From Crambe crambe (taxonomy: Eukaryota > Porifera > Demospongiae > Poecilosclerida > Crambeidae), in the NCBI GenBank assembly GCA_963924555.1, contig OZ004581.1, positions 3,534,001 to 3,598,000 on the forward strand: a DNA stretch of 64,000 nt. The letters run 5' to 3'. The translations under genes and the position numbers were made by a program. The notes below the pieces were generated by a model. It was not told the DNA's origin. It saw only the letters and a program-made list of their open reading frames with translations, and ran no database searches. Of the stretch, positions 1-64,000 are shown one piece after another (positions within the stretch are counted from its first letter, which is position 1; every line of letters begins with the position of its first letter).

Positions 1-560
1 TAGCCAGGTGACCTCAGTCCCGGAATTACTCCCAACATGTTAATTAACATGTAGCTGTGTGTAAAATAATACTGACTAGCCAACCTTTGATCTTCTACTA
101 TGAAGTTTTAGGTTCTTTTGAAGTAGTTAAATATTATGTGCTGCCCAGTAACTAGAATATTCCATACCAGCACATTTCTAGAAATTTATGGGATTGCATG
201 TATAGCTATATACATTTAGTTTTTGTTCCAGTTATACAAAATTCTCGATTGGCTGTAAGCAAAGCTAATGGGCCCATTACACTCTTCCATTGACCACTGC
301 TTTCAGTGTTTCACCACCCTAGTACTAACCATAACTGCACTGTGCATGTAGTAGTAATTAATACATTCATATTGTTCATATCATTCACTGTAATACCTAT
401 AATTTTTCAATTCTAAACATTTCAGACACCAGGATAATCAGCTTCCTGTTGGTGGTTATTGGGAATGATCAAGAGGCAATGTGAACATGCCAATTCAAGT
501 AACCAAGTATACAGATTGCTTGCAATAGGAAATCAAAAAACAGCATAACCAAAATTTACA

Positions 561-600
561 TAGCCTCCTTTCAAGTACATAGTCATTTGAAAGGAGGCTA
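561..600. repeat. Short perfect hairpin
   Basis: TAGCCTCCTTTCAA at 561-574 is exactly the reverse complement of TTGAAAGGAGGCTA at 587-600, with a 12-base loop. It is probably a tiny foldback relic of a transposon; nothing ties it to transcription termination. Confidence 0.6.
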
Positions 601-643
601 TATAAATATTGGTTTTGCTGGATCTCAGAACTTTTATACTGGG

Positions 644-775
644 TTTAGGCAGTGATGTAGGGATTATTATTGAAGGCAGCATAATTTTGATGTTTGTTCA
701 CAGAAACTGCTATAGGTAAAAGTACAGACTAACCCTACATGGCCTTTTTATTTAGCATAAATTTTTTTCCTTTCA
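644..775 (+). repeat. Dispersed direct repeat, copy 1
   Basis: About 130 bases starting 'tttaggcagtgatgtaggg' match 56457-56573 in the same orientation with few differences. Unknown interspersed element; no inverted ends or coding potential seen. Confidence 0.6.
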
Positions 776-2893
776 TATATATAAAGTCACTCATGGGGAG
801 AGGGGGAGGAATAATGACATCATTGTTTGCAATAATCCCTGCTTGTTGGAAGGGAGGTGAGTGTCTGTATTGAGATGTTCATTAGTACACACCATAAGAG
901 AGTTCCTGTACCCAATATACAACTCATTAAAGGTTAAAAGTTGTCCATTGGCAGTAAATATTGTTACCCTGTGTGCACATGTGCAGTAAGGGGTTAAGCA
1001 ATCAGTTAGATGTCCATATAGCCCCCCAAAAATTTCAGAACCAGCAAACCTTATCTCAATACTTTATAGCCTCAAAAGTCAAGACCCTTTTGCTGAATCC
1101 AGTCAAAACCAGCTCAATATGTGTATAATTTGCTCTTTGTACCTGCTGCGAAAAATATATGGCATGCATACAATAGATCATGTGGGGTATGAAATCTCCA
1201 ATAGCTCTAGTTATTGAAGGCAACAGATAGTGGTTATAGTCATTGTAGCATACTTGCCCATCAAGACATTTCTCTGGATCTGGGATATTTTTTCCCTGGA
1301 TTTGAATTTAATTTAATGTTATGATGTTATGTTAATGTATCTTGGATACACGCAAACATAGGCTTCAAGGAAGAATCTGATAATGTAGCCATTATCTAAC
1401 CTATAAAGAGCACTAATAATGATATTTCCCTGGATTTTTCTGTTGTTTCCCGGATATCTGGATTTGAGACCCAATCCCTAGATAATCCAGGGAAATCTGG
1501 ATGGTTGGTATGTATGTTGTAGGGATTTAGACTTCACTGCATCACTGTTCTTTATTGTGGGCAATGTTGATAATGCTGTAACCAATGCATAGGGACTATT
1601 ATAGACTTATTATTCCTCTGTATTGATGTTATACTCTCTAAGTAGGGATGGCGGGCCATTTTTTTAATTTTTAGGTGACCGGACATTTTGGTTCATAGCT
1701 CCTTCATACTACCACCCATGACCTTGAAAATAGGCTCAAAAGAAAGCTTATTTCATAAGCTTTCCAATGGCCTACTACTAAAGACCTCCAATAAGAATAT
1801 TCACATATTTGTGGTGGACCTTTGATATTCATTTTATAGCTTCTATGGGCCTGGCTACAGTACATGAATGTTTTAGGGGGTTCAGTTCAAAAGAAATTTT
1901 CATTACATGTTGAGACAAAAAAATCTTTTCAAAGGTCCACCACAAATATGTTGTGAGCTATTGTTGTCTGACTTAATCAGCAGTAACCTTATATGCCTAT
2001 AGTATACTGTAATCTTGACAGGGGGAAATATTCTGAGATAAGTACATGTAGAATAATACTATTATGATCAGACTTCTACATAAATTGGAGGACACTCCAA
2101 CATTTCTAACAACTTATAACCATAAAAGCTCTCTTGAATGAGTGTTTATCCATAATAGTTTTATGTACCACATATTGATGATAATTAACGAGGACTTTCT
2201 TATATTTGTATCACACCCCTTTCATCTCTAAATTAAGTGCAACCCAGCAAATGAATTTATAGCACATGCACATTTTACATGTTCTCTTATCTGTGTTGCT
2301 GTAATTGAAATTTTACCCTGATAAAACATTCATTCAATGTGTCCACACTTATTATAATGGTGGACATGTAGTGATCTAGCACTCCCTCCATCTCTACTTG
2401 TTGACCTTTCCACTTATACATACATGGCATTTATCATTTTCTTAACAATGGTGAATGGTATATACAGCGAAACCTCCAAATAACAGGGACAGGTTTTTAG
2501 AGAGGTTGGCACTTCTTAGAGGTTATAATATTATAGGAAAGGTCATTTCTTCCATCGAGTTGTTTGGCTTCTTTTCGGAGTCCCCTTGTTTGGAGGTTTC
2601 ACTGTAATCATGGCAGTTGTTTTATGAGGACTTTCTTGTGTTTATGTAGGAGTTCCTGTGGAGAGCTGGTTCATGGATGATTCTAATTCCCATTCCTGGA
2701 ATCACCACCATACTGGATTGTCCACAGACATTTGGGACTAGTGGCGTATGCATGCACTATGTATTAGCTATCATGCACCAGCACATTAATTATTCATCAA
2801 GTTGGTGGTTGCAACATTAACCATAATTATAATTTTGACATTCTTTGTGGTAATACTGTACATTACATGGGAGGGGCTACTAACTGCATTGCG

Positions 2894-3596
2894 TATACCG
2901 TATAGCGCTCTATTTTCGAGGCACTAATATTTCGAGGATAGCTATTTCGAAATTATTTCGCGGAATAATTTTCGAGGATCATTAAAATTATAAACTCCGC
3001 CTACAAAATGAATATAGCGTGTGCACATAGAAGCATGCATGCTGCCAGCGCTAGCTTTTAGTGTACGTGTAGAGTCGATGGTTCGTGGCTAACATGTTTA
3101 TCAAAGTATACTCCCAGTGTTGGGGAAGAACTGCTGTGCAGAAAAGAACCAGGAAATAGTCATGACCTGTTTGCTGTTATACTACAGGTAGCATCGTGGG
3201 CCATGTTCTCTGCTGCTCTTCTTGCAATTTCAGCCCTTTTTTTCTGAAGAAAACCTAGATTATGGCCCTCTGGTGCCAGGTAGATCCCTGCTTTAGCGCG
3301 GTAGAAACTTTCGAATTCGCTGCTTCTATAGAAGAGGAGGGAACTGACAGTGTGCCACAAGGATCTGGTAGTAAATAAGCTAGTAGGCAATGCTTTGGTT
3401 TAACGTTCAGAGCTAAAATATTAAACGATGATTTGACAGCTGCACTATACTATACTGTACTGTTTATACACTGCGCACGCGCGTACATAACACGTGGCAG
3501 GTAAAAATATTCGAGGGCACAATTTTCGTGTTTTGAGCAAAATCCGCGAAAACCTCGAAAATAAAGCGCCTCGAAAATAAAGCGCTATACGGTATA
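2894..3596. mobile_element. Non-autonomous DNA transposon with about 28-bp inverted ends
   Basis: The left end TATACCGTATAGCGCT (2894) and the right end AGCGCTATACGGTATA (to 3596) are inverted copies, and the match continues inward through the TTTTCGAGG word. Ends starting TA suggest a TA target site, as in Tc1/mariner relatives. The interior has several 'ttcgagg/cctcgaa' words and two short minus-strand open frames (3160-3390 and 3464-3664) with no recognisable domain. Confidence 0.75.
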
Positions 3597-4502
3597 AAAT
3601 TGACTACTTGCCATTTCTTTCTTCGCCCTCTCCTCTGTAGCGTGTCGGCTATTTGCCGGCTCACGGGTATAGATTACTAAAACTGTCCGTTGTGACTAGT
3701 TCTGGAGAATAGGAGGACGGTTAAACTTCTTAACTAGCAAAGAATTATATATCGGTGAGTGAACTGTTGAGATCAGTAGATCTGGTAGCTACATTAAGAG
3801 TTTTTCAATTTATTTATTTTTTTTTGGAGGTTGACCCTGGGATGCTTTTGGGTCCATTAGATTAAGCTTATACCAGGACCATTATTATTATCAGCTACTG
3901 TACATCAACTTAAAGTTTGTAGCTATGATCTTATGGGTGTGTAATTAGTTCTTCACCCTTGAATTTTAGTTTGGTGACTATCAAATCATGTCAAAGAATT
4001 ATGGTAAGCTACCTGTACAGTTACGACTTACAATATTATTGCTAGCTATGTCTCATGTCTCAGGCACAAGTCTTAGTTGAACTGAGTTGTAGCTAGCTAC
4101 AATTCCTGGGCTTTACCTAGACTGGCCAGCTATCGTGGGAGCAAAGGGCCAGGGGGTTTCAATGGAAACCACAGAAACCACTCTAAATCCGCCACTGATA
4201 TGCGGCGTGCGTCATCCCTACATAGAGAGAGCTGCCGCTCTTACTCCGTACAAATGTGAAACACTTTCAGATATCCTTCTACAGCAAATTCAATCATTGT
4301 CTCGTGCGCATAATGCAGACCAGTATGCATGCCTAATTGAAATTACGGGGCTTCCATGGTAATAACAACAATAATAATAATAGCTGCCTGAAGGAATCAG
4401 AGCTACATGATATGCATGCAAATCGAAACAAAATGAATTCAGAATCGAGTGATTGGCGAGCGAAGCGAGCCTCTCTCTGGTCATGTCAACGGAGCTCGAG
4501 AT

Positions 4503-5225
4503 ATAGATAAAGCATGTGCGCGAGGTTTCTGATTGATTTAGTGCACCGTAGCCCGAGGGCCGCAGGCCCGAGGGATGGTGCACTAAATCAACAAGAAACC
4601 GAGTGCGCATGCTTTATCTATTTTAGATCCCATTGCGCATGCGCGTAGCTACTGTAGTCCATAGTTACAAACATCAGTACTGTTTGGTTTGCTATAGCTA
4701 GCTAATTATTGTGTCTCCACTTCTTTCTTGAGTTGTGAAATGGCGGCAAGAATAGTCCACGTACCTGCTGATGCTCCTGTTATAGCTATCTATAAATCGG
4801 GGATACTCCCCCCCAGCACGAAGGATACAAATATTTTGTGCCTGCCCAGTCCGAAGATCAAAGAAGGCGGCGGCGTGTGAAACACCAGCTTGCTGTGGAC
4901 CAGCTAGAATGTTCCTTCTTTTATACTAGCTACTCTCAGAAAAGCTTGTTGGGTTTGAAACGTGGAATTTTAATGTTATTCATTGATGTTTATAATGACA
5001 TAACGTTTCAAACCCAACAAGCTTTTCAGAGAGTATAGTAGCCAGCATAAAAGGCAGAACTTCAACAACTTCTTCAAGCTGTTTTGCAGCATTCAGCATA
5101 GCCTGGGGATGCAAAAAATTAGTGCACTCCTACAAAATTAGTGCACTCCGATCCTACAGAATTAGTGCACACTTGCTGATTTAATGCACATAGCAACCAC
5201 ATAGCAATCACATAGCAACGGGAAG
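4503..5225 (+). repeat. Composite palindromic repeat, inverted partner at 41.4-42.05 kb
   Basis: This stretch contains two foldbacks: 4503-4621 (arms 'atagataaagcatg' and 'catgctttatct' around a CCCGAGG-rich loop) and about 4905-5050 (arms carrying 'aagcttgttgggtttgaaa'). They are followed by repeats of 'attagtgcactcc'. The whole arrangement reappears in reverse orientation at 41405-42052, so it is a mobile or duplicated unit. A related foldback occurs at 8297-8440. The open frames inside look incidental. Confidence 0.7.
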
Positions 5226-5528
5226 CGCTAGGTTTGTAGTCGAATTATAAGCACGAGGCCCGAGGGCGAAGCCCGAGGGGCGAGTGCTTATAATTCACTA
5301 CAAACCGCATGCGCGCGGTTAATAACTATTTTATAGCCCGGCGAGTGTACTACGCATGCTCAGTGCTTCTGTCTCTATAGCGATGTACTGGGATTTTCGG
5401 ATTCGTTGACAGTGCAAAAAAATTTAGTAAACCGGGTGCATCCGCATGATCAGGTTCGTTGACGGTTTAGTGCGCGCATGCGTCGATTGATTTATACCTG
5501 AAAAAGGCGGTAATTTTCAAATCATGAA

Positions 5529-6491
5529 ATGCCTCGACCATATTCTACAGACTTGAGGTGGAGAATAGTGTGGCTTTATCTCTCCACAAAAAATCCTGCT
5601 AGAGTTGCTGGTCTATTGAATGTATCAGAGAGTACAGTTTGGCGGTATATTTCATTGTTTCAACAAACAGGTGATGTTAAAGTGAAAGCTAGAAGATATG
5701 GCCCTAGGCCATTGATGGAAGACTATGAGCAGATGATTTTACTTCAATTCATCCTTGAAAATCCTGGCATATACTTGCATGAGCTTCAATTGTTGTTGCT
5801 TCAAAGGTTTGGTGTGTCTATCAGTGTTCCCACTATCTGTAGAACCTTGAGATTAATGCGTTGTACTCGTCAGGCTATGCACCGAGTGGCACTGCAGAGA
5901 TCTGAAACAATGAGAGCAAAATTCATGCATGAGATCTCAGTATTTGATCCTTCCATGCTCATTTGGCTTGATGAAAGTGGGTGTGATCGCCGTCATGCAA
6001 TGAGGAAGTATGGGTACAGTGTAAGAGGTACACCAGTATGCGATCAGAGACTTTTAATCAGAGGAATCAGGTACACAACTCTACCAATTGTGTCATTGGA
6101 TGGTATCCTTGATGTATTAGTAACAGAAGGAACAATGGATGGGGACCGTTTTATTAACTTCATACGAAATGTTTTATCACCTCATTTGCTCCCTTTCAAT
6201 GGCGTTAATCCACGGTCTGTAATTATCATGGACAATGCTAGCATTCATCATGTTGATGGTGCAATTGATCTGATTGAAAATCAAATTGGAGCGAGGGTAT
6301 GTTTCCTTCCAGCCTATTCTCCGGATCTAAATCCTGCAGAAGGTGTGTTTAGCCAAATAAAAGCCATTATGGAAGAAAATGATAAACTTTTCCAAGTTTT
6401 TTCAGCACCAAGAGCACTGTTAGCTATGGCATTTGCTTCAGTCACTACTGAAGACTGCAAAGGGCACATACACAATTGTGGATACATTTAA
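5529..6491 (+). CDS. IS630/Tc1-mariner family DDE transposase
   Basis: A 320-residue uninterrupted frame, the usual length for this family. The N-terminus (about residues 1-110) reads as tandem helix-turn-helix DNA-binding modules, including LLNVSESTVWRYISLF. The catalytic triad is visible: first Asp in WLDESG, second in IIMDNASIHH, and Glu in YSPDLNPAEGVFSQIK, with 35 residues between the second Asp and Glu. The enzyme should cut and paste the surrounding element (ends at 5388 and 7536) at TA sites. The ATG at 5529 gives the expected N-terminus (PRPYSTDLRWRIV). The frame is intact and the C-terminus complete, so it may still be active or only recently silenced. Confidence 0.88.
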   Translation: MPRPYSTDLRWRIVWLYLSTKNPARVAGLLNVSESTVWRYISLFQQTGDVKVKARRYGPRPLMEDYEQMILLQFILENPGIYLHELQLLLLQRFGVSISVPTICRTLRLMRCTRQAMHRVALQRSETMRAKFMHEISVFDPSMLIWLDESGCDRRHAMRKYGYSVRGTPVCDQRLLIRGIRYTTLPIVSLDGILDVLVTEGTMDGDRFINFIRNVLSPHLLPFNGVNPRSVIIMDNASIHHVDGAIDLIENQIGARVCFLPAYSPDLNPAEGVFSQIKAIMEENDKLFQVFSAPRALLAMAFASVTTEDCKGHIHNCGYI

Positions 6492-6545
6492 CATTAATAG
6501 CAAAATTAATAGTTTTTTGATGTTACACTAACCTCTTAAGCATAT

Positions 6546-7419
6546 CTAAAATTGTGTTTTTTCAGCACTGTATTCTTCTTCAGAGAGTATATTGGATTCA
6601 TGTAAGTTTTTAAGATCAGACAGCTGTTTATAGCATTTACTGCGATTGTCAATGACCTTTGTTGGACTTCCTGTAGAGGATGTAGGCTTACTATTGAGAG
6701 ATGAAGCATCAGTCTTCTTTTTTGAGCAATTCCCACCAGCTCTGACAAACATTGTTGTTGTTGGAGGCGTTTCTGTGCTAATATGGACACCACCCACACT
6801 CATCTCAGCCCATACTCTATACTGCATTGGGGTGTATGCACTCTCACCATGTCAATTCTTTTAAAATCATTTCAACACGTTCTTCTCTTTCGACACCTTT
6901 TTTCTTTCTTTTAGCCGTTCCTATTTCTTCCTCTTCTTCCGAACTTGTATAATCTCTAACTCGCTTGTTAGTTTTCAATAATCCATCACACCACAAAATG
7001 ATATTGGCTCCTTTATTCACATTTGACCATACCTCTAGTATATCTTCCTTGCTTCTCAAGCTGACAACACTACTCCCATGCATATAGCCCAAGTCAAATT
7101 TATTTGCAACTTCACCAAGCAGCTGAGTCTTTATTAAGTCTTTAAGTCCATCAACTGATGTCACAGTGGCTGTGCTGACATTTCTTAAAGTAAACGTCTT
7201 GCTGTTCTTTTTACCTTTCGAAGCTACTTTGATAAGGATTTTTTGAATAATCTTGGGGGCAGGAATCTGAGGTGATGGGAGGGGAGTGATAAGTACTCTT
7301 CCTGCGGTTGGTGCCACAGTTGCTCTGTGGCCATTATTAACGGTAAAATTGACATTATATCCTTCAGACCCAGACATAATCACGGATAGCAAGTAAGCAA
7401 AAGCCACTGTACACGACAC
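6546..7419 (-). pseudogene. Second transposon gene, frameshifted; SHOCT-like C-terminus
   Basis: Two abutting minus-strand frames look like one broken gene. The first (7419-6844, 191 aa) has a lysine-rich C-terminal patch (RVRDYTSSEEEEEIGTAKRK) that could be a nuclear signal. The second (6827-6546, continuing from about 6845) starts MQYRVWAEM and ends in NLHESNILSEEEYSAEKTQF, which resembles a SHOCT-type short helical motif. The first frame ends ...LKELTW-stop at 6844, and the other frame is open through the same point, so a small deletion near 6845-6855 explains the break. I do not recognise the N-terminal domain. The gene converges on the transposase and lies inside the same inverted ends, so it is probably element cargo or an accessory factor. 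Confidence 0.55.
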
Positions 7420-7536
7420 GTGCAGTTAACATGTCATGTGACATAGGCCTGCGAAGCAGGCGCGCGCCTACTGGTCATGCGCATGCACCCGGTACACAAA
7501 ATTTTTTTGCACTGTCAACAAATCCGAAAATCCCAG

Positions 7537-7704
7537 TACTGAGGTTTTCAGGTTGGTTGACACAAAATTTGCCAACAGTGCAGAATTAAATTCGTGCTCG
7601 CAAAATTTAAGAGCATTGCATTTATATGACAGTATTTTTGCTCGCTTGAATTTATCTCGCACATGCGCAAATTCTACTGGTCAACCAACCTGAAAACTTC
7701 AGTA
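7537..7704. mobile_element. Foldback element next to the transposon
   Basis: Inverted ends: 'actgaggttttcaggttgg' near 7538 pairs with 'ccaacctgaaaacttcagt' ending near 7703. No coding potential. It touches the right end of the IS630-like element. Confidence 0.6.
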
Positions 7705-7852
7705 CACCGAATTGCAGGTCGGTTGTCACAAAAAAAGGTCGTCAATTTGTACGCATGCGCGTTCATCTCAATTCAAACCAATGGAATTCAACACGCATGC
7801 GTGCAAATTGACGACCTTTTTTATGACAACCGACCAGCAAATCGGTGTACAG
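7701..7852. mobile_element. Palindromic MITE
   Basis: Nearly perfect palindrome: 'gtacaccgaattgcaggtcg' at 7701 pairs with the reverse complement ending at about 7852, and the arms run on through the 'aggtcgtcaatttg' word. The GCATGCG words near the centre are a signature shared by many foldbacks in this window. Confidence 0.65.
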
Positions 7853-8296
7853 TGGTTTTACTCAATCTTGGTCGTCAGGCGTCATCCGTATACGCATGCG
7901 CACTTTTGAAATTGCGCTCAGATTTGGAAAGAACTTTAGAGAAGTAAGCTTTGAAGAGCTAGCTAGTGACTGTTTTAGTATAGTTCTAACCTACTAGCAT
8001 GCCACTCACCTTCTCCGGTAAGATTTTCGAGGTTCAAAAGTCGAGCATGCGCGAGAATGCACACTCAGCATTTTGCAAGATTGAGTAAAATCACTGTAGC
8101 TACTTTTTGGCTGCTTACAGGAATATGGCCATCCCACTTCAACGTCGTATGGTACCGAACTATCTTTCACTCTATAACCCACCCACTCACTGTGTTGCCC
8201 ACGTAAGGTAGGGGCACAGCGTCATAATTATGGTTGGACGCTGAATGGCAAGTAGGGCAGCTAGTGCAGAATACCAGCCACGCTGTTAAACAGCTT

Positions 8297-8440
8297 GCAA
8301 GTTCTGCCTTTTATGCTGGCTACTCTCTGAAAAGCTTGTTGGGTTTGAAATGGGGAATGTGGTCAATGAATATCATTATAGCATGCGCACCATGTTCAAT
8401 GAATAATATTAATGAGAGTAGTTAGTATAAGGACAGAACT
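8297..8440. repeat. Foldback related to the 4.9 kb and 41.6 kb elements
   Basis: Carries the shared arm 'aagcttgttgggtttgaaa' plus 'agttctgccttttatgctgg' upstream, as at 4905-5060 and 41540-41680. The second arm is degraded here. Confidence 0.6.
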
Positions 8441-8703
8441 CTATACTGTCACATACTCACCTTTCAGTCTAGTCACAACTCCTTAAAAGTACAATATCAA
8501 CTTTGCAAAATCTTTTCCCTGTAAACACCACCCCAGGCTACAATTACATGCACTGTATCACATTTATAAATCCATGTAAATCGGTCCATTACCATGGCAA
8601 CGGGCTATAAATATATTTATTTATATTACCGCAGTCTCCTTGCCTGCAGCTTCCATCGCTACAGCAAGCTCACAAGCCTTTTCGACCTTCTTGATTAGAA
8701 GTC

Positions 8704-9010
8704 TTCACTTCGTAGCATCAAAGAACAATCCGCAAACTAATCTGTCTCTCAATGCTTGTTCAAGAAAGTTTTCAAACTGAGAGTCCTTGGAGAGCGAACG
8801 CAGAGCTGCCAAATACTCGAGCACGGTTTCTCCTTGTCTCTGATTTTGCTGATGGAATTGGTACTGCTCGGCAATAACAGTTGGTTTGGGCTGGTAGTGT
8901 TCCTTTAGTTTCTCTGTCAAAATGCTTGAAATTTTTAGTATTCGGCTGGTCAGGTGCAAATAATGCTCGTAGGAGCTCATAGTTCTTAGTGCCTACTTCA
9001 TTGAGCAAGA
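8704..9010 (-). pseudogene. Retrotransposon gag-like fragment
   Basis: Minus-strand frames 9008-8772 and 8980-8705 overlap in different phases and together resemble a Ty3/Gypsy-type gag: LLNEVGTKNYELLRALFAPD near the start, then QFHQQNQRQGETVLEYLAAL, where the R-x-Q-x-x-E-T-V-x-x-Y/F pattern is typical, and a following L-R-D-R-L-V-C-G segment. A frame change between the parts and absent flanking pol make it a relic. It only marks transposon history. Confidence 0.6.
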
Positions 9011-9311
9011 TCGCTACCTTTCTTCTAGCATTGTCTATCTAACTAAGGTGCTAATGCCCTAATGGCTCATAGTTTCACTGTTTTAAAAACCTCATTGTGG
9101 TCAAAACTTCAAAGCATATTATGGATGCCATAGTCTAATGTTAGGTTAGGTAAAGCTTCTACCACAGGACACTAAGAATATGACTTTACATTATATCTTT
9201 TGAAGATGAACATGTGACCAAACGCAATCTTCAGAAGAAGAGGGGAAGTAGTTTCTTATAATTACATATGTCAGCCTAGCATACTTTATAGCTCCCTGAT
9301 AATAATTGCAG

Positions 9312-9576
9312 GTATCCGTCCTTGGGAGGATGTTGTTGAAGAAATTGATGATACTCCATTAGGTGAGTATGTAATAGCATGTGTGTAGTTTGTTGTTATT
9401 TTTTAATAGCTATAATGTATGCTGTACATAATTATCTGTCAAAAGGATTTTTTTGTAATCCAGAAATGGATGATATATCTGATATAACAAGTGAATGTTC
9501 CGGAGTTGATGTACAGTATCTTGCACAAAATCTTCAGATACCTTATGACGACTTAATAATAAATAATCGAAAATAA
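9312..9576 (+). CDS. Two 3' exons of an unidentified gene
   Basis: Exon a (9312-9362) follows a cag acceptor and ends at GTGAG. Exon b (9464-9576) follows 'ttttgtaatccag' and ends in TAA. Both junctions are phase 1, and the joined frame reads IRPWEDVVEEIDDTPLE then MDDISDITSECSGVDV and ends LIINNRK. The product is acidic with no recognised domain. The phase-1 architecture matches the large gene starting at 11888, so this could be the end of a related neighbour or an alternative end of a shared transcript. No earlier exon was found upstream. Confidence 0.4.
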
Positions 9577-10217
9577 TAAACGAAGTTTTAGTATTATGAC
9601 ATCATATATGACGATGATGCGCATGCGTGTGCAATGCGATATCGATAGCAGCTGGAAAAAAACCTGGAGCAGATAGTTCGTGAAACAAAAGTATCGTGCT
9701 TCATTTCCAAGATCATGGCCGTTACCTGTCTCTCTTCTACAACGAAGCATCTCGCCTTCCGTAGCAATCTAGATTTTAGTCTGGCGTCACCAGCCCAGCT
9801 TTTCTTCTTTTTGGAGGACTTTCTCTGTAGTAGCCACGAATCACGAGAAGGTAGCCATCATGCATGTCACTTGGCCCCAGCAGCAGGCAATGATATAGCT
9901 ATTATGCACATGCATTATTTTCCATGTGCTTGCTAAGAAAATTAGACCTGCAGAAATTTATTATAGCAGAAATCACGAATTTAAACCTCCGAAAATTTAT
10001 ATGATTATGGTACATAACAACTCCAGGAAAATGGGCTCCTAAGTGGAGACTTATACCTTGTAAACAGGAAGACCAGTACCACAAGGGAAGGACCATGTAC
10101 AAACTGACTATCATGGTTGGGCTCTCTGGCTGCAGAGCTAGTGCATTCAAGGTGCATATCCCATCCGTTTTTATTTTCCAGGGTAAACACGACCTTGCAT
10201 ACTTTTGAAATGGTGAC

Positions 10218-10218
10218 T

Positions 10219-10278
<60 letters not shown>

Positions 10279-10290
10279 GTTATTATTGTT
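10218..10290. repeat. (ATT)n microsatellite
   Basis: About 70 bases of TTTATT/ATT repeats with rare G interruptions. It creates a false isoleucine-run open frame. A second simple stretch (AAAT)n lies at about 10397-10445. Confidence 0.9.
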
Positions 10291-10607
10291 ATAAATAATA
10301 TCAAAACAAAATGCAGTGTAAATGGGGCCTAAGTTACAGCAGGTCACTTGTAACCTGATGCCGGGTAGGCTTCCTTCTATTTCCTTCTATACCAGTAAAA
10401 TAAATAAATAAAAAAATAAATAAATAAATGAAATAAAATAAAAACAGACATCAAAGCTCAAATATTCTAATATGGGTAAGTGGGTAAGCCTTTTATACAA
10501 CTTATATGTGGTCATCTTCTCCAAATTGTATAAGTCTTCATCATGGGATTAAGGTGAAGGTCCAGACTGAGTTGAGATTGTAGTAGCTAGTTAAAAACAT
10601 TCTGGTT

Positions 10608-11237
10608 CAGGGTTCTCCCCAGTCTGGCGTTGCCGACCCCTTTTATTGGTGGGTGGGGGAAGGAAAAGGTCTGGTGTCGTTAGCATCAACGACTTGTGCT
10701 GGTGTAACTGTTGTGCCCCAATTAGATTGCAGTATTCCTGATAATTGGATTCCAGGCACATGGCTAGGGGAAGTGAATAAAAACGGTTGAAAACTTTGCG
10801 TGAATCAACCGTGGCCGAGTTCGAGACTGTAGCATCTAGCTAAAGCATTCAGGGAGCTTGGAGTAAGAACTATCAAGCCAGAACAGTTGCAGGTCGTGGC
10901 AGGAATATTGGAGCACGATGTCTTTGCTGTTACTTGCTCACAAGTATTACCGCTTCCTCCAAGAACTCATCTGTCCGTCTGTCCTTTACAGCTGATTTGC
11001 CACAAGCCAGGCACAAGTCTAAAGTAGCCATCTCATCTGAAGTAGCCATCTCGGATAGACTGTTTTCGCAACAACATTTGTGCGCTTTTATTTTATCATG
11101 TGCCACTGTATAGTTAATGCAAATTCCTTCAGCACAAGTCATTGATGCTAACAACACCAGACCAGACTCTTTCCTTCCCCCACCCACTAATAAAGGGAAT
11201 GTAAAGGGTTGGCAACGCCAGACTAGGTTCTCCCCTG
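10608..11237. mobile_element. Long-TIR non-autonomous transposon
   Basis: Left arm from about 10608 (gttctccccagtctggcgtt...) and right arm to 11237 are inverted copies over about 90 bases, with small gaps; both contain the 'gggggaaggaaa(a/g)g(g/a)tctgg' word. The interior (about 440 bases) has only short frames. The same 'ggaaagagtctgg' word occurs in the arms of the element at 25654-26239, so the two are probably related. It sits just before the COR exon, where 5' exons of the large gene would be expected. Confidence 0.7.
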
Positions 11238-11887
11238 GATTTATTGAAGGCATAGGGGAAAACCATAAAAGGGAGAGCCTGACAATTGAGTTTTCTGAGA
11301 TGACTCCTTGTGTAGTCTGAGAGAAAACCTATCACCACTTAATGATTAAGGCATTATGCATGGGGAAGAACTGAAGGTATTTAAGATGCCTGAAGAGAAC
11401 CCTGTGGTCCAGTTTACATAAAATGCAGCGAAGTGCTTGCATCAGTTCTGGTTCTGTTTACATAGGTTTTAGCAATACATTTGAACAGAAATGCAATGTC
11501 TCCAGAGCAACATTTTTTTAAATGTGCCATATAGCATTACTTCTCTTGCAGCAGTTATGGTTTATATTACAAAAGGCAAGAAACCAGGGCTACTATGGCC
11601 AGACTATTAAAAAAAAATTGGCGCTAGATTTTGAAGCAAAGTATTAGCCATCAAGGTCCTCCTTAAGCTTAACAGCAGGGTGGAATGGTTTGCGTGAATT
11701 TTGCTTTTTTTCATATAAAAGTAATCGTTGTAATATTGTGGAAGTCCAACTAACAACTCAGTCAGGTCATGGAGCAAAAAAGAAGTGGATAAAAAATTAA
11801 GGCTAACTTTAAATGCACATATCAAAAATAATCATGTATAATGCATTGTGCATGATGTTGTTATTAAAGCAAATTTACTTATTTTAG
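11238..11887. other. Non-coding stretch before the COR exon
   Basis: No exon, promoter or RNA gene could be supported. An in-frame TAA (11839) with no ATG between it and 11888 shows the COR exon is internal or spliced to something further 5'. Confidence 0.5.
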
Positions 11888-12446
11888 TTCCAGAAAACTT
11901 GCCACAACTATTTTTATATGATCATGAGTGTGATGAATTGAAGAACCTAGTGATTCTCCGTCGACAGTGGCTGTTCAATGTGATGACTGTCATTTTGGGG
12001 TTCAAGAGTAAAACATCAAACAAGGAAGGTGAGGACGGAAAGCAGAGCACAGCTGATGTGGCTAAAAAGCTAAAGCCTTCGGAGAAGGATGCTCTGGAAG
12101 AAGGTAGAGCTGATAGCAATGTTCTTCAAAAGTGCTGGGAAAATTTCACTGATAATGCAGATGTCGAGTATCTCATCCCTTGTATGCTTCCAGAGCTAAC
12201 AGAGGAAAGGAAAGAAGAGTTAAAAGACCAGTTGGAAAATTGTCCCTGGTTCTATATGTACTTTGATTTTGAGAAGTTTCTTCCTGCCCAAATTTACTAC
12301 CAGCTGGTCTGCTTGCTTGGTGATTCTAAAACTTCCTCACCTGAGGATATTTTCACCAGCACTGTGTGTGTTCTCAATGACGTCAAAGATTACCACTGGA
12401 AAGTGGAATATGAGAGAGATTCTCACGGACTCAAAGTTGGTGTTTT
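11888..12446 (+). CDS. Exon: COR-like domain
   Basis: Starts after 'cttattttag' (phase 1), ends at TT|GTAAG (phase 2); about 186 codons. The pattern fits the C-terminal-of-ROC (COR) domain of ROCO proteins such as DAPK1 and MFHAS1: an opening L-x-x-L-V-I-L-x-x-x-W-L block (ELKNLVILRRQWLFNVMTVI), a charged variable linker, then LEEGRADSNVLQKCWENF, YLIPCMLPEL and FDFEKFLPAQIYYQLVCLL. In ROCO proteins COR follows a Ras-like GTPase and mediates dimerisation; no GTPase is seen upstream in the window, so the 5' part is either missing or outside it. Confidence 0.72.
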
Positions 12447-15400
12447 GTAAGTTTGCTAGCTGTGATAACTTTATACATATCTACTACTGTTACACTTCTG
12501 AATTATTTTGTTGCACAGGTCTTCCTGTGAAGATAAACTTGAGCACATTAAGGATATCCATAACAATCTTTCTTCAATATGTATGGATAGCAGTCTTGAA
12601 GGACTGAAGTACTATGGAGGGCCCTTTGAAGTAAAGTGCCCAGTCGAGAATTGCTCACAGTGTATTCTTCCTTATGTGTGCTATGGACGAGAAGAAATAA
12701 AAGATGTTGTCACATGTATCAAATGCAAGCAGACTACTGATGTACACTCTAAGGTAAAGGCTTACTACGCTTTGGTAATATATATAAATTATCCACTAAA
12801 TTATTTTTAACATTATAGCTTGGTGGTGTTACAAGCAACAAAGGTAAGATTAATTGAGTACTTAAGTTATAGCTAAGTCTCTGTATTGTATTATAATACT
12901 CTCCAACTTTATTTATATAAAAATCAAGGATTTTGATTACCTTAAATTACCTCTTCTTCCCTTTCTTTGTACACTCCATAACATTACAAAAAATCTATGA
13001 CCTTCTGCAATCTCTGTTGTTTCTGTTCATTGCTGTCTTTTAGTCAGTTCTCTTCATGTCAGAATGGGCCTGATTTGTTGGCAAAGACGACCAAGAAGCA
13101 TCAGCTCTCTTCACGGTGTAGAGTTACTGTGTAGTGACTGCGAGCCTGAACCTGAGTCTGTCTGTCCTTAGTACTGTAGAGCTTGTGCTAAGACGTACGT
13201 ACCATAGTTGCCTCATTTAATGGATTTTTTGAGAGTATTATATTCTTGTACAGGCATATACAGTAACAACTGCACAACAACAATCAGTAGCAGCTAAACT
13301 GTTCTAGGCTGTTACTGCTAACTATGAATAAATTATAAACAATGCACTTCAGTTAACAAAAAACTAAGGAAACAAGAAGGATGGAAATGGGATCAATCTT
13401 TGTTCTGTATATCCAGCCAACAATCCCTACATATACGTACATTACTACACTATAATCTGAAGCTACCCAACGTATATGTAGGGATTGTTGGCTGGATATA
13501 CAGAACAAAGATTGATCCCATTTCCATCCTTCTTGTTTCCTTACTTTTTTGAGCAGTGGTCATCCCTACATCTTTTTTTCATTTCAAGAAATGATTTTTC
13601 CCTTACTTGTATACATATATAGGGATGACCATTGCTCAAAAAAGTAAGGAAACAAGGGTAGGGATGAAGGATGGAAGGATGGAAATGGGTTTGTTCTGTA
13701 TATCCAGCCAACAATCCCTACATATACACACTATTATCTGCAGCTACCTGACGTATATGTAGGGATTGTTTGCTGGATATACAGAATAAAGATTGATCCC
13801 ATTTCCATCCTTCCATCCTTCATACCTACCCTTGTTTCCTTACTTTTTTGAGCAATGGTCATCCCTACATTTTTTTTCCATTTCAACTTACTTTTATTCC
13901 TAAAACTGTGCTGGCAGAATGTGTATAACCACCGTCCATGCAGGCGAGGGTACAGTGCCATGGTAGGGCACTAGCCAAGCTGGACAGCTGGCACATCATT
14001 ATACTAAAACAAGAAATAAGAATATTGCACAGGAATACAAAAGATGTATCATATTTGAAAAACACATTACCCAAACACATAAAAAAATGTCCTTCATCCT
14101 TCAGTGTAGATGGAGGACTACCGAAGGTCCTAGCAGCTTTAATTGATGAAGGACACTCCATATTATTCAGTGATACTCCATAATTATTACTTTGAGCTTA
14201 ATCAAACTTCCTAAGATGGAACTACCGTCAAAATCCATGAAATGGATGGGGATCTGCTTTTGAATTCTACTTCTGAATGTTAAAATTGGCAAATGTGGAA
14301 GGCACAGCCATAATTAAATGAATTTTTTTTTTTTATCAGATATGGATAAATCATACCAACAGTACATTAAAAAATTCATCCATGCAAAGAAGCAATGGAG
14401 GTTGAAACAAATAATGGATTCTGATCATGCTCTTCCTGAATATATCACTGACTGGGAATCAAAGTTAGTGGTCCCATTGGGCATACCAGCGAATAAGGTC
14501 AAAGACATAAAGGCAGCTCATCCTACCCAGCCAGTGCTTGAAAGGTTAGTAGCTATCTCTTTAATGTCACATAACAGTGGAATAGTTCAAGTGATTATAA
14601 TTATAGCCAGTTAAATAATAACAATCGGACTGCTGTATTACGAATTTACAATAGCTACTTATTGTGCTATAATATTGTACAGGAAAGAGGTATTGAGAGT
14701 TTGGAAAGCAATAGCAATATTTAATGCCACATATGAAAACCTCATAAAAGCCTGCATTGAAGGACATGAATATGCTGCTGAAGACATCTGCAAATATGTA
14801 CAGGAAACCACAAAAGGTATAATTATTTAGTCCCCCCTTCCCCCAGAGGTAGTTGTCTCCTATCCACAATTAGAACTAATATTAATAGATGGGTCTTATC
14901 AAAGTTGTACTTGCTAAGCTCGACAACCAAAAGACAATTTTTTCATATGCTAATAAATGATTATGTAAACCAGAATTTAAATATGTGACCGAATTCACTT
15001 CACGGAGAATCGTCGCTGGCGTTCTTCGCGAATCTCCTTCTCGCGTTTAGCCGTCTCTTCCTCACGTCGTCGGTGTTCTTCGCGAATCTCCTCCTCGCTT
15101 TTAGCATTTTCCTCTTCTCTGAGCCTGCATTGTTCAGCTAGCTCTTGGTTTTGCCATTGTCTCTGGTCTGTAGCCTCTTCCTGATTGTGTAGTCATCCAA
15201 TCTCGTAGACTTTCTTTTGCGGGATTCTGACCCAAACTTGTTGCCGATGTATATCCCACCGATGCCACCAACTGTAGTAGCTACCAACAAGAGATCTAGA
15301 CTACCCCGAATCAGATTAGTAACCAAATGGCTCAACTTCAAACTCTCTAGCTAGAAAAACTCTCTCTAAAGACTCTCTAGAACTGTCTCTGCTACCTACT

Positions 15401-18400
15401 TTTATACAAAACTCAACTAACACGCATTGACACAAAAAAACAGGAAAAATCTCACACACAAATTACAACCATGCAGGTGACAGGACAGCAGAATACAGAA
15501 CAGTTTGGATATGCACACCACACAACATAAATAATAATTTTAACTAACACATATACAAACTGTCAATGAGTCCATCACAATGGACTAGCCATTAGGATGG
15601 AGCTACATTAATAATAAATGAAGAAAATTTGTAAAATATTCGTAGGGATGCTTCCCTACATGTTTTTGACCATCACATAAAACTACTTTCACACTTAATT
15701 TGAGCTAACTAGGCTATAGTTCCCATATTGAACTTCACGCGTAATAATGCGTTAATTCACCGTCAAAATCGACGCGTAGTAACGTCATCTCACGTAAAAA
15801 ATCGCGGATTACGCGTTATTATGGCCACGTAAATTCGTGTAAGAGCGCCGTTTAGCGCACATTAACACGCAGTGCACGCTAGCGCATTTTCGCAAAGTTT
15901 AGTCCAATAATTTGGTGAAAGAAATATTTTTGGTGCTCATGGTAAAGCGATTAGCCAAGGCCATATCAACAAAAATAAAATCCACCAAAAAAATGTAAAG
16001 TCACTGCGCGAACGCGTGCGGATTTCCGCGATTTCGCACGTTTTTGCGTTGATGCATTGCGCGTATTCTGTAGTGCGATAAAAGGAGTTGAAAGGAGTTG
16101 ATACGCATAATAGCGCGATTATCGTTAGATTGTGCGCTATTTCGCGCTAAGTTCTACACGGGTTAGACCAACAAGTAAAACTCAGTTTTATTCTTTCCAG
16201 TACATCAGAGAGTTATCGTACTCTCTAAGGGTTTCCCCATTCGACAATATGCTAGATTCAATTCGACAATGTGCTAGACTCAAGTATGAGAGCAGTATTT
16301 TACAGCGACTTCTAAAATTGCCTTTTTCATGGTTGTTCATCATCACCATCTTTCACTGATTTATTCCAGAGATGGCTCATTAAAAACTGTCATCCCTACA
16401 TACCACTCTCTTTGATTATGTTAGCATTCATTCACCTGAAGCAGTATACAAAATCATCATTCTTATTGGTTATAATCATCATTTTTAGATATACTGTAGT
16501 GCTAACTTATAAACAATGCAACATGACCACAAAACATACACTTCAGTTAACCAGACTAATTCACTATCTAGCAACCTGGAAGAACATTTGGACAAAGGTA
16601 TCCTGATAACTACTGTTTCACTGTAAATTGCGATGCTAATTTATTTTCGTGCATGGTCATGTTCAACAACGAAAATTAATCACATGAAAATTAAGAGTAA
16701 TACGTATGTCATCCCTACATAGAGAGCACTATTATGCTCTCTGGTTCATCCATGAACCCTATCCCTATTGTCTGTTTTAATTAGAATATTTTTTTTTGAT
16801 GTAGCCAATGCAGATAGCTAGAGATGAAAATATGGTGCATGTATCCAGTCAGCATGAGATTTATAGAGTCAGAGACTCTAAATTTATAGGTGACTAGATG
16901 CTCACTAGTGTGGTTCAGGTTGCTCACCTTTGATATCTTTGTTATCATGGTAATCTCTATGATCTAGGTTCATCTTCAGCAGAACAACCAACAAAAGAAC
17001 CTGCTTCTGGTAAGTATCATAACTAGCTCTAGCTACAAACTACATATATTAGCTATGTCTATAACCCTACATGTAACTACAACACATATCGAGGTATCTT
17101 CCCTTTGATTTTTGTTATGACAATTGTGAGAAATATCTTTATCCTCAAAAAAGTTACTTATTTTGGATATACTCAATTTTATCTCAAGAATAACCAACAG
17201 TAAAGATCAGCCACTCAATTGACCAATTTATGAAAATGAGTAGCCTTCCTTGATACAGATCAGATGGCACTATAAGTACTGTTTGACCTGTTGACCTATT
17301 TCTCTAGACTTTGAGGGATGTAACTACTCTAGCAAAATTCAGACCTTTTAATCATCTGGCTACAGACTCCCAGAGTTTCAGTTCCTGATTCACTACAGTT
17401 TATGTAATGTATTAGGTGGGATATATAAAAGACATAAAAGACACAGCATCATTTAAAAGACACAGCATCATATAAAAGACACAGCATCATTTTAAAAGAC
17501 ACAGCATCATTTAAAAGACACAGCATCATTTAAAAGACACAGCATCATTTAAAAGACACAGCATCATATAAAAGACACAACATCATATAAAAGACACAAC
17601 ATCATATAAAAGACACAGCATCATATAAAAGACAGCATCATAATATAAAAGACACAGCATCATATAAAAGACAGCATCATTTAAAAAGACACAGCATCAT
17701 ATAAAAGACAGCATCATATGAAAGATACAGCATCATATAAAAGACGCAGCATCATATAAAAGACACAGCATCATTTTAAAAGACACAGCATCATAATATA
17801 AAAGACACAGCATCATATAAAAGACACAGCATCATATAAAAGACGCAGCATCATATAAAAGACACAGCATCATTTAAAAAGACACAGCATCATAATATAA
17901 AAGACACAGCATCATATAAAAGACACAGCATCATAATATAAAAGACACAGCATCATATGAAATTATCACAATAGCTACCAGGATCAAAAACTGACAGTTA
18001 TGGGCCTGTATGAGCCTAAGATGACGGGTAACAAAAAAGTTGGCCACAAGGACACTCCAGTTTTCTAGCATTCAGTCCAGCACCACAATTGGGGCACTGT
18101 TTTACCAAACGAGTCACGATCCAGAAGGAAGCAGATCAACAATAGTTGAGCTCTGGCTCTATCCACGTGTCATGTTTAGCATGTGCATGCACAAGGTGAT
18201 AAAAGTAACACAAAAAATAATTACCTACACTAGTGTAATTGTACATGCATCTTTACATAGGTGTGAGTACATACTATTAACTGATGGTCACATGACTTGT
18301 GACCAATCAGATCCTCTAACACTTCTCAGTGTTTATTTCACACTTTAAGAATTGTGTTGAAGGTACATAGCGGAAGATCCACTAGAACTATGACCTTTCA

Positions 18401-21400
18401 GCCTCAGTCCTAAGTGCTTACAGTAAGATAGGAACTGAATGTCTCCTTTGGCATTTCACTGGGTTTCAAACAGGAAACCTAAGGAATTTACCTCATTTAT
18501 TTTATAAGACACTTATGCCTTGCCTAACAAACTTTCCGTCTTTTAATGAGGCACACTCAGATGATGCGAAAGTGCACGAGGTTACATAAATGCACGAGCC
18601 AAAGGCAAGTGCATTTATGTAACCTTATGCACTATCACATCATCCTCATGTGCACACATTAAATGACTTAAAGTTAACTAGGCATATAATAACTATTACT
18701 TATGGCATAGCTATTTACATAGGTCATTAGCCTCATTCCCAAGCCTTTCCTCTCTCACTATCTCTCTTACTTGCACTCCAACCCTGTATGGAGGATTTAT
18801 CATGCAACTGACGTCACAAATTGCAAGCTTTTATTATTAACAGTGGAACCTCTGATATGGGACAATCTAGCTACCCCCAAATGATTTTATACACAACTAA
18901 TGGAAGGCTACCTCTGAAAGCGACCACCTCTTAGAGAAGAACATCACTGCTCATCAAAAAGGGCCTGAAGCTACTGCTAGCTAGTTTCAGTACAGTACAC
19001 TATTATAATAGGGTAGGGGGTGTGGCTGTGGTGTGGCTTCCTGGCTGCCCGCTAAAGGTAATTTTTTAAATTGAAATTGACAGTCAGGAGTCCACAAATT
19101 TGCTCGATGTTCGGAGGTGGAAGACTGGGATGCTAACTTTATTCTAGCTAATGGAGATAATAACGTCATGCAAACATAAAATTATTTTAGGTTGATAATT
19201 AAAATTCTTTCTACCTCATGTGATACAGTGAGGCCTTCCTCTCATTTTACTCTTCTTCTTCATTTTTACCTCTACATGGGGTAAGAGTCCAAATAAGGGA
19301 TCAAGACAGTGCAAACGAAAAGAAGGCTATGGTATTCTTCCTACTCCACTGAAAAAGTATTATCATAAACTCAAACTGAATATACTGTTCATTTTGAATG
19401 GATCTTTTGAAAAAGTTCTACAATCACCTTGAACATGCTTTTACTACTTGTATTCAGTGATAGTGGACTATAGGTGCAGCATACATAGTCTCGCATGCGT
19501 GAGACTAGGTGCAGCATTAGATGTATGTATGGATCTTATGATGCTTACTTTTCTACAGAATTTTTCTGGGCCCATGTGTACCTTCAACCATTGGAAACTC
19601 TTCTTATTGTATGTGTGAGTCAGAAGCTAATTTCTAAAGGTGAGACTCATGACAGCTAATGCAATTAATGTGACTTCACTTTCTGTAATACAGTAAAAAG
19701 TACCTACCATCAAATATCGTGGTATTGTCAAGAAGTGTTTGACTGTCAAACAAGCCAGATATTTCCATTGAACTACACAGTGAAGACTGTACACATAAAA
19801 GTAGCTACAGCTGTGGTTTCCGTAGCATTCATCGCTGCCAGTATCATCTTCTATCTACTATTGCTCTCTGGGGATGTGGAATTGAACCCTGGGCCAGCCA
19901 TTTTCTCTGGCAAGGACTATAGTTAAATTCTTGAATTGTATATGCATGAGATAGCTACTATTTCCTTTTGTAGTTTCATTCTTCCTTTACTTCATCGGGA
20001 TGACTTCTGTCCACCTAGTGCACGCACCAGTCATTCGTCAAGTGATGAGTGACAACAACACTACAGGAGAAGGTGCAACTGGTAGCACATCCCTCCCTCC
20101 ATCCCTCTCTGGTACGGCTGTTATGAATCAGTGGACCATTCCACTTGAATGGAGTGGTGGAATGGAATACTGGAACACTTTTTTTTTGTTATTGTTTGTA
20201 TGTGAGCAAACAAATGTACCTATCCTTCACTCTCTCAGCCTATTCCCATGCCCTTCACTCCAGGTGCGTCCATTTCGTCATCCGCTCCCAGGGATAACTA
20301 TTTTCTCCTATGATTATGCTTCATATCTGGATTCTTGCAAAAATATTCAAGCCATTTTGCCCACCATAGGACAAGGAATTGAGTGCCAGTCTTGATTACC
20401 ACATTATTTCCTGTGTACGGACCGCACAATTTGGAGATACCTAAAATTAATATATCATTTCCCAGCTCAGAAATACACACAAACAACTTCTTTTTTTACT
20501 GTGGAAGTCCAGCAACTCCTTTGGTCCCTTCCCTCTTGTATATTATAAATAAAAAATGAATTCCAGTATTCCATTCCACCATTCCATTCCAGTGGAATGG
20601 TCCACTGATTCATAACGGCCCTCTGGTACAGTATTCTATAATAATTATTATGTAATATTATCTAAATAATTGTAATGTTAACTCAGGTAATTCTGATAGT
20701 GACATTGCCGGAATTGTAACAGGTGTCTTTGGAATGCTTACTGGCCTCATTGGAGCTATCATTGCTATTGCTGTCTTTAGCTTCAATGTGTGGAAACATT
20801 GCCTTCAACCAGGTATAACGCTAACAGGATAATTAATTTACTTGCGCATGATGATGTTTCTTAGGGTCAAAAGGCTATCTTATGATTATACAGCAGTCTA
20901 ATTTGTCAGGGCATACGAGTTAAGTACTATAGCTATATTATGTAGGCTTGATTCTTATTGCCGATAAACCCTCCGGCCTTAGTATAACGCCCTTTCTGCA
21001 CTGGGATGCTACAGCTCAGGACCCATGGGATTCTAAACACTCTTGGTTTCAGAGCCTGTATAGAAACATGCAGGAAGTCATTATAATTCATATCCATTCT
21101 GGACTATTTTTTCCTCCTTTAGTGCGTCTCAAAATTGAACCTAATGGTACCAATGTCATTGGAAAAGATTACTCTCTAACATGTACTGCCATGACTGATA
21201 TTCCTGGGGACACATTTGAATTTTCTTGGATCTATAACAATGCTCCTGTTGATGGAAAGGTTGACTCCAGTGATACAAAGAGCAAACTGTCATTTGAACC
21301 CCTGAACGGTTCTCATAAAGGAGAATACACTTGTAAATGTTCACTAAAGCAGAGACGTGGATGCTTTTCAAGGATATTGCTTCCAAACTTAGACGGTTCG

Positions 21401-24400
21401 ATATCATACCACTTGGATGTAACTGGTAAGCACCACCATGAACCGATCATAGAGGGCCATATTGTGAAAATAGTGTCATTTACCCTTTACTTCCAGACCC
21501 TATCATTTCAGCCACTATCAAGGATGATAAGTATCCAATAGTTGGAAAAAGTTATAAACTGGAATGCACTATAACTGGAGCAGAAGGTTTCACTCCCAAG
21601 TACCAATGGATGCGTGATGACGTTGATATTCAAGGAGAGACAACTCACTCACTCTCCTTTGATTGCCTCAAATTCTATGATAGAGGACGCTATAGATGTA
21701 GAGTCACCATTGAGTGTGATCTCCTCACTGAACCTCTCTCTGGCACAAGTAATCCTGTGGATGTACGACTAAGTGGTATGTTAGAATTACCATACTTATA
21801 TATAAGAGAGTCCTTATTGTATGTTGCTATTATTAAACAGTGAGAGATTAAGAATGTGTGTATAGCTATGTGTGTGCCAATCTAAATTGCAATCCTAAAA
21901 CACCACATCATAATCAAGAAAATGTAGTGTATTATAAATACTGAAGTTTATGGTATTTTGGTAATTGGAGGGCTAGGGCTAGTGCTTTGGGAGTCTCCCA
22001 CACTATGATGGTACCTGCATATTTTTTTCTACAAAAAATGTATCACAGTCAGGGATGGATCCAGGGTCCTATCCCCCAGTCTGTGATTTTATGATAAAAC
22101 CTTATCACACATTTAAGTGGATCATACCCAACAAAAAAATTACCTCCCATCTAATATGCCAAGGGTCCTGAGAGAACAACAGTATAGTAGAAGTGATTTT
22201 CTGGCCAGCCCCTTTCATGTGGAATATCTCTGTGATCCAACCCTTTGCAGTATTTACAAGAAGCATTAATTCCTGGTCACATGACATTTGACCAATCAAA
22301 TTCCTTAAAAACTGTACTTAAACTGCAATTTGCAGAGCCACAGAGTGCCTAGACTCATACCCAGGCTCAGTCACTGAGAGTTCTTTTATAGAATTACCTG
22401 TTCAGCAAAACGCAATAGGTTTTTCAACCAGGAATGTAGTCAATGGAAGTTGATCATAGTTAATGTCATAAATTCCAACAAAACATTGAAACCGGACAAG
22501 CACAGTCAATTAGTAGCTGATATAAATGGCTAGCTTCTACTATAGTGTATGACAGGAGGGACCATTACAGTCTATACTAAGAAGACCTGTGATTGTCGAA
22601 CGTTTAATCAATTGAACTCATGATTACAACAAGTCATGAACATAATTAAAATGCAGTGAAAGCCAGTATTGCAGGCTGGTGCAGCTATTATGCATGCGGT
22701 CATGCAAATAGTCATGAATCATGGGCATGCCTTCTCAGTGGGCAAACACTCTGGTCGAGGGGTGAAAGTTTCGTGATTTCTCTTCTGTCCGCGAATATTT
22801 AACCACGCTAATCACTTTGGCAAATCTCGCTCAGGCCAGACTCTTCACTAGAGTTGTGTCTAGTTCATGTGTCTGTGATTCTACAACGGATAGACTCACC
22901 TCGCTGAAGAAATCAGAGCTTCGAGGCGGCAGAACATCTGTCATCGCTATGCCATGGCAAAAGGATCGCTGCACAATATAATGCTTCGCTAACTACAGCA
23001 CTCCAGATATCGTTTTAAATTTAACCTCTCTAGCTAGAACTCAGTCTCAAACGAAAGATAGCCTGCCATCGAAGCTTCAGCTAGCTACCTCATAGCTCTG
23101 TGTGCATGCACGCACGCACATGGCTGCTGGCCAGGTTTTTTGTTTTTTTTTGTTGTTGTTGTCGTTTTCAAAATCTAAACCGTGAATGATTTTCCCCGCA
23201 AAATAAGACTAATTGCGAAACTTTTGCCCCTTGAAATATACCCGATATATAGTACCTCTTTAACTTTTTGTTACTACTACCATTGAAGAGTTGATTTTCA
23301 CATAGACTATCATTGTTAATTTCGAACTTTTCGACTCTTAATTCCAAGGAAAAGGCAGCACCTGAATCAAGGTGGTGAAATTATGAAGAGAGGAGCTTCA
23401 GGTACTTGCTGTTAAAGAGTGGAGGACCTACTGCAGTTCGCATCAGGTTGTCCAGTGAACTGCTGAAGTGGACAGCATCAAGAATTTTCACCTTGTAACT
23501 GACTGACCCTCCCCTCTCCATCAGGAGACCTGCATAGCAGTTTTGTAGAGGATTGAAACATCCAGCATACATAGCTGCAGTCCATGGAAATGTTCAGCCA
23601 ATTTCCATATTCCTGACTTTAAATGCACATTGAAACCCAACAAACACAGTCAAGTAAGCGTTATAAAATGGCTGGCTCTTCTGCTATAGCTAATGGCAGA
23701 AGGTGCCTTTGTTGTGGCCAGAGTGACCTCTAAAAATACGCCTAGCTCATCAACTCTCTTACCACTGTGATATCACTATGAAAGTTCTTCAAACCTAGAC
23801 AACCAAATGATAATGCATTAGCTATACTATACAAGTCTTAAGGTAACTATCAGCAATTAATTTCATGATTTTAAGGTTTAATTTAGCAGAAGTTTTCATA
23901 TTAATTCCAATACTGGTACTAGACGAGATAGAGACAATACATCTTTCTGTGAATTTGCCTGGTAACTTCCTCGAAATACCGCATTTCAAACTTTCATTTT
24001 AAAAAGTCTTTGCAGGCTATATCCATCAGTTGGAGTAAATCAGTAGTGTTGGCTGGAAGTAAGCATATATACATGGATGTTATGGGCTTCAGGAAGATTG
24101 TTGATTGTGCTGCCTTTTAAGTTATCCATTAAAGCAGGACATTAACTCAGTAAAGTTATTGGAAGTCTGTGTCTAGCCTCATTGATGCAAAATGGTTGGT
24201 GGAATGGCGGAATACATCTCAGACAACCCCCAATTCTGAATGGAATTTGCAGAACACATGATAGAGATGCCAGGAAGAATCTGAAGACAAATCAGAAAAT
24301 GAGAATCTGATAATGAATCTGATGAAGATTATTAAATTTTTTTCCAGCAATGAGAGTGACTGATAGCTAAAATATTATGTCTTATCCACTGCTTTAGCTT

Positions 24401-27400
24401 GACCTTTGCTTTGAACAACGGGCCACACGGAATCTCTTGGCCTCCTTGAAATAGATCTGCTGAGTGCCTTCTCCCTCCAGTTACTGTGCAGCATATGGAT
24501 CTTCTTCTTCTTAGAAAGTGTGAGGCAATCTTTGAAATCTTTCTTGGAAGATGTCCAGTAATGGTAACAGCAACAGTGTACCTATTGCTAGAGTTTTCAG
24601 GTTCTCTTCTGCAAGAAAACTGTTTTCCGCATGCCATTATTTTGATACACATTTTAGCCTCTGATCCACCGCAGTACTTCCAAATCTTCCATAGTTGAAC
24701 TGGCTAGCTAGCTAGCTAGCTATGGCATGTTTATCATGTGCACATTATGTGCTATATTTTTTGTGTTTTGGTCAGAGTGTGTGTGTGAAATTAATTTTTC
24801 AATATGTGAATTATTACATACTGACCACGCAAACATCATAAATTGCTATTTTCTATACTTTCAGAGCCAAGCATTTCTGCCACTCTTAAGGATAGTGTTT
24901 GTCCGACATTGGGAGAGCAATACTCACTGGAGTGCACAATATCTGCAACAGACTGTCTCATTGAGTATCATGATACGACTTGTGAAATAACATGGTACAA
25001 GAATGGAACAAGGTTACACACAGATTATCTTCAATTATCGAATGCTAAATCTGTTCAGTATGAATTGGAATCCCTCAAATACTCTCATAGGGGACGCTAC
25101 ACATGTGAAGTCACCATTACATGTGGTCTAGTAAATGCACTCCCCAGAACTGCATCCCTCAAAGCCACAAGTAATCAAGTGGATGTTCAACTAAGTGGTA
25201 TGTTAGTTTATATGCATTTGTTGTATATTTATGTCTATAATTGCCTAGTGCAATTACCTAACCAAACTGCACAAAAAAAAAATTGATTACTTGTATCAGC
25301 CTGGGCAGCTGCATGTAGGAAGCTGTTTATGTGAACCTGTAATGCTTGCCACAAAACACTTACTTAAGCCTAGGGTGGCCTATTAGGCCAACAATCCACT
25401 TAGATAAGAATGCTGTAGAAATCAATCTACCCAGTGGAGTAGGAACAGAAGAAATAACCACTAGCAGTGCACTGTAGTGTGAATTAACAACTTGTACAAC
25501 AATGAATGTACACATTCCATGCATCTTGTGTCTTTTATTATATAACACTTCTATAATCATGCTGTAGTATTATTGCAGCTAGCGAGCTGACTCTCAGGTC
25601 ATGACTCATTGAAATTTTAAATAATCTAGGTCTACACTCCAAAATGCTAGTATTGCGGGCCCGACCCTTTACCAACCGCGAGGGAAGGAAAGAGTCTGGT
25701 CAAATCCAATACATGATCTTGTTGTGCACAGTCAGCAATCTTCTGAAGGAAGGGCGCGGCTATGACGTTATTATACATCACGAATTTTAGGAAAAATCTG
25801 CGCTCTGGATTTCTTAGCGCCACATGGCTGAGCAGGAATATGATTACAGATTGGAGGCGGCTATCCAAGAGAGTGGGAGGAGGCTTGGAAACAGCTTTCT
25901 GGTCAGAAAGTGTCGGAATTTTTTTCAGTGCAACTCCTGCAAGTACCTGGAGCAGTTCTTTGGCTGATGCACACCCTGGACCATGCAGCCTTTTCTTTTT
26001 CCTATGATCACTACCAATGAGATCTCTGCACAAGCAGCAGCTGGTTAACATGACTAAACTCATAGGACTACTCTAGCTCTGCAAGCACACACGCGAAAAA
26101 AATCGTTTGAGAGCCGTGACGTATCGTGACGTTTTGCGCATGCCCGCCACCAAATCTTTGGCAAGTTGAAACAAGATCATGTATTGGATTTGACCAGACT
26201 CTTTCCTTCCCTCGCGGTTGGTAAAGGGTCGGGCCCGCGAGACTACCAAAATGCCCCAGGCATACATACACATACATGTACATACGTGTCCCGAAATAGT
26301 AGCACTGTGCGTGTGCATAATGCGCATGCTCCAATTGTTTTCTACAGCCTTTTGTCATAGAGGTGCTAGCTTATTTAAGTGGATTGTAGGCACTTGTTAT
26401 CCAAGTGCTTGTGGTAAATATTTACAGCTTTCTATATATGGAGCTTCCCAGTTGGAACCACAACTTACATGACTCTTGTCTCTGACAGCAATATGATGCA
26501 CTGGAGCCTATCAGCTGCTCACTTGCTCACTGTCAAATGCTGCACATTACTATAGTAATAGTTGTAGAGGCTCTAGGCTTATTTAAGTACTTTGTTACAT
26601 ATAAACTCAACAGCAAATCTTCGAAAGAGTTGTAGCACTAACTTGCTTGCTCGCTCGCTGTCAAAATTAATGTTGCACATTGCCCGTTCCCAGGCCTTCC
26701 TCTCCACCTCACAAAATTAACGCCTGGGAATGAGGCTAGTATTATAAGGGAAAAAGCATTTTGTGAAATGAAAAAAGAAGTAGGGATGACCACTGCTCAA
26801 AAAACAAGAAGGATGGAAATGGGATCAATCTTTGTTCTGTATATCCAGCTAACAATCCCTACATATACGTCGGGTAGCTTCAGATTATAGTGCAGTAATA
26901 TATGTATATGTAGGGATTGTTGGCTGGATATACAGAACAAAGATTGATCCCATTTCCATCCTTCTTGTTTCCTTACTTTTTTGAGCAGTGGTCATCCCTA
27001 CATCTTTTTCATTTCACGAAATGCTTTTTCCCTTACTTGTTTTCCTGGTCTTTTTTCCTCTCTTTTATGGTTTTAGCTATGTATAGAGTTCATTCTTCTA
27101 TGCCGGGACAGATGGAATAAGAATAGTTCTCCAATAGCATAGCAATGAGTCAAGGTGTTGTGTTATTGTTGAGCTATACTTAGAGGTCGAATATGCTAAA
27201 ATAGAGTCTACCGGTAGCTGGATTGGTGAATCTAAAATCCCCAAATCGATAGTGTAGTCCATTATCTAGAGATAGCTGAGTAATATTATAATTTCGAATA
27301 ATTAGATATCAAATACATGCGCATGCATATTATAGGCTTCCTAATTGAATTAGTCGAGTGCTGTGCTCCGTAGTGTCTCCTTTTTTCATCAACTCTTTCG

Positions 27401-30400
27401 AGGATCAACGAGTAGAGTGGTTCGAGAGATATGGTTGTCTAAGAAGAATAATAATAAGAAGAAGAATAATAATAATAGAGAAGAAGAAGAATCTAGCGAT
27501 TTACCTGCTTGCCGTATTTCAGAAACGGTAAGCTTCCTGGTCCTGAAACTTGGTCTGCACATTGTAGTAGGCTCTAGTAGGCTGGATAATCATTCACAGT
27601 AGCTTTTGTTAGGTCTAAGTGGGGGAACTAGAATTTCACTTTTGTATTAGTCTAAAGGCGGCGTGCGCGGCCGTCCGAGTCATCCAGTGCTACTGCACTC
27701 TCTAATATATGTTTGTGGCAGAAAATTTTAAAATATGCACTTATTTGACACTAGCTTATTTCATACATGCAACATTTTCTTGAAGCCATAATGCTGATTT
27801 GAATTCCTGTTGGCTTCGCCTCCAAGGCTATCAGTTAAATCGATCATGCCTGGATATATAGATTGCATGTGAGTTTAAAATTAATGATCCATCGATTGAT
27901 CCATCAATTGATCCATTGATTGAACTCTGTGAGCTTTAGTGAATTTTTGAACACAAACATTGTTCCTTATAATTATAGGAGCAAATCTGAAATGGTTATA
28001 AGCAAAGAGAGTGCAAACAAAATCTTTTGGTGACTACACCCACTATGTGATCAACAGTTATACTATGGTAACATAGTACTTACCATCAATGATCATGTAC
28101 CATGAGAGTATACTATTTTACGGTCACGCTGTCACATTTTGCTTCTTTTTTTTTGATGTATTCAGAACCAAAACTCAAAGCTACTTTATCTCTTCATCCA
28201 AAAGATGGTAACCTAGTTCTGGGGAAAGAATATGAACTGCAATGCAAGCCTGGATTGAATATTCCAGGAATGGATATTGATTGTTCCAGACTTGATTGTA
28301 CCTACAAGTGGCACAAAAAAGGAAAAGAAGAACCCATAGACATTACAACAAAAGGAATCCTTAGCTTGAAATCTTTTGAATTTTCTGATGCTGGATGCTA
28401 TACTTGTACAGTTACTGTTAAAAAAAATTATCTTCTTGATAGTGACCTCACGGTCACAGAAGAAAGAGATGTGGAAGCAGTACTAGGTAAGACAAGATAT
28501 GTTTTGTCTGTTCAAAGGAATGCATTGTGTAAAGCAAGGATTTGTGCAATAATATTATTATGAGGGATGGAGCCTGATGTTGGATAAATGGGGGGAAGGA
28601 GGGGGGTGGGGGCAGGAGATCCCTCAGAGGATATTCATAATCCCGAGTCTTGAGTGCTTTTATGCTCAGCACTTACCAACTCTATATTCCAATTATTGCA
28701 GCAGAAAAATGCCGGGAAGAAATGAAGGAGAAGTATAAAACGATGCAGTTTGACCCCATTGATAACAATTGGACAAGGAGGCATGTGATCAAACTCTCAC
28801 TTGAGAATCATGGTAAGGGAAAACCTGGAGATGGAAATAAAGGGACTCTAGAAGTTTCAGAGATTTTCAAATCCTCTAAGCATATCACAGTACTTAAGGG
28901 AAAACCTGGAGCTGGAAAAACTACACTTATGAGAACAATTAGTCGTGACTGGTCACTTGGAAAGATCAAAGAGTTTTCAGAAAAGATACTCATTCTGGTT
29001 ACAATCCGAAATCTTCATCATCAAGATTACAGTGTAGAAAACATCATAAAACAATCATGCTCCGACAGCGAAAAGTGTAAATACCTTCTTCAATGCCTTG
29101 ACAGTGGTCAAGGAGAGGGCTTTGTGTTTTTATTGGATGGATTAGATGAATATCACGAGTCACCCCAAGACATCCAGCCCAATGCTTCACAGCTAACATC
29201 TGCCGTTGAAAATATTCTAAGTGCGAATATTTTAAAGAAAGCCACAATTATTGCTACATCCAGATACTCTGCCTACTTACTCGATAAAATTAACCATGAT
29301 AATGCATGCTATTTTGAAATCAAAGGTTTTCTTAGAAATGAAGTATTTGATTACTTTAAAGAACGTTTTAAGGAGGATAATGACAAATGTAGTGAAGTGA
29401 AAAGATATCTAACAGAAAATCCTAACATGGTGAGGTTATGCTATATACCCTTACACTGTGCTATTATGGCAAATATATTATTTGAAAAGCATAAGGAAGA
29501 TCCACCTAAGACCGAAACAAAGTTTTTCGAGATGCATACAAGATGTAGAATTGTCCGATCAGTACATAGACAAGGTAATCGTCTTTTTTTTCTACGAAAG
29601 CTTGATAAACTTGAGGGTAAAAACCGAAACCTATTTAATGGTATTTGCGAGTTAGCATACCATGCAACAATGGAAAATACACAGAGTTTAGATGAGATGG
29701 AACTAGAGAAGCTCGAACTTAAGTTTGACAGTTTCCATTCACATCAGGCTAATATTAATGGAGGCCTAGGGTTACTTGTTGTCACCCCCGATATAACACG
29801 AGAAGGTTTACCTAACAACACATACAGTTTTACTCATCTTGCTGTTCAAGAATTCTGTGCGGCGTTCCACATTGCTAAACTGCCACAGAAAGATATAACT
29901 GAGATCATCAAGGATGAGAAATGCTGTAATCGCCTCAATTCTGCATGGAAGTTTATTTGTGGACTACTAGACTTCACTAACAACTCTAATGGTGCATTGG
30001 AAGTATTTCGTACTTTAATAGAAAAATGTACAAATGCAGGAGAAGATTTGCTTTTCAAGATTCAGTGTGCTCATGAGACTCAGGAACAAGAGCCATGTAT
30101 AGTCCTTTATAAATCCCTCAAAAAAATTGGGATTTTGGGCATGACACCACCAGAACTTTCACTTTTCATGGATACGATGAAAATATTAGGGAGTGCGGAC
30201 ACCGAACTTCCAGATCTCGAAAGTATCAAGTGAGTGTCATTGATATGGCTGGTATGTACAGCAAGCATAATCATATAGTACAATGCAGTTTATTATGCTC
30301 TAGCCAAATCACAGCTGTAAGGTCATAGGGCAGTTGTAAATAAATCTTGTAGTGAAATGTTTGCAGAAAGTGTAAATAGCAGTACATTCACAGAAGTACT

Positions 30401-33400
30401 TAATTTAACAACAATTCTTCCAGTGTTTACCATGGTTCTACTAAATACAATCCATTTGTATAGTGTACTGATTACATGATATGTAAGCAAAATAGTATAT
30501 CCTTTCAAGTTTGTAGTGAAGATGAGATTTACTCTCCATATCCCTACACAGCCTTGGTGTCAACCAGATTGAAGATGAAGGAGCCAAGATTCTCTCTGGA
30601 GCCTTGAGGAAGATGCCCAATCTTCAGGTTTTAAAGTAAGTTGACCTATGTACAGCCATAGATATACTAGACTACGTACACAGGATTGGAAACAGGTCAC
30701 ATGCGCCCATAACGACAATACTGACAATCCATGTAGGCAGCTGTTCATGCTAAATTGCCCCTAACAAACAGGGGAGGAGAAGTAGTGTGCCAAATTTCTG
30801 CTAAACTATAGCCAATTGGTAAGTTCAAAGAATGCAAAGAGTGGGCTAGTATAGTGCTAAACAAGCATAGTTCTTAAAAAGGCTGGTTTCTCAAGTGTTA
30901 GAGGGTATAATTGCGAGTAACAATGGTAGTTCGACTTTGTGGACCTCTGGAGCTTGGATATTAAAAGTATAGTCTCTTTTTTTCCACTAATCTGTTAGGT
31001 AGTGATCATTCATATATACATATGTACTTTTTAAAGGTGCCTGTAAAAAAATCATGTCAATGTTACTGTTTCTTCAGATTACCCATGGCTGGCTGTCAAG
31101 AAAAGCTATAGTAAAGAAGGATACTATAATGTAGCAACTAATACTGTCACTTTACACATATTTCCTTTCGTGTTATAATAAGAAAATGATAATAACAAGT
31201 ACTGATAGTGCACTGCTGAACATCCAATTCATCGAGCGATTTGTTGTGATATACTTGTTTTGGGGGATCAAGATGAAGAGTAAAGCTGCTCCAGTGTATC
31301 CTTTCCTGCCCCTGATACAAGAAGGTATCTCATCTCCTCACATAAGAACAACAACATAATGAAATGGCTTCTTACACCATCAATGGCAAATGGCATGCCA
31401 TCTCCAGCCCTGCACAAAATTAAAACTACTTGAGTACATATGGTCAACTAGTATCTTTCATTTTATGGCAGCTAGACTTCTATTTTAGTAGTAGGAGTGC
31501 CACAAAACTTTTCAGTCACCTGTTTCCATGTTTTTCTTCCATAGCAACAGTAAATTGACTGAACTGACATGATAAACTACTACAGCTATAGGTCATTGAG
31601 ACTTTTCACTTATAATCATAATTATTGCTGCGCTAAATACCTTGCCTTTCACCCTCTTTCTTATTTTGTGTAAGATTTCTCTGTTCGCCAGGTGCCTACA
31701 CAGATGGTCTATAAATTCTATGCGCGCATGCCCTGTTTCCAATCCTGTGTACGTAGTCTAGTATATCTATGGTACAGCTAACTACAACAGAACTCAGTGT
31801 CCAACTTACACTGATTAATATTCATGTTGCTGATACAATATAACAAGTAAGCTAATTACATGTGAGCTGTAACTACATGAGGGAAAAAACATTGAAAAAA
31901 AAATCGTAGGGATGACCATTGTTCAAAAAAAGTAAGCAAAACAAGGGTAGAGGGATGAAGGGGGGTTAATCTTTGTTCTGTATATCCAACCTACATAATA
32001 CATCACAGGTACTGATAATGTATTGTTGGCTGGATTTAGAACATAGTTCAGTGGTTTTACAATATTTCTAACTGACTTCGAAAGACAGCAGGTTTTCTAA
32101 GTGCCTAACAGTAGATTTTCTAAGTGCCCCAGGCTCTTAGAAAACCTACTGTTAGGCACTTAGAAAACCTACTGTTAGACATTATCTTGTATATGTTACT
32201 ATAGCTACTAATGTGATCACCAAGGAGATGCGAAAAAAAGTATTGATTGTTTCTTTTTGTGTTTTGTATAAGTAAATATAATCATGATCATGGAATGTTT
32301 AAGATAGCTAGATTTAGCTACATACATAGCTAAAATATGATCGAAGTGTTTGTTCTATCGAAGTTACTGAGCTGATCCAGCATTAAAAAGTGAAAGATCC
32401 TGTTTTTGAGGCCAAGCTATTTGGGAGAGAGAGTGTGTTGGTGATGGCATAAGAGCACTTATTGCCATCTGATCTTCTTTTGGCTCTGTAAGTGCAACAT
32501 CTGTGCATTTCTTTTTGGGGTTGTTCAAAATATCAGAAACTGCTTCCTGTTGGTCACTGGATGTGCGCTTGTATGAACGTAGACCTTCAATGCTTCTATG
32601 TCCCGTTCTCTCCATTACAAGCTTTTCATCAATTCCTGATGAATATAGGCGAGTAGCCGCTGTGGCACGAAGGGAATGATTAGTTTAAATCCCTGAATTC
32701 CACAAGCCTTGAACTAGCCTCGTACCCAGGCGCCTTATTAAATTTAAAATAAGGGCCTGGTATCTACTGTTTGCGCATGTGCTGGTTTTTCACGGTTTTC
32801 CGTGAATTAGTGCACTTTTGGAAATTTTAGGATACGTAACACGTCACAATATATTGGGCGGGGCCTTGTTTCTATGACGGCTAGTTACAACAGGGTGCTT
32901 CTCCAGTTTCAGCTATGCCACCAATGTGGCTACCAGCGGCAATGATATTTGTTTCTCTGACGCCGTCGCTTTCCAAGGCTTGGAGACGTTGGGCTTGCCT
33001 TATGTGGAGGAACAGAGCTTTGCCCATCAGGTCTGTCTACGAAGTATTTTTATGTCTACCGACTGGTTTTGGGAAGAGCTAAGTTCTGCCGTTTGTAGTG
33101 GACCACCAGAACTTCCATTTGTCTCGGAAAGGTCTGGCCGCGCGAGATTCTTTAATAAGAAAAAGAGGTGGTAGCTAGCTGGGAAGAGAAGCGCAGTTCT
33201 TGCTCCAGATGGAGGATCAGGTCAGAGGATTGAGAAAGAAGTATGTGAAGGCCTCCATAATCACCTCTTTAAAGTCTGCTTCCAAGGAGAACTTGGCTAC
33301 TGAGTCTTGTTCCTGCGGCAAAGATCGAGTCATCAAATTAGCACCTCCCACTCAACGGCGTCATCCGCACACTATAATGATATTCATAGATGCTGGGATC

Positions 33401-36400
33401 ACGCACGCGCAAACAGTGGATACCAGGCCCTTATTTTAATAAGGCCTGGGGACGAGGCTAGCCTTGAACATATTTGAAACAGCATTAACTAGCTTATTTC
33501 TTTCCACTGGTGAGATTGAGTACCAGCAGTCTTTTTTGGTTTCTTGAGTGGTACTAAATAAAAAGCATTAGCTGGAACTTCTAGAGGGCAGAGTGATAGG
33601 TATAGTTTGAAGAGTCGAACAAAGCACCTAGACGGATTGTCTATGTTGGCATAGTGACATACTACTTTTGATTTTACATTCTTCCTGGACCGTTTTTGGA
33701 AATATCTTCTGTGTACAACAGGTAGGACTTCTCACCTGGTTTTTTCAATAACTTGAATCTGACATGGGTTGTGTCGTAAATTTCTGTGCTCGTCCCCACT
33801 GCGTAGAGCAAAATATAGGCCGTTCATGTAGATGATGGTATTAAGAGGACTGTGGTCACCTAAAATCTTCTCTTTCCACACCTCGTCTTCAGTGATTGCC
33901 TCAGCTTACCTGTGCACAGACCCCAGTCCTTTTGATTGCAACCGCTTCATTTCTGCATCTAGACTTCCACAAAATCCAAAATGTCAACAGTCTTTCTGCA
34001 ACCTAGACCGGAAGTCCATCGACGTAATACAAATTTTTTTTTCAGTATAATATTGCGCACTCAACCCGCGAATTAATTCTAATTCTGGGTAAATGGCGGA
34101 TTTTACAGGCTATTACAGGAATCACGCTAAAACATAGAAACCATCGACAGCCCTCAGGCCCTTAGTAGCACCCTCGCTTCGCTTGGGATGCTACAGCCTC
34201 AGGCCTTCGGGTGTCTAAATTACTTAGATCCCTTGGTCTCACTGTCTAACTATTATATACAGAACAAAGATTGACCCCCTTCTACCCTTGTTAGTTCATT
34301 CATTAGTAAGTACATTTGGCAATGGAAAGAGGGTTGGGGAAGCTGCAATAGTTGTGGGTTGACTGCTCACCGGATGGTTCGTGGAGACTTGAGACAATTG
34401 AGAGAAACTATATATCATGTCGGCCATTGATGTTGATGGCATTGTAGTGTAAGTATACTATACAAGAACCATCATAAGGCTGCTGTAGTGGTTTCCTGAC
34501 AGCATTATATCAAATGGAGACATGCATGGAAAAGGCTAGAGCATACGTATGGCTTCATTCTGACTGAGTTAAACTGAAGCATTCACTGGGAGATATAGAC
34601 TAGTGCAAAACACCAACTCAGCAGCAGTATTTTTGAGTGCTGTACGAACACCCAGGAGTACCATGGGTAGGGTATCTGTCAAGTGTTCTGGATTGGGGTG
34701 TGCTTTCAGAGATCCTTTCAGTTGAAATCGCTCTATGAGTCTATTTGCAATGAGGTGATATGATGTAGTGTGAAGATTTTTTGCTTAAGAGATGAATGAG
34801 TTTCTCCCTATGTAAGTGTGCACTCAAAAATTGATGTCCACAATCAGTATTTCCAACCATTTATGAATGCTTGAGCAACAGTCTCTTCTGTGATATCTGC
34901 CGTTGGAATGGCTTCCAGCCAACATATGAAAAGATCAATACAGGTGATGATATAGCTAGGTACAGCTAGCTGATGGATGGACCTATGATAGTGAGATGAA
35001 TCTTATCAAAGTGGACATTGGGGGTAGCAATAGTGAGTGGGGTAACTGTATATCTCTGTACCTTTGATTGTTGACATTGTAGATAGGATCAAGTCCATTG
35101 TCTAATATCAGCATTGATGCTCGGCATACAAACTGGGAGTAAAAATTGCATGGTGAAAACTAATTGGAACAAGAGGATGGCTACCGTAAGTTTGAGTGAG
35201 TGTAGCAAGGCTTGCAAATGTGTAAGTTCAGGATCATCTGATTATGCTATAGCCATTGTTCTGGGTACGATGACTGGGATCCCAGTGAATCATCCAAGTT
35301 CAGTGTATTTGATGGCCAAGTAGATTGAGAAGTTCACAATCAAATTAATGTGTTGGTTTGAGTGTTTTGAGATTGGACACCACTGATAATTGATGTATTG
35401 CTGAAGGATTCCTCCAACTGCTACATTGTCATGATGCAGGTTGGTGCATCTGGTTCTGGGTGAGCAAGGAGTGTAGCACTAGCCATCACTTGTATTGAAT
35501 GCTGTCATGGCAGTGTCATTCCACACCATGGTCTTTGAGCTGTTTGTGAGTGGTGTGTTGAGTGGCTGCAGGGTGTTCACACAGGAACTTGTGGTAGAAG
35601 TTCGCAAAGACCAAGGAATTCATGATATTTCTGTTATCAAAATGACTTTAAATTTGTCCTCTAGTAGACCATTCCATCACTGTTAATGTGGTGGCCAAGG
35701 AAAATTGAGAGAGATTTAAGATGCTGCTTGTGCTCTTTTGGGCTGGAACTAGTGATCAATATATAAGTCATTGATGTACATAGCAGAAGTGGAGGCTACG
35801 CAGCACCTGTTCCATGAATTGCTGAAACATTAATTTTGAATTAATTATTGACTTATTGCCATCTGATCTTCTTTTGGCTCTGTAAATGCAACATCTGTGC
35901 ATTTCTTTTTGGGGTTGTTTAAAATATCAGAAACTGCTTCCTGTTGGTCACTGGATGTGCGCTTGTATGAACGTAGACCTTCAATGCTTCTATGTCCCGT
36001 TCTCTCCATTACAAGCTTTTCATCAATTCCTGATGAATATAGGCGAGTAGCCGCTGTGGTACGAAGGGAATGATTAGTTTAAATCCCTGAATTCCACAAA
36101 CCTTGAACATATTTGAAACAGCATTAACTAGCTTATTTCTTCCCACTGGTGAGATTGAGTACCAGCAGTCTTTTTTGGTTTCTTGAGTGGTACTAAATAA
36201 AAAGCATTAGCTGAGCTTCTAGAGGGCAGAGTGATAGGTATAGTTTGAAGAGTCGAACAAAGCACCTAGACGGATTGTCTATGTTGGCCCTTTCGGCTTT
36301 ACTTTTCGACCTTTGATTCTTCCTGGACCGTTTTTGGAAATATCTTCTGTGTACAACAGGTAGGACTTCTCACCTGGTTTTTTAATTACTTGAATCTGAC

Positions 36401-39400
36401 ATGATTTGTGTCGTAAATTTCTGTGCTCGTCCCCACTGCGTAGAGCAAAATATAGGCCGTTCATGTAGATGATGGTATTAAGTAAAGATTGAGGACTGTG
36501 GTCACCTAAAATCTTCTCTTTCCACAATAATTCCTCCTCGTCTTCAGTGATTGCCTCAGCTTGCCTGTGCACAGACCCCAGTCCTTTTGATTGCAACCGT
36601 TTCATTTCTGCATCTAGACTTCCACAAAATCCAAAATGTCAACAGTCTTTCCGCAACCTAGACCAGAAGTCCATTGACGTAATATAAATTTTATTTTTCG
36701 GTATAATATTGCGCACTCAACCCACGAATTAATTCTAATTCTGGGTAAATGGTGCGGATTTTACAGGCTATTACAGGAATCACGCTAAAACATAGAAACT
36801 ATCGACAGCCCTCTGGCCCTTAGTAGCACCCTCGCTTCGCTTGGGATGCTACAGCCTCAGGCCTTCGGGTGTCTAAATTACTTAGATCCCTTGGTCTCAC
36901 TGTCTAACTATTATATACAGAACAAAGATTGACCCCCTTCTACCCTTGTTAGTTCATTCACTAGTAGGTCCATTCGGCAATGGAAAGAGGGTTGGGGAAG
37001 CTGCAATAGTTGTGGGTTGACTGCTCACCGGATGGTTCGTGGAGGCTTGAGACAATTGAGAGAAACTATATATCATGTCGGCCATTGATGTTGATGGCAT
37101 TGTAGTGTAAGTATACTATATAAGAACCATCATAAGGCTGCTGTAGTGGTTTCCTGACAGCATTATATCAAATGGAGACATGCATGGAAAAGGCTAGAGC
37201 ATGTGGCTTCATTCTGACTGAGTTAAACTGAAACATTCACTGGGAGATATAGACTAGTGCAAAACACCAACTCAGCAGCAGTAAATAAAGGAGATAGGAG
37301 ATCCCATGTATGTATTTTTAATGTCAGTAATGCCTCTCCACATGGTACCTAAAAAGGACCCCCAGAGATTGGCATCCTTAAGCTTGCGGTGACTACCGCT
37401 GCCCTGAACAATGCTATTGTTCCCAATCATTACGTCACATCCAAGATTTCATATCTACACTATACAGGGCACTATTTAGGGGTGGCTCTGGCATATTGTG
37501 GTCAGGCCAAGGGGTTATTACCAGTTGCTGGACAGGCTATACCCAGTTCCATCATGCGCTCAATTCCTGATTAGCAATTTGTAGTGATTCAGGAGGCTAG
37601 TTGACGAGGACCGGTAGTCTTGATATGGTGTATCACACTGGGAAATCAATGGAGATCAGCAATGATGAAGACCCATCAGAAATTATAGTGAAGGCTGAGG
37701 TCAAGGGTGAGCAAACAAGTTCCAAAAGTTGCTATTGTGTAGTTGCTTGAAGGCTGAAATTTTCTTGTTGATGTGTCAACTTGGTATGTGAAGGAGGTAT
37801 CACACTGACTTCCGTACCAATAACAATAAGGAAATGGAGGTTGGTACAGTGATTGTTAATATAATGGACTACTAGTTGTAGGCCAGTAGACTTGACCACT
37901 TCCTGGAGACGCATAACCTCAAATCGAAGCTGCTCCACTTCTATATTGTGTTTGGCTGTTACAGTGGGGATGAAGTAACCACTTTCACCACCCTGTCAGC
38001 TAGTTCTACCAGTGTCAGCAGCAGAGGCTCAAACTATGGAGAGCGTCAGACATTAGCTAGGAGAAATTCTCAGAGGAAAGCACCATCAGTGATTCCAGCT
38101 CAGTCTCCTAATAACTGCTGCATCTGAGAAAGCAATTATGTTGGCTTGCAGTCCCCTATATAGCTCTTCTTTAGTGCCCTTTAGTGTAGATATGAAATCT
38201 TGGATGTGAGGTAATGATCAGTGATAGTAGCATTGTTTAGGGCACGGTAGTCATGTGGAGAGGTTATTACCAGTTGCTGAAAACTATTAGCTCACATTGC
38301 AAAATTTGTAAGAGAAATTGATAGCAAGTTTTGTCGAGATAGGTTCCTCCTAGTGTAGGTTTATGCTCTGTGGATTTTTGGCTGGTTTTAGTGATGTATT
38401 AGCAGGATACAAAACCTATACCATACTCTATCCAAAAATTTCCATCTGAGAGTCGGCTCATTCACTTCACTTCCTCACTGAATTACTTGAACATTTTGCA
38501 TTATTCCCATCCTTTCATCCCTAACTACAGTAGCCATACTCCATCAGGAAGTCCCTGATCATGACATGGCCTAATGAGATTGTATCCCAAACTTAGTTAT
38601 GTTTAGAATAGAAAATACTGTTGTAACTAGTGAATCATTCAATAATATCCTTTCACAGCCTTGAATATAACAAGATTGGAGATGGAGGAGTTAAGGCTCT
38701 ATCTGAAGTCTTGGAGAGCATGAAACAACTTAAACGCTTAAAGTGAGTTGCAATGATATATTCTTACAAGCCACACCCACTAGTATATATATAGTACATT
38801 TATCCCATAGACAAGCCATTGAATAAATCCCCATATTCAATGATTTCATGGAATACTGAGCACTCTATAAACTTTATTAGGCCACTATTAATAGAATCCC
38901 AGTTTCCTGTCCAAGAAGGCATCCACAAGTGCTACAGGCGGGAGGTTATTAATTATTGCTTTGTTGTTTGTCTCAAAGGTCCTGTCTTGATCATTCACCA
39001 TGGGCTTTCTCAAAAGAGCTGTATGATGTCCAAACTGCTGCACTCTACTGCACTCATGAGCAGTATTTAGCAGTAATAATATTTTTTGATGTGGTGACAT
39101 TTTCAATATGCGGGCGGTGGACAGGAAACAATCATTCCATTAATAGTGGCCTTATTAACTTCTACCAAAGACTCTATGAACATCTACAATGTAATGTCAG
39201 CTGTGAGCGAATAAATCGTTTATTACAAGCCACAAGTTAGTGTGAAATATGGCAATTAATTTCATAAGCCGAAGGCAAGTGACATATCTCACAGCTGACA
39301 AGTGTAATAAGTGATTTATTCGCTCATGCACAGCTGACAACAATACAATAATATAGAAATTCATAGAGTCTTCTGCAGAAGTTAACAACAATATTAATAG

Positions 39401-42400
39401 AGTGCCATGAAATATAACTGTTGAGTGTGTCTATGGGACAAATTTACTAGTGGGTGTGGCTTATCAGAACAATAAGTATATATTATACACATACTAGGTA
39501 CATTAGGAAAGTTGTTGAATAGCTTGAAACAACAATTTGGAAAGTTTCAAACTCATGCATGCTTCCGTTGCACGATTGTTTCGCATTGCCCTAGTGTACT
39601 GAATTGCAAGCTTTTCTCTTGCTCTTCAATTAGTGTTCTTTTACAGTTATAGTGTGTACTCTGATGACTCTACATCCGTAATCATCTCTGGCTATGTTTC
39701 TTGTGCAGTGGCTCCTTTATAGAGCTATGAAAAATATTCCAAATGGTTTAATTTTTGAAGTCTTGCATGTGTCAATTGATTTTCAAGGTCTTGTAGGTCA
39801 AGCTAGTGCTCGCTATACTTGAAGCACAGGATGAAAGTGTTTCTTCTTCTGTTGAGCAGCCATCATGGCTAAGATTGGGATCTTTCCGAAAGCAAGTAAG
39901 TAAGACTGTGAAGAATGGGACTCAAATGTGAAGAACAGAAGACAAAGCACTATCATTTTACAGTGACTTCTAATATCGCTGTTTTCATCTGCTCGTTCAT
40001 CATCATCAAACAACATATTTGAGAAATGGTTCATTAAAAGCTATAATTTTTATGCCAATCTACTCAATCTTTAACATGACATGTTCAATAACGGCGCATC
40101 ACTTCCAACCTAGCTTACAGTGCAGTGGTAAAGGGTCACTTATACAGTGCACATTAAACAGGCCCCACCCCTTGATTCTGAGCAAATATATAGTGGTCTT
40201 GGTTATTAAGCTCCATCAAATTGTCATAGTTCATAATTATTTATAAGCTAGAAAGCCTACCTTAGTTCTGGTGATTTTCCAACTCTTTGTTCCATGCACA
40301 ACGCTTTCGTGGCTGACAAACTTTTATTTAAGGATCATAGTTGTGATTTATAAGCTTACAGAAAAAATATTTTTTTGTTAATTATGACTCATTAAAATTA
40401 CTCCTATACATTTAGCTACGTCATACCAAAATTTAATAGTAGCAAACAAAGACAAATTTTAAGCTAGCACAATGGATGGATAACCATGGCTCCATTTCTA
40501 TCATTTATTCAGATGTATGAAATGACTTCAAGAGTCTGCTACAATAGGATCATTTCAGTGAAGTCAACTTCAGTACTGCATTTTGTTATTGTCATAGCCT
40601 CTGCCATTTCAATGTAGTTCTACTTGTCTGAAACAGAAAATCTGGCTGAAAGCTATTAGCTCACATTGCAACACAGATATTGATAGCAAGTTTGTCGAGA
40701 TAGGTTCCATCCTAGTCTAGGTTTACATCCTCTTGCTCTGCATTTGTTAGAGCTGATCCGTGTTGCTTGGCTGGTTTTAATGATGTATTACCAGGATACA
40801 AAACCTGGGATATCCCTATATAATACCATACTCTATTATACATATATCAAAACAATTTCAATAGTCATCATCTGAGAGTCAGCTCATTCACTTTGCTCCC
40901 TCACTGAATTAACGTAACATTTTGCATTATTCCCAGTCATACTCCGTCTGATCATGACCTGGTCTAACGAGATTGTATCCCAAGCTTAGTTATGTTTAGA
41001 ATAGAAAGCCATAAGTCAGTATGAAATATGGCAATAAATTTCATAAGCCGAAGGCGAGTGACTTATCTCACAGCTGACAACTGTAATAAGTTCCATATTC
41101 CAATGGTTTAACTTTTGAAGTCTTGCATGTGTCAATTGATTTTCAAGGTCTTGTAGGTCAAGCTAGTGCTCGCTATACTTGAAGCACAGCATGAAAGAGT
41201 TTCTTCTTCTGTTGAGCAGCCATCATGGTTATGATCGGGATTTTTCCGAAAGCAAGAAAGTAAGACTGTGAAGAATGGGACTCAAATATGAAGAACAGAA
41301 GATGAAGCACTATCATTTTACAGTGACTTCTAAAATAGCTATTTTCATCTGGTTGCTCATCATCATCAAACGACATATTTCAGAAATGGTTCATAAAAAA
41401 GCTTTAGATCCCATTGCTATGTGGTTGCTATGTCGATTAAATCAGCAAGTGTGTGTAGGAGTGCACTAATTCTGTAGGAGTGCACTAATTTTTTTTTGCA
41501 TCCCCAGGCTATGATTGTTTATGCTGAATGCTGTAAGACAGCTTGAAGTTCTGCCTTTTATGCTGGCTGAAAAGCTTGTTGGGTTTGAATATCACGTGCA
41601 ACGTGGTCAATGAATAAAATTAAATCCCACGTTTCAAACCCAACAAGCTTTTCTGAGAATAGCTAGTATAAAAGACAGAACATTCTAGCTCAACCTGGTG
41701 TTTTGCACGCCGCCTTTTTGATCTTCGGACTGGGCGGATATCCTTCATGTTCGGGAGTATCCGGATTTATAGATAGCTATAACAGGAGCATTATATCAGC
41801 AGGTAAGTGGACTATTCTTTCTCCATTTCACAACTCAAGAAAGAAGTGGAGACACAGCAATGAAGTAGCTAATAGCAAACCAAACAATACTGATGTTTGT
41901 AACTATGGACTACAGTAGCTATGCACATGCGCAACTGGATCTAATATAGATAAAGCATGCGCACTCGGTTTCTGGCTGATTTAGTGCACCTTCCCTCGGG
42001 CTACAGTGCACTAAATCAACCAGAAACCTTGTGCACATGCTTTATCTATTACATAATTCATTCAGAAATGATTCCACTACAATTTTTTACCTTTAACTCA
42101 ACACAGCACATCACTTCGCTATGGGTGTATCCACAGAATTTGAGTGGTCCAGTGTGCTTGTGCGTGGAAATTTTTGGATGGCCATGCTGCAAAAATTGGT
42201 GTATGATGTTTCATAGGTGGGATAATATAAAAGTAATCCGGTGAAAACCGGACCAACTGCAGTGGTGGATACACCCCTGACTTCCAACCTAGCTTTTGAC
42301 CTACAGTGCAGTGCAGTGTGCAGTTGGTGGGTAAAGGGTCACTTATGCAGTGAGGCCCCACCCCTTGATTCTGAGCAAATAGTGATCTTGGTTATTAAGC

Positions 42401-45400
42401 TCCATCAAATCAAGCAATTTACTGTCACCAACGGTTCTCTATCTTGTAGTTAGCTGTGTTAGTTCATAATTATTTCAAGCATAATTATAAGCTACCATAG
42501 TTCTGGTAATTTTCCAACTCTCTGCTCCATGCACAAAGCTTTCATGGCTGACTAACTAGCTTCAGCGCCTTTCGACTTTAGTCTAAGCTCTTAAAACTGT
42601 CAAAATTTTTGTTTAATGATCATAGTTGTGATTTATAAGCTTACAGAAAAAAATTTTTGTGACTCATTAAAATCTTATAGCTACATCATACCAAATAGTA
42701 AGCAAACAAAGACAAATTGCAGCTAACAAAATGGATGGAGAATTTCATCCACGGCTCCATTTCTATCATTTATTCAAGTGTATGAAATGATTTGAAGAGT
42801 CTGCTACAATTGGGTCATTTCAGTACAGACTCGTGGAAGTCATTTCAGTACTGTGAAACCAGGTCCACCATAACATTTAGCTAGGCCACAGAATAAAATG
42901 CTATTTTAATAACAATTATGTGTTGCTTCTGCCAACTTGACTATCTTGATTTTAATGCCAGCTAGAAACATGGACTCCACCATACTTTATCACTACCTGC
43001 ATCATAAAAAAAAAGTAAATGAATAAGTAAAGGTATTTTAAATAAACAAGACAAGTAGGGATGGCTAATAGCTATGTAAGGTTCAAAAAAGTTCAGTTAC
43101 AAGTGAGTCAAAATACCTTACCGGAACCCATCACCAAACTCAAGAACCACACTAATTATCACCGAACCAGCTACAAACTAACTATTCCTACTTCACTGCT
43201 AGCCCTCCTAATTTCAATAACTCCACCCATATCACCCAACTTAAGCTAACTATCCCTACTTCACTCCCCCCATGAGAGGCCAGATAATTATAACGCATAG
43301 CAGGGGGAGTGAAGTAGGGATAGTCAGCTGGTAAGTTGGGAGATAGGAGTGGTTATTAAAATTGAGGGTTAGGAGTGAAGTAGGAATAGCTAGTATGGTA
43401 ATAATTGGTGTGGTTCTTGAGTTTGGCGATGGGTATGAGTAACTCTGAACTTTTTCGAATCATACATGTTAGCAATCCCTACTTCTCTTTTTTACATTAT
43501 AGCTAAGACCCAGAATGCCTTCAGATACTGATTATTATTTACATTAATTTCGTAAAGCTTTAAAGAGTGATGGATACATACCCGAAGTGATTACTCACTT
43601 TATGAACCAGCAATGCTGTAAATTAATGCTACCAGCAAAAGATTATGTACCTTGAGGAGGCTAATAATACTTGCATTCAATGATTACTAAAACTTACTGG
43701 AATTGATTTTCAACTATCACAGAGAGCATGCATATTGGTTCTGATGTTCCAATAATTTCATTGTTAAAAACATAAAGAGATGTAGCTACATAGGATGACT
43801 ATACCATCAATGTTGGGTTGCCAAGTTGATTAATGTACCTCCTTACATCTGATCAATGTCCTTCCCTTCATCAAGCCACTGGAAGAATGGATTGACATCT
43901 TATATATATTTTACAGTGTTATGTACAATCATTCAGTGTCCTGCAAACCTATAACTATGATACACTTACTGATGGAGCTGCTTAACTCTTACTCCACCCA
44001 TCCAGCAGTTTGATGTAGGGAAGGACATCGATCAGATGTAAGGAAGGAGTCATTGATCTCTTGGAATTGAAATTGAAATCTAGACAGAGCTAGCCATAGC
44101 TAATAACCTGAACATGTGTTGGCAAAACTCTTCGTTCCCAGGATTTGTGCTTTAGTCAGCTCTTTATAACTGGCAAAAAGCCTACATAACAAACTCTAAG
44201 CAGCATGTTCATTGTTGTAGGGTGTGGCAACGTATAATTTAGGAATGCTAGGGAATCTGACTAGCTAGAGAGATAGCTTCAAGAACAAGTGTTGCAAACT
44301 TATTTTCTTTCATTTCTGCTGTGCTAGTTGTATATCATTATTCAGCCAGTGAAATTTACAGCTATTAATATGATTATGGCTCAATAAACGGCCTTTGGTG
44401 CTGTAGCCTGACATTTATGCCATGCTGTTGCTATATTGTGTACTGGCACTGGTGCTGTAGCCACAACATATAATGTGTCCAGACTAGCTGCATGTTGTGG
44501 CTAAGTAATATAAGTACTCGATAATAAGTACATAAAAAATGTAGATGCATTACAGTTCAATAATAAGTCCCTGCTAGTACTTGCTATAGTAATGACACGC
44601 ATTTTGTTGTTGTTGTTGGAAATTTTGTCTGGCAGGGGGAATTTGTAGGAAGCGTAAAATTATTAAGTAGATAGAAGGACAAAAAAAAAACTGGCACACA
44701 ACTGAAAAAATCAGCATCATAACTAGGGCAATGTGCAACATTAATTTTGACAGCGAGTGAGCAAGCAAGTTAGTGCTACAACTCTTTAAAAGATTTTGCT
44801 GTTGAGTTTATATGTAACAAAGTACTTAAATAAGCCTAGAGCCTCTACAATGACTACTATAGCAATGTGCTGCATTTGACAGTGAGCAGCTGATAGGCTC
44901 CAGTGCTTGATATTGCTGTCAGAGACAAAAATCATGTAAGTTGTGGTTCCAACAGGAAGCTCTGTACATAGAAAGCTGTAAATACTTACCACAAGCACTT
45001 AGATAAGCCAAGCACCTACAATCTATTAAGAAAACAATCTAGCTTGATTACAATTGGAGCATGCGCATTATGCACACACACAGCGCTACTATTTCGGGAC
45101 ATGTATGTACCATACGTATGCCTGGGGCATTTAGGAGTGTAGACATAGATACATATATATATATATATTTAAAATTTCAATGAGTCATGACCTGAGAGTC
45201 AGCTCGCTCGCTGCAATTATAGTTATGTGTGCACATGACTCTATACAATTCTAATGTCTTCTTACCTCTTAAAACTTGGTCTCTGGCATGAGCTGTGCAT
45301 GGTTGTTAATTAGTTGTATTGGAGGGCATGTCTCCAACAGTTGTAGATTCAAGCATTAAATTTATGTACTCTTCTTTCACAGCCTTATAGAGAATGAGAT

Positions 45401-48400
45401 TGGAGTTGATGGGATTAAGGATCTATCTGGAGCCTTGAAGAATATGAGCCAACTTCAGAAATTATGGTGAGTTGCTACATTCATATACTACAGATTTAAG
45501 AATTTTTATTCCCAGGCTACTCTATAGAGAGGCCTATCACCATTCATTTATGACCACTGCTTTCAGCGTGCTGCCACCCTCACTCCAGTGGCGTAACTAG
45601 GCTTGATTGAGAGGGGTTCACAAAGGGTTCAAAAAATTAATATGCAGAAAATTTTTTGCCTGGCCATGCCCACTTTTGACTTACCACCCCTTTTGGAGAA
45701 CTGCACCTACTTGATAAAATTATTCCTTTCCTCAGTGATTCAGCGTGGGTTCATTGCTATGAATCTGGACATTGTAATGTGTGTGAATGAGAGCCAAACC
45801 ACTCATTCTCTCCTGTCCCATAGTGGATCGAAGGTAGCACCTCTTTATAGCTTGCTAATTGGAATTAAGGAGTGGTATACAACCAAAATACTCTATAAAC
45901 TGCCATAATTCCCAGCTACTGTGATTTAACTATTACTTAAAGTAGCACTCAGTTTTGAGATCTGGTGGATGCTCCAAACCTGTAGAAAGTCTAGTATAAT
46001 CATATTTTGGGGGGCTGCATTATTTCTGACATTTATGCCATGCTGTTGCTATATTGTGTACTGGCACTGGTGCTGTAGCCACAACATATAATGTGTCCAG
46101 ACTAGCTGCATGTTGTGGCTAAGTAATATAAGTACTCGATAATAAGTACATAAAAAATGTAGATGCATTACAGTTCAATAATAAGTCCCTGCTAGTACTT
46201 GCTATAGTAATGACACGCATTTTGTTGTTGTTGGAAATTTTGTCTGGCAGGGTTAAGTAGATAGAAGGACAAAAAAAAAACTGGCACACAACTGAAAAAA
46301 TCAGCATCATAACTAGGGCAATGTGCAACATTAATTTTGACAGCGAGTGAGCAAGCAAGTTAGTGCTACAACTCTTTAAAAGATTTTGCTGTTGAGTTTA
46401 TATGTAACAAAGTACTTAAATAAGCCTAGAGCCTCTACAACGACTACTATAGCAATGTGCTGCATTTGACAGTGAGCAGCTGATAGGCTCCAGTGCTTGA
46501 TATTGCTGTCAGAGACAAAAATCATGTAAGTTGTGGTTCCAACAGGAAGCTCTGTACATAGAAAGCTGTAAATACTTACCACAAGCACTTAGATAAGCCA
46601 AGCACCTACAATCTATTAAGAAAACAATCTAGCTTGATTACAATTGGAGCATGGGCATTATGCACACACACAGCGCTACTATTTCGGGACATGTATGTAC
46701 CATACGTATGCCTGGGGCATTTAGGAGTGTAGACATAGATACATATATATATATATATATTTAAAATTTCAATGAGTCATGACCTGAGAGTCAGCTCGCT
46801 CGCTGCAATTATAGTTATGTGTGCACATGACTCTATACAATTCTAATGTCTTCTGACCTCTTAAAACTTGGTCTCTGGCATGAGCTGTGCATGGTTGTTA
46901 ATTAGTCGTATTGGGAGGGCATGTCTCCAACAGTTGTAGATTCAAGCATTAAATTTATGTACTCTTCTTTCACAGCCTTGACAGGAATGAGATTGGAGAT
47001 GAAGGAATTAAGGATCTATCTGGAGCCTTGAAGAATATGAGCCATCTTCAGGATTTATAGTGAGTTGCTACGTACATATACTACAGATTTAAGAATCTTT
47101 ATTCCCAGGCTACTCTATAGAGAGGCCTATCACCATTCATTTATGACCACTGCTTTCAGCGTGCTGCCACCCTCACTCCAGTGGCGTAACTAGGCTTGAT
47201 TGAGAGGGGTTCACAAAGGGTTCAAAAAATTAATATGCAGAAAATTTTTTGCCTGGCCATGCCCACTTTTGACTTACCACCCCTTTTGGAGAACTGCACC
47301 TACTTGATAAAATTATTCCTTTCCTCAATGATTCGGCGTGGGTTCATTGCTATGAATCTGGACATTGTAATGTGTGTGAATGAGAGCCAAACCACTCATT
47401 CTCTCCTGTCCCATAGTTGATCGAAGGTAGCACCTCTTTATAGCTTGCTAATTGGAATTAAGGAGTGGTATACAACCAAAGTACTCTACTGTACCTATAA
47501 CCACCAGGTTGGGCTATGGCCATACTTGGTAGGTGAAGGGGGGGGGGGGGGGGGGGGGGGGGTTCACATGCAACCTGTGAACAATAGTAGTTACGCCCCT
47601 GCACTCAGCTATAATCTGATCAGTGAAACAATCTGCTACAAAATAAAGGAGCAATCCTTTATTGAGAGATTATATTTTAGGTGTCTTAACATTATATTCA
47701 CTTACTCTTAATCGTCATTAACAGCTTACAACAGAATGACTTTAGTTGGGAGGAAGCAGACTTACTCCAACCCATCCAGTGGCTTGATGTAGGGAAGGAC
47801 ATTGATCCCTTGAAATTGAAATCTAGACAGAGCCTAGCTATAGCTAATAACCTGAGCATGTGTTGGCAGTCCCAGAATTTGTGCTTTAGTCAATTTTTTA
47901 TAGCTAGCTAAAAGCCTACATAACAAACTCAAAGCAGCATGTTCATTGACTTGAGAATTGTAGGGCGTGGCAACGGCATTGGGAATTATGGCTCAATAAC
48001 TTCAGGCCAGCATCCTCAGAATTGGCAGTTTATTTGCCATAATTCCCAGCTACTGTGATTTAACTATTACTTAAAGTAGCACTCAGTTTTGAGATCTGGT
48101 GGATGCTCCAAACCTGTAGAAAGTCTAGTATAATCATATTTTGGGGGGCTGCATTATTTCTGACATTTATGCCATGCTGTTGCTATATTGTGTACTGGCA
48201 CTGGTGGTGTAGCCTGACATTTATGCCATGCTGTTGCTATATTGTGTACTGGCACTGGTGCTGTAGCCACAACATATAATATATCCAGACTAGCTGCATG
48301 TTGTGGCAATTTTACTTGCATTTTATTGTTGGGAATTTTGTCTGGCAGGGGATTTATAGGTAGTGTAAAAAATTAAGTAGATAAGACACAAAAAATTATA

Positions 48401-51400
48401 GACAAAACTCAAGATCTATGCACAAAAAACTGGCACACAACTGAAAAAATCAGCATCATAATTATAGTTGTGTGTGCACATGAATAATCAACACTACATC
48501 TTGTGACTTCCAACCTCTTAAGACTTAGTCTCTGGCATGAGCTGTGCATGGTTGTTCAAGAATTTTTATTTATGTACTCTCAATATCTTTCACAGCCTTG
48601 GAAGGAACGAGATTGGAGTTGAAGGAATTAGATCTCTATTTGGATTCTTGGAGAGTATGACCAGTCTTCGGGTTTTAGTGTGAGTTGCTGTGTACATAAG
48701 TGGGAGGGATGGGGGGAGGGAGAGATGAAACAAAATAGGATGTGGTCCCTCTTAGCTAGTTTGAAGACATGATCATGGGGGTGTTGTCTGAAAACTAAAA
48801 TTAGGTTACAGTCCACATCAGGCTACTTTATAGAGAGTTTATAGTACTTCCAATTGCCGCTGTGTGGATCCCCCTCCTGCACCCTCCCCCTTGCCATGAC
48901 CTTTTGCCATGCAGTATGTACAACGCATGTAACTGTTTACTTTGTGAGAATTACTCTCCATTTCTCCTCACAGGCTTGATTACAATGAGATTGGACCCGA
49001 AGGATTTGAGACTGTCTCTGAAAAAATCTCGGGGAAGGTGCTCAAACTTAAAAAATTAGAGTAAGTTGGTATTCACATAGAATTGAAGAAAGGTGCAACA
49101 AACTTAATGGTGCACCATTTCAAGACAAGAGACTATACTATTATCATAATACCAACACATCAAGGTCTACCATTTGAAAAAAAAAAATATACATCGAGTG
49201 GGAAAAAAATAAAAATAAAACAACAACAATAAAATGACGTAATAATGAAGTTCCACTGCTTCCCAGAACAAGCTATGGGTCTTATTCTTACAGCTGTACT
49301 CTGCTATGGCTACTTACCTTTGTCTTCAATGCAGAGTCCTGTGGAAAATCACTAAATACTAAGGTAGTGTTTCGAGCTTTGTAAAACTTCTCTAGATACT
49401 AGCTTAAAATTCTTTTTACAGCCAACGTTTCGGCCTGGTGCTCAGGCCTTCCTCAGAGGATACAATCACAACACTGAAAAAACACACGTGGTGAGGTTGA
49501 CTTATAAAGGCTTAGTCAGATGACGTGATGTGTGACAGCTAGTATCTAGAGAAGTTTTACATAGCATATGCAGTAGCTTTCAAGCACAAATAAACTATCT
49601 TTGCTACCTTTGTTGTTCTTCCCTAGGCTTAGTCTATGCTTCATGGCATGAACGAGCTTCTCTATGACCATAGAAGGAAACCCCACCCCTTGTGCATCTA
49701 AAACATCTTGATATGCAGTTGATCCTTGGAAAAAAAATCAGAACAAGAAGTTAGGATTTGGACCCAGATGTTTTAAAAGTAGTTCTAGTAAGCTCTACAG
49801 GTTGCATAAGGGAAGGATAAAGCGAAATATGGCAAATTTCTTTTGTGTAGCTACAGTTCTGTTCAGTTAGCCCAAGCACACTAATAGTTATTCTACTTTA
49901 CATGGTATAGTGTCAAATGGAGTGCTTATTATGTTGGAGTTCACAGGGCCTGGAGTGACAATCCACCTAAAATATGATTAAAATTTATGACACTATAATA
50001 ATATTTCATCATCTTTTAGTGCTTGAATTGATCACTCCTACATTATTTAAGAATTGCATAATTTTTCACAGTCTTCACAAAAATACTTATAATGATTTTC
50101 TTTCTTATACATATAAAGGTTAGAAGGACAGCCTAGTTACTTAATTTAGAATTAATATTACTACTAACATAGAACTTGTAAATACACCTATGTCTGAAAC
50201 TCACTCTCCATCCATGTCCCTTCACAGCCTTAGTGGTAATGGAATTGGAGATCAAGGAGCTAAGGCTCTATCTGAAGTCTTGAAGAGCATGAAAGAACTT
50301 AAAGTGTTAAGGTGAGTTGCAATGATATTACAAGCCCACACCCACTACACTCATTAGTACATTTATCCCATAGACAAGCCATTGAATAAATCCCCATATT
50401 CAATGATTAATTATTTCATGGAATACTGAGCACTGTATAAACTTTTATTATTAACTTCTACAGAAGATTCTATGAACATCTACAATGTATAGTGAGCGAA
50501 TAAATACAAGCCACGAATCAGCATGAGATATGGCAATAAATTTCATGAGCTGAAGGCGAGTGACTTATCTCACAGCTGACAAGTGTAATAAGTGATTTAT
50601 TCGCTCATTCACAGCTAACAACAATATAATATAGACATTCATAGAGTCTTCTGCAGAAGTTAACGTTTATAGAGTGCTCACCATGCCATGAAATATAACT
50701 GTTGAGTATGTGTATGGGACAAATTTACTAGTGGGTGTGGCTTATAATTATAATATACATGCTAGGTAAGTTGTATAATTATATTGAATAGCTTGAAACA
50801 ACAATTTGGAAAGTTTCAAACTCATGCATGCTTCCGTTGCATGCTTCTGTTGCATTGCCCTAATGTACTGAATTGCAAGCTTTTCTCTTGCTCTTCAATT
50901 AGTGTTCTTTTACAGTTATAGTGTGTACTCTGATGACTCTACATACGTAATCATCTCTGGCTATATCTTCTTTATACAAAGGAGCTATGAAAATATTCCA
51001 AACGGTTTAACTTTTGAAGTCTTGCATGTGTCAATTGATTTTCAAGGTCTTGTAGGTCAAGCTAGTACTCGCTATACTTGAAGCACAGGATAAAGTAAAA
51101 CTGTGAAGAATGGGACTCAAATATGAAGAAAAGAAGACAAATCACTATCATTTTACATTGACTTCTAAAATAGCTGTTTTCATCTGGTCGTTCATCAAAC
51201 GATTTCAGAAATTGTTCATAAAAAAGCTCTAATTGACTCCACTACAATTTTTTACCTTTAACTCAACACAGCACATCACTTCACCAGGGGTGTATCCACA
51301 GAATTTGAGTGGTCTGGTGTGCTTGTGCATGGAAATTTTTGGATGGCCATGCCCACATGCTAGTGTAAATTTTGCAAAAATTGGTGTGTGGTATTTCATA

Positions 51401-54400
51401 GGTGGGATAATATAAAAGTAATCTGGTGAAAACTGGACCAACCGGAGTGGTGGATACACTTCTAACTTCAACCTAGCTTTCAACCTACAGTGCAGTGCAG
51501 TGTGCTTGGTGGGTAAAGGGTCACTTATGCAGTGAGGCCCCACCCCTTGACTCTGAGCAAATAGTGATCTTGGTTATTACGCTCCATCAAATCAAGCAAT
51601 TTACTGTCACCAACGGTTCTCTATCTTGTAGTTAGCTGTGTTAGTTCATAATTATTTCAAGCATAATTATAAGCTACCATAGTTATGGTAATTTTCCAAC
51701 TCTCTGCTCCATGCACAAAGCTTTCATGGCTGACTAACTAGCTTCAGCGCCTTTCTACTTTAGTCTAAGCTCTTAAAACTGTCAAAATTTTGTTTAATGA
51801 TCATAGTTGTGATTTATAAGCTTACAGAAAAAAAATTTTGTGACTCATTAAAATCTTATAGCTACATCATACCAAATAGTAAGCAAACAAAGACAAATTG
51901 CAGCTAACAAAATAGATGGAGAATTTCATCCACGGCTCCATTTCTATCATTTATTCAAGTGTATGAAATGATTTGAAGAGTCTGCTACAATTGGATCATT
52001 TCAGTACAGACTCGTGGAAGTCATTTCAGTACTGCGAAACCAGGTCCACCATAACATTTAGCTAGGCCACAGAATAAAAATAATTATTTAAAAATGCTAT
52101 TTTAATAACAATTGTGTGTTGCTTCTGCCAACTTGACTGTCTTGATTTTAATGCCAGCTAGAAACATGGACTCCACCATACTTTATCACTACCTGCATCA
52201 TAACAAAAAAGTAAATGAATAAGTAAAGGTATTTTAAATCAACAAGACAAGTAGGGATGGCTAATAGCTATGTAAGGTTCAAAAAAGTTCAGTTACAAGT
52301 GAGTCAAAATACCTTACCCGTACCCATCACCAAACTCAAGAACCACACCAATTATTACCGAACCAGCTACAAACTAACTATTCCTACTTCACTCCTAGCC
52401 CTCCTAATTTCAATAACTCCACCCATATCACCCAACTTAAGCTAACTATCCCTACTTCACTCCCCCCATGAGAGGCCAGATAATTATAACGCATAGCAGG
52501 GGGAGTGAAGTAGGGATAGTCAGCTGGTAAGTTGGGAGATAGGAGTGGTTATTAAAATTGAGGGTTAGGAGTGAAGTAGGAATAGCTAGTATGGTAATAA
52601 TTGGTGTGGTTCTTGAGTTTGGCGATGGGTACGAGTGACTCACTTGTTGCTGAACTTTTTCGAATCGTACATATTAGCCATCCCTACTTCTCTTCTTTAT
52701 TTAAATTTACATTATAAGACCCAGCATGCCTTCAGATCCAACAGATTATTATTTACATTAATTTCATAAAGCTTTCAAGAGTGATGGATACATATCTGAA
52801 GTGATTACTCACTTTATGAACCAGCAATGCTGTAAACTAATGCTACCAGTGAAGGTTATGTACCTTGAGGAGGCTAATAATACTGCCATTCAACAATAAC
52901 TAAAACTTACTGGAATTGATTTTCAACTATCACAGAGAGCATGCATACTGGTTCTGATGTTCCAATAATTTCATTGTTAAAAACATAAAGAGATATAACT
53001 ACATAGGATGACTATACCATCAATGTTGGGTTGCCAAGTTGATTAATGTACTTCCTTACATCTGATCAATGTCCTTCCCTACATCAAGCCACTGGAAGAA
53101 TGGATTGACATCTTATATATATTTTATAGTGTTATGTACAATCATTCAGTGTCCTGCAAACCTATAACTATGATACACTTACTGATGGAGCTGCTTAACT
53201 AGCGGTTTGATGTAGGGAAGGACATCGATTAGATGTAAGGAAGGAGTCATTGATCTCTTGAAATTGAAATCTAGACAGAGCTAGCCATAGCTAATAACCT
53301 GAACATGTGTTGGCAAAACTCTTCGTTCCCAGGATTTGTGCTTTAGTCAGCTCTTTATAACTAGCAAAAAGCCTACATAACAAACTCTAAGCAGCAAGTT
53401 CATTGTTGTAGGGTGTGGCAACGTATAATTTAAGAATGCTAGGGAATCTGACTAGCTAGAGAGATAGCTTCAAGAACAAGTGTTGCAAACTTATTTTCTT
53501 TCATTTCTGCTGTGCTAGTTGTATATCATTATTCAGCCAATGAAATTTACAGCTATTAATATGATTATGGCTCAATAAACGGCCTTTGGTGCTGTAGCCT
53601 GACATTTATGCCATGCAGTTGCTATATTGTGTACTGGCACTGGTGCTGTAGCCACAGCATATAATGTGTCCAGACTAGCTGCATGTTGTGGCTAAGTAAT
53701 ATAAGTACTCGATAATAAGTACATAAAAAATGTAGATGCATTACAGTTCAATAATAAGTCCCTGCTAGTACTTGCTATAGTAATGACACGCATTTTGTTG
53801 TTGTTGGAAATTTTGTCTGGCAGGGGGAATTTGTAGGAAGCGTAAAATTATTAAGTAGATAGAAGGACAAAAAAAAACTGGCACACAACTGAAAAAATCA
53901 GCATCATAACTAGGGCAATGTGCAACATTAATTTTGACAGCGAGTGAGCAAGCAAGTTAGTGCTACAACTCTTTAAAAGATTTTGCTGTTGAGTTTATAT
54001 GTAACAAAGTACTTAAATAAGCCTAGATCCTCTACAACGACTACTATAGCAATGTGCTGCATTTGACAGTGAGCAGCTGATAGGCTCCAGTGCTTGATAT
54101 TGCTGTCAGAGACAAAAATCATGTAAGTTGTGGTTCCAACAGGAAGCTCTGTACTTAGAAAGCTGTAAATACTTACCACAAGCACTTAGATAAGCCAAGC
54201 ACCTACAATCTATTAAGAAAACAATCTAGCTTGATTACAATTGGAGCATGCGCATTATGCACACACACAGCGCTACTATTTCGGGACATGTATGTACCAT
54301 ACGTATGCCTGGGGCATTTAGGAGTGTAGACATAGATACATATATATATATATATTTAAAATTTCAATGAGTCATGACCTGAGAGTCAGCTCGCTCGCTG

Positions 54401-56851
54401 CAATTATAGTTGTGTGTGCACATGACTCTATACAATTCTAATGTCTTCTGACCTCTTAAAACTTGGTCTCTGGCATGAGCTGTGCATGGTTGTTAATTAG
54501 TTGTATTGGGCAGGGGGGCATATCTCCAACAGTTGTAGATTCAAGCATTAAATTTATGTACTCTTCTTTCACAGCCTTGTAGGGAATGAGATTGGAGTTG
54601 ATGGGATTAAGGATCTATCTAGAGCCTTGAAGAATATGAGCCAACTTCAGAAATTATAGTGAGTTGCTACGTACATATACTACAGATTTAAGAATTTTTA
54701 TTCCCAGGCTACTCTATAGAGAGGCCTATCACCATTCATTTATGACCACTGCTTTCAGCGTGCTGCCACCCTCACTCCAGTGGCGTAACTAGGCTTGATT
54801 GAGAGGGGTTCACAAAGGGTTCAAAAAATTAATATGCAGAAAAATTTTGCCTGGCCATGCCCACTTTTGACTTCCCACCCCTTTTGGAGAACTGCACCTA
54901 CTTGATAAAATTATTCCTTTCCTCAATGATTCGGCGTGGGTTCATTGCTATGAATCTGGACATTGTAATGTGTGTGGATGAGAGCCAAACCACTCATTCT
55001 CTCCTGTTCCATAGTGGATCGAAGATAGCACCTCTTTATAGCTTGCTAATTGGAATTAAGGAGTGGTATACAACCAAAATACTCTACTGTACCTATAACC
55101 ACCAGGTTGGGCTTGGGCTATGGCCATACTTGGTAGGTGAAAGGGGGGGGGGGGGTTCACATGCAACCTGTGAACAATAGTAGTTACGCCCCTGCACTCA
55201 GCTATAATCTGATCAGTGAAACAATCTGCTACAAAATAAAGGAGCAATCCTTTATTGAGAGATTATATTTTAGGTGTCTTAACATTATATTCACTTACTC
55301 TTAATCATCATTAACAGCTTACAACAGAATGACTTTAGTTGGGAGGAAGCAGACTTACTCCAACCCATCCAGTGGCTTGATGTAGGGAAGGACATTGATC
55401 CCTTGAAATTGAAATCTAGACAGAGCCTAGCTATAGCTAATAACCTGAACCTGTGTTGGAAGTCCCAGAACTTGTGCTTTAGTCAGTTCTTTATAGCTAG
55501 CTAAAAGCCTACATAACAAACTCAAAGCAGCATGTTCATTGTTGTAGACTTGAGAATTGTAGGGCGTGGCAACGGCATTGGGAATTATGGCTCAATAACT
55601 TCAGGCCAGCATCCTCAGAATTGGCAGTTTATTTGCCATAATTCCCAGCTACTGTGATTTAACTATTACTTAAAGTAGCACTCAGTTTTGAGATCTGGTG
55701 GATGCTCCAAACCTGTAGAAAGTCTAGTATAATCATATTTTGGGGGGCTGCATTATTTCTGACATTTATGCCATGCTGTTGCTATATTGTGTACTGGCAC
55801 TGGTGCTGTAGCCACAACATATAATGTATCCAGACTAGCTGCATGTTGTGGCAATTTTACTTGCATTTTATTGTTGGGAATTTTGTCTGGCAGGGGATTT
55901 ATAGGTAGTGTAAAAAATTAAGTAGATAAGACACAAAAAATTATAGACAAAACTCAAGATCTATGCACAAAAAACTGGCACGCAACTGAAAAAATCAGCA
56001 TCATAATTATAGTTGTGTGTGCATATGAATAATCAACACTACATCTTGTGACTTCCAACCTCTTAAGACTTAGTCTCTGGCATGAGCTGTGCATGGTTGT
56101 TCAAGAATTTTTATTTATGTACTCTCAATATCTTTCACAGCCTTGCGGAGAACAAGATTGGAGATGAAGGAGCTAGATCTCTATTTGGATCCTTGGAGAG
56201 TATGACCAGTCTTCAGATTTTAGTGTGAGTTGCTATGTACATAAGTGGGAGGGATGGGGGGAGGGAAAGATGAAACAAAATAGGATGTGGTCCCTCTTAG
56301 CTAGTTTGAAGACATGATCATGGGGGTGTTGTCTGAAAACTAAAATTAGGTTACAGTCCACATCAGGCTACTTTATAGAGAGTTTATAGTATTTCCAAAT
56401 TGCCTCCCACCAAGCTGCTTTAATTGTTCATGTCAGTATAAAAGTGTTCTGCTTGATTTAGGCAGTGATGTAGGGATTATTATTGAAGGCAGCATAATTT
56501 TGATTTTTGTTGACAGAAACTGTTAAAATACACTACATGGCCTTTTTATTTAGCATAATTTTTTTCCTTTCACTTGTTTGTTTAAATTTTGTTTTAAGTA
56601 AAAATTGATTAATACCTGGTTGGCACACACGTACGTGCACGTGATAGTGACAGGTGCACGCGCATGATAAATGATGTCATTTTTAAATGGCTGACATAGT
56701 TATAATGAAAAGTCGTTTGATATGAGTGATCATTTTGAAGGGAAACTGTGGATATAACGATGGTAAAAGCACATTATGTGGTTATAACTGCACAAGTTGA
56801 TATGAGTTTCATTGTCGTATGTGAAAGGATCATGGAGTTACAGCTGTCAAA

Positions 56852-56888
<37 letters not shown>

Positions 56889-59800
56889 GAATCATAAAAT
56901 TTTAGATTTAGGCAGCGGCTGGTGCCGATTGTTGACACTGTTCTGGAGGAGTTTGAGCGGTCATATCATCTTCTGCATTTTTTTCCGGATGTAAGAAGTT
57001 TAGTTGAACCTGTAGCAAGAATAGAAGAGATACAGAGAGTCTAGTTTGTATTATTCTAATAAGAGAAGCCACGCCCATTCCGTACTAACCCTACATAGAG
57101 AGTGCTACCACACTCTCTGATGAGAGGGGGAAAAAAAAAATTTTAAGCATAAAAAGATGTAGCTACATAGGATAACTATACTATCAATGTTGCCAAGTTG
57201 ATTCTTTACATCTGATCAATGTCCTTCCCTACATGATCAAACCGCTGGAAGGATGGCTTGATATCTTATACAGTGTTATGTACAATCATTCAGTGTCCTG
57301 AAACTTTCTGATGGAGCTGCTTAACTCTTACTCCACCCATCCAGCGGCTTGATGTAGGGAAGAACATTGATTCCTTGAAATTGAAATCTAGACAGAGCCT
57401 AGCTATAGCTAATAACCTGAGCATGTGTTGGCAGTGCTTTAGTCAGTTCTTTATAGCTAGCTAAAAGCCTACATAACAAACTCAAAGCAGCATGTTCATT
57501 GTTGTAGACTTGAGAATTGTAAGGTGTTGCAATGGCAGTTGGAAATTATAGCTCGATAACTTCGGGCCAGCATCCTCAGAATTGGCAGTTTTTTTGCCAT
57601 AATTAGAACAGAAAAGTCTAAGGAAAGCTAGTATAATCATATTTTGGGGGCTGCATTATTTCTGACATTTATGCCATGCTGTTGCTATATTGTGTACTGG
57701 CACTGGTGCTGTAGCCACAACATATAATGTATCCAGACTAGCTGCATGTTGTGGCAATTTACTAAGTACATATTACATAATATGTAGGTACATTACAGCT
57801 CAATAATAAGTCCCTGCTATAGTAATGACACAATGATACTGCATTTTATTGTTGGGAATTTTGTCTGGCAGGGGATTTGTAGGTAGAGTAAAAAAAATAA
57901 GTAGATAGGACACAAGAAATTATAGACAAAACTCAAGATCTACTGGCACACAACTGAAAAAATCAGCATCATAATTATAGTTGTGTGTGCACATGAATAA
58001 TCAGCACTACATCTTGTGACTTCCAACCTCTTAAGACTTAGTCTCTGGCATACATATACTACAGATTCAAGGATTTTATTTATGTACTCTCAATATCTTT
58101 CACAGCCTTGCAGAGAACAAGATTGGAGTTGAAGGAGTTAGATCTCTATTTGGAGCCTTGGAGAGTATGACCAGTCTTCAAAAGTTATAGTGAGTTACTA
58201 TGTACATCTAGAACGTCAATAGGAGAATGATTAAGGAGGGGGGGGGGGTTGAAACAAAATAGGGGTGTGGTCTGAAACTCAAATTAGGTCAGAGTCCACA
58301 TCACATTTTCCCAGGCTACTTTATAAAGAGAGGCCTATCACCATTCATTTATGACCACTGCTTTCAGTGTGCTGCCACCCTCACTCAGCTATAATCTGAT
58401 CAGTGGAATAAATATCTTCACTCTTCTGCAAAATAATGGAGCAATCCTTTATTGAGAGATTATAGTCTGTATTTTAGGTGTCTTAACATTATATTCACTT
58501 GCTTTTAATCTTCATTAACAGCTTATATGGCAATGGCTTTAGTCAGGAGGAAGCAGATGAGATTCGTAGTTTGAGTTGGCCAAATACTCTTACACTACAC
58601 ACATAGTAAGTTGAGTTGATGACAATACTAGGGTACGTATGTTCATATAACATATTCAATTGGCGAGCGAAGCAGTTTGTGAAAATTTCAACTTCTTAGG
58701 CTAAGATATTGCTGTCAGGATTGGTGGCAGCTGCATACATAGGAGGCTGTATAAATCCTTTCCATAGGCAAGCTGTTAAAAACCCAATCAGTATAATCCA
58801 CCTAGTGCCTCTATGGCAAAATGCTATAGAAAGGAATTTTAAGCTCGTTGTGAATGGGGTCAAAGGTCAAAATGAATATATCCACATGCATGTTAAATAC
58901 AGAAATCTCAATTTGTATGAATAGGGGGCTTGCTTCACTCGCCAATTATTTCAATGCATAAAATTAATTATAGTATCAAGAATTCAGCAAACTGATTGGT
59001 CAGTTTCTATTATGTAATCTCCAAATTATAATAATCATCATAAGCACGCACCCAACCCGGGTTGAGATTTAATCCAGATTCCAACCCACCTAATTGATGT
59101 GGGTTAGGCTACCCAGATCGTGGCACCGTTCATACTCAAAGCGAATCTGGGTCAAATCCGGTTTAGAACCCCTGTGTAAACAGAGCTATAGAGTCACTTA
59201 TAGTCATGTCCCCTGAACCATGATGATTCATATTTTGTTCCTACTATCACAACACAAAGCACTTTGCCACCTGGGAGGTTTATATAATCATAGTCTCGTG
59301 CAACCAGACACTTTCCCACTTCTTCCTGCAAGGACCAAAAGGGTGTGACACAACTCGTGTAGAGTGTTTTATTTGAACTACGTAGGATGCAGCTGTGGTT
59401 GATGAAAAATGTGACCAGCCTCTTAGGATTTCTGCTAAAGATCACATGATTATGTTTTAATAAGATTCGTTGACCCACAGCCACTTCAGCATCCAGTGGC
59501 GCCCAAAACAAACACTCTACATACAAGTAAGTGTACCATGCAAACCCTTTGTAGGAAAACTGGTTGCAAAGACTAGAGGATCTCCCCCTCAGAATTTTTT
59601 TGAATTTAGGTATTCTGATCCTGATGCAATTTGAGGGAGGAAATAATGTCTTAGTAGTTTGTTGCTAAAATAAAATCAAGTGCTGAAACTATCACTTAAC
59701 GGTCGGGACAAATATTACTTTTTTGCTGCATTTTCATGTGGCAAGAGAGTGAAGTAATATAGTTGCATTCATGATTGTCGTTTGACTATGACACATGTAC

Positions 59801-60828
59801 ATAACATGTTACATCATTGCCAAGTGTTCTGTACAATATATATTATTATTTTGTCATACAGGTGATGATGGGACTCTCACCATGCATTGATAGATACATT
59901 TCACTTTAGCTGTTCATAATTATTGTTGTGTTAACTTAGTGAAGCACTACATGCACACACACTAATTATTACTATACCTAGCAACTTACAAACAATACAA
60001 CTAGCTATTTAAATTTGGTTCTTATTGTCAAAAAAAGTTTAACCTGTATGACTGTGTTATCACTATGAATTTGAAATGTGATGGCGTGGCTTCATTCGGC
60101 CTTTGCAAGAATAATAATAGTTATTACACAAGATATGGGACATTAAATAGAGGCATTCATTAAGTACAATTGTTCATAGCAGGTCCCTGTATTTGTCCTA
60201 GTCCCACACTGCCTCTCACGCTCAACCAGCTGCTCTGGGGTTGGAGTACTAAGGTCCAAGGGCATTATCACAATAGGGATATCTATAGTCCTACAAAATC
60301 AGAGAGCACTCTCTAGAGCAGCTGCATGGGGAGGGTTCACATGCTTTTGTATGTATAAAGTTGTACTAAAGCCTCAAAAAATTATTCTAAATATCTTTTA
60401 AAAGCAAGTAGGGATAGCTAACATGTATGGTTCAAAAATTTTAGCAACAAGAGAGTCAAGTAACCCCTTACCCGTACCCAGCACCAAATTCTCAAGAACC
60501 ACATTAATATTCCCAAACTACACGCTAACAATTCCTACTTCATTCCCTTTATCTCATCCTGGCCCATCATGTGAGTGAAGTAGGAATAGTTAGTGTGTAG
60601 TTTGGTAATACTGGTGTGAAACATGTTGGTATATATCATGACTTTTAGATTGCAGAAAACACCAAATGTTAATAATATTGGTATGGGGTTATAAACCCAA
60701 ATTTGCTGACAATGTCAGATTTGGTTGAGAGCAATTATTATTTATCTTCTAGCTGCGAGTTGTGGTACTTGGTTGTCACATCAGTAGTTGGAATTCTTGC
60801 ATCTATTTTTTTTCTGTTGGTGCTTTGA
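11888..60828 (+). CDS. Composite COR-DEATH-2A-TM-Ig4-NACHT-LRR-TM gene (whole model)
   Basis: All exons listed individually between these positions can be joined on the plus strand without a stop. From the COR exon to NACHT most junctions are phase 1 (a split codon starting with G); LRR exons are phase 2 on both sides, so any can be skipped in frame. Domain order: COR-like, Cys-rich module, DEATH-like, linker, hydrophobic exon, TM plus 2A, Ser/Thr/Pro spacer, TM, Ig x4, NACHT with winged-helix region, LRR x11, TM. Single-gene status is an inference from phase continuity; alternatives are two adjacent genes (COR-DEATH and Ig-NACHT-LRR) or chimeric transcripts. The true 5' exon was not found; a ROC GTPase would be expected before COR but is not visible. 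The candidate Cys-rich exon at 13044 contains a stop and is left out. Confidence 0.55.
12519..12753 (+). CDS. Exon: post-COR Cys-rich module
   Basis: Acceptor 'tgttgcacag' completes the split Leu codon; the exon ends in phase 0 at AAG|GTAAAG. After a helical stretch (DKLEHIKDIHNNLSSICMD) it carries a cysteine series in KYYGGPFEVKCPVENCSQC, LPYVC and VTCIKCKQTT. The C-x4-C-x2-C ... C-x2-C spacing suggests a small zinc-binding fold. It continues directly from the COR exon. I cannot name the family. Confidence 0.65.
12819..12843 (+). CDS. Exon: 25-nt micro-exon
   Basis: Bounded by 'cattatag' and GTAAG; reads LGGVTSNK plus a split G. It converts phase 0 to phase 1 and so links the Cys-rich exon to the DEATH exon in frame. 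Very short, hence tentative. Confidence 0.5.
13044..13192 (+). pseudogene. Possible Cys-rich exon interrupted by TAG
   Basis: After the acceptor 'gctgtcttttag' the phase-1 frame stays open for about 42 codons, reads SSLHGVELLCSDCEPEPESV, meets TAG at 13169-13171 and continues as YCRACAKTYV. Cysteines on both sides of the stop (C-x2-C before, C-x2-C after) look like one zinc-binding module, so the TAG probably arose in a former coding exon. If the exon is included the protein ends here; if skipped, 12843 joins 14340 in frame. No clear donor follows, which favours decay. Confidence 0.35.
13365..13569. mobile_element. Palindromic MITE, family 'atccagccaacaatcccta', copy 1
   Basis: Long inverted arms meet around 13435-13460; the arm words are 'ggatggaaatgggatcaatc' and 'tttgttctgtatatccagcc'. 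The right arm ends in 'ggtcatccctac'; the left end is truncated. Further copies at 13619-13869, 26781-27001 and 31906-32046. Confidence 0.75.
13619..13869. mobile_element. Palindromic MITE, same family, copy 2
   Basis: Both ends are present: 'tagggatgaccattgctc' at 13619 and its reverse complement ending near 13869. It lies in tandem with copy 1 in the intron before the DEATH exons. Confidence 0.78.
14340..14544 (+). CDS. Exon: DEATH-like domain, first half
   Basis: Follows a long polypyrimidine tract and 'ttatcag' (phase 1) and ends at AG|GTTAGT (phase 2). It contains an N-terminal basic stretch (KKFIHAKKQWRLKQI) and then LVVPLGIPANKVKDIKAAHP, which fits helices 2-3 of a death-fold domain (L-G-I-x-x-x-K-V-x-D-I). 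Such domains pair with other death-fold proteins in the cytosol. In sponge NLRs a DEATH domain typically precedes NACHT; here many other exons lie between them. Confidence 0.68.
14683..14816 (+). CDS. Exon: DEATH-like domain, second half
   Basis: Acceptor 'attgtacag' completes the split Arg codon. The exon reads KEVLRVWKAIAIFNATYENL and then IKACIEGHEYAAEDICKYVQ. The central V-L-x-x-W and the closing L-I-x-A-C-x-x-x-x-x-x-x-A-A-x-x-I pattern is characteristic of DEATH-domain helices 4-6. It ends in phase 1 at G|GTATAA, joining to the linker exon at 16968. Confidence 0.68.
14995..15341 (-). pseudogene. Small membrane plus R/E-rich coiled-coil protein, frameshifted, antisense in intron
   Basis: The minus-strand ATG at 15341 opens a frame with a hydrophobic stretch (LDLLLVATTVGGIGGIYIG) followed by a basic region; it stops at about 15138. 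In another phase the sequence continues without a break as a highly charged helix with two near-copies of EEIREE(H/R)RRREEE-type heptads and ends in TGA at 14995. One indel near 15175-15190 would explain the shift. The likely ancestral form is a one-pass membrane anchor with an Arg/Glu coiled coil. No named family recognised. It lies inside the intron after the DEATH exons. Confidence 0.5.
15730..16180. repeat. CpG-rich interspersed patch
   Basis: Unlike its AT-rich surroundings this stretch is dense in CpG, with repeated words such as ACGCGT, GCGTAATAATGCG, TAGCGCA and GCGCGATTA in both orientations. Probably a transposon, but I could not define clean ends. Confidence 0.4.
16968..17009 (+). 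CDS. Exon: 14-codon linker
   Basis: Bounded by 'tctctatgatctag' and GTAAG, phase 1 on both sides, reading GSSSAEQPTKEPAS: a flexible Ser/Pro/Glu linker. Its phase matches both the DEATH exon before and the hydrophobic exon after. Confidence 0.5.
17428..17960. repeat. 19-bp tandem satellite, about 27 copies
   Basis: Unit close to ATAAAAGACACAGCATCAT, with variants of 15-21 bp (TTTAAAAG, ATAATATAAAAG, lost 'aca', gacgcagc, gacacaac). It sits in the 2.5-kb intron between the linker exon and the hydrophobic exon. There are no unique spacers, so it is not a CRISPR array. Confidence 0.92.
18541..18665. repeat. Foldback element
   Basis: Imperfect arms: 'gtgcacgaggttacataaat' in the left half pairs with 'gtgcatttatgtaacctta' in the right half, with outer words 'tttaatg' and 'cattaaa'. 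It lies in the intron before the 2A exons. Confidence 0.6.
19559..19639 (+). CDS. Exon: short hydrophobic segment
   Basis: After 'cttttctacag', exactly 27 codons in phase 1 to G|GTGAG, with no stop: EFFWAHVYLQPLETLLIVCV then SQKLISK. It may be a membrane-associated or amphipathic piece before the 2A exon. Support is only splice signals and frame continuity. Confidence 0.45.
19694..19921 (+). CDS. Exon: transmembrane segment followed by 2A ribosome-skipping motif
   Basis: Acceptor 'ttctgtaatacag', phase 1. The last 37 residues hold a strongly hydrophobic segment at 19801-19866 (begins VATAVVSVAF, ends IIFYLLLL) directly followed by SGDVELNPGP (19867-19896). The D-(V/I)-E-x-N-P-G-P consensus is fully met; 2A peptides make the ribosome skip the Gly-Pro bond, releasing the upstream protein and continuing from Pro. 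2A-like signals are known from sea urchin NLR-type proteins and from non-LTR retrotransposons. The donor used here (ATA|GTTAAA at 19921) is weak but restores frame into the next exon; without it the frame ends at TAA 19924. The GTG near 19735 is not a start. Confidence 0.8.
19867..19896 (+). promoter_or_regulatory. 2A translational recoding signal
   Basis: Codons TCT GGG GAT GTG GAA TTG AAC CCT GGG CCA encode SGDVELNPGP. Skipping would occur between GGG (19891) and CCA (19894). This is a nascent-peptide signal, so function depends on the encoded residues and the hydrophobic sequence upstream. Confidence 0.82.
19974..20111 (+). CDS. Exon: post-2A hydrophobic N-terminus and Ser/Thr/Pro spacer
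   Basis: Acceptor 'ttccttttgtag', 46 codons, phase 1 on both sides. It begins SFFLYFIGMTSVHLV, which could act as a weak signal sequence for a product starting at the 2A proline, then VIRQVMSDNNTTGEG with an N-glycosylation sequon (NNT/NTT) and a flexible GSTSLPPSLS stretch. The donor TCT-G|GTAC is immediately followed by an inserted transposon (20116-20620). Confidence 0.6.
20116..20620. mobile_element. MITE with 9-bp target duplication beside a splice donor
   Basis: Inverted ends GGCTGTTATGAATCAGTGG (20116) and CCACTGATTCATAACGGCC (to 20620). The arms continue through 'ggaatggaatactggaa'. Flanking CTCTGGTAC occurs at 20107-20115 and 20621-20629: a 9-bp target duplication, typical of Mutator-like elements. 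The duplicated target contains the splice donor GGTAC, so the left copy keeps the junction working. Confidence 0.85.
20687..20812 (+). CDS. Exon: second transmembrane segment
   Basis: Acceptor 'aatgttaactcag', 42 codons, phase 1 on both sides (ends G|GTATAA). Reads GNSDSDIAG, then a Gly/Ile-rich membrane span from IVTGVFGML to AIAVFSFNVW, then KHCLQP. By the positive-inside rule the Lys/His after the span suggests the C-terminal side is cytosolic, which would place NACHT correctly but the Ig domains unexpectedly. Confidence 0.7.
21123..21425 (+). CDS. Exon: Ig-like domain 1
   Basis: 101 codons, phase 1 to phase 1, the classic one-exon Ig module. Hallmarks: strand-B cysteine in GKDYSLTCTAMTD, tryptophan in FEFSWIYNN, and strand-F GEYTCKC. 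Extra cysteines after the F strand (KCSL, RGC) are unusual. It directly follows the TM exon. Confidence 0.78.
21497..21775 (+). CDS. Exon: Ig-like domain 2
   Basis: 93 codons, phase 1 to phase 1. Hallmarks: GKSYKLECTITGAEG, KYQWMRDD, then DRGRYRCRVTIECD. It shares the ending pattern S-N-x-V-D-V-(R/Q)-L-S-G with domain 3, so the two are probably duplicates. Confidence 0.8.
21776..24864 (+). other. 3.1-kb intron between Ig2 and Ig3
   Basis: No further Ig exon found. It holds a pair of about 75-bp direct repeats (22488-22562 and 23630-23706, shared word 'acacagtcaa' or 'gcacagtcaa' followed by 'aaatggct'), probably parts of one interspersed element. A GC-richer patch at 22690-23060 has no clear gene. 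Confidence 0.5.
24865..25197 (+). CDS. Exon: Ig-like domain 3
   Basis: 111 codons, phase 1 to phase 1. Hallmarks: GEQYSLECTISATDC, EITWYKNGT, HRGRYTCEVTITCG. Two extra cysteines lie before the tryptophan (TDC and TTC), which could form an additional disulfide. A longer G strand (ASLKATSNQVDVQLSG) ends as in domain 2. Confidence 0.8.
25654..26239. mobile_element. Long-TIR non-autonomous transposon
   Basis: Arms of about 80 bases: GCGGGCCCGACCCTTTACC at the left and GGTAAAGGGTCGGGCCCGC at the right, continuing through 'ggaaagagtctggtcaaatc' to 'aatacatgatcttgtt'. The interior supports open frames in several phases with no recognisable domain. Confidence 0.8.
26255..26690. repeat. Dispersed repeat, reverse copy of LRR-intron repeats
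   Basis: The sequence from 'cccgaaatagtagcactgtg' to the 'gctcgctcgctgtcaaaatt' word matches the reverse strand of about 44700-45130, 46300-46720 and 53900-54330. The recurring 70-residue frame in those copies is a by-product of the repeat. Confidence 0.7.
26781..27001. mobile_element. Palindromic MITE, family of 13365
   Basis: Both ends present: 'gtagggatgaccactgctca' and 'gagcagtggtcatccctac'. Nearly perfect arms with the 'tatccagc(c/t)aacaatccct' word. Confidence 0.8.
28166..28486 (+). CDS. Exon: Ig-like domain 4
   Basis: 107 codons, phase 1 to phase 1. Hallmarks: GKEYELQCKPGLNI, TYKWHKKGKE, DAGCYTCTVTVKKN. Extra cysteines precede the tryptophan (DCSRLDC), as in domain 3. It joins directly to the NACHT exon; no membrane segment lies between. 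Confidence 0.78.
28702..30229 (+). CDS. Exon: NACHT ATPase with winged-helix region
   Basis: Acceptor 'ccaattattgcag' (phase 1 in), donor AA|GTGAG (phase 2 out); 508 codons in one exon, as is usual for NLR NACHT modules. Walker A GKPGAGKTTL at 28899, Walker B FVFLLDGLDEYHE at 29121 with the acidic D-G-x-D-E NACHT signature, sensor-1-like ATIIATSRYSAYL at about 29246, and the winged-helix SFTHLAVQEFCAAF at 29826. It begins AEKCREEMKEKYKTM, an FISNA-like helix. It should bind ATP and drive oligomerisation on ligand sensing. An in-frame P-loop lookalike (GKGKPGDGNKGT) lies 27 codons before the true one. The frame is intact. Confidence 0.92.
30552..30635 (+). CDS. LRR exon 1
   Basis: Exactly 84 nt, phase 2 both sides: one 28-residue ribonuclease-inhibitor-type repeat, LGVNQIEDEGAKILSGALRK then MPNLQVL. 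It joins in frame to NACHT via the split Asn codon (AA|C). Confidence 0.85.
31906..32046. mobile_element. Degraded palindromic MITE, family of 13365
   Basis: Keeps 'gtagggatgaccattgttca' and 'tttgttctgtatatcca', but the second arm is short and altered. Confidence 0.6.
32092..32186. repeat. Foldback of 'ttttctaagtgcc' words
   Basis: Two copies of 'tttctaagtgcc' on one strand are answered by two copies of 'ggcacttagaaaa'-type words, forming a double hairpin of about 90 bases. Confidence 0.6.
32364..34020 (-). pseudogene. Crypton-like tyrosine recombinase relic, copy 1 (split by a MITE)
   Basis: On the minus strand the last conserved block reads MERTGHRSIEGLRSYKRTSS (about 32615-32556), preceded in the same orientation by sequence translating near SGIDEKLV. 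This G-H-R-S ... S-Y-K-R motif is the C-terminal active-site region of Crypton-type tyrosine recombinases (DUF3504-like). The N-terminal half (33470-34020) matches copy 2 at 36108-36605 with frame breaks. A hAT-type MITE sits inside. Non-functional. Confidence 0.65.
32459..34634 (-). repeat. Direct duplication, copy 1 (partner 35853-37284)
   Basis: Apart from the MITE at 32715-33461, sequence from 'ttattgccatctgatcttct' to 'caccaactcagcagcagta' is repeated nearly base for base in the same orientation at 35853-37284. The repeat includes the recombinase relic and about 600 bases beyond it, so it is either two insertions of one long element or a local duplication. Confidence 0.85.
32715..33461. 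mobile_element. hAT-type MITE with 8-bp target duplication
   Basis: Inverted ends TAGCCTCGTACCCAGGC and GCCTGGGGACGAGGCTA; flanking CCTTGAAC at 32707-32714 and 33462-33469. The duplicate at 36108 has the uninterrupted site 'ccttgaacatatttgaaaca', confirming the insertion. Inner open frames (32926-33174, 33200-33439) have no known domain. Confidence 0.88.
34635..35850 (-). pseudogene. Ty3/Gypsy integrase relic
   Basis: Reverse-strand sequence around 34870-34950 translates to CIDLFICWLEAIPTADITEE then TVAQAF, which fits the retroviral-type integrase core (D-R-x-x-x-W-x-E-A-x-P... E-x-V-A-x-A-F). Further along, about 34670-34720 reads like LKAHPNPEH and L-L-G-V. Stops and indels throughout; no LTR identified. 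Confidence 0.6.
35853..37284 (-). pseudogene. Crypton-like tyrosine recombinase relic, copy 2
   Basis: The minus-strand frame 36605-36279 (108 aa) begins MKRLQSKGLGSVHRQAEAIT and includes NGLYFALRSGDEHRNLRHK, typical of the N-terminal half of DUF3504/Crypton recombinases. It ends shortly after ISKNGPGRIKGRKVKPKG; the C-terminal G-H-R-S block is at about 35960-36010 in broken frame. Better preserved than copy 1 and without the MITE. Confidence 0.68.
37290..38640. other. Unassigned repeat-like sequence
   Basis: Two short frames (plus 37389-37574, minus 37938-37732) have no recognisable domain; the minus one begins MEQLRFEVMRLQEVVKSTG and may be a retroelement gag or coiled-coil remnant. 38280-38600 is repeated at 40650-41010. 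Confidence 0.4.
38659..38742 (+). CDS. LRR exon 2
   Basis: 84 nt, phase 2 both sides: LEYNKIGDGGVKALSEVLES, MKQLKRL. Closest relative is exon 7 at 50228; it opens duplication block A. Confidence 0.82.
38768..39465. mobile_element. Palindromic element next to LRR exon 2, with nested MITE
   Basis: Ends 'aagccacacccactagta' and 'tactagtgggtgtggctt' are inverted; the arms continue through 'cccatagacaagcc' and '(t/g)tctatggg'. The block B copy (about 50335-50745) lacks the nested 38880-39151 insertion. Confidence 0.75.
38880..39151. mobile_element. Nested MITE, Harbinger-like
   Basis: Inverted ends GGCCACTATTAATAGAA and TTCCATTAATAGTGGCC, flanked by TTATTA; the empty site is present at about 50455 in block B. 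Ends starting GGCC and a TTA-type target suggest a PIF/Harbinger relative. Confidence 0.7.
39470..41400. repeat. Block A intron with repeated segments
   Basis: 39740-40060 and 41100-41400 are near-identical (word 'ttgaagtcttgcatgtgtca'), and 51005-51230 is a third copy. 40650-41010 repeats 38280-38600. The small minus frames (39813-40034, 41173-41376) are copies of the same repeat, not genes. Confidence 0.65.
41405..42052 (-). repeat. Inverted copy of the composite palindromic repeat at 4.5-5.2 kb
   Basis: Read in reverse it follows 4503-5225: 'atagcaaccacatagcaa', 'gtgcactaattt' words, 'ggggatgcaaaaaa', the 'aagcttgttgggtttgaa' foldback, a Cys/Gly-free stretch containing 'gatcttcggactgggc', then the 'atagataaagcatgcgc' hairpin. 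The inverted copies bracket about 36 kb including COR to NACHT. Confidence 0.75.
43054..43482. mobile_element. Palindromic MITE, block A copy
   Basis: Arms of about 190 bases from 'gtagggatggctaatagc' to 'gttagcaatccctac', meeting near 'gagaggccagataattataa'. The block B copy is 52251-52687, a relative lies at 60409-60615. The 62-residue frame in each arm is incidental. Confidence 0.8.
44410..46028 (+). repeat. Local tandem duplication, unit 1 (contains LRR exon 3)
   Basis: From 'gacatttatgccatgctgtt' through exon 3 and its following intron; unit 2 at 46029-47620 repeats it with only small indels, such as removal of a 'gggaatttgtaggaagcg' stretch. A third version is at 53602-55200 in block B. 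Confidence 0.85.
45383..45466 (+). CDS. LRR exon 3
   Basis: 84 nt, phase 2 both sides: LIENEIGVDGIKDLSGALKN, MSQLQKL, with split codon TG|C. Confidence 0.82.
46976..47059 (+). CDS. LRR exon 4
   Basis: 84 nt, phase 2 both sides: LDRNEIGDEGIKDLSGALKN, MSHLQDL, split codon TA|C. The apparent TAG stop exists only if the intron is retained. Confidence 0.82.
47538..47562. repeat. Poly-G tract, 25 G
   Basis: 25 uninterrupted G residues; the duplicate at 55143-55155 has 13. Able to form quadruplexes and prone to slippage. Confidence 0.95.
47725..47911 (+). CDS. Extra 3' terminal-type exon, copy 1
   Basis: Acceptor 'tcattaacag' in the phase used by LRR exons, then 61 open codons and TAA: starts LQQNDFSWEEADLLQPIQWL and ends SQNLCFSQFFIAS. 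The opening N-x-F-S-x-E-E-A-D matches LRR exon 11 at 58522, but instead of a donor it runs on to a stop. Copy 2 at 55318 keeps the same length and frame. It could give an isoform ending after LRR 4 without the membrane tail. Confidence 0.5.
48596..48679 (+). CDS. LRR exon 5
   Basis: 84 nt, phase 2 both sides: LGRNEIGVEGIRSLFGFLES, MTSLRVL, split codon GT|G. Confidence 0.82.
48974..49060 (+). CDS. LRR exon 6 (87 nt)
   Basis: Phase 2 both sides but one codon longer: LDYNEIGPEGFETVSEKISG, KVLKLKKL. It lies between blocks A and B and has no near-identical partner. Confidence 0.78.
49061..50227 (+). other. Intron between blocks A and B
   Basis: No exon seen. It contains an inverted pair 'ctagatact' / 'agtatctagagaagttttac' (about 49388-49405 and 49540-49560), suggesting a small foldback element. 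Confidence 0.5.
50228..50311 (+). CDS. LRR exon 7
   Basis: 84 nt, phase 2 both sides: LSGNGIGDQGAKALSEVLKS, MKELKVL; sister of exon 2. Confidence 0.82.
52251..52687. mobile_element. Palindromic MITE, block B copy
   Basis: Same as 43054-43482 with a few substitutions and a small extra 'ctcacttgttg' piece in the right arm; it was present before the block duplication. Confidence 0.8.
54575..54658 (+). CDS. LRR exon 8
   Basis: 84 nt, phase 2 both sides: LVGNEIGVDGIKDLSRALKN, MSQLQKL, split TA|C; sister of exons 3 and 4. Confidence 0.82.
55318..55504 (+). CDS. Extra 3' terminal-type exon, copy 2
   Basis: Same acceptor, length (61 codons) and stop position as 47725-47911. Differences I can read are single-base substitutions, a few of them changing residues (for example LSMCWQ to LNLCWK), with no indel, so the frame has survived duplication. 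It would terminate an isoform after LRR 8. Confidence 0.5.
56141..56224 (+). CDS. LRR exon 9
   Basis: 84 nt, phase 2 both sides: LAENKIGDEGARSLFGSLES, MTSLQIL; sister of exons 5 and 10. Confidence 0.82.
56457..56573 (+). repeat. Dispersed direct repeat, copy 2
   Basis: Matches 644-775 near the start of the window. Confidence 0.6.
56848..56886. repeat. (GAT)n microsatellite
   Basis: About 12-13 uninterrupted ATG/GAT units. Confidence 0.92.
57150..58520 (+). repeat. Third, partial copy of the array intron
   Basis: Matches pieces of blocks A and B (words 'gatgtagctacataggat', 'atctagacagagcctagcta', 'gacatttatgccatgctgtt') in shortened form leading to LRR exon 10. It includes a degraded version of the extra 3' exon near 57320-57470. 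Confidence 0.7.
58106..58189 (+). CDS. LRR exon 10
   Basis: 84 nt, phase 2 both sides: LAENKIGVEGVRSLFGALES, MTSLQKL, split TA|C. Confidence 0.82.
58522..58605 (+). CDS. LRR exon 11 (C-terminal cap)
   Basis: 84 nt: LYGNGFSQEEADEIRSLSWP, NTLTLHT, split TA|C. It departs from the repeat consensus after E-E-A-D, as a last cap repeat does. Donor TA|GTAAGT leads in frame to the TM exon at 60753; if unspliced it ends at TAG. Confidence 0.72.
59194..59526 (-). CDS. Unassigned 110-codon open frame
   Basis: Uninterrupted minus-strand frame starting MYVECLFWAPLDAEVAVG and containing RDYDYINLPGGKVLCVVIVG. Composition is protein-like, but no domain was recognised. It sits in the intron of the large gene and may be transposon-derived. 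Confidence 0.25.
   Translation of the reverse strand: MYVECLFWAPLDAEVAVGQRILLKHNHVIFSRNPKRLVTFFINHSCILRSSNKTLYTSCVTPFWSLQEEVGKCLVARDYDYINLPGGKVLCVVIVGTKYESSWFRGHDYK
60409..60615. mobile_element. Small relative of the 43054 MITE
   Basis: Starts 'gtagggatagctaacatgta', with arms sharing 'acacgctaacaattcctact' and 'gtaggaatagttagtgtgt'; shorter and diverged. Confidence 0.65.
60753..60828 (+). CDS. Exon: C-terminal transmembrane segment
   Basis: Acceptor 'tttatcttctag', phase 2. Reads CELWYLVVTSVVGILASIFF then LLVL and TGA (60826-60828): one membrane span at the very end, as in a tail-anchored or type I protein with no tail. The span runs through T8 (60806-60813). One extra T would instead lead into a charged tail that stays open to TAA at 60920. 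Confidence 0.6.
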
Positions 60829-61309
60829 GGTACAAGTATAGAAAACAAGAAGAAGATCCATTTTCACAGGCTGATATTGAGGACATCATAACAACGAGAC
60901 CGAGGGATCTACCGTCTGTATAAACCCAAAGGCCCTGGGCTGTAGTGTCCCGAGTGTAGTGAAGCTGCCTCGGAGAACCTTGGTGTTCTGCGTGGGGCAT
61001 TTGCAAGGCCCAACCCAAGAACCTGTTGAACAAGCTATGGAACTAGAAACTAAGTATGGTCTGCAGTCAGAGTCTAGTGATGATAACATTTATTCAGAGT
61101 TGAAGTCTTTACTGCAAAATTCTGGCCCTCTACCTCACTTGAGCTCCATCCCTGGCCCTGCTCACTCCAGCTCCACTCCCGCCCCTCTACCTCACTCCAG
61201 CACCACCCCCGCCCCTCTACCTCACTCCAGCTCCACCCCTCTAACCCCCATGCAAGCTAAGCCACCTGCATGCAAGAAACAGCGACAATTTAGAGTGACA
61301 GAGAGGTAG
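60829..61309 (+). pseudogene. Broken cytoplasmic tail: charged region and Pro/Ser repeats
   Basis: Beyond the TGA another frame reads RYKYRKQEEDPFSQADIEDI and ITTRPRDLPSV to TAA at about 60920, typical of a basic stop-transfer plus acidic tail. A third frame, open from 60881, continues as PKALGCSVPS, LPRRTLVFCVGHLQGP, ELETKYGLQSESSDD and NIYSELKSLL, then three repeats of PLPHSSSTPA-type units, ending FRVTER and TAG at 61309. The joined content suggests a tail with a YSEL tyrosine motif disrupted by two indels, or an assembly error. It could also be a separate gene. Confidence 0.4.
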
Positions 61310-63297
61310 AAGATGCTAGGGCATTTGGAATCCCAGAAAACACACGATCTTTGTCACATCATGATATGCTATTGATGATGCTATTGATGATGCTATTATA
61401 TTGTACATTTTAATCTTTGTCACCCAGCAATGCTATTATGCCTCAGGCACGGGGTGAATATATGTAGACTTACCTATGCCCTGAGAGGAGGTAAGTCTAT
61501 ATGTAGACACCTCCCAGTAAATAAGTGAACTGGTTTACCTCTAACTGACCAATCAGATTGCAGGAATCAATCAAGCCATGTTCTAACGAACATGTAACAC
61601 TTTCACTTTCATGTGTGTGTTATTGTCATTTTCTGCATGGCACAGAAATGTAATTGGGACCTTTGTTATTTACTTGCATTGTTTATAGAATCAAGCTGGA
61701 AGTGAAAGTCTCTTGAATAATGCAGAACAATAAAATGTTGCTGCACTGATGAATAGAAACATTACAACTGATATTCAGGACAATACTATTTCCAGAGAAT
61801 ATATAGATATGTGTATAACTAGTAAATACACCTACATACCTCAAAACAGCATCCTGCTTGGTCTCGTCACATGCATGTGATTGCCACACACTAGCTGCTA
61901 GTAATATTTACACAGGACATGTGGTATGCTTTACTTCGTATAGATAGGACCTGATAGTTAACTCGATGCATATACAAAAAAAAAGGAACACTTCTCCAAG
62001 TACCTTAGCACTCATCCACAAAGTTCTAATGTTGGGGTCACAAAATAAGTCAAGTGATCTCTGGAAGTAAGCATCAGATGCTTGTAACATAAGCATCTAT
62101 GTAATATCTAACCAGTTCATTTGCATAACTGCTGTTGTTCCAAGCAGCTCTGGAGTTATAGTTCCATAGCAACCATGCATGTTTGAGGAGCTTTAAATCA
62201 AGAGCTCCCTAGTGTAATCAAGATCATTTATGCAGGTCACCATTTTGATGACTCTAACCTCATTCAACATGGCATCCCAGTAGTATCCTGTGCAGTTTGT
62301 GGCTCTAAAATTAAAATGTTTGTTCACTGATACTGTTTTGACAACTTGTGTTATAAAAGGTTTAAGGCAGTAGCTACTAGCTACCCATAGATAATATAAA
62401 CTAGAGGAACATCATAATAATAATGTAGGCTAGCTAATTTTGCCACTATAGACTAACAATGGAAAAGTCTAAATGGGGTGATAAATCAATGGGGCTCATG
62501 GAAGCTCTCAGCCTTTTTCTTCACCTATAACACAAGGTTGAATAATAAACCTATGGGGTGTAACAAAGATTATGCAGTCCAATTAATTTTGAGGCATACA
62601 ACCTTTTTGTTTTCTTTACACACACCTGTCCAAGGTGGAATTCCTAGATGAAATCTTGTAGGGAGCCTCACCTAGCTAGATAGCTATTTTGTGGTAGAAG
62701 TATCCAATTGTGGACCAAGATGTAGCACAGCTAGAGTTTCACCACACTTCTTCCACACTTCTTCCAAGGTGATTTTCATAGCTAGACTGGAGAAAACCAC
62801 CAATCTCTTTCACTGCATCCATGCAGTGACAATTCTTCAGCCTTGAGAATTTCATTATTCACTGAGGGGGGACATTATTCACCAGTGAATTATGTCCTAG
62901 GGGAAGACATTATTCAGGGGAAGATCATATGCAGGCTAGCTAATTTCACCACCATAGCAATGGAAAAGTCTACCGACCAATGTCTAGAGTTAGAAAGGCT
63001 TCAAATATAGCACTAAAGCTAGCTAGTCAGCCATGAAAGCTTCGTGCACAGAGAATCCAGCAGCAGAGTTGTGTGGAAATCACCAACTATATAAGGTAGG
63101 TTTTCCAGCTTATCAACTAACTATATGGTACCTTGTTGCTCTTCCCTAGGCTTCAGTTGGTGTTCTTCATATAGTTTGTTCATAGCAGCTTCTCTCTAGC
63201 TCTAGATGGAAACCCCACCACACTCGATAGAATTATACTTTTTTTTTCAAAAGTAGAAAGCGTGAATAAAGTTTGATTTCTACCCTCGACTGTCACA

Positions 63298-63332
<35 letters not shown>

Positions 63333-64000
63333 GTGTGTGAATACAGTTTCATTATGCGCTCATATAAAGATATAAAGGTTCCACAGTAGCTAATAGAAAT
63401 AATACAGATTATGAATCACTACACTAACCTACAGTCAATATTTATATTTAAGTTGTCATGTTCAATACAAACAATGAAAATCATGTACAAAAACTAGTAG
63501 GCTGTATGACAGCTGCATGACTATAAAACGATTAGCTAGGTATTGTTTTTATGCAGCATTCACTGTCCTTCTTATTATCACAGGAGCAACTCGTATTCCT
63601 GTACGATGCTATATTGGAATCTGTTTTATGTGGAAACACCCAGATCTCTGCTGCCAATTAATATATATATATTGTGCACAATTAATTTCGAGTCAGCAAT
63701 TAAAGCAAAGAAAAGCCTGGAAGAGGAGTTCTACTTCAGCAATGCAATGTAGGTGTGGGTATTATGAGTCAGTCTCTACCACTTGCTAAGAATCTACACG
63801 AAAACTTACCTTATTCATGTATAATCATAAATAAGACCAAGTGACCAATCTGAATAAAAAAAGCACAGGGAAGCAAAGATTGGAGTAAAAAATAAGTCAA
63901 TTCTTAGAGACAGAAATCAAGCCAGTAACATACTTCTGACTCATAATACCTTCCGGAGTATGTAATTATTACACATAATCTGGAGCAATTTTCAGCATTC
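61310..64000. other. End of window, no gene recognised
   Basis: Contains a hairpin (61449-61510; 'tatatgtagacttacct' with 'aggtaagtctatatgtaga'), a (TA)n run at 63299-63322 followed by poly-T, and a weak exon-like frame at 63572-63789 (TGATRIPVRCYIGICFMWKH) with no domain match. No support for a gene. Confidence 0.5.

Follow-up and report, generated by a model that had tools for sequence, protein, structure and literature searches.

The question raised by this locus is which two proteins a 2A (StopGo) motif would separate in a gene of immune type. The window, meaning the whole stretch of 64,000 nucleotides that was analysed (C1:3534001-3598000 of a genome of 143 Mb in 119 contigs, which was also searched), had been predicted to encode a single message yielding a COR-DEATH part upstream and an Ig-NACHT-LRR part downstream of such a motif. 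The pattern D-x-E-x-NPGP occurs once in the six frames of the window, on the forward strand at 19873-19896, where the letters DVELNPGP satisfy the 2A/StopGo core (D/G/C/N)(V/I)ExNPGP, and the Leu-rich, hydrophobic context upstream of the core is present as well (FYLLLLSG; KD15 of 2.79 in the last 25 residues). The open frame containing the motif starts behind an AG at 19693 and ends in a TAA at 19924-19926, bearing out the original prediction that SGDVELNPGP lies inside an open exon from 19694. The motif is not a chance occurrence, because nine tandem copies of the exon keep it and because the D(V/I)ExNPGP DNA pattern matched 150 sites in the genome and a further 57 with a GTG codon, compared with none for the reversed-pattern controls; open frames were verified for those of these 207 matches that were read.

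Splice consensus served to set the exon limits, which in the first four exons are also supported by paralogue conservation (Table 1). The 2A exon had been expected to end at 19921 and to splice cleanly to its neighbours. The downstream exons can indeed be joined in frame, and the acceptor at 19973/19974 is kept in all nine copies, but the exon end did not hold, as it would need a poorer-looking donor (ATA/GTTAAA) just before the in-frame TAA. The end was placed at 19909 instead, since seven of the nine tandem copies carry a GT donor there. In the alignment of nine 3-kb neighbourhoods, these seven copies read G/GTAAG, and G/GCAAG is found in the window copy and in its twin L010 (C1:3710698-3713925), which is 99.8% identical to the window unit over 3206 aligned bases.

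Table 1. Features of the 2A leader and the downstream exon chain, in window positions.
Feature	Position	Strand	Remarks
Leader exon A	19525..19639	+	If the start is ATG 19525; phase-1 end, GTGAGA donor; ATG and open frame in 9/9 copies
Leader exon A, alternative form	19559-19639	+	If spliced from an upstream exon at AG 19557-19558
2A exon	19694..19909	+	Phase 1 at both ends; open in 9/9 copies
Hydrophobic segment VATAVVSVAFIAASIIFYLLLL, immediately before the 2A motif	19801..19866	+	Kyte-Doolittle up to 2.69 over 19 residues
SGDVELNPGP, 2A/StopGo motif	19867..19896	+	Predicted skip between G 19891-19893 and P 19894-19896
GC splice donor	19910..19911	+	GT at the same place in 7/9 copies
Signal-peptide-like exon VSFFLYFIGMTSVHLVHAPVIRQVMSDNNTTGE, putative start of downstream product	19974..20072	+	Phase 1-1, open in 9/9 copies; signal role inferred by eye
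Transmembrane-like exon GIVTGVFGMLTGLIGAIIAIAVFSF	20687..20812	+	Open in 9/9 copies; by hydropathy
Ig-like exon 1	21123..21425	+	Pfam Ig_3 7.6e-6, 26.8 bits, below the curated cut-off of 30
Ig-like exon 2	21497..21775	+	Pfam Ig_3 6.2e-11 for the frame, above cut-off
Ig-like exon 3	24865..25197	+	Pfam Ig_3 9.4e-6, 26.5 bits, below the curated cut-off of 30
Ig-like exon 4	28166..28486	+	Pfam ig 0.0021, below cut-off
NACHT exon	28702..30229	+	Pfam NACHT 9.1e-20, 71.6 bits, cut-off 26.7; downstream paralogue in 9/9 2A copies

The frame from ATG 19525 is free of stops across exon A and the 2A, signal-like and transmembrane exons in all nine copies, with indels confined to whole codons, and the predicted release point is residue 105 when counted from this putative start. 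To the eye the ATG has a weak context, and all three sites that vary in 19525-19557 would be nonsynonymous, so a spliced start further upstream is possible. The alternative acceptor of exon A has phase 1 and could thus accept a phase-1 exon from upstream.

Counted with the leader, the spliced model as far as the NACHT exon is open over 1106 residues, every junction being in phase 1 from the 2A exon onward in this sequence-based model. Splice consensus places Ig and NACHT in one gene model, in which the transmembrane exon precedes the first Ig-like exon. The predicted Ig-NACHT-LRR part was thus recovered in its Ig and NACHT elements, with four Ig-like exons and the NACHT exon in phase, but not in its LRR, for which no Pfam match was obtained at E<=0.01 on the forward strand between 30.3 and 40.2 kb, a search in which small exons could be missed. 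Among the four Ig-like exons, the Pfam cut-off is passed by the frame of exon 2 only. No transmembrane segment was detected between Ig and NACHT, the highest 19-residue hydropathy over model residues 190-620 being 0.87; exons within long introns could be missed by this count. The transmembrane segment is flanked by acidic SDSD before it and positive NVWKH after it, and these charges weakly suggest that Ig and NACHT would face the cytosol. The second product would start with its own signal-like stretch, with the transmembrane segment, the four Ig-like domains and NACHT behind it, and this NACHT protein is therefore probably bound to the membrane. When the full window model was used as a protein query, two distant NACHT matches were the only ones obtained among 7989 scored candidates.

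On the other side of the motif, a COR-like exon (11887-12447) and a death-like exon (14318-14611) lie on the same strand, approximately 5.6-8 kb upstream of the 2A exon. The COR match in the window is weak (COR-A, E 0.001, under the curated cut-off), and the DEATH exon by itself gave no Pfam match at E<=0.01; the latter is 40-78% identical to 20 exons elsewhere in the genome (E<1e-8, its twin not counted). Of the nine 2A exons, only two have close copies of the COR-DEATH pair in their neighbourhood, namely that of the window and its near-identical duplicate at C1:3.70-3.71 Mb (L010). In L010, the COR and DEATH copies lie upstream at about the same distance as in the window. The closest other relatives of the two exons differ in location, with COR near C1:5.03 and 5.97 Mb (90-96%) and DEATH near C9:8.40 Mb (78%). 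No Pfam match to a Roc domain, which a ROCO-DEATH gene would have next to COR, was found on the forward strand between 0.6 and 30.4 kb. Upstream of COR, between 0.6 and 10.5 kb on the forward strand, Pfam shows only a DDE_3 transposase with HTH (5544-6383, +), that is, an ordinary DNA transposon. As a constant upstream partner of the 2A exon, COR-DEATH was ruled out, since it was not found upstream of seven of the nine tandem copies.

The nine copies of the 2A exon are located on C1 at 3.55-3.99 Mb, are free of stops and share 89-100% protein identity, and each is followed by a NACHT paralogue 3.6-17.1 kb downstream. The conserved unit is the series of leader exon, 2A exon, signal-like exon and transmembrane exon, with NACHT downstream. 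Within the helix and 2A motif (19801-19896), all six sites that vary among the nine copies are synonymous (P=4e-4, against an expected synonymous fraction of 0.274), this being the best of six segments, with P values from 0.24 to 0.78 for the other five. The corresponding synonymous/nonsynonymous counts are 4/15 in the 2A exon before the helix and 1/2 after NPGP, 2/4 in exon A, 5/10 in the signal-like exon and 8/34 in the transmembrane exon. Because all variation in the helix and 2A is synonymous and that in the other segments is not, the purifying constraint detectable in these alignments is located on the helix and 2A. A third-position excess over exon A, the 2A exon and the signal-like exon pooled was not significant (P=0.19), and pN/pS was 1.02 for NACHT (nine copies, three of them partial). 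For the transmembrane exon and Ig1 the ratios were 1.76 and 1.27, soft values given that L013 and L014 are misaligned in Ig1; these two copies were left out of the Ig1 codon-position count only. The ratio above 1 over this stretch (20687-21425) may be a sign that the receptor part is under diversifying selection. Of the stretches compared, the most conserved is the 54-nt intron that precedes the 2A exon (19640-19693), with a mean distance of 0.004 vs 0.048 for the exon, and recent duplication or conversion therefore contributes to the similarity among copies.

Across the genome, 157 2A sites were listed, comprising 100 of the 150 sites of the first pattern and all 57 of the GTG pattern, and most lie in arrays, such as the 23 on C9 at 0.31-0.57 Mb and the 15 on C8 at 0.60-1.09 Mb. 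Among the matches listed, a death exon follows on the same strand within 1 kb at no fewer than 85 of the 157 sites and within 2.5 kb at at least 95, compared with an upstream death exon at none within 1 kb and at one within 2.5 kb, and none in antisense. By contig, a death exon was present within 2.5 kb downstream at at least 35 of 36 sites on C9, at least 25 of 30 on C10, at least 23 of 32 on C8 and at least 7 of 30 on C5. Either a death exon within 2.5 kb or a typed NACHT within 18 kb accompanies at least 106 of the 157 listed sites. Neither was found, among the matches listed, at 51 sites, 23 of them on C5, but those of L071, L073 and L076 do carry ankyrin or death-like frames. The region of C5 at 4.57-6.37 Mb, which includes L077, has 21 listed 2A sites with no death exon or NACHT downstream among the matches listed.

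The leaders themselves share several properties. A hydrophobic run directly before the motif (KD15 >1.5) was observed in 25 of the 33 contexts read, which represent 31 distinct sites, vs 15% of 195 random ORF windows. A donor of the form G[TC][AG]AG lies within 20 nt after NPGP in 22 of these contexts, at +1, +4, +7, +10, +13 or +19 and always in phase 1, and none was found by this pattern in the other 11. The 22 donors correspond to 20 distinct sites (L028/L071 and L034/L072 being identical places) and are not independent, because these sites fall into fewer leader families. Seven leaders (L021, L030, L036, L038, L070, L073 and L077) begin with Met and a hydrophobic, signal-peptide-like stretch, as judged by hydropathy only. 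The D, E and NPGP of the core are invariant among 14 diverse aligned leaders, partly by choice, since these leaders were collected by motif. When the 14 were used for a protein search, 64 proteins were retrieved, 63 of them with the motif; in two (P0055 and P0056), a single predicted chain contains the leader and 2A together with a precomputed Pfam Death domain. Nine proteins from short contigs (P0083, P0084, P0086-P0089, P0091, P0092 and P0095) show 45-49% identity over 73-84% of one leader, which is therefore conserved outside the exact copies described here. Three others (P0057, P0072 and P0100) have one or several 2A-like motifs beside a region that appears zinc-finger-like by eye, as in some retrotransposon ORFs.

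Death-like frames were recognised by eye downstream of 2A in nine of eleven loci (L067-L077). L077 showed no recognisable downstream frame by eye. At L071 (C6:8353500-8358000) the 2A leader is followed by an ankyrin-repeat frame of 1036 residues and by a weak ZU5 match. Pfam Death was matched by L070 (1.3e-9) and, below the curated cut-off, by L072 (2.3e-4) and L067 (0.0072); the death-like exons of L068, L069, L073, L074, L075 and L076, taken singly, gave no Pfam Death match at E<=0.01. Other Pfam domains were NACHT in L070, ankyrin repeats in L071 and L075, and Ig in L069. A profile built jointly from the window exon and the nine death-like exons, which includes L070 and L072 with their full or near match to Pfam Death alone, matches solved death domains (THOC1 2.2e-9, PIDD 5.3e-6, FADD 8.3e-6).

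Taken together, the locus is probably best explained by a 2A (StopGo) exon that is spliced in as the leader at the 5' end of an Ig-NACHT receptor gene. This exon occurs in nine tandem copies and would be one instance of a module placed before many death-domain, NACHT, Ig and ankyrin genes. The original prediction of two proteins from one message is consistent with what the sequence, the phases of splicing and the pattern of selection show, but its assignment of the products does not: with leader, 2A, signal-like and transmembrane exons and NACHT in all nine copies, and COR-DEATH upstream of two, what the motif splits off from the Ig-NACHT protein is most likely a hydrophobic leader some 105 residues long, and not a COR-DEATH protein. 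It is very unlikely that one mRNA carries COR-DEATH upstream and Ig-NACHT downstream of 2A, so that a sensor and a death-fold signaller would be made at a constant ratio, although a chimeric COR-DEATH-2A transcript is conceivable in the two copies that carry both. The COR and DEATH exons do lie within reach on the same strand, and the phase-1 alternative acceptor of exon A would permit an upstream phase-1 exon, but the pair was not found upstream of seven copies, its two members have their closest other relatives in separate places, and death exons across the genome are found downstream of 2A (at least 95 against 1 for the 157 listed sites).

That the 2A letters are a relic without skipping, leaving the leader fused as a signal anchor, would be compatible with the hydrophobic character of the leaders, which could serve targeting alone; this is nevertheless unlikely, as every residue of the helix and 2A is kept in the nine copies despite synonymous change, and as the D, E and NPGP that are invariant in the 14 motif-selected leaders would be unneeded for targeting. 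If, on the other hand, the GC donor at 19910 is unused, translation stops at 19924, and the message of the window copy and its twin would end in the 2A exon and encode only a short leader protein. The replacement of GT by GC in these two copies and the in-frame TAA speak for such a dead donor, but no stop interrupts the downstream exons of the window copy up to and including the NACHT exon, and GC donors with an otherwise good consensus are used in animals, which makes it quite improbable. The least credible reading, that 2A was left behind here by a non-LTR retrotransposon, an element class in which 2A sequences are known, draws on the existence of 2A-bearing elements (in the available text of PMC4981915) and on the retrotransposon-like appearance of P0057, P0072 and P0100. 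Against it, many 2A sites lie in tandem arrays with death or NACHT exons downstream and close donors in phase 1. No Pfam match to reverse transcriptase or endonuclease was found on the forward strand between 10.5 and 30.4 kb at E<=0.1, and with this and the arrays a simple LINE remnant was ruled out as the present state, although the leader may ultimately derive from a retrotransposon.

The sequence itself shows the exon with its phase, how it is conserved and that it is linked to immune-type genes, and ribosome skipping at the G-P bond would be expected from the known behaviour of 2A. For the preferred arrangement of a 2A leader before an Ig-NACHT receptor, the ribosome would make the leader, of 105 residues if ATG 19525 is the start, ending in the hydrophobic helix and 2A; the leader would be released after NPG, and synthesis would resume at P to give the second product with its own signal-like stretch. 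Nine residues separate the end of the helix from the predicted release point, and at skipping the helix would still lie inside the exit tunnel or close to it. Once released, the leader would therefore act as a tail anchor, being inserted late like a tail-anchored peptide. Where skipping failed, both hydrophobic stretches would remain on one chain, which could alter the membrane insertion or the destination of the receptor. In the death-domain families, the skipped product would be a cytosolic signaller and the unskipped one targeted to the ER, and the rule described for sea-urchin NLRs may apply there more simply. A more far-reaching and tentative possibility, which we consider rather doubtful at present, is that StopGo forms a standing layer of innate immunity, in which as many as roughly 200 death-domain, NACHT, Ig and ankyrin genes carry an interchangeable phase-1 leader-2A exon at their 5' end. 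The share of skipping failures would then set the membrane or cytosolic state of the receptor or adaptor for each message, and the leaders would be freed as membrane or secreted peptides. If this were true, altered translation during infection could act on all 2A-leader genes at once.

Several known systems resemble parts of this arrangement, and the comparisons are limited to the available portions of the papers cited. A 2026 study describes StopGo as widespread among RNA viruses but its use by cellular genes as rare, extends the core motif and cites the sea-urchin case (PMC12846837). The sponge leaders share with the viral sequences the core (D/G/C/N)(V/I)ExNPGP and a Leu-rich helix just upstream, but here they are cellular, spliced and in tandem arrays across the genome. 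AjNLRC4 of Apostichopus japonicus is reported as an Ig-NACHT membrane receptor without LRR or CARD (PMC8699970), comparable to the window gene in combining Ig, NACHT and a transmembrane segment with no LRR found. The order given for AjNLRC4 is extracellular Ig, transmembrane segment and NACHT, whereas here the transmembrane exon precedes the Ig exons, and Ig would therefore lie on the NACHT side. Membrane-bound NLRs are also known in sponges and were first reported in Amphimedon queenslandica, according to PMC12909245; the window gene would likewise encode a demosponge NACHT protein with a transmembrane segment, while the main text of that paper, in which "ribosom" is absent, has no mention of 2A in the part available.

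In the open-access literature searched, no report of 2A or ribosome skipping in sponges was found, and 2A leaders of NLRs were found in the sea-urchin paper, with a picornavirus paper naming NLRs in passing. In Strongylocentrotus purpuratus, the accessible text describes 2A-like sequences at or near the N-terminus of about 35% (85/241) of NLR proteins, and an N-terminal NLR 2A leader that recodes and acts as a signal sequence in cells (PMC4981915). As in SpNLR2A, the 2A motif would stand here at the 5' end of NLR-type immune genes; it occurs in large families, follows a hydrophobic leader, and has products that would be expected to split between the membrane route and the cytosol. The differences, as far as that text allows, are that the sponge motif occupies a separate exon, close to its 3' end, and that the donors are in phase 1; that the leaders seem longer than the 26 residues given for SpNLR2A and belong to several dissimilar sequences; that the downstream parts include death-domain, ankyrin/ZU5-like and Ig exons besides NACHT; and that the second product of the window gene would begin with its own signal-like stretch and transmembrane segment. 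On this sequence comparison, a modular 2A leader exon ahead of numerous death-domain and NACHT genes would represent a variation on the sea-urchin arrangement that has not been reported in the literature searched. Should the leaders prove active, they would form one of the largest cellular 2A sets known to us, tied to immune-type death-domain and NACHT genes, and would offer many natural paralogous leaders for probing the balance between skipping efficiency and ER targeting; the sea-urchin case would then not be a one-off.
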